Positions 1-52,037 of a stretch of 52,037 bases of DNA are shown here, one piece after another. Positions within the stretch are counted from its first letter, which is position 1, and each line of letters opens with the position of its first letter. The translations under genes were made by a program, and so were the position numbers. Below the pieces are notes generated by a model. It ran no database searches. It was not told the origin of the DNA and saw only the letters and a list, made by a program, of their open reading frames with translations. This DNA is from Shewanella sp. 10N.286.48.A6 (GTDB lineage: Bacteria > Pseudomonadota > Gammaproteobacteria > Enterobacterales > Shewanellaceae): the NCBI RefSeq assembly GCF_002873135.1, contig NZ_MCVI01000020.1, positions 1-52,037 on the forward strand. Direction: 5' to 3'.

Positions 1-57
1 TTAGACCTAAAACGACGACAAGGTGCAGCTAACTGTCAGCGCTGGTTGTGCGCTTAA
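1..57 (+). CDS. C-terminal end of a gene cut by the window edge (unidentified)
   Basis: From base 1 a frame stays open for 18 codons, reading LDLKRRQGAANCQRWLCA, and stops with TAA at 55-57. A hairpin with a T run follows about 40 bases later, as expected downstream of a real gene end. The fragment is too short to name a family. It could also be chance, since 18 codons is not a long open frame. Confidence 0.35.
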   Translation, partial: LDLKRRQGAANCQRWLCA

Positions 58-94
58 TACACCATTTCTTAATTTCAAATAAAAGCATTTCCCA

Positions 95-117
95 CTTGAT
101 AGATATCAAGCTTTTTT
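95..117 (+). terminator. Rho-independent terminator after the truncated gene
   Basis: A 6-7 bp stem (CTTGATA with TATCAAG) and a very short loop are followed by C and six T residues. The orientation fits termination of plus-strand transcription coming from the fragment at 1-57. Confidence 0.6.
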
Positions 118-456
118 GCTGTGTTGAATTTAGTTTATGAGTTATTTTTGGTGATTAATGGTGAAATATTCAGTCCTTTGACAGGGATCGTCCATCAGTA
201 AATGAATTTTGGTGTTGGCAACTCACGAAGGCGTTATGTTATAAGTTTAAAGTAATGGGTGGCTTTATATTTTTGTCCATCTGATTTGATTGAATTAATC
301 TAAGCATTAATCGACTCTACAAATGATGATAAAAACCATTCTAAGAGGTTGTTATTAGGTTTGAAAGGCTTTTATCACATCTAGGGTTTAAGCGCTAAAT
401 AAGCAACCAAATTCGATAAGAATTGGTTGGTGGGATTAGCTTGTTTTTGTGCTGTT
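118..456. other. Intergenic stretch without a recognised gene
   Basis: No frame here has both a usable start and a length that would convince. The only structure seen is an imperfect hairpin near 401-428 (AACCAAATTC with GAATTGGTT, one bulged base), lying shortly before the micro-ORF at 469. Confidence 0.5.
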
Positions 457-468
457 GAGGGGTACTTA

Positions 469-528
469 ATGGAGAATGTTGGAGACACAAAATTTAGAGA
501 ATGGCTAGTTGATAAAAGGTCAGAATAA
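469..528 (+). CDS. Possible 19-residue micro-ORF
   Basis: ATG at 469 is preceded by GAGGGG at 457-462, a strong Shine-Dalgarno with 6-base spacing. It opens a 19-codon frame reading MENVGDTKFREWLVDKRSE that ends in TAA at 526-528. The last 18 bases, stop included, form the 5' arm of the perfect hairpin at 511-549, so translation would run into a terminator-like stem. This could be a small protein, a leader peptide, or the residue of a decayed gene. The product is soluble and charged, and no family was recognised. Confidence 0.3.
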   Translation: MENVGDTKFREWLVDKRSE

Positions 529-549
529 TGTTTATTCTGACCTTTTATC
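511..549. terminator. Perfect 18-bp inverted repeat, probable bidirectional terminator
   Basis: An 18-bp perfect inverted repeat (511-528 with 532-549) has a 3-base loop TGT. Each arm has a tetra-A or tetra-T stretch near its base, so a U-rich 3' side arises on either strand. It sits 8 bases beyond the stop of the minus-strand YidC-like gene and at the end of the plus-strand micro-ORF, so it probably serves converging transcripts. Confidence 0.6.
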
Positions 550-557
550 TGTTCAAA

Positions 558-1208
558 TTAAATAGCTTTATATGTGTCTTGTTGATGAAAGAATTTAGTA
601 AGCACCAAGGATTGAAATAAACTCGTCACGCTAGATGTAGCCCAATATAAACCGATAGCGGATGGAAAGCTTATTAAGGTAACAACACAAATAATAGCGG
701 GGATTATAAGCAACAAAGTACTGGTCTGCTCCGCGCTACCTGGCATCATAGTCATAGAAAAGTATGTAATAACGCCAACAAGCAATGCCAGTGCAACATC
801 AGGTTTTGCAATGTTAGCAATCCAAGCAAATTTACTATTAAACACTATCTGTTGAAGGGCTTGGAACATGCATAACCCAAAAGCACCCTGACTGACAATA
901 TTAACTGCACTGCTTTTATCCAGAATTTTAATATTGTGTTTTTTATATAGTGCCATTGTACATTTAGCTATTTCATTTGGTTTGTCTTTATATATTGTTT
1001 TTATTTCTTCTAACTCTGGTTTTATTGCAGATATCGCTTTTTTATTTCTATACATATTCGCCATAGCTAAAACGTTAATAGGCATTAAAGCTAAGCGGCC
1101 AATTAGAGTAAACAATATTATTGCTACGGCCTCAGTCACACCAACTTCGTTAGTAAAAAAACCAATAGTTTGTACAATAAAATTGGTGAAAAAATTCCAA
1201 ATATCCAT
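558..1208 (-). CDS. Short YidC/Oxa1-family membrane insertase-like protein
   Basis: The 216-residue product resembles the conserved insertase core of YidC/Oxa1, which moves proteins laterally into the inner membrane. A first hydrophobic segment (about 25-47) carries an arginine at residue 38, where the family has its groove arginine. A charged cytoplasmic hairpin follows (about 50-95), then further membrane segments. The last includes the YidC-like signature FPSAIGLYWATSS at about residues 179-191. The large periplasmic P1 domain of the housekeeping proteobacterial YidC (about 540 residues) is absent, as is the usual rnpA-yidC-mnmE context. AAGGAAG lies a few bases before ATG. The gene looks more AT-rich than the core genes and may be acquired. 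Two palindromic elements lie directly upstream. Family assignment is fairly sure; the client proteins are unknown. Confidence 0.75.
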   Translation of the reverse strand: MDIWNFFTNFIVQTIGFFTNEVGVTEAVAIILFTLIGRLALMPINVLAMANMYRNKKAISAIKPELEEIKTIYKDKPNEIAKCTMALYKKHNIKILDKSSAVNIVSQGAFGLCMFQALQQIVFNSKFAWIANIAKPDVALALLVGVITYFSMTMMPGSAEQTSTLLLIIPAIICVVTLISFPSAIGLYWATSSVTSLFQSLVLTKFFHQQDTYKAI

Positions 1209-1224
1209 TTACACTTCCTTGTTT

Positions 1225-1265
1225 GACATATTATGTCTAAGTTAGCTTTTGAGGCATATTATGTC
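1225..1265 (-). promoter_or_regulatory. Tandem palindromic operator-like elements over the yidC-like promoter
   Basis: Two near-identical 13-base palindromes, GACATATTATGTC (1225-1237) and GGCATATTATGTC (1253-1265), are spaced 28 bases start to start. Combining the copies gives TTGACATA-W-TATGTCAA. Read on the minus strand, the upstream copy contains TTGACA, which lies 17 bases before a weak -10-like TAACTT. A protein bound here would cover the promoter and the start region. This pattern is typical of a dimeric repressor; which family is not evident. Confidence 0.55.
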
Positions 1266-1454
1266 AATTGTTTTTTATTTGACCATTTAGTGAATGAAAT
1301 ATGCAGGAACTAAGAAAGCCTTCAATTTTTACTGAGATGACTTAACAACTTATTGGGCTGGATTTAGACTAAGAAAAAGGTAAAAGGCTCTGATCTCGAC
1401 GTGATTTACGTTAAGCGCATTGGTTAAGTTATGGGAAACACATAGCTTCAATTT

Positions 1455-1915
1455 AACTTATTGCCTGCCGTAGGCCTATGTGCATATACAACTGCGAGAC
1501 GCTGCAAGTACATCCTTGTAAGCTCTGCCAAAACGTTCCTGTTTTGGAAGCTCGCTGCTGCATCTACACCGGAATTTTCATATCTTCGATTTAACTTTAT
1601 ATATTGCGTTTAGTAACAGCGAAAAAAGTTGAATATCTATTTGTCTCTGGCTCAACTTTAATTGAGGCATCGAGAAAAGGCCGTGAGCTTGGCATGGATG
1701 CCAAGCTAGCTTTCGTTGGGCCAGGGAAGGCCCATCGGAAGCGTTAGGTTTTTTCGACAATGACCGAAGCCATCTACAAACGAAGTCAAAAGCTGGATTA
1801 ATCCCCATCGAAAATCATGCGTTTTTCAGCATTTTTCGTCTGGGGCGCTGAGGGATTGTTAAGGGGGACAAGCGCTTTTCCCCTTGGCTCTGGTGTGGGC
1901 GAAGCACCACGACTT
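1455..1915. repeat. Probable composite dispersed non-coding repeat
   Basis: This stretch is a string of hairpins rather than a gene. CCAAAAC/GTTTTGG lies near 1531-1550. A perfect 9-bp arm pair AGCTTGGCA/TGCCAAGCT spans 1686-1707 with a 4-base loop. AAGGGG/CCCCTT lies near 1861-1883, and GTGG/CCAC near 1897-1912. Such stacked stem-loops in an otherwise empty kilobase resemble the dispersed intergenic repeats of marine gammaproteobacteria. Only one copy is in the window, so repetitiveness is inferred from structure and not shown. Confidence 0.4.
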
Positions 1916-2178
1916 TGATCTAATCATTAATCTAAACGAAGTTTAGAAATAAACAGACCCATCTTAACCTTCCTAAATTAGCGCTTAACCAATCGCTGGT
2001 GAAACATAAGGTGTTTCATCGGCAAAGGTTGGTATAACAGCGTAATAAAATGCTCTCTAAATGCCTCAAAGTTATCAGCCAATCCCCAGTAGATTTACTT
2101 CTTTATTTAATAAGCGTTAGTCCACATTCTGGCATTAATGTCAAAATGCTACCGTTGTCACTTTAAATACAATTATGG

Positions 2179-2219
2179 AACCAAGATTTAACTTATTGGT
2201 TACAGCTTGGTTGTTTTTT
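2179..2219 (+). terminator. Terminator-like hairpin in the porin upstream region
   Basis: Perfect 7-bp arms AACCAAG (2179-2185) and CTTGGTT (2206-2212) enclose a 20-base loop and are followed by GTTTTTT. No annotated plus-strand gene ends here, so it may close an unrecognised small transcript or be fortuitous. Confidence 0.4.
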
Positions 2220-2303
2220 CCAAACCCTATTGCAATCCTCGTTTTGGAATTCATTCCAGTTCTATGATCACATCATTGATTACACATAGTTTCTCTGTGA
2301 GGC

Positions 2304-2341
2304 ACCTTCTTTAAAGCTTAATTATTAGAGAAGGTTTTTTT
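2304..2341 (+). terminator. Terminator or attenuator in the porin leader
   Basis: ACCTTCT (2304-2310) and AGAAGGT (2329-2335) form a 7-bp stem followed by seven T residues ending at 2341, only 25 bases before the porin ATG. A TATGAT -10-like hexamer lies at 2263-2268, upstream of the hairpin, and no promoter is evident between hairpin and start codon. Porin transcription would therefore have to read through this structure. Confidence 0.5.
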
Positions 2342-2365
2342 AACAATAAAAATAATGGTGATGTG

Positions 2366-3586
2366 ATGAAAAAACGTTTATTTCGAAACAATAAAAACTC
2401 GGCAAATAGTCAATTTAATCATACCAAAATAGGATTGAATTTAATTGGCGTATTGATTGGGAGTGCGCTTTCTGTGACTGGTGCAAACGCGGCAGTTATT
2501 GAAAATACCGATGTACAATTTGGTGGTTATATTAAAGTCGACAGCATGTTCAGTGATTATAGCCATGGTGCACCAGATTCAGGGTCTATTTCTAGGCAGT
2601 TTTATGTACCTGGGACAATATATGGCGTAGAGGGTAACGGAAATCAGGTGGTCGATTTTCAGGCGAGAGAAACACGATTTAACTTTAAAACGATTACAGA
2701 TATTGATGACCATAAGTTAACCGGCTTTATCGAACTGGATTTTATGACTCATGCTGACGGTAACGAACGAGTGTCCAACAGTTATTCGCCACGTATTCGT
2801 CATGCATTTGTGAGTTTTGATAATTGGACTGTTGGTCAATCATGGACCACTTTTCAAAATCCAGCCGCTTTACCTGAGAACCTCGATTTTGTTGGCGCTG
2901 CAGAAGGCACCCCATTTGTACGCCAAACTCAAATACGCTATACCAATGGCGGCTTTCAATTATCTGTAGAAAACCCTGAAACCACCTTAAATGGTTACCA
3001 AAGCCCTAGCCGAATTCTGAGCGGTAGTGGCATGGTACCTGATGTTGTTGCACGCTATAACTTCAAAACAGAGGCTGGTGCTAAATTGTCTGTTGCTGGT
3101 ATTGCAAGGCAACTCAATATTGAAACTCGCATTAGCGATACTCAATTTGATGCAACGGCTTTGGGTTACGGCGTTAGTTTTAGCGGTATTTTACCCGTAG
3201 GTGCAGATGATATTAAATTTACTGCGACTTATGGTGAAGGTCTTGGCCGATATATGGCGCTCAATTATGTCAATGCGGGAGTTATCGATGCCGATGGCGA
3301 TATTGAGGCGATTACCTCTTATGGTGGTTTTATTGCTTATCGCCATTGGTGGAATGACCAATGGCGTACCAGTGTGACAGCGTCAGCGTTTAGCGCGGAT
3401 AATGATGTCAGCTTGATGGGCGAAAATGTTAATAAAGACTCATATTCTGGCTATGTGAATTTACTTTATTCACCAGTGAAACCATTAACTGTGGGTGTTG
3501 AATATATGTACGCTAAAAACAGTAAAGAAAACGGTATTGAAGGCGAACTTAATCGGGTGATGTTTTCTGCTAAATACGTGCTTTAG
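2366..3586 (+). CDS. DcaP-like outer-membrane porin
   Basis: A beta-barrel outer-membrane protein of about 406 residues, of the DcaP-like trimeric porin type that passes small, often anionic solutes. A long N-region and a hydrophobic stretch ending in a VTGANA-like site form a signal peptide cleaved near residue 43. The mature protein begins with a strand typical of the family (VQFGGYIKVDSMFSD) and includes the motif VGQSWTTFQNP around residue 155. It ends in an amphipathic strand with terminal residues KYVL. Alternating polar and hydrophobic strands run throughout. ATG at 2366 is preferred over the adjacent GTG at 2363; the ribosome site is weak. The gene stands alone between a leader hairpin and its own terminator. 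The substrate is unknown. Confidence 0.8.
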   Translation: MKKRLFRNNKNSANSQFNHTKIGLNLIGVLIGSALSVTGANAAVIENTDVQFGGYIKVDSMFSDYSHGAPDSGSISRQFYVPGTIYGVEGNGNQVVDFQARETRFNFKTITDIDDHKLTGFIELDFMTHADGNERVSNSYSPRIRHAFVSFDNWTVGQSWTTFQNPAALPENLDFVGAAEGTPFVRQTQIRYTNGGFQLSVENPETTLNGYQSPSRILSGSGMVPDVVARYNFKTEAGAKLSVAGIARQLNIETRISDTQFDATALGYGVSFSGILPVGADDIKFTATYGEGLGRYMALNYVNAGVIDADGDIEAITSYGGFIAYRHWWNDQWRTSVTASAFSADNDVSLMGENVNKDSYSGYVNLLYSPVKPLTVGVEYMYAKNSKENGIEGELNRVMFSAKYVL

Positions 3587-3638
3587 TTTACTTATAATTA
3601 GTGAGAATAGATATATAGCGAGAACAGAGACATAGCAT

Positions 3639-3666
3639 GAGCCTGACAGCAGTCAGGCTCGATTTT
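3639..3666 (+). terminator. Terminator of the porin gene
   Basis: A perfect 9-bp stem (GAGCCTGAC with GTCAGGCTC) with a 4-base loop is followed by GATTTT, about 50 bases after the porin stop. Confidence 0.65.
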
Positions 3667-3715
3667 AAGTACGTTTACAGGCCGATAGTAAGTGCTAGCC
3701 TTGTTATATACTATG

Positions 3716-3742
3716 TTAAAAATAATCAAATGGCCTTTGATT
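3716..3742 (-). terminator. Probable terminator of the moxR-DUF58-tgpA operon
   Basis: On the minus strand AATCAAA and TTTGATT form a 7-bp stem with a 5-base loop, followed by ATTTTTAA. It lies just beyond the transglutaminase stop at 3749. Confidence 0.5.
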
Positions 3743-3748
3743 ACCACA

Positions 3749-5833
3749 TTAATTCATTAAATTCCTTTTCAGCTTACTAAAGTAGCGTTTAAACAACCTT
3801 TGGTGCAAAACAACTTGTTTAGCGCTCAAAGGTTGATATTGCAAGGCTATAAAGTGTTCAGTCATTTTGTCAAAATTAGCCACCAGTTGTGGTTGCTGCT
3901 CACTAAATGCTTGATGAATAAACTGGGCATAAGCTTGTGGTGGCATCGCATCACGTTGAAATCCTTTATTCGCAAGCTTTGCGCAAATAAGGTTATAGCG
4001 TTTGATGCAAGGATCTTGTTTGGGTTGCAGTTTAAACACGCCAGCAAAATAGGCAATGATAAGGGCAATGATGATAAAGCAGATGATCATCATAATAGCC
4101 ACTTTACTGCTGCTGACTTTGCCAAGGAGTTTGGCTAATACTTGTTGCTGGCGTTGCTCATCAAAACCCAGTACCCACACACTCCAGTAAAAATCGATGC
4201 TCGCCAGTTGCAGGCGAATATTGTTTAACCACGGAATATTTTTGACCTGTAAACTGGTAAATAGGCTGTCTTGTAAGTAACTGTCTTGGCCTGTAAACGT
4301 GGCATCAAAGCCGTCTAATACTCGCTCTGGGGCAATCATGGCGGTGGGGTCAAACCTTACCCAGCCTTGGCCTTCAAGCCAAACTTCAGTCCATGCATGG
4401 GCCATGTATTGATAGATGCTGTAATAACCGGCTTTGGGGTTATATTCGCCGCCTTGGTAACCGGTAACCATTCTGGCAGGTATGCCACTTGAACGGGCGA
4501 GAAATACTAGCGCTGAAGCGTAGTGGGAGCAAAAGCCTGCTTGGTTAGTAAATAAAAAGTCATCTACTTGCTGTTGGCCAAGCTTTGGCGGGCTTAAGGT
4601 GTAGTAAAAAGCCTGCTCAGCAAAGTAACCCATCATGGCATTGATGCGGGCTGCTGGCTGTGGGTAATCCTTAGCAAATTGGGCTGCCAACTGGCGAGTT
4701 TGTGGATTGCTATTATTAGGAATGGCCAAATTTATCTTGCTGATGTCTGGCGCGAGTTTGGCATCAAGAGCGCTACTTGGATAAGAGCTCACTTGGTAAC
4801 TTAAGCGTTGATCAATGTTGCGCAGTGAGAATAGCCTAAAGTCGGATAACTCGACAATGTGCTCAGATTGACTAAAAGCCTGATCTAAACCAAACAACCA
4901 TTTTTGATAGGTCGGCTCGGTGATCACTTGATAATTTAATGGCGCCGCAAGACCTGCAGCATTGGGCTTAGCGCGCTTAGGTTTATTGCCATAGGCGCTA
5001 CGTTGTTCATTTTTACGATAAGGCGACTGACTCCAGCGTTGACCATCGTAGTTTTCCATGACCAGTGTGCGCCAGTACAGTTGCTCATTGCTAATGAGTT
5101 GCTGCTTATCGGTGTTATTGAGTTCATTTTCAAAACCGACTCTAAATGCCAAATTCGGCGAGCGGGTTAACTTACTAATATCCCCTAATGCAATTTCATC
5201 TGACAGGCCGGTAGTAGCATTTTTCATGCTGGGGGCTAACCACAATGGTGGCAGCCTTGGAAACACCACAAAAAGCAGTATGGCTAAGGGTAGGCTTTGG
5301 GCAAATAATTTCACCCCGAAGCGAAAGTTTACCTTGCGACTTGAATGCTGATAAATGCTGATCAGCACACAGGTATTAATGATGGCGACAAAGCTCAGTT
5401 GTAGAGTGTCGAGTATGGATTGGCGATCTAATAACGCAAAGCCTATTAAGAAAAAGCCCACCAAGACCACGACTTTAACATCGCGCACTTGGCGCATTTC
5501 GATGTATTTAAGGGCATAGCCTAGCAGGAGCAAATTGACTAATGCGTTAAGTAAACCAATTTCCTGTGACACTAAAGCCAAGGTGACAGCGGCGCCAATG
5601 GCTAGCCCTGTGACTAATACTTTAGGCGGCGCCGCTACCTTGCCAAGGTAAATTCCCACACGCCACACAAAGCAAATGGCGCAAATGCCGATGCTCCATA
5701 AGGTGGCATGCTGGTATAACGGTGATAGCACCAATACATTGGTAATTAATAACCAAAAGAGGGTATTACGACCAATGTTCTCATTAAATGGATCATTTAA
5801 CTGATGTTTTAACGCCTCTGAGCCTTGGGTCAT
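3749..5833 (-). CDS. TgpA-type membrane transglutaminase-like protein (DUF3488 and transglutaminase core)
   Basis: This 694-residue inner-membrane protein has N-terminal membrane segments over about residues 25-195 (DUF3488 part). A periplasmic transglutaminase-like domain has the Cys-His-Asp triad visible as C435 (GFCSHY), H479 (HAWTEVW) and D495 (FDPT). One membrane helix follows near 575-600, then a cytoplasmic tail. The fold is shared with Pseudomonas TgpA; the physiological substrate is not settled. Its ATG overlaps the TGA of the DUF58 gene (ATGA), so the two are translationally coupled. Together with DUF58 and MoxR it forms a recurrent three-gene module, presumably a chaperone-assisted envelope enzyme. 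Confidence 0.88.
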   Translation of the reverse strand: MTQGSEALKHQLNDPFNENIGRNTLFWLLITNVLVLSPLYQHATLWSIGICAICFVWRVGIYLGKVAAPPKVLVTGLAIGAAVTLALVSQEIGLLNALVNLLLLGYALKYIEMRQVRDVKVVVLVGFFLIGFALLDRQSILDTLQLSFVAIINTCVLISIYQHSSRKVNFRFGVKLFAQSLPLAILLFVVFPRLPPLWLAPSMKNATTGLSDEIALGDISKLTRSPNLAFRVGFENELNNTDKQQLISNEQLYWRTLVMENYDGQRWSQSPYRKNEQRSAYGNKPKRAKPNAAGLAAPLNYQVITEPTYQKWLFGLDQAFSQSEHIVELSDFRLFSLRNIDQRLSYQVSSYPSSALDAKLAPDISKINLAIPNNSNPQTRQLAAQFAKDYPQPAARINAMMGYFAEQAFYYTLSPPKLGQQQVDDFLFTNQAGFCSHYASALVFLARSSGIPARMVTGYQGGEYNPKAGYYSIYQYMAHAWTEVWLEGQGWVRFDPTAMIAPERVLDGFDATFTGQDSYLQDSLFTSLQVKNIPWLNNIRLQLASIDFYWSVWVLGFDEQRQQQVLAKLLGKVSSSKVAIMMIICFIIIALIIAYFAGVFKLQPKQDPCIKRYNLICAKLANKGFQRDAMPPQAYAQFIHQAFSEQQPQLVANFDKMTEHFIALQYQPLSAKQVVLHQRLFKRYFSKLKRNLMN

Positions 5834-6936
5834 TTTCTGTTCCCCACTGGGTGTTTATCAGTAAATGCTGACGTTGACTCAGGTGTAACTCTTGGTTCTG
5901 TTGTAATTGCTGGCTTAGCTACTGAACCATAAAGCGCAATCATTTGCTGACATTGTTTTCTGTGTGACTCGCCACTGTCTTGTTCGATAATTTGTTGGTT
6001 TAATGCCAAGCCAAAAACTTGCTGCGATTGAGATAAGGCGTTGACTTGCCACGCCAGCTTACTGAGTTTTTGTTCAAGACTATCACCGAGGGTGCCGTCT
6101 AAACTTAGCCACACCGGTTTGCCTTCAGGTTGGGCAAATTCTTTTGTTAGCATTCCGCGCCCTTGTGCCCATTGCTTCCACGCCACTTGTTTAAGTGACT
6201 CACCTTCAACGAAGGTTTTAAGGCCTTTATAGTCATCAACCCCTGGTTGTAATTTACCGTGTTCAAATTCGGTTTGATTGTCATTATCTAAACTGGTTAA
6301 CGATACATGGGTGGCCAGCGGCGCGGCATAAATAATATGCTGGATATTTAAATCCACATAGGACCAAGTGTTAAATAACCCCAGTGGGAAACTGGATGAG
6401 ACGCGAATTCTACCGGGGTTAACTAGGCCTCTGGATTGCGCGGTACAGCTGACGCTGGTATCGACGCCTTCAGCGACATCGGTAATGCGGCTATGGCGCT
6501 CATTAGGTAGATTCAAGCAAATTTGCTGGTGGCTGGTTTGGCTGTTGTCTTTGTTGATTTTACTGGATAATACAATCGGAAAGGCCAAGTTTTGGTTGGC
6601 ATAAGTCTCAGGCGGGGTTAATGCTGTTAAGGTTAAACCTGCAAGATTTTTATAGCTGTAAATAATGCAACTATGGAACACACTGGCCAGCAATAAACTT
6701 AAGCCGATCACCAAATTGTTTTGATAGTTGGTGCCAAATAAATACAGCACCACTATCAGCACAAACCAAGCGACGCCAAAGCCACTGGGTAAAATAAAAA
6801 TACTTTTATGGCTTAAGGTAATTTGTTTGTTCGCCGGTATTCGCTTATCTAGCCACTTTGACCAGCGCTGCTTAATCGCGGCGGGGATCAAGCGTGAATA
6901 CCATTTTTTTGCTGCCTTGGAATTATTCATCTGCAA
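5830..6936 (-). CDS. DUF58 domain-containing membrane protein
   Basis: A 368-residue protein with two hydrophobic segments around residues 45-90 and a C-terminal DUF58 region. The family core is readable near residues 217-250 (DDYKGLKTFVEGESLKQVAW, then WAQGRGMLTKEF). DUF58 proteins accompany MoxR ATPases and often carry a von Willebrand A-like fold; their exact biochemical role is not known. The gene begins 11 bases after the MoxR stop and overlaps the transglutaminase start by 4 bases, so all three are surely one transcript. Confidence 0.85.
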   Translation of the reverse strand: MQMNNSKAAKKWYSRLIPAAIKQRWSKWLDKRIPANKQITLSHKSIFILPSGFGVAWFVLIVVLYLFGTNYQNNLVIGLSLLLASVFHSCIIYSYKNLAGLTLTALTPPETYANQNLAFPIVLSSKINKDNSQTSHQQICLNLPNERHSRITDVAEGVDTSVSCTAQSRGLVNPGRIRVSSSFPLGLFNTWSYVDLNIQHIIYAAPLATHVSLTSLDNDNQTEFEHGKLQPGVDDYKGLKTFVEGESLKQVAWKQWAQGRGMLTKEFAQPEGKPVWLSLDGTLGDSLEQKLSKLAWQVNALSQSQQVFGLALNQQIIEQDSGESHRKQCQQMIALYGSVAKPAITTEPRVTPESTSAFTDKHPVGNRK

Positions 6937-6947
6937 TTAATTTCTGC

Positions 6948-7859
6948 TTAGCTTATTGGGTTAACGCGTGCGAGAATTTGATCTGACAGCGCTTGCCCCT
7001 GCAGTTGGCTATTGGTTCTTATGCGGTGCTCTGCTACGCAATGAAATACGGCCTGAATATCTTCTGGTACCACATAATTACGATGATTTAATAGCGCCCA
7101 GGCTTTAGCTGCGTCTAGCAGTGCAATACTGGCCCGAGGCGATAGCCCATTGCCATCGATTTGCTGACGAGAGTATTGGGCAAGATTGATCAAATACTTA
7201 AGCACAGCATCAGAGGCACTGACTTTTTGTACTTGTTGTTGCAAGCTCATTAGCTCGGTTGGGCTTAAGCATTGTGTGAGCGGCGGGGCATCGCTGCGCT
7301 GATGTAGTCCTTTTAGCATGGCTAACTCAGCATGTTCATCTGGGTAGCCAATAGAAATGCGCATCATAAAGCGGTCAAGTTGCGATTCAGGCAGCGGGAA
7401 CGTCCCTGATTGCTCAATGGGGTTTTGGGTAGCGATAACAAAAAAAGGCTGTGGCAATGTGTGTGTTTCACCATCAATGGTGATTTGTCTTTCTGCCATG
7501 GCTTCAAGTAAGGCACTTTGGGTTTTAGGGCTGGCGCGGTTGATTTCATCGGCTAATAACATTTGATTAAAAATCGGCCCTGGGTGAAATTCAAACACTT
7601 GATTTTGTTGCTGGTAAATGGATACCCCTAGAATATCAGCGGGTAACATGTCACTGGTAAATTGAATACGTTGATAGCTCATGCCCAGTGAGGTGGCTAA
7701 GGCCTGAGAAAGACTGGTTTTACCCATGCCAGGTAAATCTTCAATCAGTAAATGACCTTTAGCGAGAATGCAGGCTAGCGCCAGTTTAATTTGCTCAGGC
7801 TTACCTAATAATACCGTTTCTAATTGGCTTAACAGCGATTGTAGTTTTGTTGCTGACAC
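6948..7859 (-). CDS. MoxR-family AAA+ ATPase
   Basis: A 303-residue cytoplasmic AAA+ ATPase of the MoxR group, thought to act as a chaperone for partner proteins with VWA/DUF58 folds. The Walker A motif is GLPGMGKTS near residues 43-51. Walker B is LLADEINRASPKTQSALLEAM, with sensor 1 in ATQNPIEQSGTFPLPE. A C-terminal lid domain with SPRAS follows. Length is typical. Translation starts at GTG (7859), preceded by GGAG at 6-base spacing. It is the first gene of the three-gene operon with DUF58 and the TgpA-like transglutaminase. Confidence 0.92.
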   Translation of the reverse strand: MSATKLQSLLSQLETVLLGKPEQIKLALACILAKGHLLIEDLPGMGKTSLSQALATSLGMSYQRIQFTSDMLPADILGVSIYQQQNQVFEFHPGPIFNQMLLADEINRASPKTQSALLEAMAERQITIDGETHTLPQPFFVIATQNPIEQSGTFPLPESQLDRFMMRISIGYPDEHAELAMLKGLHQRSDAPPLTQCLSPTELMSLQQQVQKVSASDAVLKYLINLAQYSRQQIDGNGLSPRASIALLDAAKAWALLNHRNYVVPEDIQAVFHCVAEHRIRTNSQLQGQALSDQILARVNPIS

Positions 7860-7970
7860 TAAACACTCCGTTAGTTAACAAAAAGGGCCTAATTAAGCTA
7901 TTTTGCTAACAAGTACATCGAATGGCTTACGTTAACCTGCCAAAGATAATAAAGGAAGATATTCAGTGAT

Positions 7971-8009
7971 AAAAAATGATAGCTAAACTCTGTGATGAGT
8001 TTAACTATC
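7971..8009 (-). terminator. Probable terminator downstream of slt
   Basis: On the minus strand GATAG-TAAACTC type arms (12 pairs, one internal mismatch, 7978-8009) are followed by ATTTTTTATC. It lies 150 bases beyond the slt stop and before the moxR promoter region. The rest of 7860-8158 shows no gene. Confidence 0.5.
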
Positions 8010-8158
8010 GTGGCAGTGAGTTATCGGTTTCGAACACTACTCACGACAGCCTTAGTAAGTCTTAAGCGGCGTTAAAGTGGCTAAGCTATTAAGCTAAGGC
8101 TAATGGCTATTGGTTAATGACAAAGTGACCAATAAACACATTGCCGCCGTCAAATCTA

Positions 8159-10093
8159 TCAGTAAGCAAACTTGCGTTCGGCTTCGCTGAACATAGGGGC
8201 ATCGCGACCCTCTTGTTGCTGATAGATCATTCTATAGCTCAGTACGGCTTGCACATATTCCCGGGTTTCCTTAAAGGGAATGGTTTCGATAAAGCTCATG
8301 ACATCCAGTTTTCCGTCAGACTCTTTTAACCAACGGGTGACCCTGTGGGGGCCGGCATTATAGGCTGCTGTGGCGAGCACGCGATTTTGATCAAACTGTT
8401 TGAGCAATTGGCCGTAATAAGCGCTACCAAGTTGAACATTATAATTTACCTTATATAGGTCATTTTTATTGTTAAATTTGAGCTTATTTTTTCGGGCGGT
8501 TTCTTTTGCTGTTGCGGGCATGAGTTGCATTAATCCGCGCGCACCCACACCCGAGGTGGCATAAGGGTAAAACGCACTTTCGCGGCGGGCGATTGCGCGT
8601 ATTTCATCTATCTCAACCTGATATTTTTTACTGGCTTGTTCAAATTCGTTTTGAGCGGCGTTAGGAAAGCGCAATTGCAAACTATTCCATTGTCTGGCTT
8701 GTATGCTGGCTTCGACGCTATAATCAAACCAGCCATTTTTAAGGGCGAGTAGGCCATATTCAGCCTTCATCGCGGTATCATGGCGGCGCAGCAAATGAAC
8801 CCATTCACTGCGAGCATCGCGGGTTTTATCGATGGCAATCAATTCGATAATTCTGGCAAGCCCTGGGTCATCATGAAGTTTTTTGGCAAGCAGTGGCGAT
8901 GACTGTAACTTGTCATTATTTAACGCCAGCGGGGCCTTTATGGATTGGGCGGCGTAAAAACCATAAAAATTACGTGCTTGGCTAAGTTGCTTCGTTATCT
9001 TGTCTGCTTGGGTTTTATCTGTGGTTTTATTTATGCGTGCGCTCCAATACTGCCAGCGAGAGTCATCAATGACATCATCACTGAGTAAGGTTAGATAGTG
9101 TTTGATTGCTTTTGTATCTTGCGCTGCGATTGCCCAGCGCAAACGAATTTGAAATAAGTCATCAGAGTCTAAAATCGGTAAGCTTGCATCAATGTGTTCC
9201 AGTAAATCAGCTTCTTTTCTGATTAATGCTCGGCGGACAATATAACGATTAAGTTGTTGGCCTTTGATGGCATTAAAACGGTTAGCTTTATCATATTTCT
9301 TATATAATTTTACCGCTTGTTTTAAGTCTTTTCTGGCAAGTTTTCTGAGCCCAACATTAACAATATCCGCCACAATGGGCGTTTTAGAAGAAAACTTTTT
9401 GGTATTACGTAGGCTGTTGGGATCGCGATAAACTGAAATTAGTAAATCGGCCTCAGCTTTATTTTTGGTGATTTTTCTGGATAGGTATTGGGTTAAGCCA
9501 TATTGGTTTTCATTAAAACTAAGTAACATTCTTGACCAAATTAATGCTTGGGTTCTTTTACCGGCCTTGGTCCATTGACTAAATAACACATCACAAGCCT
9601 TGGGGCGTGAGCGACCATAAAGCCACAGTTTTTCAGCGCCGTCATAAGCGATGTTGTTATTGCCTTGAGATAATTGAGCGCGGTAATAGTAACACTGCAA
9701 GGTGACATCATTAGGGGCGTTAGGTGAGATGGCTAAAAAGTTTTGCCACTGCTTTTTCTCGCCAGCATTTTTCAAATAGCGATAACGTAAGCCGTTATAA
9801 AGCGGAGTGGTATTAAACTGCTCGATGGCTTTATGGGCCTGAGTTCCACTCATTTTTATAATGTCGGCTACTTGCTCATGGTAATCAAGGTAGACAGTTA
9901 ATGGGTAATCACCCAACTGCTTACGTAGCTTTTGGTATTGGTTGAGCTGTTGTTTATCTAGCGCTTTGCGGGCATCAAGATACAATTGTTGCTGGGGGCT
10001 TAAACTTGATTCTTCAGCATGGGCGAGATTAACGCTAGCTGACAGCCACAATAACCCTTGAAAAAATACAAAACTAACCAATATGTTGCGCAT
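8159..10093 (-). CDS. slt: Soluble lytic murein transglycosylase
   Basis: A periplasmic enzyme that cleaves the glycan strands of peptidoglycan and leaves 1,6-anhydro ends. The C-terminal SLT domain shows the catalytic glutamate in ARRESAF, followed by GARGLMQLMPATA and the closing ATAAYNAGPHRV motif. The long alpha-helical N-terminal part is the ring-shaped superhelix of Slt70. The frame opens at 10138, but the first 15 codons look untranslated. ATG at 10093 gives a clean signal peptide (MRNILVS to NLAHA) and a GGAG upstream. The resulting 644 residues match the family's usual length. It stands alone in this strand segment. Confidence 0.93.
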   Translation of the reverse strand: MRNILVSFVFFQGLLWLSASVNLAHAEESSLSPQQQLYLDARKALDKQQLNQYQKLRKQLGDYPLTVYLDYHEQVADIIKMSGTQAHKAIEQFNTTPLYNGLRYRYLKNAGEKKQWQNFLAISPNAPNDVTLQCYYYRAQLSQGNNNIAYDGAEKLWLYGRSRPKACDVLFSQWTKAGKRTQALIWSRMLLSFNENQYGLTQYLSRKITKNKAEADLLISVYRDPNSLRNTKKFSSKTPIVADIVNVGLRKLARKDLKQAVKLYKKYDKANRFNAIKGQQLNRYIVRRALIRKEADLLEHIDASLPILDSDDLFQIRLRWAIAAQDTKAIKHYLTLLSDDVIDDSRWQYWSARINKTTDKTQADKITKQLSQARNFYGFYAAQSIKAPLALNNDKLQSSPLLAKKLHDDPGLARIIELIAIDKTRDARSEWVHLLRRHDTAMKAEYGLLALKNGWFDYSVEASIQARQWNSLQLRFPNAAQNEFEQASKKYQVEIDEIRAIARRESAFYPYATSGVGARGLMQLMPATAKETARKNKLKFNNKNDLYKVNYNVQLGSAYYGQLLKQFDQNRVLATAAYNAGPHRVTRWLKESDGKLDVMSFIETIPFKETREYVQAVLSYRMIYQQQEGRDAPMFSEAERKFAY

Positions 10094-10299
10094 AATAATG
10101 AGAATCTCCGCCTCAGTATGACATCTTTTGCGAACCAAACTGTTTGAATCTAATTAATAAATAGTATCTATTAAGCTGCATTATCAATATTAGCCAAGTG
10201 TCTATTTTTGCTTAAGGTGTTGCCACCTCAAGCCAAAGAATAGTGCAATTAGCTATAATTGCTCATAAAAATTGCTCATAAAAACTGAATTAAAACCGC

Positions 10300-11781
10300 T
10301 TATGACTCTTTAGAGTCATCTAAGGCTTTATTTATTAATTGAGGATCAAGGTTTTTACTGGTTTCAACGCCCAACTTTTGCATAACATGGGCTTGCCTTA
10401 TTAAATTACCTTTACCTTGGGATAGTTTATTCATTGCTTGCTGGTAGGCTTTATCGGCAGTGTCTAAAGCGCGGCCAAGTTTATCCATGTCGTCAACATA
10501 GCTGCATAATTTATCGTAAATTTTACCTGCTTGGGCTGCGATACTTTGGGCATTTTGGTTTTGGTACTCATAGCGCCAAATATTGTTAATGGTGCGCAGT
10601 GCTACTAATAAGTTGGTTGGACTGACTAACATAATATTATGATCGAGGGCGAAGTTCACTAAGCTAGGATCTGACTCCAGAGCCAGTAAAAATGCAGGTT
10701 CTATTGGAATAAACATTAATACATAGTCGAGACTTTTTAGGCCGTGTAGCTTGTGATAGTCCTTATGGCTTAGGCCTTTAATGTGTTGACGAATAGATAA
10801 AGCCAGCTCTTTTATCGCTTGTTGCTGTACTAGCTCGTCTTCACTATTAAAGAAGCGCTCGTAGGCAATTAATGACATTTTGGCATCAATCACCACATCT
10901 TTTTGTTCAGGAAGGTGAACGATGACATCAGGTTTAAAGCGCTTACCTTGATCGTCTTTTAAATCTTGCTGAGTATGGTATTCATGGCCTTCACGTAGAC
11001 CACTTTCTTGTAGGACCCGCTCAAGGATGACTTCACCCCAATTACCTTGCTGCTTGTTATCGCCTTTGAGCGCCTTAGTAAGATTGACTGCATCTTGACT
11101 CATTCGCAAATTAAGTTCTTTGAGTGCATCAAGTTGATGTTTAAGGGCGCTGCGTTCAGTTTGCTCCTGGCTATAGGATTCTCTAACTTGTTGTCTAAAG
11201 CCTTCTAGCTGCTGTTTTAATGGCCCAAGCACGCCATCCATTTGGCTGACATTTTGCTTTTTAAAGTTTTCTGACTTCTCCTCGAAAATACGATTCGCCA
11301 GGTTTTCAAATTGCAGTTTTAGTCTTTCTTCGGCTGATTCTAGTAAGGCGATTTTGTCATTTAAAGCGGTTTTTTCGATATTAGCCTGCGCTTGAATACT
11401 TTGTTGAATCGCATTAGATTTAGACAGTGCTAGCTGGGTTTCCATGAATTTACGCTGGCCATCGTTTAACTGTTGTTCTAGTAATGGCACTCTTTCGGCA
11501 AAGGCTTCCATTTTAGCTAATTGACCAATCAATGACTCGAGCTTATTTTGAGTGAGCATTAGCGCATCTTGTTTGTCATCAATTTGCTCTGTAAGTGATT
11601 GCTGTTTAATTTCAAATTCAGCAGTTAATTGGCTCATTTCTTCAGCAATGCGTTGTCTGTGTTGCTCCCAGCGCTGACGGGTTAATCGCTGATTAAGTAG
11701 TGCGCCAATTAGAAGAGATAAAAAAGCGACGGCGGCTAAAACGATAATTTCGGGGATAGTTAAACTTGTAGGAAATGTCAT
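10300..11781 (-). CDS. rmuC: DNA recombination protein RmuC
   Basis: A membrane-anchored coiled-coil protein with a nuclease-like fold. In E. coli, rmuC mutants show more inversions at short inverted repeats. One hydrophobic helix lies at about residues 10-30, then a long coiled coil rich in Q, E, K and L to about 200. The RmuC domain follows, with motifs GNWGEVILERVLQESGL, VIDAKMSL and MFIPIEPAFLLAL. I set the start at ATG 11781 (MTFPTSLTI), which follows GCAGG; the frame upstream to 11838 has no better signal. Length is 493 residues. Confidence 0.92.
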   Translation of the reverse strand: MTFPTSLTIPEIIVLAAVAFLSLLIGALLNQRLTRQRWEQHRQRIAEEMSQLTAEFEIKQQSLTEQIDDKQDALMLTQNKLESLIGQLAKMEAFAERVPLLEQQLNDGQRKFMETQLALSKSNAIQQSIQAQANIEKTALNDKIALLESAEERLKLQFENLANRIFEEKSENFKKQNVSQMDGVLGPLKQQLEGFRQQVRESYSQEQTERSALKHQLDALKELNLRMSQDAVNLTKALKGDNKQQGNWGEVILERVLQESGLREGHEYHTQQDLKDDQGKRFKPDVIVHLPEQKDVVIDAKMSLIAYERFFNSEDELVQQQAIKELALSIRQHIKGLSHKDYHKLHGLKSLDYVLMFIPIEPAFLLALESDPSLVNFALDHNIMLVSPTNLLVALRTINNIWRYEYQNQNAQSIAAQAGKIYDKLCSYVDDMDKLGRALDTADKAYQQAMNKLSQGKGNLIRQAHVMQKLGVETSKNLDPQLINKALDDSKES

Positions 11782-11976
11782 GCAAAAAACCTGCAAAAAA
11801 TGATGCTTAAGATTCTCATGCAGGGCAGTACACTGCAAGACTCAAAAGGACTAATTAATACTTAAGCGCTTAATTATTAAACTCAAAACATCAAAATAGT
11901 AAACTTTTTGAAATTTTAACGCGTATTAGACTGTCTACTATTTATATCAAATGATAATAATTGAATGAGGTGACCT

Positions 11977-13011
11977 ATGGTGTCAAAGAAAGGTTTTTTC
12001 AAAGGCATTGCCAACCCACCATCATGGGCATTAAAAGAAAATCAAGTCACTCCAGAAACGGTGTTTCGGGATCGACGCAATATCGTTAAAGCCTTGGGGC
12101 TAGGCTCGCTCGGGGCTAGCTTGCCGGGGCAAGTGCAGGCGGGTTTGTTCGATTTATTTGGCAGCGACGATAAACCTGCGTTTGCGGTGCAAGGTATTGA
12201 TTATACAAAGCCTAGCCGCTTTCAAATCAATGATAAATTAACCCCAGAAGATAAAATTACCCGTCACAATAATTTCTATGAATTTGGCACTAATAAACAA
12301 GACCCGTTTGAAAATGCGCAATCATTTCAAGTTAATCCCTGGGAGCTTAAAATTGAAGGCTTAGTGGATAAACCGTTAACCTTAGATTTGAACGACTTAA
12401 CCAGTAAATTCGCCCTTGAAGAACGTATTTATCGCTTAAGATGTGTAGAGGCGTGGTCAATGGTGGTGCCTTGGGTAGGGTTTTCATTGGCTGAGTTATT
12501 GAAAATGGCAGGGGTATCTAATAAGGCAACTCATGTGGCCTTTGAGACCTTGTTTGACCCTGACCAAATGCCAGGGCAGCGAAATCGTTTAATGGGCGGC
12601 GGGATACATTACCCTTATGTAGAAGGGGTAACCATTGCTGAAGCCATGAATGAATTGCCATTTCTTGCCGTAGGCTTATATGGTAAAACCTTGCCGCCGC
12701 AAAATGGTGCGCCAGTGAGGTTAGTTTTACCTTGGAAGTATGGCTTTAAGAGTATTAAGTCCATCGTTAAAATTCGCGTTACCGATAAACAGCCACCTAC
12801 CAGTTGGAATCAATTAGCGCCAAGCGAATATGGTTTTTATGCCAATGTGAATCCGCAGGTTGATCATCCTCGTTGGTCGCAGGCCTCTGAGCGCAGTATT
12901 GGTGAAGGAGGCTTGTTTTCAGCCAAACGAATTCCAACACAAATGTTTAATGGTTATGGTGAGTCTGTGGCTGGTTTATATAACAATCTTGATTTGAGGA
13001 AGTATTATTAA
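11977..13011 (+). CDS. msrP: Methionine sulfoxide reductase MsrP, molybdopterin catalytic subunit
   Basis: A periplasmic Mo-molybdopterin enzyme that reduces methionine sulfoxide in envelope proteins, repairing oxidative damage. A Tat signal is visible with the twin arginine at residues 33-34 ([13 protein letters not shown]). The Mo-ligating cysteine is C156 in YRLRCVEAW, and the sulfite-oxidase-type fold follows ([28 protein letters not shown]). Length 344 is usual. GAGGTGACCT precedes the ATG. Its stop overlaps the start of msrQ by one base (TAATG), so the pair is coupled. Confidence 0.95.
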
Positions 13012-13658
13012 TGCGCTTAACCCCGGGTGGTTTATTGTGGTTAAAAGGGCTTTTACACCTGAGTTTTATCTTACCGGTTGTTTACTTAATTATGCTGGTA
13101 TTGACCGATAATGCTGGTGGCGATCCGGTGCAATATATTATTCATTTTACCGGTATGGGCGCGATAAATGCTTTGGTGGTGACTTTAATGATCTCACCAT
13201 TGGCTAAGCTGACTAAACAAGGATTGTTATTGCAAACAAGGCGGCTGGTTGGCTTATATGTATTTGCCTATGCTTGTTTACATATTAGCGCCTTTATCAG
13301 TTTAGACTTGCTGTTTGCGTGGGGCTTTTTAGTTGAAGAAGTCATTAAACGGCCTTACATTTTAGTCGGGTTTAGCGGCTTTATTATTGCACTATTGCTA
13401 GCGGTGACGTCTTTTAAAGCATTAAGGCGCAATATGGGCAGGCGCTGGCAATCATTACATAATTGGATTTATGTGTTAGCGATATTGGCGCCGATTCATT
13501 TTTATTGGTCAGTTAAATCAGAGATTATTGAACCGAGTATTTATATTGCTGTGATAGCGTGTTTGTTATGGCTAAGAAGACGCCAAATTAGTCACTGGTT
13601 GATGCCGAAATCAAAATTGAGGGCGAAAGTTAATACGAATGCTAAAAGCCAAACCTGA
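13011..13658 (+). CDS. msrQ: MsrQ heme-binding membrane subunit
   Basis: A 215-residue inner-membrane b-heme protein that passes electrons from the respiratory chain to MsrP. Six hydrophobic segments are visible, of the ferric-reductase-like family. Likely heme histidines lie in the helices containing YACLHISAF and WQSLHNWIYVLAILAPIHF. It begins on the last base of the msrP stop codon. A bidirectional terminator follows at 13738-13766. Confidence 0.93.
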   Translation: MRLTPGGLLWLKGLLHLSFILPVVYLIMLVLTDNAGGDPVQYIIHFTGMGAINALVVTLMISPLAKLTKQGLLLQTRRLVGLYVFAYACLHISAFISLDLLFAWGFLVEEVIKRPYILVGFSGFIIALLLAVTSFKALRRNMGRRWQSLHNWIYVLAILAPIHFYWSVKSEIIEPSIYIAVIACLLWLRRRQISHWLMPKSKLRAKVNTNAKSQT

Positions 13659-13737
13659 ATATTTAAGGTTTTTGAGTAGTTGAATTTTGAACGCTTAAGC
13701 TTAAAGGCTATAAGCTTGAAGATTTAACTGATGACAA

Positions 13738-13766
13738 AAAAATACCGACAAAGTGTCGGTATTTTT
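13738..13766. terminator. Bidirectional terminator between msrPQ and a converging gene
   Basis: A perfect 13-bp inverted repeat (AAAAATACCGACA with its complement, 3-base loop AAG) gives a T run on both strands. It separates msrQ from the minus-strand gene ending at 13792. Confidence 0.85.
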
Positions 13767-13791
13767 ATGGCTAGCATTTATTGAAAAGCAA

Positions 13792-14139
13792 TTATCTGAA
13801 TAAACAGTCTTTATTTTTAGCTTGTTTACCTAAGCCATTCACCGAGTAACTGGCAAACAGACTAAATAGCATGACACCGCACATAATGGCAGCTAGTCGC
13901 AGCCAAGGTTGCTCCATGGCTATTCGTAGATCAATATATTGAACAGTGCTTACGCCCCATACCCCGATAGTGCCTAATACCAAGCCGATTTGGATTATTC
14001 GGTTTAAAAAGTTGTTTTTAAAAGCCAAAAGTAATGGCATAACCGCACAAGTGATTACTAATGGCATTTGGCCGTAACGCAAAAAATGTGCGCCAAGTAA
14101 CATGTACGCTAAGGTAATTAATAGTACGCGCCACCACAT
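13792..14139 (-). CDS. Small integral membrane protein of unknown function
   Basis: I do not recognise the family. With the start at ATG 14139 (MWWRVLLITLAYML), preceded by GGAG, it has 115 residues and four hydrophobic segments joined by short loops. The tail is basic (GKQAKNKDCLFR). A longer frame to 14208 exists but adds a charged stretch without a ribosome site. It is a single gene between convergent msrPQ and the tRNA-Pro; nothing in the context suggests a role. Confidence 0.6.
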   Translation of the reverse strand: MWWRVLLITLAYMLLGAHFLRYGQMPLVITCAVMPLLLAFKNNFLNRIIQIGLVLGTIGVWGVSTVQYIDLRIAMEQPWLRLAAIMCGVMLFSLFASYSVNGLGKQAKNKDCLFR

Positions 14140-14482
14140 AGGGATTCTCCGAAAAACTGACAATTGCTTAATGATCTTCTTAAGCAAGGGTGTTGAAAGA
14201 TGACGCAATATAACCGATTTGCTAATGCAAATTTCTAATCTCTATCACATATTCAATAGAGAATAGTTCTTTAGGTGACAAAGCTTGCTGAAAGCGCTGA
14301 AAGTGAGATTTAAGGATTAAATCTAGGCTTGGGATTATGTGGTGATATTGTCATTGTATGGCAAGCACAGATGAAGTTATTAAGGTAATTTAAGCCTCTG
14401 AGCTTAATAATGAGTATTGATTTTATGTGTTATTTAGGCAAACGAGAAACTTAAAGAAGGGGTAACGCTAAAGCAGAAGAAT

Positions 14483-14559
14483 TGGTCGGGATAACAGGAT
14501 TTGAACCTGTGATCTCTTGTCCCCCAGACAAGCGCCTTACCGGACTAGGCCATATCCCG
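14483..14559 (-). tRNA. tRNA-Pro (GGG)
   Basis: On the minus strand the 77 bases fold as a full cloverleaf. The acceptor stem is CGGGATA/TATCCCG with discriminator A and encoded CCA. The D arm is GCC/GGC. The anticodon arm is CTTGT-CTGGGGG-ACAAG, giving anticodon GGG. The T arm is ACAGG-TTCAAAT-CCTGT. It stands alone, with about 200 bases of unassigned sequence on the yejM side and 270 on the other. Confidence 0.95.
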
Positions 14560-14758
14560 AACGTCATTCTTTAGCTAGATTACCTAGAAGGTATTTGCGC
14601 CGCAACAATAAAATGCAAAATTGAATTTAAATGATTAATAAACAGGCATTTGCTTTGTGGCTTTTACATCTTTAGTTATCTTTTGCTTGGAAAACAGGCA
14701 ATATTTTCTGACGACTAAACTGAGATTGAGTTAAATAGCATCAACCACGGTTCAATGG

Positions 14759-16549
14759 TTATTTATTGTAAAGCCTTCGACCTTCGCGCATGACCTGAAT
14801 TAGCTCAGGAGCACTGAGTTTTCGCTTAAGACGTTTTTTGTAGTCGATATCATAAATTCGATATTTTCCGTGTCTGCCTAGAACCGTAATCTCATCTTGT
14901 TGGTATATTGCAAAGGTACTGCTATCACCGATATAGACCCAGCTCTTCTCACTGGGTTGTAATAGGTTGTATCCAGAGCTGTAATCGGTGATCGGGTTAT
15001 TACAGTGCAGTGCTTGCCCCATGATTGTCGGTACTACGCCATAGTGGCTAGTACGATAATTTACGGTATCAGAGGTTGTTTTAGGCCAATGCATGACAAA
15101 GGGCACTTTGACATTAGCAGGTGAAAGATCCTGATTAACTTCACGAGGATTACTACTGAAAATTTGCCCATGGGTACCGGTGACAATGACTAAGGTTTGA
15201 TCATCAAGGTTAGCAAGCAGTTGTTGTATTTGCTGATCGATAAAGAATAGCGACTGCCTGTATTGGTTATATAGCACTTTTTCAGCAGGTTTTAAGCTTA
15301 GATGGGGCTTAACAGTTTCAATGCCTAAAAAGCCAATTGGGGTGTCATAGTGCTTAGTGGCAGATAAGTTTACCAATGAAAACCACGGTGAGGCTTGCTG
15401 AGCTTGCCATTGAATAAATAGCTCAGTATTTTTTATGTCGGTTTGCGCGCTGCCAATATCGCTATGGCTTAGGTGCATATCCATACCGTCAAAAATGGCA
15501 TGGTTGGCTAATTCGTCGGCATTGTCTTGGGGCATAAATACCGCTTGATGATAGCCTTGTTCTGACAATATTTGGGTTAATACTGGCGCAGTATGCTCGA
15601 ACGCTTTTTTATCACTATAGCTCCCTTGTAAGCCATAAAGTAAGGCAAACATACCGGTATTAAATTGGTTGCCACCACTAAAGTGTTCAGTGAATTGCTT
15701 ATTTTGCAGCTGATATTGGCTGAAAAACGGCATTGTTGCCGAGTTCACCATATCAGCTCTTAAACCGTCAACCGAGACGATTAGGATATTTTGTTGTTTT
15801 TGCGCTTTGCATTGCAGCGCAGCTATTGGGTAATTCAGTTGTTTTGATTTTGTTTGATAGGTCTTATCTGGCGCAGTGGTGCCTTCAATACCATGACTTT
15901 CCATAAATGAACGTGCCGTTGCCGGATAAGACAATGGCATGGTGTCATCAAAACGGGTAATTTGAGTGACATCATTAGCATCTGCCCAAATATGGATAAC
16001 ATGACTACTGACAAAACAAATACCGATAAAGGCTATGACTTTATTACCTAACTGCTTTTTCTCTATTTTTTCAATTCGTTTCCACAGAAAATTCGCGGCT
16101 GTGAGCTCAATTAAAATAATGCCGATAGGAGTAGCAATATAAGAGGTGTTACCTAATAGGGCATTGAGATCTGACCAGGCTAAGTCAAAAGCGAATGGAC
16201 TTAAGTGAATACCATAATCATCAAATATTACGGTGTCATAAAGTAAAATACATAAGCCGAGGGTTGCGATTAAGGCAGCATAACCCCGTAGGATTTTTGA
16301 ATAAGGTAGTAATAATGTGGCAGGAAAAAGAAAAACGACGTAAACAATAAAAGCCAAAAAGCTAAAATGACCAATACTGCTAATGGCTAAGTAACCCCAA
16401 CCTATGAGGGTTTCAGGGTAACCCACACTACTGAGGTATCGCGTTCCCACAATAATGGCTAACAAGCCATTAAAGAAGGCAAACCAGTGGCCCCAGTTAA
16501 CAAGACGTGACACTTTGTCACGGGTCATTTGTTTTTTGCGCTCAACCAT
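14759..16549 (-). CDS. yejM: YejM/PbgA inner-membrane LPS-homeostasis protein
   Basis: An inner-membrane protein with a periplasmic sulfatase/alkaline-phosphatase-like domain. In E. coli it senses LPS and restrains LapB-FtsH degradation of LpxC. Five N-terminal membrane segments occupy roughly residues 15-195. The periplasmic domain starts with NILIVSVDGLRADMV and carries a further VIVTGTHGQIF motif. Length is 596 residues, near the E. coli 586. The start MVERKKQ aligns in length with the known N-terminus before the VSRLVNWGHWFAFFN stretch. It lies just downstream of yejL, as in E. coli. Confidence 0.92.
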   Translation of the reverse strand: MVERKKQMTRDKVSRLVNWGHWFAFFNGLLAIIVGTRYLSSVGYPETLIGWGYLAISSIGHFSFLAFIVYVVFLFPATLLLPYSKILRGYAALIATLGLCILLYDTVIFDDYGIHLSPFAFDLAWSDLNALLGNTSYIATPIGIILIELTAANFLWKRIEKIEKKQLGNKVIAFIGICFVSSHVIHIWADANDVTQITRFDDTMPLSYPATARSFMESHGIEGTTAPDKTYQTKSKQLNYPIAALQCKAQKQQNILIVSVDGLRADMVNSATMPFFSQYQLQNKQFTEHFSGGNQFNTGMFALLYGLQGSYSDKKAFEHTAPVLTQILSEQGYHQAVFMPQDNADELANHAIFDGMDMHLSHSDIGSAQTDIKNTELFIQWQAQQASPWFSLVNLSATKHYDTPIGFLGIETVKPHLSLKPAEKVLYNQYRQSLFFIDQQIQQLLANLDDQTLVIVTGTHGQIFSSNPREVNQDLSPANVKVPFVMHWPKTTSDTVNYRTSHYGVVPTIMGQALHCNNPITDYSSGYNLLQPSEKSWVYIGDSSTFAIYQQDEITVLGRHGKYRIYDIDYKKRLKRKLSAPELIQVMREGRRLYNK

Positions 16550-16625
16550 GCGGTATCGTTTTCCTAATTCGTATTAATCAAAAATAACAGGATAATTGAT
16601 TAATTTAAATGCCTTTTAATAATAC

Positions 16626-16844
16626 TTAACTGGTTTTTACAGATTGAGCCAAGGCTTTAGCGAATTGCTCTGCTACTGCTTGACGAGATTCACTGGGTAC
16701 CTTGTTTTCCAATAAGTGAGAAACGCAGTTACCTAGCACCATCAAGCTTAAATCTGTAGGCGCTTGATGCTTATTCAGCACTGCTAATAGCTCAGAAATT
16801 AATGCTTCAACTTGGGTGTTGGTGTATTTAGATTGGATAGCCAT
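16626..16844 (-). CDS. yejL: YejL, conserved DUF1414 protein
   Basis: A 72-residue soluble protein matching the short YejL/DUF1414 family (MAIQSKYTNTQVEALISELL; HQAPTDLSLMVLGNCVSHLL). Its function is unknown. It precedes yejM on the same strand with a gap of about 75 bases and is divergent from yejK, the conserved arrangement in enteric bacteria and their relatives. Confidence 0.9.
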   Translation of the reverse strand: MAIQSKYTNTQVEALISELLAVLNKHQAPTDLSLMVLGNCVSHLLENKVPSESRQAVAEQFAKALAQSVKTS

Positions 16845-17109
16845 ATTCGAAATCGTTCAAAAAGTAATGAATTAGCACGTGATTATATCGGATTTAAAGC
16901 TGATACGCTGCAAGTTTCTGTTGCTGGGTGTTAGTGATTATGGGGTTTATAGCTGGTGTTTTCTAAAGCGGACAGAACATCAGTTTAACCCTTGGATCTC
17001 AGGAGATGCATTTGACGTAATTTGACGGTTTTATTTTTAGATTTTTGAACACGGTCTGTTATGATATCTACCGCTATTTCGCTTCCATCACAAAGATCAG
17101 TTAGGGCTT

Positions 17110-18138
17110 ATGAGCATTAATATCGAACAAGCAATTATCCATGAAATTTCTCAAGATAGTCAGGGGCAACTAAGTTGTCGTTTAAGACCTCAGCCACTAT
17201 TAAATAGCAGCGCCGTAGAAGCGATGTTAGAAGAATTACACCAAACCTATACCGGTAAAGCGGGTAAAGGTTTTGGCTTTTTTGGAACCCACGGCGAAGA
17301 TGGCGAAGCAAACCCCGCTTTTTCTGATGCATTAAGTGAATACCGCAGTGGTGAATTAGGCTTTGTTGAGTTTAGCAGTGCTGCCAGTAAGCTTTTACAA
17401 GAAGAACTCGCTAAATATGATTTTAGCCAAGGCGGTTTTTTATTAATGTCTTGCTATACCAACATGACTAGCGATTATTTGTTTGTCGCCTTGCTTAATG
17501 CCAAGCCTTCAATGACGGTACTTGATGATATGGAGTTGTCGCAAAATAATCATCTTGATTTAACTAATGTCCAACTTGCCGCCAGAATTGATTTAACCGA
17601 ATGGCAAGCAGACAAAGCTTCACGTAAATATATTTCATTTGTCAGAGGCCGCGCGGGCCGAAAAGTGGCAGACTTCTTCCTTGATTTTATGGGCTGTGTT
17701 GAAGGGGTAAATACGAAAGCGCAAAATAAAACCCTTATGCATGCAGTTGAAGATTTCGTAGCTAGCAGCGAATTAACCAAAGATGAACGTCAACAGTGCC
17801 GCGACAAGGTATTCGAGTATTGTTCAGAAAGAGCTGATGAAGGCGCTGATATTGAAGTCAAAGATTTAGCGGATGAACTTGCCGACTCTGGTATGGATTC
17901 GTTTTATGACTTTGCCTGCGGTGGATCTTATGAACTTGATGAAGAGTTTCCAGCAGATAAGGCCAGTTTACGTACCTTGAAGAAGTTTTCAGGTACCGGT
18001 GGCGGGGTAACATTAAGTTTTGATGGCGGCCATTTAGGTGAGCGAGTTATCTATGATCCTATTTCGGACACGATTTTGATTAAAGGCGTGCCTGCAAATT
18101 TAAAAGATCAATTAGACCGTCGCCTAAAAGGTGAATAA
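17110..18138 (+). CDS. yejK: Nucleoid-associated protein YejK/NdpA
   Basis: A 342-residue cytoplasmic protein of the NdpA/YejK family, associated with the nucleoid. Family sequence appears from the N-terminus ([16 protein letters not shown]) through [18 protein letters not shown] to the C-terminal [15 protein letters not shown]. Divergent from yejL-yejM with 265 bases between, where both promoters must lie; TATGAT near 17061 is a possible -10. A terminator follows. Confidence 0.93.
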
Positions 18139-18155
18139 AGCAACGATTTACAATT

Positions 18156-18182
18156 AAAGTGTCCAAATGGGCACTTTTTTTT
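18156..18182 (+). terminator. Terminator of yejK
   Basis: AAAGTGTCC and GGGCACTTT pair with one G-U, around a 4-base loop AAAT, followed by a run of T residues. Confidence 0.75.
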
Positions 18183-18338
18183 GCACTTAATTTAAAGATT
18201 TAACGATTTCAGCACATTATTTAGGGGATTTGGCTATTTTTACATTTTTATCATGGCAATGTGTGTTCTTTTTAGTACACTAGCCAGCAAACTTAACCTA
18301 TTGTCAGTGGACGAGAAATCGACCACATTGGGGGATAC

Positions 18339-19286
18339 ATGATTACTGCCTATGTTTATGAAAATCGCAAGTTAACTGTTCACGAATTAAATGTTCTAGA
18401 CAGTATTCCCGATCGAACATTGTGGTTAGATATGTTTAAACCCAATGATGATGAAAGGGAATGGCTAAGTCGGTTTTCGGTAGAAGAAGTACCCGAAGAA
18501 GAAGACATCAATGAGATTGAAGCATCAGCTCGTTTTTTCCAAAGTAAAGATGGCTTACACATCAATTCATTATTCCCCCAACGTGTAGGATCAGACGTTA
18601 GAGGCATTAACGTTTCTTTCAATTTACGTAAGGATTTTTTGCTGACGATACGTGAAGAGGATATCGGTTTAATTCGCTTGCTGCGTAACTACTTACGCTT
18701 AGGTCGCTTAGATGTCAGCTCTCCTCAGGGGTTAATGCTGGAACTTTTCACCCTTAAAGTCGATTACCTGTCTGATTTAATTGAAGATGTATATTCAGTG
18801 CTTGAAAGTGTCGGCGAGCAAGTGTTCGAAGACCAAGAATTAGATGATGTGTTTAAACTCATTACCTTACAAGAAGATTCAAATGGTAAAATTCGCTTAA
18901 GTTTGCTCGATACTCAGCGGTCTTTACGTTATATCCAACGTTATTATCGCGAACATTTATCTGAAGAAAATATTAAAGATTTGCGTGAAATGCTATCTGA
19001 TATTGAGTCATTGATGCCCCACAGCCAATTTATTTTTGATAAGTTAAACTTTTTGCTGGATGCGGCGATGGGCTTTAGTGGTATACAACAGACTAAAATT
19101 ATTAAGATATTTTCGGTTGCAGCAGTAGTGTTTTTACCGCCAACGGTTATTGCCAGTAGTTATGGAATGAACTTTACCAATATGCCTGAACTAGATTGGC
19201 GTTTTGGTTATCCCATGGCCATAGGAATGATGCTCGCGAGCGCCGCAGGTACGTATTTCTTCTTTAAACGTAAAGGCTGGCTATAG
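18339..19286 (+). CDS. corA: CorA magnesium/cobalt channel
   Basis: A homopentameric Mg2+ channel of the inner membrane. It has a large acidic N-terminal cytoplasmic domain and two C-terminal helices. The signature GMN lies at residues 276-278 at the end of the first helix (SSYGMNFTNMPE). The second helix leads to the basic tail FFKRKGWL. The 315 residues match E. coli CorA (316). A strong terminator follows, so it is monocistronic. Confidence 0.94.
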   Translation: MITAYVYENRKLTVHELNVLDSIPDRTLWLDMFKPNDDEREWLSRFSVEEVPEEEDINEIEASARFFQSKDGLHINSLFPQRVGSDVRGINVSFNLRKDFLLTIREEDIGLIRLLRNYLRLGRLDVSSPQGLMLELFTLKVDYLSDLIEDVYSVLESVGEQVFEDQELDDVFKLITLQEDSNGKIRLSLLDTQRSLRYIQRYYREHLSEENIKDLREMLSDIESLMPHSQFIFDKLNFLLDAAMGFSGIQQTKIIKIFSVAAVVFLPPTVIASSYGMNFTNMPELDWRFGYPMAIGMMLASAAGTYFFFKRKGWL

Positions 19287-19310
19287 CGCTTTTATAAAGC
19301 TGATGACTTT

Positions 19311-19344
19311 AAAGCCATTAACGCAACCGTTAATGGCTTTTTTT
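19311..19344 (+). terminator. Terminator of corA
   Basis: A perfect 13-bp stem (AAAGCCATTAACG with its complement), a 4-base loop CAAC and a run of seven T residues. Confidence 0.88.
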
Positions 19345-19387
19345 GTTGGGTCGATGCTGATGTTAAAACGCAAACTTAGCTATTCGA

Positions 19388-20650
19388 TTATGCATTGCCA
19401 ATGGCATAACTTATGTTTTCTCTTGGGCTTAGGTACTTGAAGATTTTTTCGGGTAATGCAGAAGCTGGCAAACAGCGCACAATGCTGATGTCTTCTTTTT
19501 CTAAATCAATAATTGGTGCTTGCTCTTTTGGTACGATAGGGTCGTAGAGCATAATTTGCGGAAATAATATCTTGTTTAAATTTACTGACATTACCATGCC
19601 AAATTGACCACTTGAAAGCTCGATGAGGCTGCCCGGTGGATAAACACCGATAGTTTTGATGAGCTTACCAACGTACTCAGGGTTAAGTTTACTTTTATAA
19701 TTTTTGTAAAGTAGCCCCAAAGAAGCATAAGGGGTTTTAGGTTTTGATAACTTAGTACCGTTACACAAGTTATCGTACTCATTAATAACACTTATTAGTT
19801 GCGAGTATTTGTCTAACTGATCGCCTTTTAGGCCTTTGGGGTAGCCAGAGCCGTCAAGGTACTCATGATGATTAGTAATCATGGGTTTAGCCTGTTCAGG
19901 AAAGCTGTCAGCTAATTTTAAAAAGTTGAGGCTCATCAAAGAATGCTGTTTTAATAAGTTCTTTTCCGGCGTCGTTAGCGGCAATTGTTTGCTCAAAATA
20001 TTACTGGGGATTTTTAGTTTCCCCAGATCATGAAATAACGCACCAAGGCCTATAAGTTCAACTTCATCACGAGGCCAGTTTAAGTTTTTAGCCAGCATCA
20101 TACACATTGTCGACACATTGAGTGAATGATGGAAAATGACATCATTGGGCTTTGCATCAGTCATTAAATGCAGCACCAAATCATCAGAACTCAATAGCAT
20201 ATTGGTCATGTCTGTGATCATTTCTTTTGCATCACTGACCGAATTTAAAGGGCGACTGCCAAGCTTTGATACGCTTGAGCGCATCATGGCGATAGAACGC
20301 TCAAATTGCTGTTCGGTTTTTTTTAAATTGCGGCGTAACTTTTTTTGGGCATCGATTTGAATCTGTTTGTAAGATTCCATTTTAGCTTTAATCTGTTTTA
20401 GCTCCTCAGGATCAACCACTGTACTAGCGTTTTTATTCGCTGAGGGTTTTAAGTCAATTAACCCTAAATCACTGCGCTCGGCGTCATAATAAATATCGTT
20501 AATATTGAGGCTTTTAAGTAATTCAATTTGTGACTGGGATTTTAGTTTGAAATTACTAAATAAAAATGGGTGATCTTTCCATGAAATAGGTAGTCGAATG
20601 AAATGACCTACCTGAAGCTGATTAATTGAAATTTTTATGTTTTTGTTCAT
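19388..20650 (-). CDS. HD-GYP domain protein, probable cyclic-di-GMP phosphodiesterase
   Basis: A 420-residue cytoplasmic protein likely to hydrolyse cyclic-di-GMP. The N-terminal DUF3391 region (about 1-125) starts KISINQLQVGHFIRLP and ends in a charged helix. The HD-GYP domain has the metal ligands H207-D208 in GALFHDLGKLKIP, HHEYLDGSGYPKG with GYP at 269-271, and the further helix HHSLNVSTMCMML near 174. No membrane segment or receiver domain is present. It is divergent from the oxygenase gene at 20774 with 123 bases between. Its output (motility, biofilm) cannot be told from the context. Confidence 0.92.
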   Translation of the reverse strand: MNKNIKISINQLQVGHFIRLPISWKDHPFLFSNFKLKSQSQIELLKSLNINDIYYDAERSDLGLIDLKPSANKNASTVVDPEELKQIKAKMESYKQIQIDAQKKLRRNLKKTEQQFERSIAMMRSSVSKLGSRPLNSVSDAKEMITDMTNMLLSSDDLVLHLMTDAKPNDVIFHHSLNVSTMCMMLAKNLNWPRDEVELIGLGALFHDLGKLKIPSNILSKQLPLTTPEKNLLKQHSLMSLNFLKLADSFPEQAKPMITNHHEYLDGSGYPKGLKGDQLDKYSQLISVINEYDNLCNGTKLSKPKTPYASLGLLYKNYKSKLNPEYVGKLIKTIGVYPPGSLIELSSGQFGMVMSVNLNKILFPQIMLYDPIVPKEQAPIIDLEKEDISIVRCLPASALPEKIFKYLSPRENISYAIGNA

Positions 20651-20773
20651 AGATTAAAAGAGTATCACCTGATTTATTGTTTTATTTATAGCGGTTATGT
20701 GGATGCACTTTGCAGTGCAAAACATTCCGTGGCAGCATAATATCATTACAATATTAAAAAGTGCCTATAGATT

Positions 20774-21472
20774 ATGGATTTTATTGACGTTATACCCAAT
20801 GCTATTAGTGATGATTTGTGCGACAGGTTACGAAATGCTTTTGATAATCACTCTGGAGTGACTGAAGGAAAGACAGGACAGGGTGTCGATAGGGATAAAA
20901 AACGCAGTTTAGATTTAACCTTAGATTTGCACAATAACTTAACCCAGCTTAAAAATGAGTTATTACAGTTAACATTAACCCATGCGGCAAACTATTTCAG
21001 CCAGTACCCTATGGCACTCATGGGCGCGGTATCTGTCACCATCGCCAATGATAAAGGTGAAGCTGTTACGCTAAATCCTGATAACTTTTCTGACCTAGGG
21101 GCGAATAAAGCCAAAGCGATAACGCAATATTTATACCGCAGTGGTACGGTTAATGTGCAAAAATATCAGCAAAGTTTAGGTGGTTACCCTCATTGGCATT
21201 CAGAACACTTTCCGCAGTCTGGTTCCCATGAAGCCTTGCATAGGGTATTACTTTATATGTATTACCTTAATGATGTTGAGCAAGGCGGTGAAACTGAGTT
21301 TTATTATCAAAATAAAGCCATTAAGCCTACAAAAGGTACTATGGTGATTGCCCCCGCAGGCTTTACCCACACCCATAGGGGCAATATCCCTATCAGTGAT
21401 GATAAATATATTGCCACCTCATGGATAATGTTCAATCGCGCTGAGCAACTTTATACCGCGCAAGCGAAGTGA
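20774..21472 (+). CDS. 2-oxoglutarate/Fe(II)-dependent oxygenase, prolyl-4-hydroxylase type, with an HxE facial triad
   Basis: A 232-residue soluble protein with the double-stranded beta-helix signature of P4H-like oxygenases: YYLNDVEQGGETEFYY, then PTKGTMVIAPAGFTHTHRG, then K211 as the 2-oxoglutarate-binding lysine. The proximal iron motif reads H142-S-E144 (YPHWHSEHF) instead of the usual HxD. The distal histidine is H199 or H201. HxE is known in a few members of the superfamily, so activity is still likely. The substrate could be a prolyl residue or a small molecule. It converges on the histidine kinase gene with only 3 bases between stops. Confidence 0.8.
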   Translation: MDFIDVIPNAISDDLCDRLRNAFDNHSGVTEGKTGQGVDRDKKRSLDLTLDLHNNLTQLKNELLQLTLTHAANYFSQYPMALMGAVSVTIANDKGEAVTLNPDNFSDLGANKAKAITQYLYRSGTVNVQKYQQSLGGYPHWHSEHFPQSGSHEALHRVLLYMYYLNDVEQGGETEFYYQNKAIKPTKGTMVIAPAGFTHTHRGNIPISDDKYIATSWIMFNRAEQLYTAQAK

Positions 21473-21475
21473 TGC

Positions 21476-22828
21476 TCATTGATTGGGGATCTTAATAGTG
21501 AATTTTGCCCCTTGTAACTGACTTTCTGTAATTGATAAGGTGCCGTGATAACTGCTGACAATTTCATGACACACTGCAAGTCCAATGCCTTGACCGGGGG
21601 ATTGGGTGTCAGCGCGCACACCACGCTGAATGATGCGCGTTTTGAGTGCATCTTCAACGCCAGGGCCATCATCTTCTACGATTAACACAGTGCAGCCATC
21701 GTCATCAATAAAGGCTGTAACCTTGACCTGACTGATACACAATCTAAAGGCATTTTCCATTAAATTACCGCACAGTTCCATCAAATCACCTTTATTGACT
21801 GGAAAGCTAATATCAGAATTAATATCACTACTAAACTGCACTGACTTTTCATGATAAATCTTGAATAACATTTGTGATAACTGCTCAACCATGGGTAACA
21901 CGGGCGTTTGCTCCTGTATTAGTCCTTGTCGGCCCACTAAGGCTCTTTTGAGTTGATATTTTACGAGTTGATCCATTTGTCCTACTTGCTGCATGACTTT
22001 TTCGCTCGCATCAGCCTTACTTAACTGCTGGTCGTCAGTAATGGCGTGAACCGCAGCTAAGCGGGTTTTTAGACTGTGGGCTAAATCATTCATGGCATTT
22101 TGATAGCGAGTTTGCTGTTCGCTAGATTGGACTAATAATTGATTTAACGCTTGAGTAACGCCTTTTAATTCTTGCGGGTAATCACTTGATAGTGTTTGTT
22201 TTTTTCCCTTAGTGATTGCTTGTAGTTCTTGTTTAAGGGTTATCATTGGGTGCATGCCCCAATAGGCTGCACTGATCAGTAGTATGAAGGCTAAACCTAG
22301 TACAACGGCCAGTCGCAGATAAGTTAGCCGTTTAAAGCGTTTGAAGTCTCTTTCAACGGTTTTTGCATCTTTGAGCACTATCATGTTGTATTGCTGTTGA
22401 TTCAATTCAACCGGTAATTGATAGGCAAAATAAGACTTATTATTTGCCGTGGTCAGATAATAGGGCGGGGATGTATCGGCAATGGTTTTAAATCGGCTAC
22501 AAATGTCATTGATGCCGTTTTCTTTTGCCAGTGTAGAGGTCCAAATTTGGCGATAATTATCCCCACAACTGGCCATAATATAGCGTTTCTGCCTATTATT
22601 TTCTTGCAGCCAATTGTTATTTTTCGGAATTAAGTCGTGCTCTCTTAATTCGGCTGCAATTTGAGGCATTTCAGCGATTAGTTGCGAAGTTTCGACATTG
22701 TAGCTATTTTGGGCGTGTAAAATGGTCAATGACCAAGCTAGGGCAAAACCAACAAGTGCAATAATCGCTAAGGATGTGATTAACATCCTCGTGAGCAGAC
22801 GCTTTTTGGGTTTAAATCTTAGCTGCAT
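21476..22828 (-). CDS. Sensor histidine kinase, PhoQ-like
   Basis: A 450-residue membrane kinase. Helix 1 spans about residues 12-34, a periplasmic sensor about 35-168, and helix 2 about 170-190. A HAMP-like linker leads to the H-box with H251 (NDLAHSLKTRLAAV). The ATP domain has an N-box (GNLMENAFRLC) and G boxes VEDDGPGV and GQGIGLAV. The arrangement and the HSLKT box recall PhoQ. The proline normally following HSLKT is replaced by arginine. It overlaps the regulator gene by 10 bases, so the pair is coupled. Mg2+ or antimicrobial-peptide sensing would be a guess. Confidence 0.85.
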   Translation of the reverse strand: MQLRFKPKKRLLTRMLITSLAIIALVGFALAWSLTILHAQNSYNVETSQLIAEMPQIAAELREHDLIPKNNNWLQENNRQKRYIMASCGDNYRQIWTSTLAKENGINDICSRFKTIADTSPPYYLTTANNKSYFAYQLPVELNQQQYNMIVLKDAKTVERDFKRFKRLTYLRLAVVLGLAFILLISAAYWGMHPMITLKQELQAITKGKKQTLSSDYPQELKGVTQALNQLLVQSSEQQTRYQNAMNDLAHSLKTRLAAVHAITDDQQLSKADASEKVMQQVGQMDQLVKYQLKRALVGRQGLIQEQTPVLPMVEQLSQMLFKIYHEKSVQFSSDINSDISFPVNKGDLMELCGNLMENAFRLCISQVKVTAFIDDDGCTVLIVEDDGPGVEDALKTRIIQRGVRADTQSPGQGIGLAVCHEIVSSYHGTLSITESQLQGAKFTIKIPNQ

Positions 22829-23493
22829 GGTAAGTTAAATTTATATCCTTGACCGCGTATTGTTGCGATGGGGTTTTCAATAGCGCCTTTAGTCAATTTT
22901 TTTCTGATACGGCTTACCATTACCTCGATAGTATTAGGGTCACCTTCTTTATCACCATAAATCACATCAAGTAAGCGTTGCTTGGCAACGACTTCATGGC
23001 AATGACGCATTAAATATTCCAAAATTAAATATTCAAAGGCGGTGACTTCCATTGGCTCATCATTTAATGAGACTTGTTTAGCGGCTAAATCAAGCTGCAG
23101 AGCACCTGAGCTGATGGTCGATTTAACAAAGCCTGCACTACGGCGCACAAGAGCGTCGAGGCGAGCGACTAACTCTTCTTTTTGAAATGGTTTTACCAGG
23201 TAGTCATCTGCACCGGCATTAAGGCCTTCTACTTTATCTTGCCAGTTAACTCTCGCGGTTAAGATGAGAATAGGAGCTTTGACGCCTGCATTTCGAATTT
23301 CAGAAATCAATGTCATGCCATCTTTATCGGGCAGGCCAAGGTCAACGATGGCAATATCAATAGGGTAGTTAGTTGCTTGATAAAAGCCTTCTTTAGCCGT
23401 CAAAGCCACTTGGACTTGATTGCCTAATTCAGATAACTGCACATTTAGATGGTGCGATAAAATCGGATCGTCTTCGATTACCAAAATTCTCAT
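22819..23493 (-). CDS. OmpR/PhoB-family response regulator, PhoP-like
   Basis: A 224-residue transcription factor partnered with the kinase encoded just downstream. The receiver domain has the acidic pocket IEDD (7-9) and the phospho-acceptor D51 (AIVDLGLPDKDG), with lysine in YLVKPF. A winged-helix DNA-binding domain follows (VTAFEYLILEYLMRH to VMVSRIRKKL). Length is typical. Translational overlap with the kinase gene is 10 bases. The target genes are unknown from this window. Confidence 0.9.
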   Translation of the reverse strand: MRILVIEDDPILSHHLNVQLSELGNQVQVALTAKEGFYQATNYPIDIAIVDLGLPDKDGMTLISEIRNAGVKAPILILTARVNWQDKVEGLNAGADDYLVKPFQKEELVARLDALVRRSAGFVKSTISSGALQLDLAAKQVSLNDEPMEVTAFEYLILEYLMRHCHEVVAKQRLLDVIYGDKEGDPNTIEVMVSRIRKKLTKGAIENPIATIRGQGYKFNLPCS

Positions 23494-23587
23494 AGGAAAT
23501 ACTCTTACATTGTTAATCGTTAGATATTATCAGCCTAATACTTAACTGTAGCTGACACAGAGGCATTTTATTTTGAATTGTTAACCT

Positions 23588-24262
23588 CTAGTTCAACAGG
23601 TGCGTGGATATTAATGACATTGCAATGGTAATAGCGACGCCAAGGAAAATAATACCGGTAATGATATTAATTATATTATTGCCTTTAGCCATTTTGTGTT
23701 GAATGTTGGGGTTGGTTAATATGATGGCGAGAAAGCAAAACCAAATGATAGATAAGCCAAATAATAAGCTAGCTGACGCAAATTTCGTTTCTATGGTGAC
23801 CTGTGGTGTCACCAGTACGGTAAAAATGGTGATAAAGAATATTAACGCTTTAGGGTTAAGCAAATTAGTATAAAGGCCAATTTGAAAGCCTTTTAAAGCA
23901 GACATAGTGCCTTGGTGAGGGAGACGGCCATTGATTTCAGTTTCATCAGATGATGCTTGAGTTTGTGTATATGCCCGATATGAGGCCGCTAAAGCGCCAT
24001 AACCCATCCATGCCAAGTAACTCACCCCAATAATTTGCACCACTATGTAAGCCATTGCAGATTGCTGGATCATGATGCTTATCCCTAAAAGTGATAGCAA
24101 ACTGTGCACCAATATCGCGGCACTTATTCCTACCGCGCACATGATTGCAGTGCTGCGAGTTTGTTGTGTGGCTGTTTTTACAATAATAGCGAAATCAGGC
24201 CCTGGGCTAATTAATGCTAAAGAGTGAATAACGGCAAGGGTTGAAAGCAGGGTAAAATCCAT
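23588..24262 (-). CDS. LysE/RhtB-family amino-acid exporter
   Basis: A 224-residue inner-membrane protein with six hydrophobic segments and the family start (LALISPGPDFAIIVKTATQQTR in pieces), followed by the loop GFQIGLYTNLLNPKALIFF that marks LysE/RhtB proteins. These export amino acids such as threonine, homoserine or lysine; the substrate cannot be assigned. It lies 94 bases upstream of the response regulator on the same strand, without a clear terminator between. Confidence 0.88.
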   Translation of the reverse strand: MDFTLLSTLAVIHSLALISPGPDFAIIVKTATQQTRSTAIMCAVGISAAILVHSLLSLLGISIMIQQSAMAYIVVQIIGVSYLAWMGYGALAASYRAYTQTQASSDETEINGRLPHQGTMSALKGFQIGLYTNLLNPKALIFFITIFTVLVTPQVTIETKFASASLLFGLSIIWFCFLAIILTNPNIQHKMAKGNNIINIITGIIFLGVAITIAMSLISTHLLN

Positions 24263-24309
24263 TTTAATCTCATGAGTTAAGCATCTGATTAGTTAGGTTA
24301 TAACACAAA

Positions 24310-24336
24310 TAAAAAAGGCGCCATAACATGGCGCCT
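24310..24336 (-). terminator. Terminator of the DAACS symporter gene
   Basis: On the minus strand a perfect 9-bp stem (AGGCGCCAT with ATGGCGCCT, 3-base loop) is followed by six T residues. Confidence 0.82.
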
Positions 24337-24358
24337 AAATATTTAATGCTAATGTATT

Positions 24359-25669
24359 TTACGCTTTGACGTTTTTAACTTGATCTTCAAAGCTCGCACT
24401 TACTTTACCCGCTTGTGAATCATTGAATACAGCTTCATTGAACTCACCTTCAGATTTGGCAATGACGATAGTTGCGACTGAGTCACCCGTTACGTTAACC
24501 GCGGTACGGATCATATCAAGTAGACGATCAACACCGATAATCAATGCAATACCTTCTACAGGAAGGCCGACTTGGTTGAGCACCATGGCGAGCATGATTA
24601 AGCCAACGCCAGGAACGCCAGCAGTACCAATGGATGCCAATGTCGCAGTAACAACCACTGTTACATAATCCATTAGGCTCAGTTCAATACCAAATACTTG
24701 GGCAATAAATACCGTTGCCACACCTTGCATAATAGCGGTGCCATCCATATTGATGGTAGCGCCTAGGGGTAAGGTGAATGAAGCGACTTTATTATCAGCA
24801 CCTAAACGGTGTTCACACGTCTCGATGGTAACAGGTAAGGTTGCATTTGAACTTGCAGTACTGAAAGCAAATAATTGCACATCACGGATTTTACGTAAGA
24901 ACATTAATGGGCTTAAACCTGAGAATGCCTTGAGTAACGTAGGGTAAACAACCAGTGCTTGCAGAAGTAATACAAAAATTACTAAGAAGAAGTATTGAAC
25001 TACGCTACCGAATGTTTCTAAACCTAGGGTTAAGCTTAGTTTTGCCATCAGCGCAAATACACCATAAGGCGCAAGTTGCATGATTAAAGTAACCACGCGC
25101 ATGATGACTTCATTTAAATCATTAAATAATGCCGATACACGTGCGCCGCGCTCGCCAATGTGTGAAATTGCAAAACCAAAGATGACTGCAAAAATAATGA
25201 TTTGCAGCATGTTGCCTTGGCTCATGGCTTCAATTGGGTTTGTTGGTACGATATTAATCACGACTTCAGAAAGGCTAGGGGCATCTTTAGCGCTGAACTC
25301 CATCGCAGAGGTTGCCAGTGATGCGTTACCAGGGTGAACGAGAATGGCCATTGAAATTGCGACCGTTAAAGCAATCGCGGTGGTGAACATGTAAAACGCA
25401 ATGGTTTTACCACCAAGTCGGCCTAATTTGGACGGGTCACTCAATGAACAGGTACCACAAACCAGTGATACGAACACTAGCGGAACCACTAACATTTTTA
25501 AACTTGAAATGAAGATGGTTCCAACAACGTGCAAGATACCTTCAGTAATATAATCTTTTACGAATAAACTATCGGGGAACACATTTCTTAGAATTAATCC
25601 AAGAATAATACCCGCTGCCATACCTATTAGTATTTTGCTTGTTAAACCAAGCTTACTTTTATTAATCAA
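24359..25669 (-). CDS. Dicarboxylate/amino acid:cation symporter (DAACS family)
   Basis: A 436-residue secondary transporter of the GltP/DctA superfamily, using Na+ or H+ to import glutamate, aspartate or C4-dicarboxylates. The serine-rich hairpin motif is STASSNATLPVT, the transport-core signature NMDGTAIMQGVATVF, and the substrate-site helix GVDRLLDMIRTAVNVTGD. Eight membrane segments and two re-entrant loops fit the family. A single gene with its own terminator. The substrate is not decided by sequence alone. Confidence 0.92.
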   Translation of the reverse strand: MINKSKLGLTSKILIGMAAGIILGLILRNVFPDSLFVKDYITEGILHVVGTIFISSLKMLVVPLVFVSLVCGTCSLSDPSKLGRLGGKTIAFYMFTTAIALTVAISMAILVHPGNASLATSAMEFSAKDAPSLSEVVINIVPTNPIEAMSQGNMLQIIIFAVIFGFAISHIGERGARVSALFNDLNEVIMRVVTLIMQLAPYGVFALMAKLSLTLGLETFGSVVQYFFLVIFVLLLQALVVYPTLLKAFSGLSPLMFLRKIRDVQLFAFSTASSNATLPVTIETCEHRLGADNKVASFTLPLGATINMDGTAIMQGVATVFIAQVFGIELSLMDYVTVVVTATLASIGTAGVPGVGLIMLAMVLNQVGLPVEGIALIIGVDRLLDMIRTAVNVTGDSVATIVIAKSEGEFNEAVFNDSQAGKVSASFEDQVKNVKA

Positions 25670-25823
25670 AACTACATCCTTCCCATCATTTTTATAAGTA
25701 TATTTTTTACATTTTTAAGCCTATCAGGAAACGAAATCTTATGAAATGGGGTAAAAGTTAAAGTTTTTGAGGATAAATGTGGAAAAAAACAGTAGAGTAA
25801 AGAGAAAGTTGCAATATTTTTGT

Positions 25824-25854
25824 TTGATATCGCTTACTAAGTAACTATTATAAT
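25824..25854 (+). promoter_or_regulatory. Possible promoter of the Ig-like lipoprotein gene
   Basis: A consensus TATAAT (25849-25854) follows TTGATA (25824-25829), but the 19-base spacer is longer than ideal. It lies 37 bases before the gene start. The rest of 25670-25891 shows nothing else clear. Confidence 0.4.
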
Positions 25855-25891
25855 TCATAAGTACGAGTTTAATGTAACAGGGAGACTGACA

Positions 25892-28800
25892 ATGAGGTCA
25901 GCACAAAGACTATTTTTAGCGCTTTTAAGTTCAATATTTCTATTTGCTTGTAGTGGTGGTGGAAGCATTTCCGATGATGGTAATGGAGGGACGGATCCTG
26001 TTCCTGTCACAATTGATGTAAATCTAACGTCTACGGCCAATACCATTTCCAAAGCAGAACCTGCGACTTTAACTGCAACAGTTAAGGATTCAGAAGGAAA
26101 TGCTATAGAAACACTGGTCACATTTAGTTTAAATAATGATACTTACGGAACTTTTACACCTTTAACTGGTGAAGTGACGACTAATTCTGATGGTGTTGCT
26201 ACGATTCAATTAAATACTGCCCAAATAGCAACGGGCGCGACTGTTACAGCTACAACTTCAACGGGTGAAAGTGCAACTTTAAATGTCACTATGGTTGGTG
26301 ATGGCGCTGAAGCTGGCGGAAATTTAGTTACCGCAGTACTTGTAGATGACTCTGGAGCTACTATCAGTCAAATTAGTGCTGCTGTTTCAGGTGTTGTAAA
26401 GGTCACTTACACGGACTCCGATGGTAATGGATTAGAGAGCAAGGTGGTTTCATTCACCTCTGATTATGGCGTATTTACTCCCACATCAGGTACAGCTTTA
26501 ACTGATTCTTCTGGTGTAGCAAGCATTGCTATATCTGCAGGGTCAATTGCTGGTTCTTCTGAGATATTAATAATAGTTGAAGAAAATGAAACAGTTATTG
26601 GGTTTACAACATTAGGCGATGAAGTAGAAATTAAGCCTATTGACTCTTACACTCTAGAAATTGTTGTTAACGATACTCTTGGTAATGAAAATAGAGATAT
26701 TTCTCAGTCAAAACCTGGCGTAGTCGTTGCGACTTTACTTAAAGATAACTTACCGGCGGCTTTTGAAACAATTACCTTTACTTTAGAGGGGGAAGGAGTA
26801 TTAAACCCTACGACTGGTACCGCGCTAACTGATAACAATGGTGAAGCTATTATTGCTCTTAATACTGGTAACTCTGCAGGAGCTGGAACTGTTACTGCTC
26901 AATTTAATTTAGACAGTGATTCTATCTCAGAAGACTTCAATGTAAATGTAGCTGGTGATGCTCCAGGTGGAGATGGTGAAGCTAATGAGTTAAGGATTAG
27001 TTTGCAGGACGCTCAATCAGGGGCTATCACAACTAATGTTTCCCAGTCTAATCCAGGTAAAGTAGTTGTAAACCTAGTTGATAAAGATGGCTTACCTTTA
27101 ACGGGTAAAGTGATTACATTCAGCAGTACTTTAGGTAGTTTTCTACCCACTAACGGCACAGCTTTAACGGACTTTTCAACAGGTGAAGCATTTATCACAT
27201 TAACAGCTGGCACCATTGAAGGTGCTGGTGAAGTGACCGCAACTTACGGTGATACCTCTGCTGTTGTTGGTTTTGTGACTGCTGGTGATGATATTGACCC
27301 AGTAGAAGCTAGCCCTGCAATAGCGTTCGAATTATATGATTGTAATGATGCGACTACATGGGATAAAAACCTTAAGAATTTTGAAGTTTGTACTGTTACT
27401 GACAATATAACTAACGACAGACCAGGTATCCTAGGCGCTACAATCACCCGCTCGGGCAGCACCCAGGTTTTAGAGCAAGTTTTAGTAACAGCTGGTACAA
27501 CAATTGGTGCAATCAGTCCTAATTCTGGCACTGCTATTACTAACAGTGATGGTAAAGCTATACTAGATTTATATTCAAATGGTGATGTGGGCGCAGGTGA
27601 AGTGTCACTTAAAGTACAAGATGTGACAGCCACAAAAGCATTTGAAATAGGCCGTGTTGATATTAGCCTCGAAATTGAGACTGCGGCTGGCTCAGATGTT
27701 ATTCCTGCTGGTGGTTCGACTATCGTTACTGTTACGGTCTTCAATCCCGATGGATCGTTATCTACAGGTCAACCATTTTCATTAGAGTTCACTTCAGAAT
27801 GCGTTGCAGCAGGTAAAGCTGTTATTGATACTCCTGTGGTGACTAATGGTGGTAAGGGTTATGCTACTTATCGGTCAACGGGGTGTGAAGGTGATGACAC
27901 AATTACCGTTTCTGCTATCACTGGTGGTAGTGCTGTTACAGCTTCTACAGCTATAAGTATTGACACTATTACTGTCGGCGCAATTGAATATGTGTCAGCG
28001 ACACCGACGCAACTTGCTTTACGTGGCACTGGTGGTATTTCACAAGTTGGTTCTAGAAGTGAAACCTCTGTAGTGTCATTTAGGGTTATTAATGAAATAG
28101 GACAAGCGGCAGCGTCAGAGCGTGTTTGTTTTGAGCTGAGTACTGAATTAGGTGGCATGACATTAAGCCCTTCTCCTTTAGCTCAAGACTATGATGTATG
28201 TAGCAATATGCCTAAAGCAGGTGATGCTGAGTATCCTAGTGATATAACGTCACCTAATAAATATGCAGTCGCTTATACTGATGCTAATGGTGATGTTCAG
28301 GTTACTGTGCATTCTGGAGATGTACCAACAGCAGTTAAAGTATTTGCTTTATGGGATGGCAGTACCGAGTCAGGTCATAATGCGATAGTTTCAAATATTT
28401 CAGATCAATTAGTCATTTCAACAGGTCTTGCCGATAATAATAGTTTCTCACTATCTGCAACTGTATTAAATGTTGAAGGTTGGGAGCATGATAACGAGAA
28501 ATCTACGGTAAACATTCTAGCAGCTGATCATTTCAATAACCTTGTTCCTGCTGGCACAGTGATTAATTTCAGAACGGAAGGCGGTGCAATTGATGCGACT
28601 TGTGAAACAGGCTTGCAAGATGGTACTGATAAGCCAAATGGTGGCTGTAGTTTAGATTGGCGCAGCCAAGACCCAAGACCATTTTCAGGTACCACGGTTA
28701 TTTGTCCAAATGGTGGGTTCAATGGTATTACAACGCCACCTTGTACAGGTACAACTGTGGCAGGTTTTGCTGATGGCAGTAACTCGGTTATTGCAGAGCC

Positions 28801-29554
28801 AAGACCTGGGCGTTCAACTATCCTGGCTTATGCAATTGGTGAAGAAAGTTTTGTTGATTTAAATGGTAATGGATTATTTGATGCAGGTGAGCCATTTACT
28901 GATTTAACTGAGGCATTTATTGACCATAACAATGATGGCTTCTATCGCGATCAAAACTCAGCTGGCAATACTCCAGCAGGTGCGATTAATGAGGAATTTA
29001 TTGATTATAATACCAACAGTTCATTTGACGTTGCTGATGGTTTTTATACTGGCTTATTATGCGCGGCAGGTTCAGAGGCAGCATGTACCGATACTGGTAG
29101 TGGTAATTTTAAAGCACAGTTAAACGTGTTTAGAAATATGACAGTTGTTATGTCGGGTTCAACTCCATACGGACGTTTTGTCGATATTGATGATGCTGGC
29201 AATATTACTGATGTTGCAGAAATTGATATTAGAACAGTACTTGATGGTAATGTACCGCCAAACGATATAGGTTTATCGACTAAAACTGTATATCTATTCT
29301 TGTCTGATTTAAATAATAATACATTGGCAAGTGGAACCACGATTACGGCAACAACTGAAAACGGTGAATTATCATCTGCTACCAGTTCTTACACGATTGG
29401 CAATAACACCTCAATGAGACCATTGCTATTTGCCTTTACTGTGGGCCGTGAGAGTAGCGCTAACCAGAAAACCAATGGTAACTTAACTATCACGGTGCAA
29501 ACCTTATATGGTGACCCTGTAACGTATACAGTTAACGTTAAAGATAATGGTTAA
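25892..29554 (+). CDS. Large Ig-like (Big_1-type) repeat lipoprotein
   Basis: A 1220-residue predicted lipoprotein. The signal ends in the lipobox LFAC with Cys20, followed by a Gly/Ser/Asp-rich linker. At least five bacterial Ig-like repeats of about 100 residues occupy roughly 35-590. Each has a sequence close to G-x-F-x-P-x-x-G-x-A-x-T-x-x-x-G-x-A, for example GVFTPTSGTALTDSSGVA and GSFLPTNGTALTD. Cysteine-bearing domains follow. EF-hand-like acidic loops lie near 990-1050 (DLNGNGLFDAGE; DHNNDGFYRDQN; DYNTNSSFDVADG), likely Ca2+ sites. It is probably outer-membrane-anchored and possibly surface-exposed; adhesion is a guess. It is monocistronic with a strong terminator. Confidence 0.82.
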   Translation: MRSAQRLFLALLSSIFLFACSGGGSISDDGNGGTDPVPVTIDVNLTSTANTISKAEPATLTATVKDSEGNAIETLVTFSLNNDTYGTFTPLTGEVTTNSDGVATIQLNTAQIATGATVTATTSTGESATLNVTMVGDGAEAGGNLVTAVLVDDSGATISQISAAVSGVVKVTYTDSDGNGLESKVVSFTSDYGVFTPTSGTALTDSSGVASIAISAGSIAGSSEILIIVEENETVIGFTTLGDEVEIKPIDSYTLEIVVNDTLGNENRDISQSKPGVVVATLLKDNLPAAFETITFTLEGEGVLNPTTGTALTDNNGEAIIALNTGNSAGAGTVTAQFNLDSDSISEDFNVNVAGDAPGGDGEANELRISLQDAQSGAITTNVSQSNPGKVVVNLVDKDGLPLTGKVITFSSTLGSFLPTNGTALTDFSTGEAFITLTAGTIEGAGEVTATYGDTSAVVGFVTAGDDIDPVEASPAIAFELYDCNDATTWDKNLKNFEVCTVTDNITNDRPGILGATITRSGSTQVLEQVLVTAGTTIGAISPNSGTAITNSDGKAILDLYSNGDVGAGEVSLKVQDVTATKAFEIGRVDISLEIETAAGSDVIPAGGSTIVTVTVFNPDGSLSTGQPFSLEFTSECVAAGKAVIDTPVVTNGGKGYATYRSTGCEGDDTITVSAITGGSAVTASTAISIDTITVGAIEYVSATPTQLALRGTGGISQVGSRSETSVVSFRVINEIGQAAASERVCFELSTELGGMTLSPSPLAQDYDVCSNMPKAGDAEYPSDITSPNKYAVAYTDANGDVQVTVHSGDVPTAVKVFALWDGSTESGHNAIVSNISDQLVISTGLADNNSFSLSATVLNVEGWEHDNEKSTVNILAADHFNNLVPAGTVINFRTEGGAIDATCETGLQDGTDKPNGGCSLDWRSQDPRPFSGTTVICPNGGFNGITTPPCTGTTVAGFADGSNSVIAEPRPGRSTILAYAIGEESFVDLNGNGLFDAGEPFTDLTEAFIDHNNDGFYRDQNSAGNTPAGAINEEFIDYNTNSSFDVADGFYTGLLCAAGSEAACTDTGSGNFKAQLNVFRNMTVVMSGSTPYGRFVDIDDAGNITDVAEIDIRTVLDGNVPPNDIGLSTKTVYLFLSDLNNNTLASGTTITATTENGELSSATSSYTIGNNTSMRPLLFAFTVGRESSANQKTNGNLTITVQTLYGDPVTYTVNVKDNG

Positions 29555-29575
29555 TTGATTAGTATAAACTTTAAC

Positions 29576-29602
29576 AAAAACCGCTCATAGAGCGGTTTTT
29601 TT
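29576..29602 (+). terminator. Terminator of the Ig-like lipoprotein gene
   Basis: AAAAACCGCTC, 3-base loop ATA, GAGCGG then seven T residues, just after the stop. Confidence 0.85.
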
Positions 29603-29626
29603 ATCTTTGAAAGTGGATGTCACTTC

Positions 29627-29655
29627 AATAAAAAAGCGCCTAGTTAGGCGCTTTT
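29627..29655 (-). terminator. Terminator of astB
   Basis: A perfect 11-bp inverted repeat AAAAGCGCCTA (29632-29642) with TAGGCGCTTTT (29645-29655). On the minus strand it continues into further T residues, ending astB transcription. Confidence 0.82.
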
Positions 29656-29675
29656 GGTTATTTTAAGTTTATGAT

Positions 29676-31010
29676 TTATTTCTGAAATTGATAAACACTG
29701 CCAAGCTTTAATATCTGAGTTAACTCATCCAATGCAGTGCGCGATTCTATAATTAACTGCGGATCGGCTAAATCAGCCACAACTAAGCTGTCACGGTAAT
29801 GCTTGTCTACCCATAGATTTAAGCGGCTAAATAAAGCGTCATTCATCAAGGTGTTTTGATTGACTGCGGAGATTTCTAATTCACTCATGGCAACACGTAA
29901 ACGCAAACATGCAGGACCGCCGCCATTTTGCATACTTTGTTTTACATCAAAATATTTAACGTGTTTTATCGGCGTTCCTAACGTGAGCAATTCATTTAAA
30001 TAAGCATGGACTGCCGGGTTTTCTTGGCAATTTGTTGGGGCGATTATCGCCATTTCACCGTTTGGCAAGGTGATAATTTGCGTGTTAAACAAATAGCTTT
30101 TAACGGCGTCATTGATGGACACTTGCGAGGTGGCAACTTTGATAAAGTGCACTTCTGTATTCATCTTATGGCGAATTTCTTCGAATTTTGCATCAGTATT
30201 TAAAAATGCTTGTTCATGATAGAACAACACATTTTGGTTACCGACAGAAATAACATCATTATGGAAAACCCCCTGGTCAATCACATCAGGGTTTTGCTGT
30301 ATAAAAACGCAGCTTTCGTCATCGATTTGATGTAACCGCGCTACCGCTTGCGATGCCTCTAATGTTTGCCTTGCTGGATATTTAGTCGGTTTAACTGCAT
30401 TTGGGTTAGTCGCTTCTTGACCGTAGACAAATAACTCAACCCCAGCATGACCATAATCACCACACAAACGGGTGTGATTAGCTGCGCCTTCATCGCCAAA
30501 GCTTGCATGTTCTGGTAAATGTTGATGATGTTTAAAAAAACGTTCGTCTTTAAATGTGGCCTTTAAAATATTCGCCGTAGTTATCGGTTCTATACTACGG
30601 TGTAACTTATCTACCAAATTTGCTGGCGTAAAATGAACCTTGCCATCTCGACTGTCAGCACTGGGTGACACAGTTGCAGCATTAGCGGTCCACATAGATG
30701 AAGCACTACAGCAGGCATTGAGTAATGCAGGAGCTTGCTTGGCGGCTTGTGTTAACACTTCAGCGTCAGAGCCAGCAAAACCCATACGGCGTAGCGAATA
30801 AAGGTCTGGACGCTCTTGAGGGGCTAATACACCTTGAATCATGCCAAGATCTGCGAGTGACTTTGCTTTTTGAAGCCCTTGCTTAGCGGCAGCCTTAGGG
30901 TTTGATGCTTGGGCCGCGTTACTGTATGAAGCAACGTTACCAAAAGATAGCCCTGCATAGTTGTGCGTTGGCCCGACTAGACCATCGAAGTTCGCTTCAA
31001 AGTGCTTCAT
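29676..31010 (-). CDS. astB: N-succinylarginine dihydrolase
   Basis: This is the second enzyme of the arginine succinyltransferase (AST) pathway. It hydrolyses N2-succinylarginine to succinylornithine, CO2 and ammonia. The 444 residues match E. coli AstB (447). The start [21 protein letters not shown] and the motif [16 protein letters not shown], with the catalytic cysteine near the C-terminus, are diagnostic of this amidinotransferase-fold enzyme. No other ast gene is next to it. It is divergent from topA across 346 bases. Confidence 0.94.
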
Positions 31011-31356
31011 TTATTTTCCTTAATAGTCATTCTTATTGTTATTTAAATAGGTTTTTTACGATTTAATTTTGTGAAATTACCGTCAGTATACTGATGATAT
31101 AAGGGTTAACAAGCGGTGACTCGGGTCGCAAATATTGAAAAAGTGACTAAACATGCACAAGTTTTACTTGCTAGACCCTAAATAATGAAATATTACTTTT
31201 TATTAACGCAATATTATTTTTTCTCCTTTTTTATAATTGATTAAAAAATGGCTCGCTGGACACATATTAGAGGTATTTACTTGAAACATTCGTCTCAACA
31301 CTCTATATATGGAACCAATTTATATCTGTTAGAGACTTTTTGGCGCAAATTAAACT
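31011..31356. other. Intergenic region between astB and topA
   Basis: The divergent promoters of astB and topA must lie here, but no pair of hexamers stands out. A perfect 12-base palindrome TCAGTATACTGA lies at 31083-31094, about 75 bases before the astB start, and could be an operator. No coding frame is seen. Confidence 0.45.
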
Positions 31357-34050
31357 ATGGGTAAATCACTAGTTATTGTCGAATCGCCGGCCAAAGCCAA
31401 GACTATTAATAAGTACCTTGGTAAAGAATTCATCGTTAAATCGAGTGTAGGTCACATCCGTGATTTGCCTACATCATCATCGCCAGACAGCACGGTAGCG
31501 ACTAAAACGCCGGCTGAAGTTAGAAAAATGGCGCCTGAAGAAAAAGCTAAATACAAACTCGCGCGGGATAAACGTGCTTTAGTTGCCCGTATGGGGATTA
31601 ACCCAGAAAAAGGCTGGGCGGCTAAGTATCAAATCCTACCAGGTAAAGAAAAAGTCGTTAAAGAGCTGCAAGCATTAGCTGAAACTGCTGACCACATCTA
31701 TCTCGCAACCGATTTGGATAGAGAGGGTGAGGCAATTGCATGGCATTTGCAGGAAATTATTGGTGGTGACGAATCTCGTTATCAGCGCGTTGTGTTCAAC
31801 GAAATTACCAAAACAGCCATTCAAGATGCATTTAGCAAACCATCTGTACTTGATACCAACATGGTTAACGCACAACAAGCGCGTCGCTTTTTAGACCGAG
31901 TTGTGGGTTTCATGGTGTCGCCATTACTTTGGAAAAAAGTAGCTCGCGGTTTATCTGCAGGCCGTGTTCAATCGGTAGCCGTTAGACTGGTAGTTGAGCG
32001 TGAAGGTGAGATTAAGGCATTTGTCCCTGAAGAATTTTGGGATGTGCATGCTGATTTAGCAACTTCGCAAGCTCAAAAGCTAAAAATGCAAGTGGCAAAA
32101 TATCAGTCGGCGGCCTTTAGTCCAATTAATGAAGCTCAAGCTCAAGTAGCGTTAGATGCGTTAAAAGATTCAAAGTTTGTGGTTACCGGTCGTGATGATA
32201 AAGCGACATCAAGTAAACCATCAGCGCCTTATATCACCTCAACATTACAACAAGCAGCGAGTACTCGTCTTGGTTTTGGTGTTAAAAAGACCATGATGAT
32301 GGCGCAGCGTCTTTATGAAGCAGGGCATATTACCTATATGCGTACCGACTCGACTAATTTAAGTCAAGAAGCGGTAGATGGCGTACGGGAAATGATCGCT
32401 TCTGAGTACGGCAACGACTATTTACCAGAAAACCCAATTCGATATGGTAGTAAAGAGGGCGCTCAAGAGGCGCATGAGGCTATCAGACCGTCTAACGTTA
32501 AAATCCTATCAGCTACAATGACTGATATGGAAAGAGACGCTCAGCGCCTTTATGAGCTTATTTGGCGCCAATTCGTTGCATGTCAAATGAATCCAGCTAA
32601 ATATGATGCGACTCGTTTGACTGTGACTGCAGGTGATTACGAACTTAAAGCCAGTGGTCGTACACTGCGCTTTGACGGTTGGACTAAAGTGCAACCGCCA
32701 ATGGGTAAGAAGAACGAAGAAGACAAGACTTTGCCAGTGGTTAATAAAGGCGATGTGTTAGATCTAAATGAATTGTTACCTAAACAACATTTTACTAAGC
32801 CGCCTGCACGTTTTAGTGAAGCGTCATTAGTTAAAGAGCTTGAAAAGCGCGGTATCGGTCGTCCATCAACCTATGCAACGATTATTTCAACTATTCAAGA
32901 CCGCGGTTATGTAAAAGTAGAAAACCGTCGATTCTTCGCTGAAAAGATGGGTGAAATTGTTAGTGACCGTTTAGTTGAAAGCTTCAGTGACATTATGAAC
33001 TTTGACTTTACAGCTAGCATGGAGCAAACCCTTGATGATGTCGCTCAAGGTAAACTTGAGTGGAAAAAAGTCCTTGATGGTTTCTATGGCGATTTAACTA
33101 AGCAACTTAAACATGCAGAGTTAGATCCGGAAGAAGGCGGCATGCGTCTTAATGAGATGGTGCTGGCTGAAGACATTAAGTGTCCAACCTGTGGTCGCCC
33201 AATGGGTATTCGTACCGGCACCACCGGTGTGTTCTTAGGCTGTTCTGGTTATGCTTTACCGCCAAAAGAGCGCTGTAAAACCACCATGAACTTAACACCA
33301 GGTGAAGAAGCTGTCAGCGACAATGAAGATGCTGAAACTGATGCACTGCGTGCTAAACATCGTTGTGGTAAATGTGGCACCGCAATGGACAGTTATCTCA
33401 TCGATGAAGAACGTAAATTACATGTTTGTGGTAATAACCCAACCTGTGAAGGTTACGAAATCGAAGCTGGTCAATTTAAGATTAAAGGTTATGAAGGACC
33501 AATCATTGAATGCGATAAGTGCGGCAATGATATGGAACTTAAAAATGGCCGCTTTGGTAAATACTTTGGTTGTACCAACACCGAATGTAAAAATACCCGC
33601 AAGTTACTAAAAAGCGGCGAAGCGGCGCCACCTAAAGAAGATCCTATCTTCTTACCTGATTTGAAATGTACTAAGTCTGATGCACATTTTGTATTGCGTG
33701 ACGGCGCGGCAGGTATTTTCCTTGCAGCAAGTACGTTCCCTAAATCTCGTGAAACACGAGCGCCTTTGGTTGAAGAACTGGTTCATTATCGTGAGCAACT
33801 TTGGCCAAAATATCAGTACCTTGCCGATGCGCCAGTTACCGATGATGATGGTAATAAAGCCGCAGTTAAATTTAGTCGTAAAACCAAAGAGCAATATGTT
33901 GCTACTGAAGTTGACGGAAAAGCCACTGGTTGGTCATCAAAATTCATTGGTGGCAAATGGGTGAGCGAATCAACTAAAAAAAAGCCAGCTAAGAAAGCGG
34001 CGGCCAAAAAGCCAGCAGCGAAAAAAACAGTAAAGAAAAAGGAAGATTAA
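31357..34050 (+). CDS. topA: DNA topoisomerase I
   Basis: A type IA topoisomerase that relaxes negative supercoils. The TOPRIM domain at the N-terminus includes [14 protein letters not shown] and the acidic ATDLDREGE (118-124). The active-site tyrosine is Y327 in [12 protein letters not shown]. Three C-terminal Cys4 zinc-ribbon units follow from about residue 608 ([40 protein letters not shown]). A lysine/alanine-rich tail of about 25 residues ends the 897-residue protein. Start ATG 31357 gives the conserved MGKSLVIV N-terminus. A strong terminator follows. Confidence 0.96.
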
Positions 34051-34080
34051 TCTTCTTTATCTAACAAATTAGCGATTGAA

Positions 34081-34108
34081 AAAAATGGGACCATAGGGTC
34101 CCATTTTT
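34081..34108. terminator. Terminator of topA
   Basis: A perfect 12-bp stem (AAAAATGGGACC with its complement) with a 4-base loop ATAG and T runs on both strands. Confidence 0.88.
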
Positions 34109-34208
34109 ATTGCTCAATTTTCATGTTTTTTAATCATCTAAATAAACAGCTATAGGATAATTAGCATTGCTGTTTTGATTATTAGGGGGCGATTATATTT
34201 CACTCAAT

Positions 34209-34231
34209 AAAAAAACCTCCGAAGAGGCTTT
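34209..34231 (-). terminator. Terminator of the 34261 gene
   Basis: On the minus strand GCCTC-TTCG-GAGGT with a UUCG tetraloop is followed by seven T residues, 30 bases beyond the gene's stop. Confidence 0.75.
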
Positions 34232-34260
34232 AAAATCTGTAAATTAAATAAGTTAACCCG

Positions 34261-35046
34261 TTACCACTTCTTTTTAGGTTGAAACAACATATCAATATCG
34301 TCACCTTCATTTTTATTCGGTTTTACTGCATCTGGGATCACTTGTTTTTGCTGTGAGTTAATCTCACTGAGTAACTCCTTTGCTTCGTCAACTTTGCGGG
34401 AAATAAATGGGTCATCCGGGGTTTTTGCTTTAATCGCTTGCAGTGTCGCTAGCGCCTTCGACACCATTTGCTTAGAAGAGCCAAATTGTTTTAGCGAATT
34501 AGACGCTCTTGCTCTTGAAAGCATGGATTCAACATTGATGCGTAACTGGTAACTGTCGATACGACTTTCTGCTTCAGCAAACACCTGCGGCTCTATTTTA
34601 CCTTTATTATTTTCTGCCCGAACAATGGCTTTTAATTTTTTAAGCATTTGTACTAATTCTAGAATTTGCTTGTCATTGTCAGGTAAACGAAAGTTTTCTA
34701 TGGCTAAGGCTTGCATTGCATTGTTATTTAAATTGGTTATTTGCGCTTGAATATCAATTTGTCTGCGTTGGTAATCCGCCTGCTGAGGCTGATTTACTAA
34801 ATAGGACACCGACACCTGTAGGGCTTCATTGATGCGTTTATATAACACCAAAATAATACTGCTAGGAAAAGAAGCTAAGCCGGTGCTGGAAAGTACTGAC
34901 TCAGTTTCATCTATGATGGCTCGCTGACGTTTTAATTCCATTCGGCGTTCGGCTTCAGCACGCTCTTTTTGTTGTTGTATCAGACTGATACCAATGATGA
35001 GGAGAAAAAGTGCACCTATAAGGATCAGTACCAAAGTAAAGGTCAT
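34261..35046 (-). CDS. Membrane-anchored coiled-coil protein of unknown function
   Basis: I do not recognise a named family. With the start at ATG 35046 (MTFTLVLIL), preceded by GGAAA, it has 261 residues. One N-terminal membrane helix spans about residues 3-20. A strongly charged helix follows (QQQKERAEAERRMELKRQR). The rest is a mostly alpha-helical body rich in Q, A, K and L. The C-terminal tail is charged and ends PKKKW. It lies between topA and cysB, with its own terminator and divergent from cysB. The architecture suggests a cytoplasmic scaffold anchored at the inner membrane. Confidence 0.6.
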   Translation of the reverse strand: MTFTLVLILIGALFLLIIGISLIQQQKERAEAERRMELKRQRAIIDETESVLSSTGLASFPSSIILVLYKRINEALQVSVSYLVNQPQQADYQRRQIDIQAQITNLNNNAMQALAIENFRLPDNDKQILELVQMLKKLKAIVRAENNKGKIEPQVFAEAESRIDSYQLRINVESMLSRARASNSLKQFGSSKQMVSKALATLQAIKAKTPDDPFISRKVDEAKELLSEINSQQKQVIPDAVKPNKNEGDDIDMLFQPKKKW

Positions 35047-35302
35047 GTGGTTTCCATTCAATAATAAAATTGGACAGTGGCTTAACTGCCACTTTTATAA
35101 ATATCTAAGCTGGTATTCTAGCTTATGAAAAAGTGTGTGTCGTAAAAAAGTCTTACATTGTGACGAATAATTGTGGAAATAGTGACACAGTGGTCAAGAT
35201 TAGCATTACAGAGCAATAACATGCAAAACTCTCAATGTTGTTATTACTGTTTGCATTAATATTTTAGATGTTCTATAACATTTAGCTATAAGGTTAAAAT
35301 AA

Positions 35303-36307
<1,005 letters not shown>

Positions 36308-36343
36308 TTTTGAACTTGAAGGGGGCATAAGCTGTGTTCAAAC

Positions 36344-36371
36344 AAAAAATCTCGCGAATGCGAGATTTTTT
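36344..36371. terminator. Terminator between cysB and purN
   Basis: A perfect 12-bp inverted repeat AAAAAATCTCGC with its complement around GAAT. T runs appear on both strands, serving convergent cysB and purMN. Confidence 0.88.
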
Positions 36372-36400
36372 ATTTGAAGCTGATAGCAAGTTAACGTGAT

Positions 36401-37045
36401 TTAGTCTGGTGCGTAACCATGCACGCCAATCGCTTTATCATCTAAATAGGCGATGTTATCCACCATTTTTAAACGCTGTAAGCTGAACCACTTAACGACC
36501 AGTGGGTAAATAGCATGCTCTTGTTCATGTACACGTGCTGCAAGCGTATCAACATCATCTTCTTCATAAACCGGTACTTTAGCCTGCAAAATCACAGGCC
36601 CAGCGTCAAGCTGCGGAATAACAAAGTGCACACTGGCGCCATGTTCAGCATCTTTGGCATCTATGGCTCTTTGATGGGTATTTAATCCAGTGTATTTAGG
36701 CAATAAAGAAGGATGGATGTTGATTATCTTTCCCAGATATTGGCTAACAAATTCATCAGATAAAATCCGCATAAAGCCAGCAAGTACAATTAAGTCAGGT
36801 TGATATTTCTCGATGGCTTGCTTCAGGCGTTGATCATATTGGACTCGAGTTTCATCTTTGCGTGCAATAACGCAGCTAGTATCAATTTCACTCTGATGCG
36901 CACGGATTAATCCATAGGCATCAGGCTTGTTACTAATTACGCCTACTACCTCAGCACTGACATTGTCATCGCAACCATCAATAATGGCTTGTAAATTACT
37001 ACCATTACCAGAGATGAGTACTAGAACACGACAGCAATCAGTCAT
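36401..37045 (-). CDS. purN: Phosphoribosylglycinamide formyltransferase
   Basis: Third step of purine synthesis: transfers a formyl group from 10-formyltetrahydrofolate to GAR. The 214 residues show RVLVLISGNGSNLQAI at the N-terminus and the active-site segment NIHPSLLPKYTGLNTHQRA, followed by GASVHFVIPQLDAGPVI. Its ATG follows the purM TAG directly with no gap, so translation is coupled. Confidence 0.95.
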   Translation of the reverse strand: MTDCCRVLVLISGNGSNLQAIIDGCDDNVSAEVVGVISNKPDAYGLIRAHQSEIDTSCVIARKDETRVQYDQRLKQAIEKYQPDLIVLAGFMRILSDEFVSQYLGKIINIHPSLLPKYTGLNTHQRAIDAKDAEHGASVHFVIPQLDAGPVILQAKVPVYEEDDVDTLAARVHEQEHAIYPLVVKWFSLQRLKMVDNIAYLDDKAIGVHGYAPD

Positions 37046-38083
37046 CTAGTTAATCTCCACTTGCTCTTCGTCACCTTGGCGAGTAGCAATTTCACCGATT
37101 AACCAAGCGTTTTCACCTTCAGCTTGTAGCAAGGTTAATGCGGCATCAACTTGCTCTGCTGGTAAGGCGATTATCATGCCTACACCGCAGTTAAAGGTGC
37201 GGTACATTTCAAATTGTTCAATGTTGCCGTTTTCCATTAACCAATCGAAAACCACAGGCCACTGCCAAGAATCACCTTTGACAACTGCTTTGCAATCGTT
37301 TGGCAGTACACGAGGAATATTTTCCCAGAAGCCACCGCCAGTGATATGAGCCATGGCATGCACTTCTGTTTGTTCAAGCAGCTTTAAAAGCGGCTTAACA
37401 TAAATTCTTGTTGGTTCTAACAGATGATCGATTAGCGGCTTACCGGCTAAATCTTGCTTAGGATCCGCTTTGCTTACTTCAAGTACTTTACGAATTAAAG
37501 AATAACCATTTGAATGAGGACCAGTAGAACCTAGTGCAATTAACGCATCGCCAGATTTTACTTTAGTACCATCGATAAGGTTTTCTTTTTCAGCAACACC
37601 TACACAAAAGCCTGCTAAGTCGTAATCTTCACCTTCGTACATGCCTGGCATCTCAGCGGTTTCGCCGCCAATTAAGGCACAACCAGACTGAAAACAGCCT
37701 TCTGCAATGCCATTAACAACTGAAGTTGCTGTTTCGACATCAAGCTTGCCTGTTGCGTAGTAATCAAGGAAGAATAAAGGCTCTGCACCAGATACGATTA
37801 GGTCATTAACACACATAGCAACTAAATCAACACCGACAGTGTCATGCTTTTTGTAATCAATGGCTAAACGCAGTTTTGTACCAACACCGTCAGTACCAGA
37901 AACTAATACAGGGTGTTTATATTTAGTTGGTAGCTCGCATAGCGCGCCAAAACCACCTAAATTGCCCATAACTTCAGGACGATGAGTGCGTTTTACTGCA
38001 GTTTTAATGTTATCTACTAATGCATTACCAGCATCGATATCAACGCCAGCGTCTTTGTAACTAAGTGGTGTAGGAGTAGTCAC
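37046..38083 (-). CDS. purM: Phosphoribosylaminoimidazole synthetase (AIR synthetase)
   Basis: Fifth step of purine synthesis: ATP-dependent ring closure of FGAM to AIR. Family sequence [27 protein letters not shown] and the glycine-rich [11 protein letters not shown] are clear. The frame extends to 38167, but homologous sequence begins at a GTG at 38083 preceded by AGAGGA at good spacing. This gives 345 residues, the same as E. coli. It forms a two-gene operon with purN and is divergent from upp, the conserved arrangement. Confidence 0.95.
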
Positions 38084-38224
38084 GGAGGATCCTCTAGGGT
38101 ACATCGTTTTATGGGATTTTATGCGGCGATATTCTAACAGCTTGTGATCGTCGTCGAAAGCCATCATTTGGATTTATGCGCCCATGAAAACAGTTTTCTG
38201 TAATAGTTTTATTGTTTTAGCGTG

Positions 38225-38240
38225 AGATTGTTTGCAAATA
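38225..38240 (-). promoter_or_regulatory. Possible PurR half-operator upstream of purM
   Basis: On the minus strand TTTGCAAACAATCTCA contains GCAAAC, the well-conserved half of the PurR box, with a poor second half. The position upstream of purMN fits purine repression, but the match is partial. Confidence 0.25.
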
Positions 38241-38324
38241 TGAAACTTTATGTTTTCTAATGAGGATAAATAAACTAAGATTTGAAGAATTTGCGAAAAA
38301 TATCTCATCAATAGGAGTGCAAAA

Positions 38325-38951
38325 ATGAAAGTCGTTGAAGTTAAACACCCGCTAATCCGCCATAAAGTGGGTTTAATGCGTGAAGCTGATATTAGTACTA
38401 AAAGATTTCGTGAGCTTGCTACTGAAGTCGGTAGTTTATTAACTTATGAAGCCACTTCTGATTTTGAAACTGAAAAAGTAACCATCCCTGGCTGGAACGG
38501 CCCTGTTGAAATTGAGCAAATAAAAGGTAAAAAGGTGACAGTGGTACCTATTCTGCGTGCTGGTCTTGGCATGATGGATGGTGTCTTAGAGCATATGCCT
38601 AGCGCTAAAATTTCAGTTGTGGGTATTTACCGTGATGAAGAAACACTCGAGCCAGTGCCATATTTTGACAAGTTAGTCAGTAATGTTGATGAGCGTGTTG
38701 CCATTGTGGTTGACCCAATGCTTGCTACTGGTGGCTCAATGATTGCGACTATCGATTTACTAAAAAGCCGTGGCTGTGTGTCTATTAAAGCATTAGTGCT
38801 TGTGGCGGCCCCTGAAGGTATTAAAGCACTAGAAGCTGCCCATCCTGATATTGAATTATACACTGCCGCTATTGATGACTGCCTAAATGAGCAAGGTTAT
38901 ATTTTACCTGGTTTAGGTGATGCTGGTGATAAGATATTTGGTACTAAGTAA
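38325..38951 (+). CDS. upp: Uracil phosphoribosyltransferase
   Basis: Pyrimidine salvage enzyme that makes UMP from uracil and PRPP. The 208 residues begin [19 protein letters not shown] and include the PRPP-binding loop [19 protein letters not shown], diagnostic of Upp. A GGAG site precedes the ATG. It is divergent from purMN. In E. coli uraA follows upp; here no uracil permease follows, and a terminator closes the gene. Confidence 0.96.
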
Positions 38952-38982
38952 CTAACCTCTGTTACTAACATTGTTAAGCAAT

Positions 38983-39010
38983 AAAAAGGGAGCCAATTGG
39001 CTCCCTTTTT
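38983..39010. terminator. Bidirectional terminator between upp and the antiporter gene
   Basis: A perfect 12-bp inverted repeat AAAAAGGGAGCC with its complement around AATT, with T runs on both strands. Confidence 0.9.
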
Positions 39011-39027
39011 ATTGCTTATTTTATTAA

Positions 39028-40347
39028 CTACAAAACCATCGCAGCAATCCAACCAAATGCGATTAACGGAATGTTGTAATGAATAAAGGTTGGGATAACA
39101 CTGTCACGAATATGATCGTGCTGGCCATCAGCATTCAAGCCTGCTGTTGGGCCTAAGGTTGAGTCCGATGCAGGAGAGCCCGCATCACCTAATGCAGCGG
39201 CTGTGCCCACCAAGGCGATTGTAGCCGCCACTGAAAAGCCAAATGTCATTGCTAATGGAACATAAATCGTAGCAATAATTGGGATGGTAGAGAAAGAAGA
39301 GCCAATCCCCATGGTAATTAATAAGCCGACAACAAGCATCAATAGTGCAGCAAGCGCTTTATTATCGCCAATGATGTCGCCTAATGAAGTCACTAGGGTG
39401 CTGACTTCACCTGTTGATTTTACCACAGCAGCAAAACCTGCAGCTGCAATCATGATGAAGCCGATATTGGCCATCATTAGCACGCCTTGGTTAAACATAT
39501 CTTGCCTCACATCCGCTTTGATAATGCCTGAGAAGCGGAAAATGAGAAAGCCCGTCAAGGCGCCAAAAATCATTGAATCAGTTTGTAGCTGCACCACTAA
39601 GGTTGCAAAAATGGCGAACAAAGAAATCACGATAGTTTTTTTGTTGATACTCACTGTTTTTTCAGTGGACTCGACATCTTTAATTTCATACTGGCGTGGT
39701 TTACGGTAAGTGATAAATACCGCTATTAATAAGCCAGTGATCATTCCAAGAGCGGGTAGCATCATTGCCATTGGAATTTGCTCTTTAACAGCGCCAAGGC
39801 CGTTATTGTTTAAATTAGCTAACAAGATGTCATTTAAGAAAATACCACCAAAACCAATGGGTAAAATCATGTAGGTGGTTACTAAGCCAAAAGTGATGAT
39901 ACAAGCCACTAAGCGGCGATCAATGTTGAGCTTACTTAATACATGTAATAGTGGCGGAATTAAAATGGGAATAAAGGCGATATGAATAGGCAAAATATTT
40001 TGCGAGCTAATGGCCATGATTAATATTGACGCTAAGATCAACCAACGAACCACTAAGGTATTGGTGCTGTTTGGTTCTTTTCCCACTTTTTTAATGATGT
40101 TGTGGGAAATGAGCGTGGTTAAACCTGAGTGTGATAGCGCAGCAGCAAAGGCACCTAAAAGTGCATAACTTAACGCAATTTGCGCTCCGCCACCGAGACC
40201 ATTATTAAAAGCTGTGATGGTTTGATGTATATCTAATCCACCAAATAGGCCAGCCGCGAGGGCACTAATGGTGAGCGCGATGACAACATTCACACGCATA
40301 AGACTTAATGCGAGCATTAAGGTGACAGCAATTACGACGGCATTCAT
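39028..40347 (-). CDS. Na+/H+ antiporter family (NhaC-like) membrane protein
   Basis: A 439-residue inner-membrane transporter with about eleven to twelve hydrophobic segments. Family-like motifs include [23 protein letters not shown] in pieces, [20 protein letters not shown] and [20 protein letters not shown], the conserved acidic/polar loop of this antiporter group. It probably exchanges Na+ for H+; some relatives carry organic substrates. It converges on upp and is divergent from the peroxiredoxin gene across about 400 bases. Confidence 0.82.
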
Positions 40348-40657
40348 ATTAATTAATTCTTATTGAGTTGTGTTTTAGATAATTATTCTGAGCTTATTCT
40401 TATCTGTATAGGTATACATGTCCAGTTTATCTCTAACGAGTTTAAATGTTTTGCCTGCTTGTGATTGGGGTTTATGATTCTTGTAACAAGGCTTGTGAGG
40501 ATGTTATTTTTATTCTTCATGTCACAGAATCTTTTTAATATGGAGCATTTATCAGCAGCTGAAATATTTTTCAGCATAAAGGGCTTATCTCTTTTATCAA
40601 TAACGGGTAAGGTATAGCTCAAATATGAGAACAATATATCTATTTAGGTATGCATTA
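40348..40657. other. Intergenic region upstream of the antiporter and peroxiredoxin genes
   Basis: An 83-codon minus-strand frame at 40383-40634 was considered and rejected: it lacks a ribosome site and family-like sequence. Both promoters must lie in this region and the next 100 bases. Nothing else clear is seen. Confidence 0.4.
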
Positions 40658-40697
40658 ATGCGAGCTATCTCGCATATTGCTGCAGTTCGGGTATAAT
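40658..40697 (+). promoter_or_regulatory. Peroxiredoxin promoter with overlapping inverted repeat
   Basis: A consensus TATAAT lies at 40692-40697, 60 bases before the start. A perfect 7-bp inverted repeat ATGCGAG-CTAT-CTCGCAT (40658-40675) covers the place where the -35 hexamer should be, which itself is poor (CTCGCA). This fits a regulator-dependent promoter. It does not match the spaced ATAG/CTAT pattern of OxyR. Confidence 0.5.
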
Positions 40698-40756
40698 GCC
40701 ATCCAGATTAACAGGCATTGTTTTAAATTTTTTCAATCCATAGATGGAGATATAAA

Positions 40757-41362
40757 ATGAGCGTATTAGTAGGCCGTCCGGCCCCAGATTTTACTGCCGC
40801 TGCGGTTCTTGGTACTGGTGAAATCGTTGATAGCTTCAACCTAGCGACTGCTATTAAAGGTAAGCAAGCTGTTGTTTTCTTTTACCCACTTGATTTCACT
40901 TTCGTGTGTCCTTCTGAGTTGATCGCATTTGATCACCGTATTGAAGAATTCACTAAACGCGGTGTTGAAGTTATTGGTGTTTCAATTGACTCTCAGTTCT
41001 CACACAACGCTTGGAGAAATACTTCAGTAGATAAAGGCGGTATTGGTGAAGTTAACTACACGTTAGTTGCTGACGTTAAACACGAAATCTGTAAAGCTTA
41101 CGATGTTGAGCATCCAGAAGCTGGTGTTGCTTTCCGTGCGTCTTTCTTAATCGACAAAGAAGGTCAAGTACGCCATCAAGTTGTTAACGATCTACCACTA
41201 GGTCGTAACGTTGATGAAATGCTACGTATGATCGATGCATTACAATTCCACGAAGAGCACGGTGAAGTTTGTCCTGCTGGTTGGGAAAAAGGCGACAAGG
41301 GTATGACTGCAACCACTGAAGGTGTTGCTTCTTACTTAAAAGATAATTCTGACCAGCTTTAA
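40757..41362 (+). CDS. Typical 2-Cys peroxiredoxin (Prx1/AhpC family)
   Basis: A thiol peroxidase that reduces H2O2 and organic peroxides. The peroxidatic cysteine is in DFTFVCPSELIAF (about residue 52) and the resolving cysteine in GEVCPAGWEKG (about residue 173). The 201-residue length and the C-terminal YLKDNSDQL tail mark the Prx1 group. No AhpF reductase is adjacent, so thioredoxin is the probable reductant. It is a single gene with a strong terminator and an operator-like palindrome upstream. Confidence 0.94.
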   Translation: MSVLVGRPAPDFTAAAVLGTGEIVDSFNLATAIKGKQAVVFFYPLDFTFVCPSELIAFDHRIEEFTKRGVEVIGVSIDSQFSHNAWRNTSVDKGGIGEVNYTLVADVKHEICKAYDVEHPEAGVAFRASFLIDKEGQVRHQVVNDLPLGRNVDEMLRMIDALQFHEEHGEVCPAGWEKGDKGMTATTEGVASYLKDNSDQL

Positions 41363-41382
41363 GTTATTAGCTAGTTAGATCT

Positions 41383-41409
41383 AAAAAAGCTGCCAATGGC
41401 AGCTTTTTT
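41383..41409. terminator. Terminator of the peroxiredoxin gene
   Basis: A perfect 12-bp inverted repeat AAAAAAGCTGCC with its complement around AAT, with T runs on both strands; it may also stop rnt transcripts. Confidence 0.9.
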
Positions 41410-41485
41410 GTTATTGGGACTTAATTAGTCCACAGTTTCTCTTTTTTAAAGCTGTTATATTTTTGCAAACAGCTAACATGCATGA

Positions 41486-42193
41486 CTACTGAGCTGTAGG
41501 TGTTATCGCAGTCACAGCACTGGTATCAAGCTCTGCAGAAGAATCTTCAGTGTCTTCTGCAACTGGCATAGGCCAGCCACCTAACGCTTTCCATCGATTG
41601 ACGATATAGCAAAAAAGTTCAGCAGTACGTTCAGTATCATATAAGGCGGAATGCGCTTCTTTATTATCAAAATCAATGCCGGCCATTTTACAGGCTTTGG
41701 CTAATACCGTATGACCAATAGCAAGACCTGCAAGAGTTGCGGTGTCAAAGGTCGCAAAAGGGTGGAATGGCGACCGTTTTAAATCATTTCGCTCAATGGC
41801 TTTATTTACAAAGCCAATATCAAATGCTGCATTATGGGCAACGATAATACAGCGATGACAGTCAGCAGCTTTTTGCGCTTTTTTAACCATCTTGAATATT
41901 TCTAGAAATGCTTGTTTTTCGTCAATAGCACCACGTAATGGATTGGTTGGATCAATCCCATTAAATGCTAAGGCTTCTGGTTCAAGATTGGCACCTTCAA
42001 AAGGCTCGATATGAAAGTGAATGGTTTTATCCAATTCGATTACGCCATCATCATTCATTTTAAGGGTGGTGACAGCTATTTCTAGCAACGCATCAGTTGC
42101 AGCATTAAATCCCGCAGTCTCGACATCGATAACTACAGGGAAGTAACCTCTAAAGCGGTGTTTGAATTTGTTTGCGTCGCAGATATCGCTCAT
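41486..42193 (-). CDS. rnt: Ribonuclease T
   Basis: A DEDD-family 3'-5' exoribonuclease that finishes the 3' ends of tRNA and other stable RNAs. Exo I motif is [11 protein letters not shown], Exo [17 protein letters not shown], and Exo [20 protein letters not shown]. The start is taken at ATG 42193 ([11 protein letters not shown]), preceded by GAGG. The 235 residues include a C-terminal acidic extension of about 20 residues relative to the E. coli enzyme. It is divergent from motY, an arrangement also known in vibrios. Confidence 0.94.
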
Positions 42194-42274
42194 TAAAAAC
42201 CTCATTCTTCATTCTGGCGGCTATTATGCTAAAACTGCGCCTCGGTGTCATGTTTGATCGGCGAATAATTCTGC

Positions 42275-42301
42275 TAAAGGAAAATTAAATACTGCCGATA
42301 A
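42275..42301 (+). promoter_or_regulatory. Sigma-28 (FliA) flagellar promoter of motY
   Basis: TAAA (42275-42278) is followed by exactly 15 bases and then GCCGATAA (42294-42301), a perfect match to the FliA core. It lies 31 bases before the motY ATG. It places motY in the late flagellar gene class. Confidence 0.85.
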
Positions 42302-42332
42302 AAAATATGTGATCAGCAATCGGGATGTTTTT

Positions 42333-43202
42333 ATGTGGCGTAAATTACTTTTAGTAAGCAGTTTTTGTTTTGTATCTTCAGCACAAGCTGATTTACAACA
42401 ATATGTTGCGTCTCTTGATGACTCTATGTGGCGCCTAAGCGAAAATAGCCCGATAGAGTGTCGGCTTGAACATGACATCCCTGCATACGGCAAAGCTATT
42501 TTCACTAGTCGTGCTGGTAAAGACTTAAATTTGAACTTTAGTCTTGATATGTGGAATAAACCCGATCAAATCACCGAGGCGCAACTGATAAGTAAAGCGC
42601 CCCAATGGCGCCCAGGCGTTAATGCAAAAGAGATCACCACCTTAACTTACCATAAGCAGTTTAACGGTGAAGTGCCACGTAAAGCAGCTTGGTCGATGCT
42701 GACTGAATTAAGTAAAGGCATGCAGCCGACTTTTTATTATGCTGATTGGTATAACCGCACTGATAAAGTCGCGGTAGGGTTATCAGCAGCTAATTTTGGT
42801 GGTGAATATCGTCAATTCCGTTCTTGTTTGGCTACGCTATTACCTTATAGTTTTGACGATATCGCATTTACTGTACTTAACTATGAAGCAGGCGGCACCG
42901 CATTAACCCGTTTCTCTAAGCTTCAATTAAACCGAGTGCAGGAATACTTATCTTATGACTCTGATGTTGAGCTAGTGTTTGTTGACGCTTATACCGATAG
43001 TTATGGTGGGCGTTCGGTTAACCAAAGGGTATCGGATAGACGGGCCGATTCTGTGGCTGATTTATTAGTTGCCAGTGGCATTGAGCAAAGCAGAATCCAT
43101 AAAACCGGTCACGGTGAAAGACGCCATGTTGCATCGAATCAACTCTCTGAAGAAAGAGATCGTAACCGTCGAGTAGTGATTAAAATTTCTAAAACGATTT
43201 AA
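42333..43202 (+). CDS. motY: MotY, T-ring protein of the sodium-driven flagellar motor
   Basis: A periplasmic protein that, with MotX, anchors the Na+-type stator around the polar flagellar motor. A signal peptide ends in SSAQA (residues 1-19 from the start MWRKLLLV). The MotY N-domain follows (MWRLSENSPIECRLEHDIPAYGKAIF in pieces). The C-terminal OmpA-like peptidoglycan-binding domain lies around 190-289 (DAYTDSYGGRSVNQRVSDRRA; GHGERRHVASN). The start is set at ATG 42333; an upstream in-frame GTG at 42309 lacks a ribosome site. The sigma-28 promoter and neighbouring rnt support the call. Confidence 0.92.
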   Translation: MWRKLLLVSSFCFVSSAQADLQQYVASLDDSMWRLSENSPIECRLEHDIPAYGKAIFTSRAGKDLNLNFSLDMWNKPDQITEAQLISKAPQWRPGVNAKEITTLTYHKQFNGEVPRKAAWSMLTELSKGMQPTFYYADWYNRTDKVAVGLSAANFGGEYRQFRSCLATLLPYSFDDIAFTVLNYEAGGTALTRFSKLQLNRVQEYLSYDSDVELVFVDAYTDSYGGRSVNQRVSDRRADSVADLLVASGIEQSRIHKTGHGERRHVASNQLSEERDRNRRVVIKISKTI

Positions 43203-43227
43203 CCTACAGATGATAAATTTTCTAATT

Positions 43228-43255
43228 GGCTTAGTCGGGTGATTAGGCCTTTTTT
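43228..43255 (+). terminator. Terminator of motY
   Basis: GGCTTAGTC and GATTAGGCC pair over 9 bases with two G-U pairs around GGGT, followed by six T residues. Confidence 0.7.
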
Positions 43256-43292
43256 GTCTCTACTATTTCTGTATTATTCTCGAAAAATAGGC

Positions 43293-43320
43293 AAAAAAAT
43301 ACCCGCTTAAAGTAAGCGGG
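43293..43320 (-). terminator. Minus-strand terminator with no annotated gene upstream
   Basis: On the minus strand a perfect 8-bp stem CCCGCTTA/TAAGCGGG with a 3-base loop is followed by TATTTTTTT. The T run is on the minus strand only. No minus-strand protein gene lies within the 480 bases to its right, so it probably ends a small RNA. Confidence 0.65.
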
Positions 43321-43420
43321 CAAACAATTTGTATTCACAAATTCAAGGAAGGAAGTCAAGCATAAGAACCAGGGATAAGTTGAGGTATTGGGATACATCA
43401 ACTAGAAGTTCTTGGTTTTC
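43293..43420 (-). ncRNA. Candidate small RNA ending at the 43293 terminator
   Basis: Reading leftward from about 43420 there are nested stems: AAGAAC/GTTCTT, GTTGA/TCAAC and GTAT/ATAC, the last closing a C-rich loop. A pyrimidine-rich stretch CTTCCTTCCTTG follows, complementary to Shine-Dalgarno-like sequence, then the terminator. TATAGA near 43421-43426 is a possible -10. The 5' end is not defined by the sequence. A CsrA-sponge reading on the plus strand (several GGA motifs) is a less likely alternative, because the terminator faces the other way. Confidence 0.4.
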
Positions 43421-43839
43421 TATAACTCAGTAAGCTATGTCAACTTAATAAGCTATGTCCTGAAAACAAGGCGTATATTAGAGACTTTGCTCTAAGCTGA
43501 CAAACTAGAAAAATTTCGACTTCGAATTAAAAAAACTAATGTAACTTTAGGTTGAGCTTTAGCGTTTAAGCACCCATTTATGAAGTAATAGCGCTATAAG
43601 TAAATGAATAATCATCTGGCGTGCATATTTAGTCGAAAGTGTGCGGTATTGGATGATAATCAATTGTTAAGTTATTCAATTAAAGTACCTGGCTAATTAT
43701 TTTTATTCGAAATTATCTTGTGATAAGCCTATGAAATAGTCTTGTAATCCCTAAATAAATACAGATTTTCGCAATAATTATATTTTGAGGTATATTACTT
43801 TCAGGCATGAAGCCACAATGCAAAAGAAGGTTGCTTAAA
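43421..43839. other. Intergenic region upstream of the prolyl oligopeptidase gene
   Basis: No gene is seen. An 11-base direct repeat TAAGCTATGTC occurs at 43431-43441 and 43449-43459 (18-base period), just upstream of the candidate minus-strand RNA, and could be a regulator site. Confidence 0.4.
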
Positions 43840-46014
43840 ATGATAATAAAAATGCCCTTATTACAGGGTTCACTACTCTCCATTGTCCTTGGAACTGCAC
43901 TTACTGCTTGTCAACACGCACCAGACTCTACGGTAGAACAAGTCACAAGTACCACTAAATATTCTTATCCAAATACAGTCGAACAAGATTTGGTTGAAAC
44001 ACTACACGGTGTGAGTGTTGCCGATCCTTTCAGACATTTAGAGCAAAATACACCAGAAACTGAACAGTGGGTTAAACAACAACAAGATTTTGGTAGCCAG
44101 TATTTAAATAACATTAACAACAAGCAAGCTGTGGTTGATCGCATTACAGCATTATGGAATTTTGAGAAAGTGTCAGCGCCATTTGAAAATGGCTCAAATA
44201 CTTTTTTCTATCAAAATGACGGGTTGCAGTCACAGTCTGTGTTGTATGTAACTGATAAAGCTGGTAATACCAAAGAATTACTTAACCCCAATACACTTTC
44301 TGAAAACGGTACCGTTGCGCTATCTGGTGTTTCGGTCAGTAATGACGGTAAAACACTGGCCTACGGCGTTTCAAAATCTGGATCTGACTGGCAGCAGTGG
44401 CAGTTCATTGATATTGCCTCAGGCGCAGCGCTGGCCGATAAACTGCAGTGGATTAAGTTTTCAACCGCCACGTGGGACGCCAATAACCAAGGTGTTTATT
44501 ATTCTCGCTATGATGCACCAGCCGGTGGCGATGCACTTGCTGATGTCAATTTTAATCAAAAAGTGTATTACCACAAAATTGGTACCCAGCAAGCTGAAGA
44601 TATACTTATTTATGAGCGCCCACAAAACAAAGATTGGGGCTTTGGGGCTGAAATAACCGAAAAGGGCGACTACTTATTAATAACTGTCTCTCAAGGCACT
44701 GATAGCCGCAATCGGTTCTTCTATAAGTCACTGCAATCTGCTGATGCTGAAGTGGTTGAGTTAATCACCGATTTAGAAGCTCAATATGTTTTCCTTGGTA
44801 ATGATGAAGAGCATTTCTATTTTAAGACAGATTTAGATGCGCCAAATGGAAAAGTTATTGAGATAAATATTAATCGTCCAGAAAAAGCCCATTGGCAAAC
44901 CATTATCCCTGAGTCTAGCGATCCCATTAACGATATTGCGATTGTCCATGATCATTTTGTAGTGAGTTACCTACATGATGTATTAGGTAAAGTATCGATA
45001 TACGGTTTAAATGGCACCAAAAGGCAAGATGTTGCGCTTCCAGGTAAAGGCCGTGTTTTAGGACCATACGGAAAACGCAGTAAAGATTATTTCTATTTTG
45101 CCTTCAATAGCTATGTGCAACCGCAAACGATTTATAAATTTGATTTTAGAAGCGGTGAAACCAGTTTATATAATCAGCCTAAAGTTTCGTTTAATCCCGA
45201 TGACTACGTTTCTGAGCAAGTGTTTTATACCAGTAAAGATGGCACCCGTATTCCAATGATGGTGTCTTATAAAAAAGGGGTAACCCTTAATGGCAACAAC
45301 CCAACACTGCTCTATGCCTATGGTGGCTTTTCGATTTCGATGACACCACGTTTTAGCCCTGCAAATATTGCTTGGCTCGATATGGGCGGAATATATGCCG
45401 TTCCCAATATCCGCGGCGGGGCAGAATATGGCGAAAGTTGGCATCAAGCAGGCATGTTCGATAAAAAGCAGAATGTGTTTGATGACTATTATGCTGCTGC
45501 GGAATACCTGATTGATAATGGTTACACCAACAAATCAAAGTTAGGCGCTTATGGTCGCAGTAATGGTGGTTTATTGATGGGCGCGGTATTAACACAGCGA
45601 CCTGATTTATTTGCCGCAGTACTGCCAGCGGTCGGTGTGCTAGATATGCTACGGTTTCAGAAGTTCACCATAGGTTGGGCCTGGGTCAGTGAATATGGCA
45701 GCGCGGATGTGGCTGAGCAATTCCCTGCATTATTAGCTTACTCTCCGTATCATAATGTCAAACCTGGGAATTATCCTGCCACTATGGTGATGACAGCAGA
45801 TCATGATGACCGCGTTGTGCCACTGCATAGCTTTAAATTTGCAGCTATGATGCAAAAACATCAACAAGCAAACAAGCCGGTGATTATGCGTATTGAGTCC
45901 AATGCTGGTCATGGCTCTGGTAAACCTACTGCCATGAAAATTGATGAAGCTGCAGATATATACAGTTTCTTGTGGCACAGTTTTGGTTTAGCCATTCCCG
46001 CTAAAATTCATTAG
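43840..46014 (+). CDS. Prolyl oligopeptidase family (S9A) serine peptidase, predicted lipoprotein
   Basis: A peptidase cleaving short peptides after proline. The N-terminus carries a lipoprotein signal ending in ALTAC (lipobox Cys), so it is probably anchored in the envelope. A beta-propeller domain spans about residues 70-440. The alpha/beta-hydrolase domain follows: nucleophile in GRSNGGLLMG, aspartate in DHDDRVVPLHSF and histidine in NAGHGSGKP. ATG at 43840 follows GAAGG and is preferred; ATG 43807 would add 11 basic residues. Length about 724 is normal. A single gene. Confidence 0.9.
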   Translation: MIIKMPLLQGSLLSIVLGTALTACQHAPDSTVEQVTSTTKYSYPNTVEQDLVETLHGVSVADPFRHLEQNTPETEQWVKQQQDFGSQYLNNINNKQAVVDRITALWNFEKVSAPFENGSNTFFYQNDGLQSQSVLYVTDKAGNTKELLNPNTLSENGTVALSGVSVSNDGKTLAYGVSKSGSDWQQWQFIDIASGAALADKLQWIKFSTATWDANNQGVYYSRYDAPAGGDALADVNFNQKVYYHKIGTQQAEDILIYERPQNKDWGFGAEITEKGDYLLITVSQGTDSRNRFFYKSLQSADAEVVELITDLEAQYVFLGNDEEHFYFKTDLDAPNGKVIEININRPEKAHWQTIIPESSDPINDIAIVHDHFVVSYLHDVLGKVSIYGLNGTKRQDVALPGKGRVLGPYGKRSKDYFYFAFNSYVQPQTIYKFDFRSGETSLYNQPKVSFNPDDYVSEQVFYTSKDGTRIPMMVSYKKGVTLNGNNPTLLYAYGGFSISMTPRFSPANIAWLDMGGIYAVPNIRGGAEYGESWHQAGMFDKKQNVFDDYYAAAEYLIDNGYTNKSKLGAYGRSNGGLLMGAVLTQRPDLFAAVLPAVGVLDMLRFQKFTIGWAWVSEYGSADVAEQFPALLAYSPYHNVKPGNYPATMVMTADHDDRVVPLHSFKFAAMMQKHQQANKPVIMRIESNAGHGSGKPTAMKIDEAADIYSFLWHSFGLAIPAKIH

Positions 46015-46228
46015 TGATAATTTATGTTGAGATTACTATCTTGAAAGGCCTAGATTTACAGCCTATTCGTGATGTTAATCTCAATTTTTATGTTACCTAA
46101 ATGTAACTGCAAAAGGCGCTAACATTAAACTTTATTCATTTGCCGCTAATATCTCTGCAAAAGCCATATTTTAATGCCAAATTAAGTCTTAAACCCTAAA
46201 ATAATCCCCGTTTTGCTAGGTCGCTTTG
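46015..46228. other. Gap upstream of the Tol-Pal promoter
   Basis: No gene or clear terminator is seen after the peptidase stop. The first candidate structure is the promoter at 46229. Confidence 0.4.
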
Positions 46229-46257
46229 TTCACAAGCGTGGTGGTACTCGGTATAGT
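46229..46257 (+). promoter_or_regulatory. Sigma-70 promoter of the ybgC-tol-pal operon
   Basis: TTCACA (46229-46234), a 17-base spacer and TATAGT (46252-46257) lie about 40 bases before ybgC. Confidence 0.55.
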
Positions 46258-46295
46258 AAGCCATCTTTATTACGCAAAATTCACAATCGCTAATT

Positions 46296-46694
46296 ATGTT
46301 TACATGGCCTATTTCTATTTATTATGAAGACACCGATGCTGGTGGTGTTGTTTATCATTCTAATTATTTAAACTTTTTCGAACGTGCTCGCACAGAGTGG
46401 TTAAAAGCTATGGGAATAAAGCAAACTGAATTGTTAGCTAATGACATTGCTTTTGTGGTGAAACATGCTGAGCTAGACTTTAAAGTTGCAGCAAGATTCG
46501 AGCAGAACTTAATTGTTGAATCTGAGCTGACAGAATTAAAAAAAGCTTCGCTGATATTTAAACAGCGATTGCTAGATGATAATGGTGTTAGCTATTGTGA
46601 AGCCACTATTGTTGTCGCTTGTATTGCTTTATCTCGAATGAGACCTAGGGCTATTCCATCCAATATTGTGCAGGAGTTTAATCGTGCAAGCTGA
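46296..46694 (+). CDS. ybgC: Tol-Pal-associated acyl-CoA thioesterase YbgC
   Basis: A 132-residue hot-dog-fold thioesterase; in E. coli it acts on acyl-CoAs and associates with phospholipid enzymes at the membrane. The active-site segment [24 protein letters not shown] with the catalytic aspartate starts near residue 9. First gene of the Tol-Pal operon; its end overlaps the tolQ start by 11 bases. Confidence 0.94.
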
Positions 46695-47373
46695 AATTTC
46701 TTTTATCGGTCTTTTTTTAGAGGCAAGTCTTCTCGTTAAGTTAGTGATGCTAACCTTATTATGTTTATCTATTGCCTCGTGGGCGGTAATCATTCAGCGC
46801 CGTAAATTGCTCAATTCAGCCCGCGCTAAATCAATAAAATTTGAAGATACTTTTTGGTCTGGTGTGGATTTGAATAAACTTTACAAAGAGTTGTCAATTC
46901 GTGGTGAATCATTGACAGGCCTTGAAGCATTATTTGTCGCAGGCTTTAAAGAGTACTCTCGCTTGAGTTCAGCAAACAGTAAGTCTCCTGAAGCTGTTAT
47001 GGACGGCACATCAAGGGCTATGCGAGTCAGTTTATCCCGTGAAGTTGAAAAACTTGATACTCATTTACCTTTATTAGCCACAATCGGTTCAACCAGCCCT
47101 TATATCGGCCTGTTCGGTACAGTATGGGGCATTATGAATTCATTTATTGCATTGGGCACAGTAGAAAATGCCACTTTAACTATGGTAGCGCCGGGTATTG
47201 CTGAAGCTTTGATCGCGACAGCTATGGGGTTATTTGCTGCTATTCCAGCTGTTATTGCCTATAACCGTTTCTCGACACAAGTAGAAAAACTTGAAATGGC
47301 CCACGTTAACTTTATGGAAGAATTTTCTAACATATTACAACGCCAAGCCTACAGCGAGAAGGAATCGGTGTAA
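46684..47373 (+). CDS. tolQ: TolQ, proton-channel subunit of the Tol-Pal complex
   Basis: An inner-membrane ExbB/MotA-like protein with three membrane helices. With TolR it uses proton flow to drive TolA during outer-membrane constriction. The conserved block [24 protein letters not shown] and the third helix [25 protein letters not shown] are visible. The start is GTG 46684, with AGGAG at good spacing, giving 229 residues (E. coli 230); the frame back to 46666 lacks such a site. Its TAA overlaps the tolR ATG by one base. Confidence 0.95.
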
Positions 47374-47798
47374 TGTATCAACGCAAGCGCCGCCGTCCAG
47401 TTGCCGAAATTAATGTTGTACCCTATATCGACGTAATGTTGGTGCTGCTTATTATTTTTATGGTGACAGCGCCAATTGTTTCACAAGGCGTAAAGGTGGA
47501 ACTACCTCAAGGTAAAGCTGAACCATTATCGGCAGAAAGCAAACCGCCTATCGTTGCCTCAATTGATGAGTTTGGTGAATACTTTCTGAATGTGGGCAGC
47601 GGATCAAATAACGATCCACTCTCATTGGATGAAATTTCAGTGCAAGTGGGTGCAATGATCCAGCTTGAGCCAGAAAGACCTGTAGTTGTAAAAGCCGATC
47701 GTCGCATAGCATATGAAAACGTGATTCAACTCATGGTCAGCTTACAAGGTGCGGGTGTGCCTGCGGTGGGCTTAATGACTGATTCGCCTGAGGAGTAG
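47373..47798 (+). CDS. tolR: TolR
   Basis: A 141-residue inner-membrane protein of the ExbD family. One N-terminal helix contains the functional aspartate (INVVPYIDVMLVLLIIFMV), followed by a periplasmic domain. It works with TolQ as the proton-driven motor. It overlaps tolQ by one base and ends 4 bases before the tolA GTG. Confidence 0.95.
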   Translation: MYQRKRRRPVAEINVVPYIDVMLVLLIIFMVTAPIVSQGVKVELPQGKAEPLSAESKPPIVASIDEFGEYFLNVGSGSNNDPLSLDEISVQVGAMIQLEPERPVVVKADRRIAYENVIQLMVSLQGAGVPAVGLMTDSPEE

Positions 47799-47802
47799 TT
47801 TG

Positions 47803-48735
47803 GTGGCTGTTAAATCTGAATTAACTTTACCCGTTGTTATTTCTGCCGGCATTCATATTGGGGTAATCGTGGTGCTTGCTTTAGGCATTAGTTTTGAAGA
47901 TAAACCTAAACATTTACCACAAACTCAATCTGAACCCATCGTTCAGGCCGTTGTGGTTGATCAGCAGCGTATTAATGACCATGCTGAAAAACTTAAACAA
48001 CAACGAAGCGATGCCGAGCGAAAAGAAAAACAACGTCAAGCTGAAATCGATAGGCAAGCGCGCAAAGCTAGAGAAGAAGTGCGAAAAGAACAAGAACGTA
48101 TTAAGCAGCTTGAAATTCAACGTAAGCAAAAAGAGCAAGAAACCATAAAAGCCAATAATGCCGCTAAGGCTGCGCAGCAAAAAGAAGCTGCAGAAAAAGC
48201 CAAAGCAGAAAAGGCCGCTGAACTTCGTAAACAGCAAGAAGCGCAGCGTATAGCTGCAGAGAAAAAAGCTGAAGAAAAGCGCCAGCGTGAAGAAGCTGCA
48301 GCTGCTAAAAAGCGTGAAGAAGACAGAAAACGTAAAGAAGAAGCTGAACGTAAACGTAAAGCCGAAGAGGCTGAGCGTGCTCGCCAGGAAAAAGAAATGG
48401 CAGATGCAATGGCTGCTGAGCAAGTTGCCTTATCTGCAACCCGTAATAAACAGGTTGTATCTGAGGTAAACAAGTATACCGCGATGATTAAATCAACTAT
48501 CCAACGTAATTTGGTTGTTGATGAGTCAATGCGTGGTAAAAGTTGCCGCGTGTTAATTCGATTAGCGCCAGATGGCTTTGTTACCGCGAGTCAAACATTA
48601 AGTGGCGATCAAGTTGTTTGTCGTGCAGCGAAAGCTGCGATAAATAAAGCAGGGCGGTTACCGGTTTCTTCTGAAGCTGATGTGTATAACAAAATGAAAG
48701 AAATTAATTTAACCGTATCACCGGAATTTAATTAA
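47803..48735 (+). CDS. tolA: TolA
   Basis: A 310-residue protein that spans the periplasm from the TolQR motor to TolB/Pal. An N-terminal membrane helix (about 8-30) is followed by a very long Lys/Glu/Ala/Arg-rich helical domain II (about 60-210). The C-terminal domain III has two cysteines (GKSCRVLIRL; DQVVCRAAK). Start GTG 47803 lies 7 bases after AGGAG; a TTG three bases earlier is too close. Domain composition is typical. Confidence 0.93.
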   Translation: MAVKSELTLPVVISAGIHIGVIVVLALGISFEDKPKHLPQTQSEPIVQAVVVDQQRINDHAEKLKQQRSDAERKEKQRQAEIDRQARKAREEVRKEQERIKQLEIQRKQKEQETIKANNAAKAAQQKEAAEKAKAEKAAELRKQQEAQRIAAEKKAEEKRQREEAAAAKKREEDRKRKEEAERKRKAEEAERARQEKEMADAMAAEQVALSATRNKQVVSEVNKYTAMIKSTIQRNLVVDESMRGKSCRVLIRLAPDGFVTASQTLSGDQVVCRAAKAAINKAGRLPVSSEADVYNKMKEINLTVSPEFN

Positions 48736-48744
48736 AGGGGTCAC

Positions 48745-50073
48745 ATGAAGATTTTGGCAAAATGGTTAACACTATTTGTAGTTCTTGTAAGTAGCAGTGC
48801 GAATGCCGCATTAGATATCGTTATTACTGAAGGTGTTGATGCTGCAAGACCTATCGCGGTTATGCCGTTTGTATGGCAAGGTACAGGGCCAGCACCTGAG
48901 CGTATCAGTGATGTGGTGACCAGTGACTTAGCTCGCAGTGGCACATTTAGTCCGCTTGATGCGCGCAGTTTACCGCAAGCAAATATCAGCACTGTGAAAG
49001 AATTTACCTCTCAAGTGTGGAATTCAACGGCATCTGAAGCGTTATTAGTGGGCTCAATTAAGCCTTATGGCAATAATCAATATTTGGTGAGTTTTGATCT
49101 GATTGATTTAGTCAAAGCCCAGCTACAAACTGATAAAGGCCCAATGAAAAACAGTGAACTACTGCTTGAGAGCCGTGAAACTGTTATCAGTGAAGCACAG
49201 TTTAGACAATATGGTCACCGCATTAGTGACATTGTTTATGAAAAACTAACCGGTATTCGTGGGGCGTTTTTAAGTCGAGTCGCTTATGTTGTCGTTAAAC
49301 AAGGTGAAAAATCTCCTTACCATTTGATGATTGCCGACTATGATGGTTATAACGAGCAAATGTTACTTCGCTCGCCAGAGCCGTTAATGTCACCAAGTTG
49401 GTCACCAGATGGCAGACGTTTAGCTTATGTGAGCTTTGAAAACCGTAAAGCGGAAATCTTTGTGCAAGATATTTATACCCAAGAGCGTACTAAAGTCAGT
49501 TCTCATCAGGGTATTAATGGCGCACCGAGTTTCTCACCAGATGGTAAAAAGCTTGCTGTGACACTATCTAAGGATGGTCAGCCTGAAATTTACGTAATCG
49601 ATATTGCCAGTAAAGCGATAAAGCGCATTACTAATCATTATGCTATCGATACTGAAGCATCGTGGATGCCAGATGGAGAGTCACTTATTTTTACCTCTGA
49701 GCGCGGCGGAAAACCGCAAATTTACCAAGTGAAACTCAGCACAGGTAAAATTTCACGTATGACCTTTGAAGGCGAGTGGAACTTAGGTGGCACGATCACT
49801 CCAGATGGTCGCAGTATGATTTTTGTAAACCGTACTAACGGAAAATACAATATTGCACGAATGGACTTGCAAACCCGTTTTATGCAAGTGCTGACATCAA
49901 CGACCCTTGACGAGTCGCCAAGTATTGCACCAAATGGCACCATGGTTATTTATGGTACTACACACCAAGGCAAGCAAGTGCTCGCTGCGGTGTCTATGGA
50001 TGGACGATTTAAAGCAAGATTACCCGCAGGTCAAGGTGAAGTTAAATCACCAGCCTGGTCACCATTTTTATAA
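48745..50073 (+). CDS. tolB: TolB
   Basis: A periplasmic protein of 442 residues with a signal peptide ending SSANA. An N-terminal domain is followed by a six-bladed beta-propeller whose repeats read [33 protein letters not shown] and [16 protein letters not shown]. It binds Pal, freeing it from or delivering it to peptidoglycan as TolA cycles. It begins 9 bases after tolA with AGGGG upstream. Confidence 0.96.
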
Positions 50074-50091
50074 TATTAATAAGGATTTCCA

Positions 50092-50640
50092 ATGAATCTG
50101 AATAAGTTGTTTAAAGCTATGTTAGTTGTTGTACCTGTTATGGCATTAGGTGCATGTAGCACAACTTCAGAATCTGAAACCGATGCAAGTGGTTCTACAA
50201 GTGGCTCAACCACAACTACTGGCGGTGAATACGGTTCTGGTGGTGTTGAAACAGGAGGCGTTGCACCAATCTTAACGCCTGAAGAGCAACAACGCGTAGA
50301 GCAAGAAGAATTACGCGCTCAAAATATCATTTATTTTGATTTTGACCGCAGTGAAGTACAAAGCGAAAACGCTGCCATTATTCAAGCTCATGGCAATTAC
50401 TTAGTTGAGCATCCAAATGTTCGTGTATTAATTGAAGGTCATGCTGATGAGCGTGGTACACCTGAATACAATATTGCTTTAGGTGAAAGACGCGCTAAAG
50501 CTATTGCGAAATACCTTCAAAGTATGGGTGTACAACCAAGTCAAATGAGTGTTGTTAGTTATGGTGAAGAAAAGCCATTAGATTTCTCTCGAAGCGAGAG
50601 TGGTTTTGCTAAAAACCGTCGTGGTGTTTTAGTTTACTAA
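50092..50640 (+). CDS. pal: Peptidoglycan-associated lipoprotein Pal
   Basis: An outer-membrane lipoprotein linking that membrane to peptidoglycan. The lipobox is ALGAC. A Ser/Thr/Gly-rich linker follows, then an OmpA-like domain with IIYFDFDRSEV and IEGHADERGTPEYNIALGERRA. The 182 residues fit the family. It starts 18 bases after tolB. Confidence 0.96.
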   Translation: MNLNKLFKAMLVVVPVMALGACSTTSESETDASGSTSGSTTTTGGEYGSGGVETGGVAPILTPEEQQRVEQEELRAQNIIYFDFDRSEVQSENAAIIQAHGNYLVEHPNVRVLIEGHADERGTPEYNIALGERRAKAIAKYLQSMGVQPSQMSVVSYGEEKPLDFSRSESGFAKNRRGVLVY

Positions 50641-50669
50641 TCATCGCGGTTGAACTTTCGTAATAGGAA

Positions 50670-50687
50670 GGCCAGCACTTGTTGGCC
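50670..50687 (+). promoter_or_regulatory. Small RNA hairpin between pal and cpoB
   Basis: GGCCA and TGGCC pair around an 8-base loop, just before the cpoB ribosome site TAGGAG. There is no T run, so it is more likely a processing or stability element than a terminator. Confidence 0.35.
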
Positions 50688-50704
50688 AGTTTAGGAGTTT
50701 ATTG

Positions 50705-51430
50705 ATGAAACATGCTGTTTTATTTGCTGCAATGTTTTTTGCTGCTGGTGCCACTGCTGCGCCAGCGCCGGTGCAAGATCTTGCTGGTGGTTCAAATGAC
50801 GATCGTATATCTCGTCTCGAGCGTATCATTAAAGCAAAACAACAAACGGAATTTGAAGCGCAGCAGCGTTTAGATACTTTGCAACGTGAAGTGTTAGATT
50901 TGCGAGGCATTACTGAGCAGCAAGACTATCAAATTAGTCAAATGTTACAGCGTCAACGTCAGTTGTATGAAGAAATTGCTAATTTATCAGCTAGTGCCGC
51001 GGCGACTACGGTTACCGTTGCTGAAAATAATGCCGCTTCAGCAGGCCCATCTAGCTTAGGTGAAACTGCAAGTTACGAGCAAGCGGTGAATTTAGTGCTT
51101 AAAGAGCGTAAGTACGATGAGGCTATTCCTGCTTTTAGTGATTTTATTAAGCAATACCCTGATTCCACTTATGCAGCAAATGCAAATTATTGGTTAGGGC
51201 AACTGTTGTTTAATAAAGGTACCTTTACTGAAGCGAAGCAAGCTTTTGATGCAGTGGTCACTAAATATCCTAATTCTAATAAGCGTGGTGATAGTTTAGT
51301 TAAGTTAGGCATGATTGCTGAAAAAGAAGGTGATAAAGCTACCGCAACTGCTTTTTACAATCGAGTGCTTAAAGAATACACAAATAGTGCATCGGCACGT
51401 TTAGCACAGCAACAATTGTCTGCGTTGTAA
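50705..51430 (+). CDS. cpoB: CpoB (YbgF), cell-division coordinator
   Basis: A periplasmic protein that couples peptidoglycan synthesis with Tol-driven constriction in E. coli. A signal peptide ends ATAAP. A coiled-coil region spans about residues 35-90 (RISRLERIIKAKQQTEFEAQ). C-terminal TPR repeats follow from about 120 (YEQAVNLVLKERKYDEAIPAF; YWLGQLLFNKGTFTEAKQAF). ATG 50705, after TAGGAG, is chosen over the TTG just before it. It is the last gene of the operon. Confidence 0.94.
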   Translation: MKHAVLFAAMFFAAGATAAPAPVQDLAGGSNDDRISRLERIIKAKQQTEFEAQQRLDTLQREVLDLRGITEQQDYQISQMLQRQRQLYEEIANLSASAAATTVTVAENNAASAGPSSLGETASYEQAVNLVLKERKYDEAIPAFSDFIKQYPDSTYAANANYWLGQLLFNKGTFTEAKQAFDAVVTKYPNSNKRGDSLVKLGMIAEKEGDKATATAFYNRVLKEYTNSASARLAQQQLSAL

Positions 51431-51442
51431 CCCTAATTTAAC

Positions 51443-51471
51443 CTAAAAACAGCCTCTTAGTTTGTTTTTAG
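51443..51471 (+). terminator. Possible weak terminator of the Tol-Pal operon
   Basis: CTAAAAAC and GTTTTTAG pair over 8 mostly A-T bases around a 13-base segment; no clean T run follows. It separates cpoB from the tRNA promoter. Confidence 0.35.
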
Positions 51472-51501
51472 TGCAAACGGCAAAAAAACGCTAAATTGCG
51501 C

Positions 51502-51529
51502 TTGCATGAGCAAATGAAAAAGGTATTAT
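51502..51529 (+). promoter_or_regulatory. Stable-RNA promoter upstream of the tRNA-Lys locus
   Basis: TTGCAT, a 16-base spacer and TATTAT are followed by the GC-rich discriminator AGGCGCCC, typical of stringently controlled tRNA and rRNA promoters. Confidence 0.65.
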
Positions 51530-51535
51530 AGGCGC

Positions 51536-51561
51536 CCTCAGAACGGAGCGACGTTCTGGGG
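51536..51561 (+). other. Hairpin at the 5' end of the tRNA-Lys transcript
   Basis: CAGAACG and CGTTCTG form 7 perfect pairs around GAGCGA, extended by one G-U and two G-C pairs. It would be the first structure of the precursor RNA; no T run follows. Confidence 0.45.
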
Positions 51562-51649
51562 TCATTTGAATGAGTTAGATTAACTTATTTTGATGGCAGA
51601 TTGATTGAATACTATTTATAGGCTTCAATTATTCTGAAAGCTTTAAGAT

Positions 51650-51731
51650 GGGTCGTTAGCTCAGTTGCTTGTTCAAAACAGACAGTTGGCTTTTGTTCCA
51701 ATCAAGACGTTAGTGTTGATAAAACCAAGAT
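51650..51731 (+). repeat. tRNA-Lys-derived repeat, copy A
   Basis: The first 18 bases are identical to the 5' end of the tRNA-Lys that follows. The rest differs, except for the anticodon-arm core CAGTTGGCTTTT and CCAAT. T arm and 3' acceptor strand are missing, so it cannot be a tRNA. The unit is 82 bases and ends where the true tRNA begins. Confidence 0.85.
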
Positions 51732-51807
51732 GGGTCGTTAGCTCAGTTGGTAGAGCAGTTGGCTTTTAACCAATTGGTCGAAGGTTCGAATCCTTCACGA
51801 CCCACCA
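51732..51807 (+). tRNA. tRNA-Lys (TTT)
   Basis: A full 76-base cloverleaf with encoded CCA. The acceptor stem is GGGTCGT/ACGACCC with discriminator A. The D arm is GCTC/GAGC. The anticodon arm GTTGG-CTTTTAA-CCAAT gives anticodon TTT. The T arm is GAAGG-TTCGAAT-CCTTC. The position downstream of the tol-pal operon matches the lysine/valine tRNA operon of E. coli. Confidence 0.97.
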
Positions 51808-51876
51808 CTTTTCTGAAAGTGAGATTGCCAGTTTGGCTTTAATTCAGACGTAATACATCGTTACGTAAAACTAGAT
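51808..51876 (+). repeat. Spacer with a decayed tRNA-Lys-like remnant
   Basis: The spacer shares TTCTGAAAG with the sequence preceding copy A. It contains CAGTTTGGCTTTAATTCAGACG, a corrupted version (here with a gap in the middle) of the repeat's anticodon-arm segment. A small hairpin ACGTAA/TTACGT lies at 51848-51866. Confidence 0.5.
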
Positions 51877-51957
51877 GGGTCGTTAGCTCAGTTGCTTGTT
51901 CAAAACAGACAGTTGGCTTTTGTTCCAATCAAGACGTTAGTGTTGATAAAACAAGAT
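51877..51957 (+). repeat. tRNA-Lys-derived repeat, copy B
   Basis: Identical to copy A apart from one missing C near the 3' end (AAAACAAG for AAAACCAAG), giving 81 bases. It is directly joined to copy C. Confidence 0.85.
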
Positions 51958-52037
51958 AGGTCGTTAGCTCAGTTGCTTGTTCAAAGCAGACAGTTGGCTT
52001 TTGTTCCAATCAAGGCATTAGTGTTGATAAAACCAAG
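51958..52037 (+). repeat. tRNA-Lys-derived repeat, copy C, cut by the window end
   Basis: Same unit as copies A and B with four substitutions, including A for the first G. Eighty bases are present and the array probably continues past the window. Confidence 0.85.

Follow-up and report, generated by a model that had tools for sequence, protein, structure and literature searches.

A tRNA-Lys-derived repeat with a conserved predicted fold in the tRNA-Lys arrays of Shewanella

The 52,037-nucleotide stretch of Shewanella sp. 10N.286.48.A6 DNA analysed here (hereafter, the window) ends on its right edge in a tRNA-Lys array downstream of cpoB, and the array runs into an assembly gap of 702 N (contig positions 52038-52739). 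Based on the translations of the open reading frames, the genes at 46666-51430 resemble what we take to be tolQ-tolR-tolA-tolB-pal-cpoB, and the frame ending at 51430 is presumably cpoB, a name assigned from the tol-pal gene order. The array promoter lies on the forward strand at 51502-51529 (TTGCAT, 16 nt, TATTAT) and is followed by AGGCGCCCTC in this genome; a simple promoter scan of this window missed it. In the leader, directly after the promoter, there is an inverted repeat (AGAACG...CGTTCT, 51540-51557), and judged by eye the leaders of relatives may hold similar hairpins of other sequence.

Three repeats flank a true tRNA-Lys (UUU; 51732-51807, tRNA call), as described in the initial annotation, which had reported tRNA-Lys-derived repeats interleaved with a true tRNA-Lys. 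These repeats (hereafter, p units) are all encoded on the forward strand, as are the tRNA and the 69-nt spacer that follows it (51808-51876): unit A spans 51650-51731 (82 nt), unit B 51877-51957 (81 nt) and unit C 51958-52037 (80 nt), the end of unit C being lost in the gap that directly follows it. The identity to the first 18 bases of the tRNA that had been claimed for the repeats is exact in units A and B, and holds at 17 of 18 positions in unit C (A at position 1). The one-base difference reported between A and B is a deletion in the tail of B, and unit C differs from A by four substitutions; an 85-nt reference found two further copies in the window at 95% ungapped identity. A covariance model of the p units matched A, B and C in this genome with E-values of 2.5e-15, 8.6e-14 and 2.0e-12, all three being among the rows from which the model was built. 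ARAGORN and Rfam called the true tRNAs at the locus and nothing else, and neither found a cloverleaf with an acceptor stem and T arm in the p units, in line with the reported loss of these parts. Extension past 52037, proposed as a way of counting copies, did yield a tRNA-Lys beyond the gap; it sits in a 120-nt stretch that matches the first tRNA and the adjoining flank at 98% identity. Beside the CCA end, at 51808-51830 and in other post-tRNA-Lys spacers, there is an apparent hairpin whose sequence is species-variable and whose pairing, by eye, is seemingly kept.

To place these units in the genus, we used 129 congeneric genomes. An initial DNA search matched 127 of the 129, but plain tRNA-Lys also matches that query; cpoB was located in 127, and array DNA was read in 115, many of these arrays ending at contig ends. 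The 14 genomes left out were two without a cpoB match (G091 and G104) and twelve in which cpoB lies about 850 bases or less from the array-side contig end. The arrays were cut at the tRNA start, and only units beginning with that start (≤3 mismatches) are visible. The called tRNA-Lys genes had a normal D arm in every case (636/636), whereas the D arm was expanded in 281 of 282 classifiable pseudo-units; 13 further pseudo-units were unclassifiable, and 12 were cut or contained N, with a normal D arm in 6 of those 12. At least one expanded-D-arm pseudo-unit was present in 75 of the 115 genomes; the comparison of Shewanella relatives downstream of cpoB suggested at the outset does recover recurring repeats. 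Three forms were distinguished using our own pattern rules, by which 30 genomes carry p (31 by the covariance model). The r form (61 units, 34 genomes) is long and has an altered D arm, and in many r units the T arm or acceptor is changed as well; the s form (76 units, 36 genomes) has no recognisable tRNA 3' half; and the p form, that of the window, accounts for 144 units in 30 genomes, with a copy number of 1 to 11 per genome that is comparable to that of tRNA-Lys. Many r and s forms retain the Lys anticodon loop. We read the pseudo-units in these sequences as an old, separate lineage and not a steady supply of decaying duplicates, because such a supply should include many copies with a normal D arm.

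An assembly artefact is ruled out, since single-contig genomes hold the same arrays (e.g., G046, G051, G072, G090 and G122). Remnants of integration elements are disfavoured as well: such remnants keep the tRNA 3' end and p the 5' one, and none of the viral contigs searched contained the exact p core. At seven array ends in the p clade (L047, L052, L053, L056, L059, L064 and L067), D-arm-expanded tRNA-Lys-like units lie beyond the last true tRNA, many of them with an intact acceptor and T arm; they are not called by ARAGORN.

To profile the distribution of the forms, 98 genomes were placed on a cpoB protein tree rooted at its midpoint, some deep nodes of which have a support of only 0.21-0.39. 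In this tree one clade of 30 genomes (support 0.97) carries the p form, which was detected in 28 by pattern labels and in 29 by p-model matches at E≤1e-5, the exception being G024 with p-like units scoring about 41 bits. None of the other 68 tree genomes had a p-model match at this threshold; G103, outside the clade, had a weak one (39 bits), and two more genomes with matches (G042 and G097) lie outside the tree sample. A clade of 14 genomes (support 0.82; L102, L104, L105, L110, L114, L117, L120, L127, L129, L131, L132, L134, L172 and L173) has plain tRNA-Lys arrays without pseudo-units; 13 of these arrays comprise 6 to 14 genes, and one has 3. Pseudo-units are also missing here and there in other groups outside these two clades, and 22 of the 98 tree genomes have arrays of at least five tRNAs that contain no classified pseudo-unit.

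Named carriers of the exact p core are all Shewanella: S. frigidimarina, S. algicola, S. gaetbuli, S. basaltis, S. metallivivens, S. inventionis, S. aestuarii, S. subflava, S. saliphila, S. holmiensis and two strains without a species name. Across 394 genomes of the order, the p model matched nothing outside Shewanella except in G150, and that match was rejected as a p unit, being a true tRNA-Lys. The D-arm-expanded tRNA-Lys pattern was found in 13 of the 394 genomes, all of them Shewanella (1 of 114 genera), as an exact pattern that misses diverged forms and, by design, p units (0 in this genome); no similar units were found in the 113 other sampled genera. The p units had no match in Rfam, and judged from titles and abstracts no recognisable paper deals with these repeats, so the pseudo-tRNA repeats look undescribed so far.

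For the fold of the p unit, 101 of the 121 distinct units were aligned. Left out were 20 units: 13 of diverged form (L068, L070, L072-L075), three others (from L053, L056 and L077), two deletion variants of 67 nt from L061, and two units of L052 that contain no N. Domain I is a long imperfect hairpin in which GGGUCGUUAGCUCAGU, copied out of the 5' half of the tRNA, is base-paired to AGUUGGCUUUUGUUCC, a rewritten form of the anticodon arm. It is followed by a second hairpin (domain II) and by a tail, AAAACCAAGAU, which doubles as the leader of the next unit and ends as the spacers end. In the minimum free energy (MFE) fold of unit A, domain I occupies 51650-51699, domain II 51701-51720 and the tail 51721-51731. 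Domain II and the core of domain I are each present in the MFE fold of 91 of the 101 units; single-sequence folding energies were mostly unremarkable (seven units, z from -3.0 to 0.0).

The chosen structure, tested on the same sequences it was derived from, had 94% of cells paired compared with 31-47% in slid controls, and two-sided changes in 9 of 23 pairs, among them all seven pairs of domain II. In a tree-aware null, each column was simulated along a FastTree tree with its own substitutions (1000 runs). Domain II was paired in 90% of cells against 61% in the null (0/1000) and had 167 double-changed cells where the null gave 23 (0/1000). The apical part of domain I was 92% paired against 56% (0/1000) and the outer part 97% against 90% (5/1000), and two-sided changes in domain I were below the null (1 versus 5.1; 738/1000). 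An all-pairs covariation test, corrected for 3081 column pairs, had no single significant pair (best E 0.65), and its top three pairs were domain II pairs. With one unit taken per array (27 arrays), domain II was 48% identical yet 94% paired; as aligned, it is a region where sequence was lost and structure kept. Under the tree-aware nulls, unstructured drift is rejected for p.

Some natural variants carry parts of this fold. The 67-nt units of G070 (L061) are deletions without domain II that hold domain I alone, and two spacers in G072 and G090 (L055 and L058; 89 and 86 nt) retain domain II and the tail along with a brief GGGG...CUCC stretch. These natural deletion forms suggest that the two domains are separable.

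Duplication or conversion within the array, one of the origins proposed for the near-identity of units A and B, is supported by the divergence of p units, which in ungapped comparison is 10% within genomes and 31% between them. The p 5' end often tracks the tRNA of its own genome, and exceptions are numerous (e.g., G003, G006, G026 and G039). Because copies are closer within genomes and the 5' end often follows the local tRNA, we take exchange within the array to be ongoing, and little weight for function can therefore be placed on the first 18 bases. The stronger evidence lies in the conserved non-tRNA part and domain II. Among 22 genomes (231 pairs), nt 19-51 were 82% identical, a stretch containing ten tRNA-shared bases that exchange could keep alike, and the tail was 86% identical. 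In the same pairs, the identity was 56% for cpoB third positions at conserved residues, 66% for post-tRNA spacers and 47% for domain II. Across 27 arrays, the D-arm insert alone was 73% identical and the seven bases after AGTTGGCTTT were 79% identical. Judged by the fold nulls and core conservation, p units do not drift freely as tRNA pseudogenes would. Selection, another of the proposed causes, is also supported, by a fold and core retained across the 30-genome clade, and the description of the repeats as "non-functional copies" is probably wrong for the same reason; absence or free drift of the repeats in relatives, named in advance as the outcome that would speak against a role, did not occur in the p clade.

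The promoter placed at 51502 by the initial annotation held up in the comparison: TTGCAT, TATTAT and the 16-nt spacing are invariant in 28 of 28 aligned arrays, with and without p, and GGCGCCC follows the promoter in 27 of the 28. This invariance makes it very probable that p belongs to a stable-RNA precursor. At the 31 loci that carry p, the 144 p units were followed by a tRNA 106 times, by another p unit 31 times and by something other or unclear 7 times; a tRNA was followed by p 84 times and directly by a tRNA 32 times. The last unit was never p in these loci, a pattern that may be mere history, as unequal crossing-over preserves array ends.

Collectively, the sequence comparisons support p as a tRNA-Lys-derived and no longer tRNA-like RNA module, belonging to an expanded-D-arm lineage found only in Shewanella among the genera sampled. 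They likewise support that in one clade this lineage shed the acceptor and T arm and came to consist of two hairpins followed by a conserved tail, and that p is kept by selection on RNA structure. Our leading reading of its role, to which we give somewhat less than even confidence, is that p is a selected, structured internal transcribed spacer and leader of pre-tRNA-Lys that acts in cis. It draws on co-orientation, the promoter, the conserved fold and the conserved tail, all from comparison. The order of units (p mostly ahead of a tRNA and never last), the spacer-like ending of the tail and the clade-dependent apical loop also speak for a role in cis, and the 32 direct tRNA-tRNA successions speak against it. 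The units would be transcribed together with tRNA-Lys from the array promoter and work in cis as spacer and leader. Domain I may sequester the tRNA 5' half that the module itself carries and that might otherwise base-pair with the acceptor strand of a neighbour, and domain II with the unpaired tail may expose the 5' end of the next tRNA to RNase P. The module would presumably be excised, with a benefit to folding or to RNase P; once released, the spacer may build up at a fixed ratio to tRNA-Lys, any role in trans being secondary. Recombination through the start common to every unit would largely account for the 5' identity and the shifting copy number.

The same closeness of copies within genomes would also be expected of a neutral passenger, a unit without function whose copies stay alike through recombination and whose hairpins stay paired through local quasi-palindrome repair. 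The 5' end that often follows the same-genome tRNA, with its many exceptions, and the absence of units from many other species point the same way. This account is nonetheless unlikely given that nt 19-51 are conserved well beyond cpoB third positions, that p-model matches occur in 29 of 30 genomes of the p clade, and that 281 of 282 classifiable pseudo-units are D-arm-expanded, unlike a steady supply of decaying copies. A little less probable again is a trans-acting small RNA or sponge, in which p, cut out of the precursor as a stable RNA, binds other RNAs or a tRNA-handling protein and the number of copies sets its dosage. The tRNA-Lys-like copy number and the conserved core would suit such a role, and passages on 3'ETS-leuZ (PMC8166272) and RtT (PMC4986893) offer E. 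coli precedents. The sponge role raised in the initial annotation gained no support: with unit A, shuffled sequences paired as well in 62/300, 287/300 and 243/300 cases with a Spot 42 homologue and two sub-threshold GcvB-like loci, respectively, and a family search of this genome found no RyhB. The apical loop, a possible seed site, is unlike between clades, and none of the p units read has a U-rich tail.

Very improbable, in our view, is a decoy tRNA whose Lys anticodon-arm sequence lures tRNA-modifying enzymes or tRNA-Lys anticodon nucleases off the true tRNA. The conservation of AGTTGGCTTT at 98% and the Lys anticodon loop of many r and s forms would fit it, but in p the arm is folded otherwise, and an anticodon-arm-like fold is not favoured (pairing 61/1000 against the tree-aware null, arm-like hairpin in 1 of 101 MFE folds).

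A broader claim, which we consider doubtful, is that p represents a new class of bacterial non-coding RNA: a tRNA-Lys duplicate whose D arm expanded, whose 3' half was lost and which was remade as a two-hairpin RNA, made in parallel with tRNA-Lys by the shared operon and either trans-acting or a required precursor element. If true, p would count as a functional internal transcribed spacer whose r, s and p intermediates are still visible in one genus. The arrays offer a traceable case of the change from a tRNA gene to a different structured RNA within its own operon, several forms being preserved in living species. Should p RNA accumulate, its promoter would be the one that also serves the tRNA-Lys genes of the array. 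The arrays make the function of spacers inside tRNA operons a testable question.

Among known systems, RtT and 3'ETS-leuZ are nearest in kind, and we file p as a tRNA-operon-derived RNA belonging to neither. RtT comprises tRNA-related repeats in the tyrT operon that carry the tRNA-Tyr 3' end. The p units are likewise tRNA-derived repeats in a tRNA operon, but carry a refolded tRNA-Lys 5' half; with the RtT model (RF00391), none of 60 congeneric genomes had a match over the cut-off, and G034 had one sub-threshold match. The E. coli lysT-valT-lysW-valZ-lysYZQ genes form a lysine tRNA array downstream of cpoB, the position that the array also has in Shewanella, and we know of no pseudo-tRNA modules in the E. 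coli array. In the passages concerned, RtT is described as an RNA liberated from the E. coli tyrT operon transcript (PMC4986893) and 3'ETS-leuZ as a 53-nt trailer acting as a small-RNA sponge in E. coli, and a figure legend of the same 2021 review gives no stable internal spacer as reported (PMC8166272). Similar to 3'ETS-leuZ, p would by position and promoter be a non-tRNA part of a tRNA precursor, assuming co-transcription; unlike it, p is internal and not a 3' trailer, repeated, tRNA-derived and two-hairpin. Ordinary tRNA pseudogenes share with p the derivation from a tRNA gene, whereas p is conserved and structured, and the D-arm-expanded forms are found repeatedly across the genus (75 of 115 genomes).
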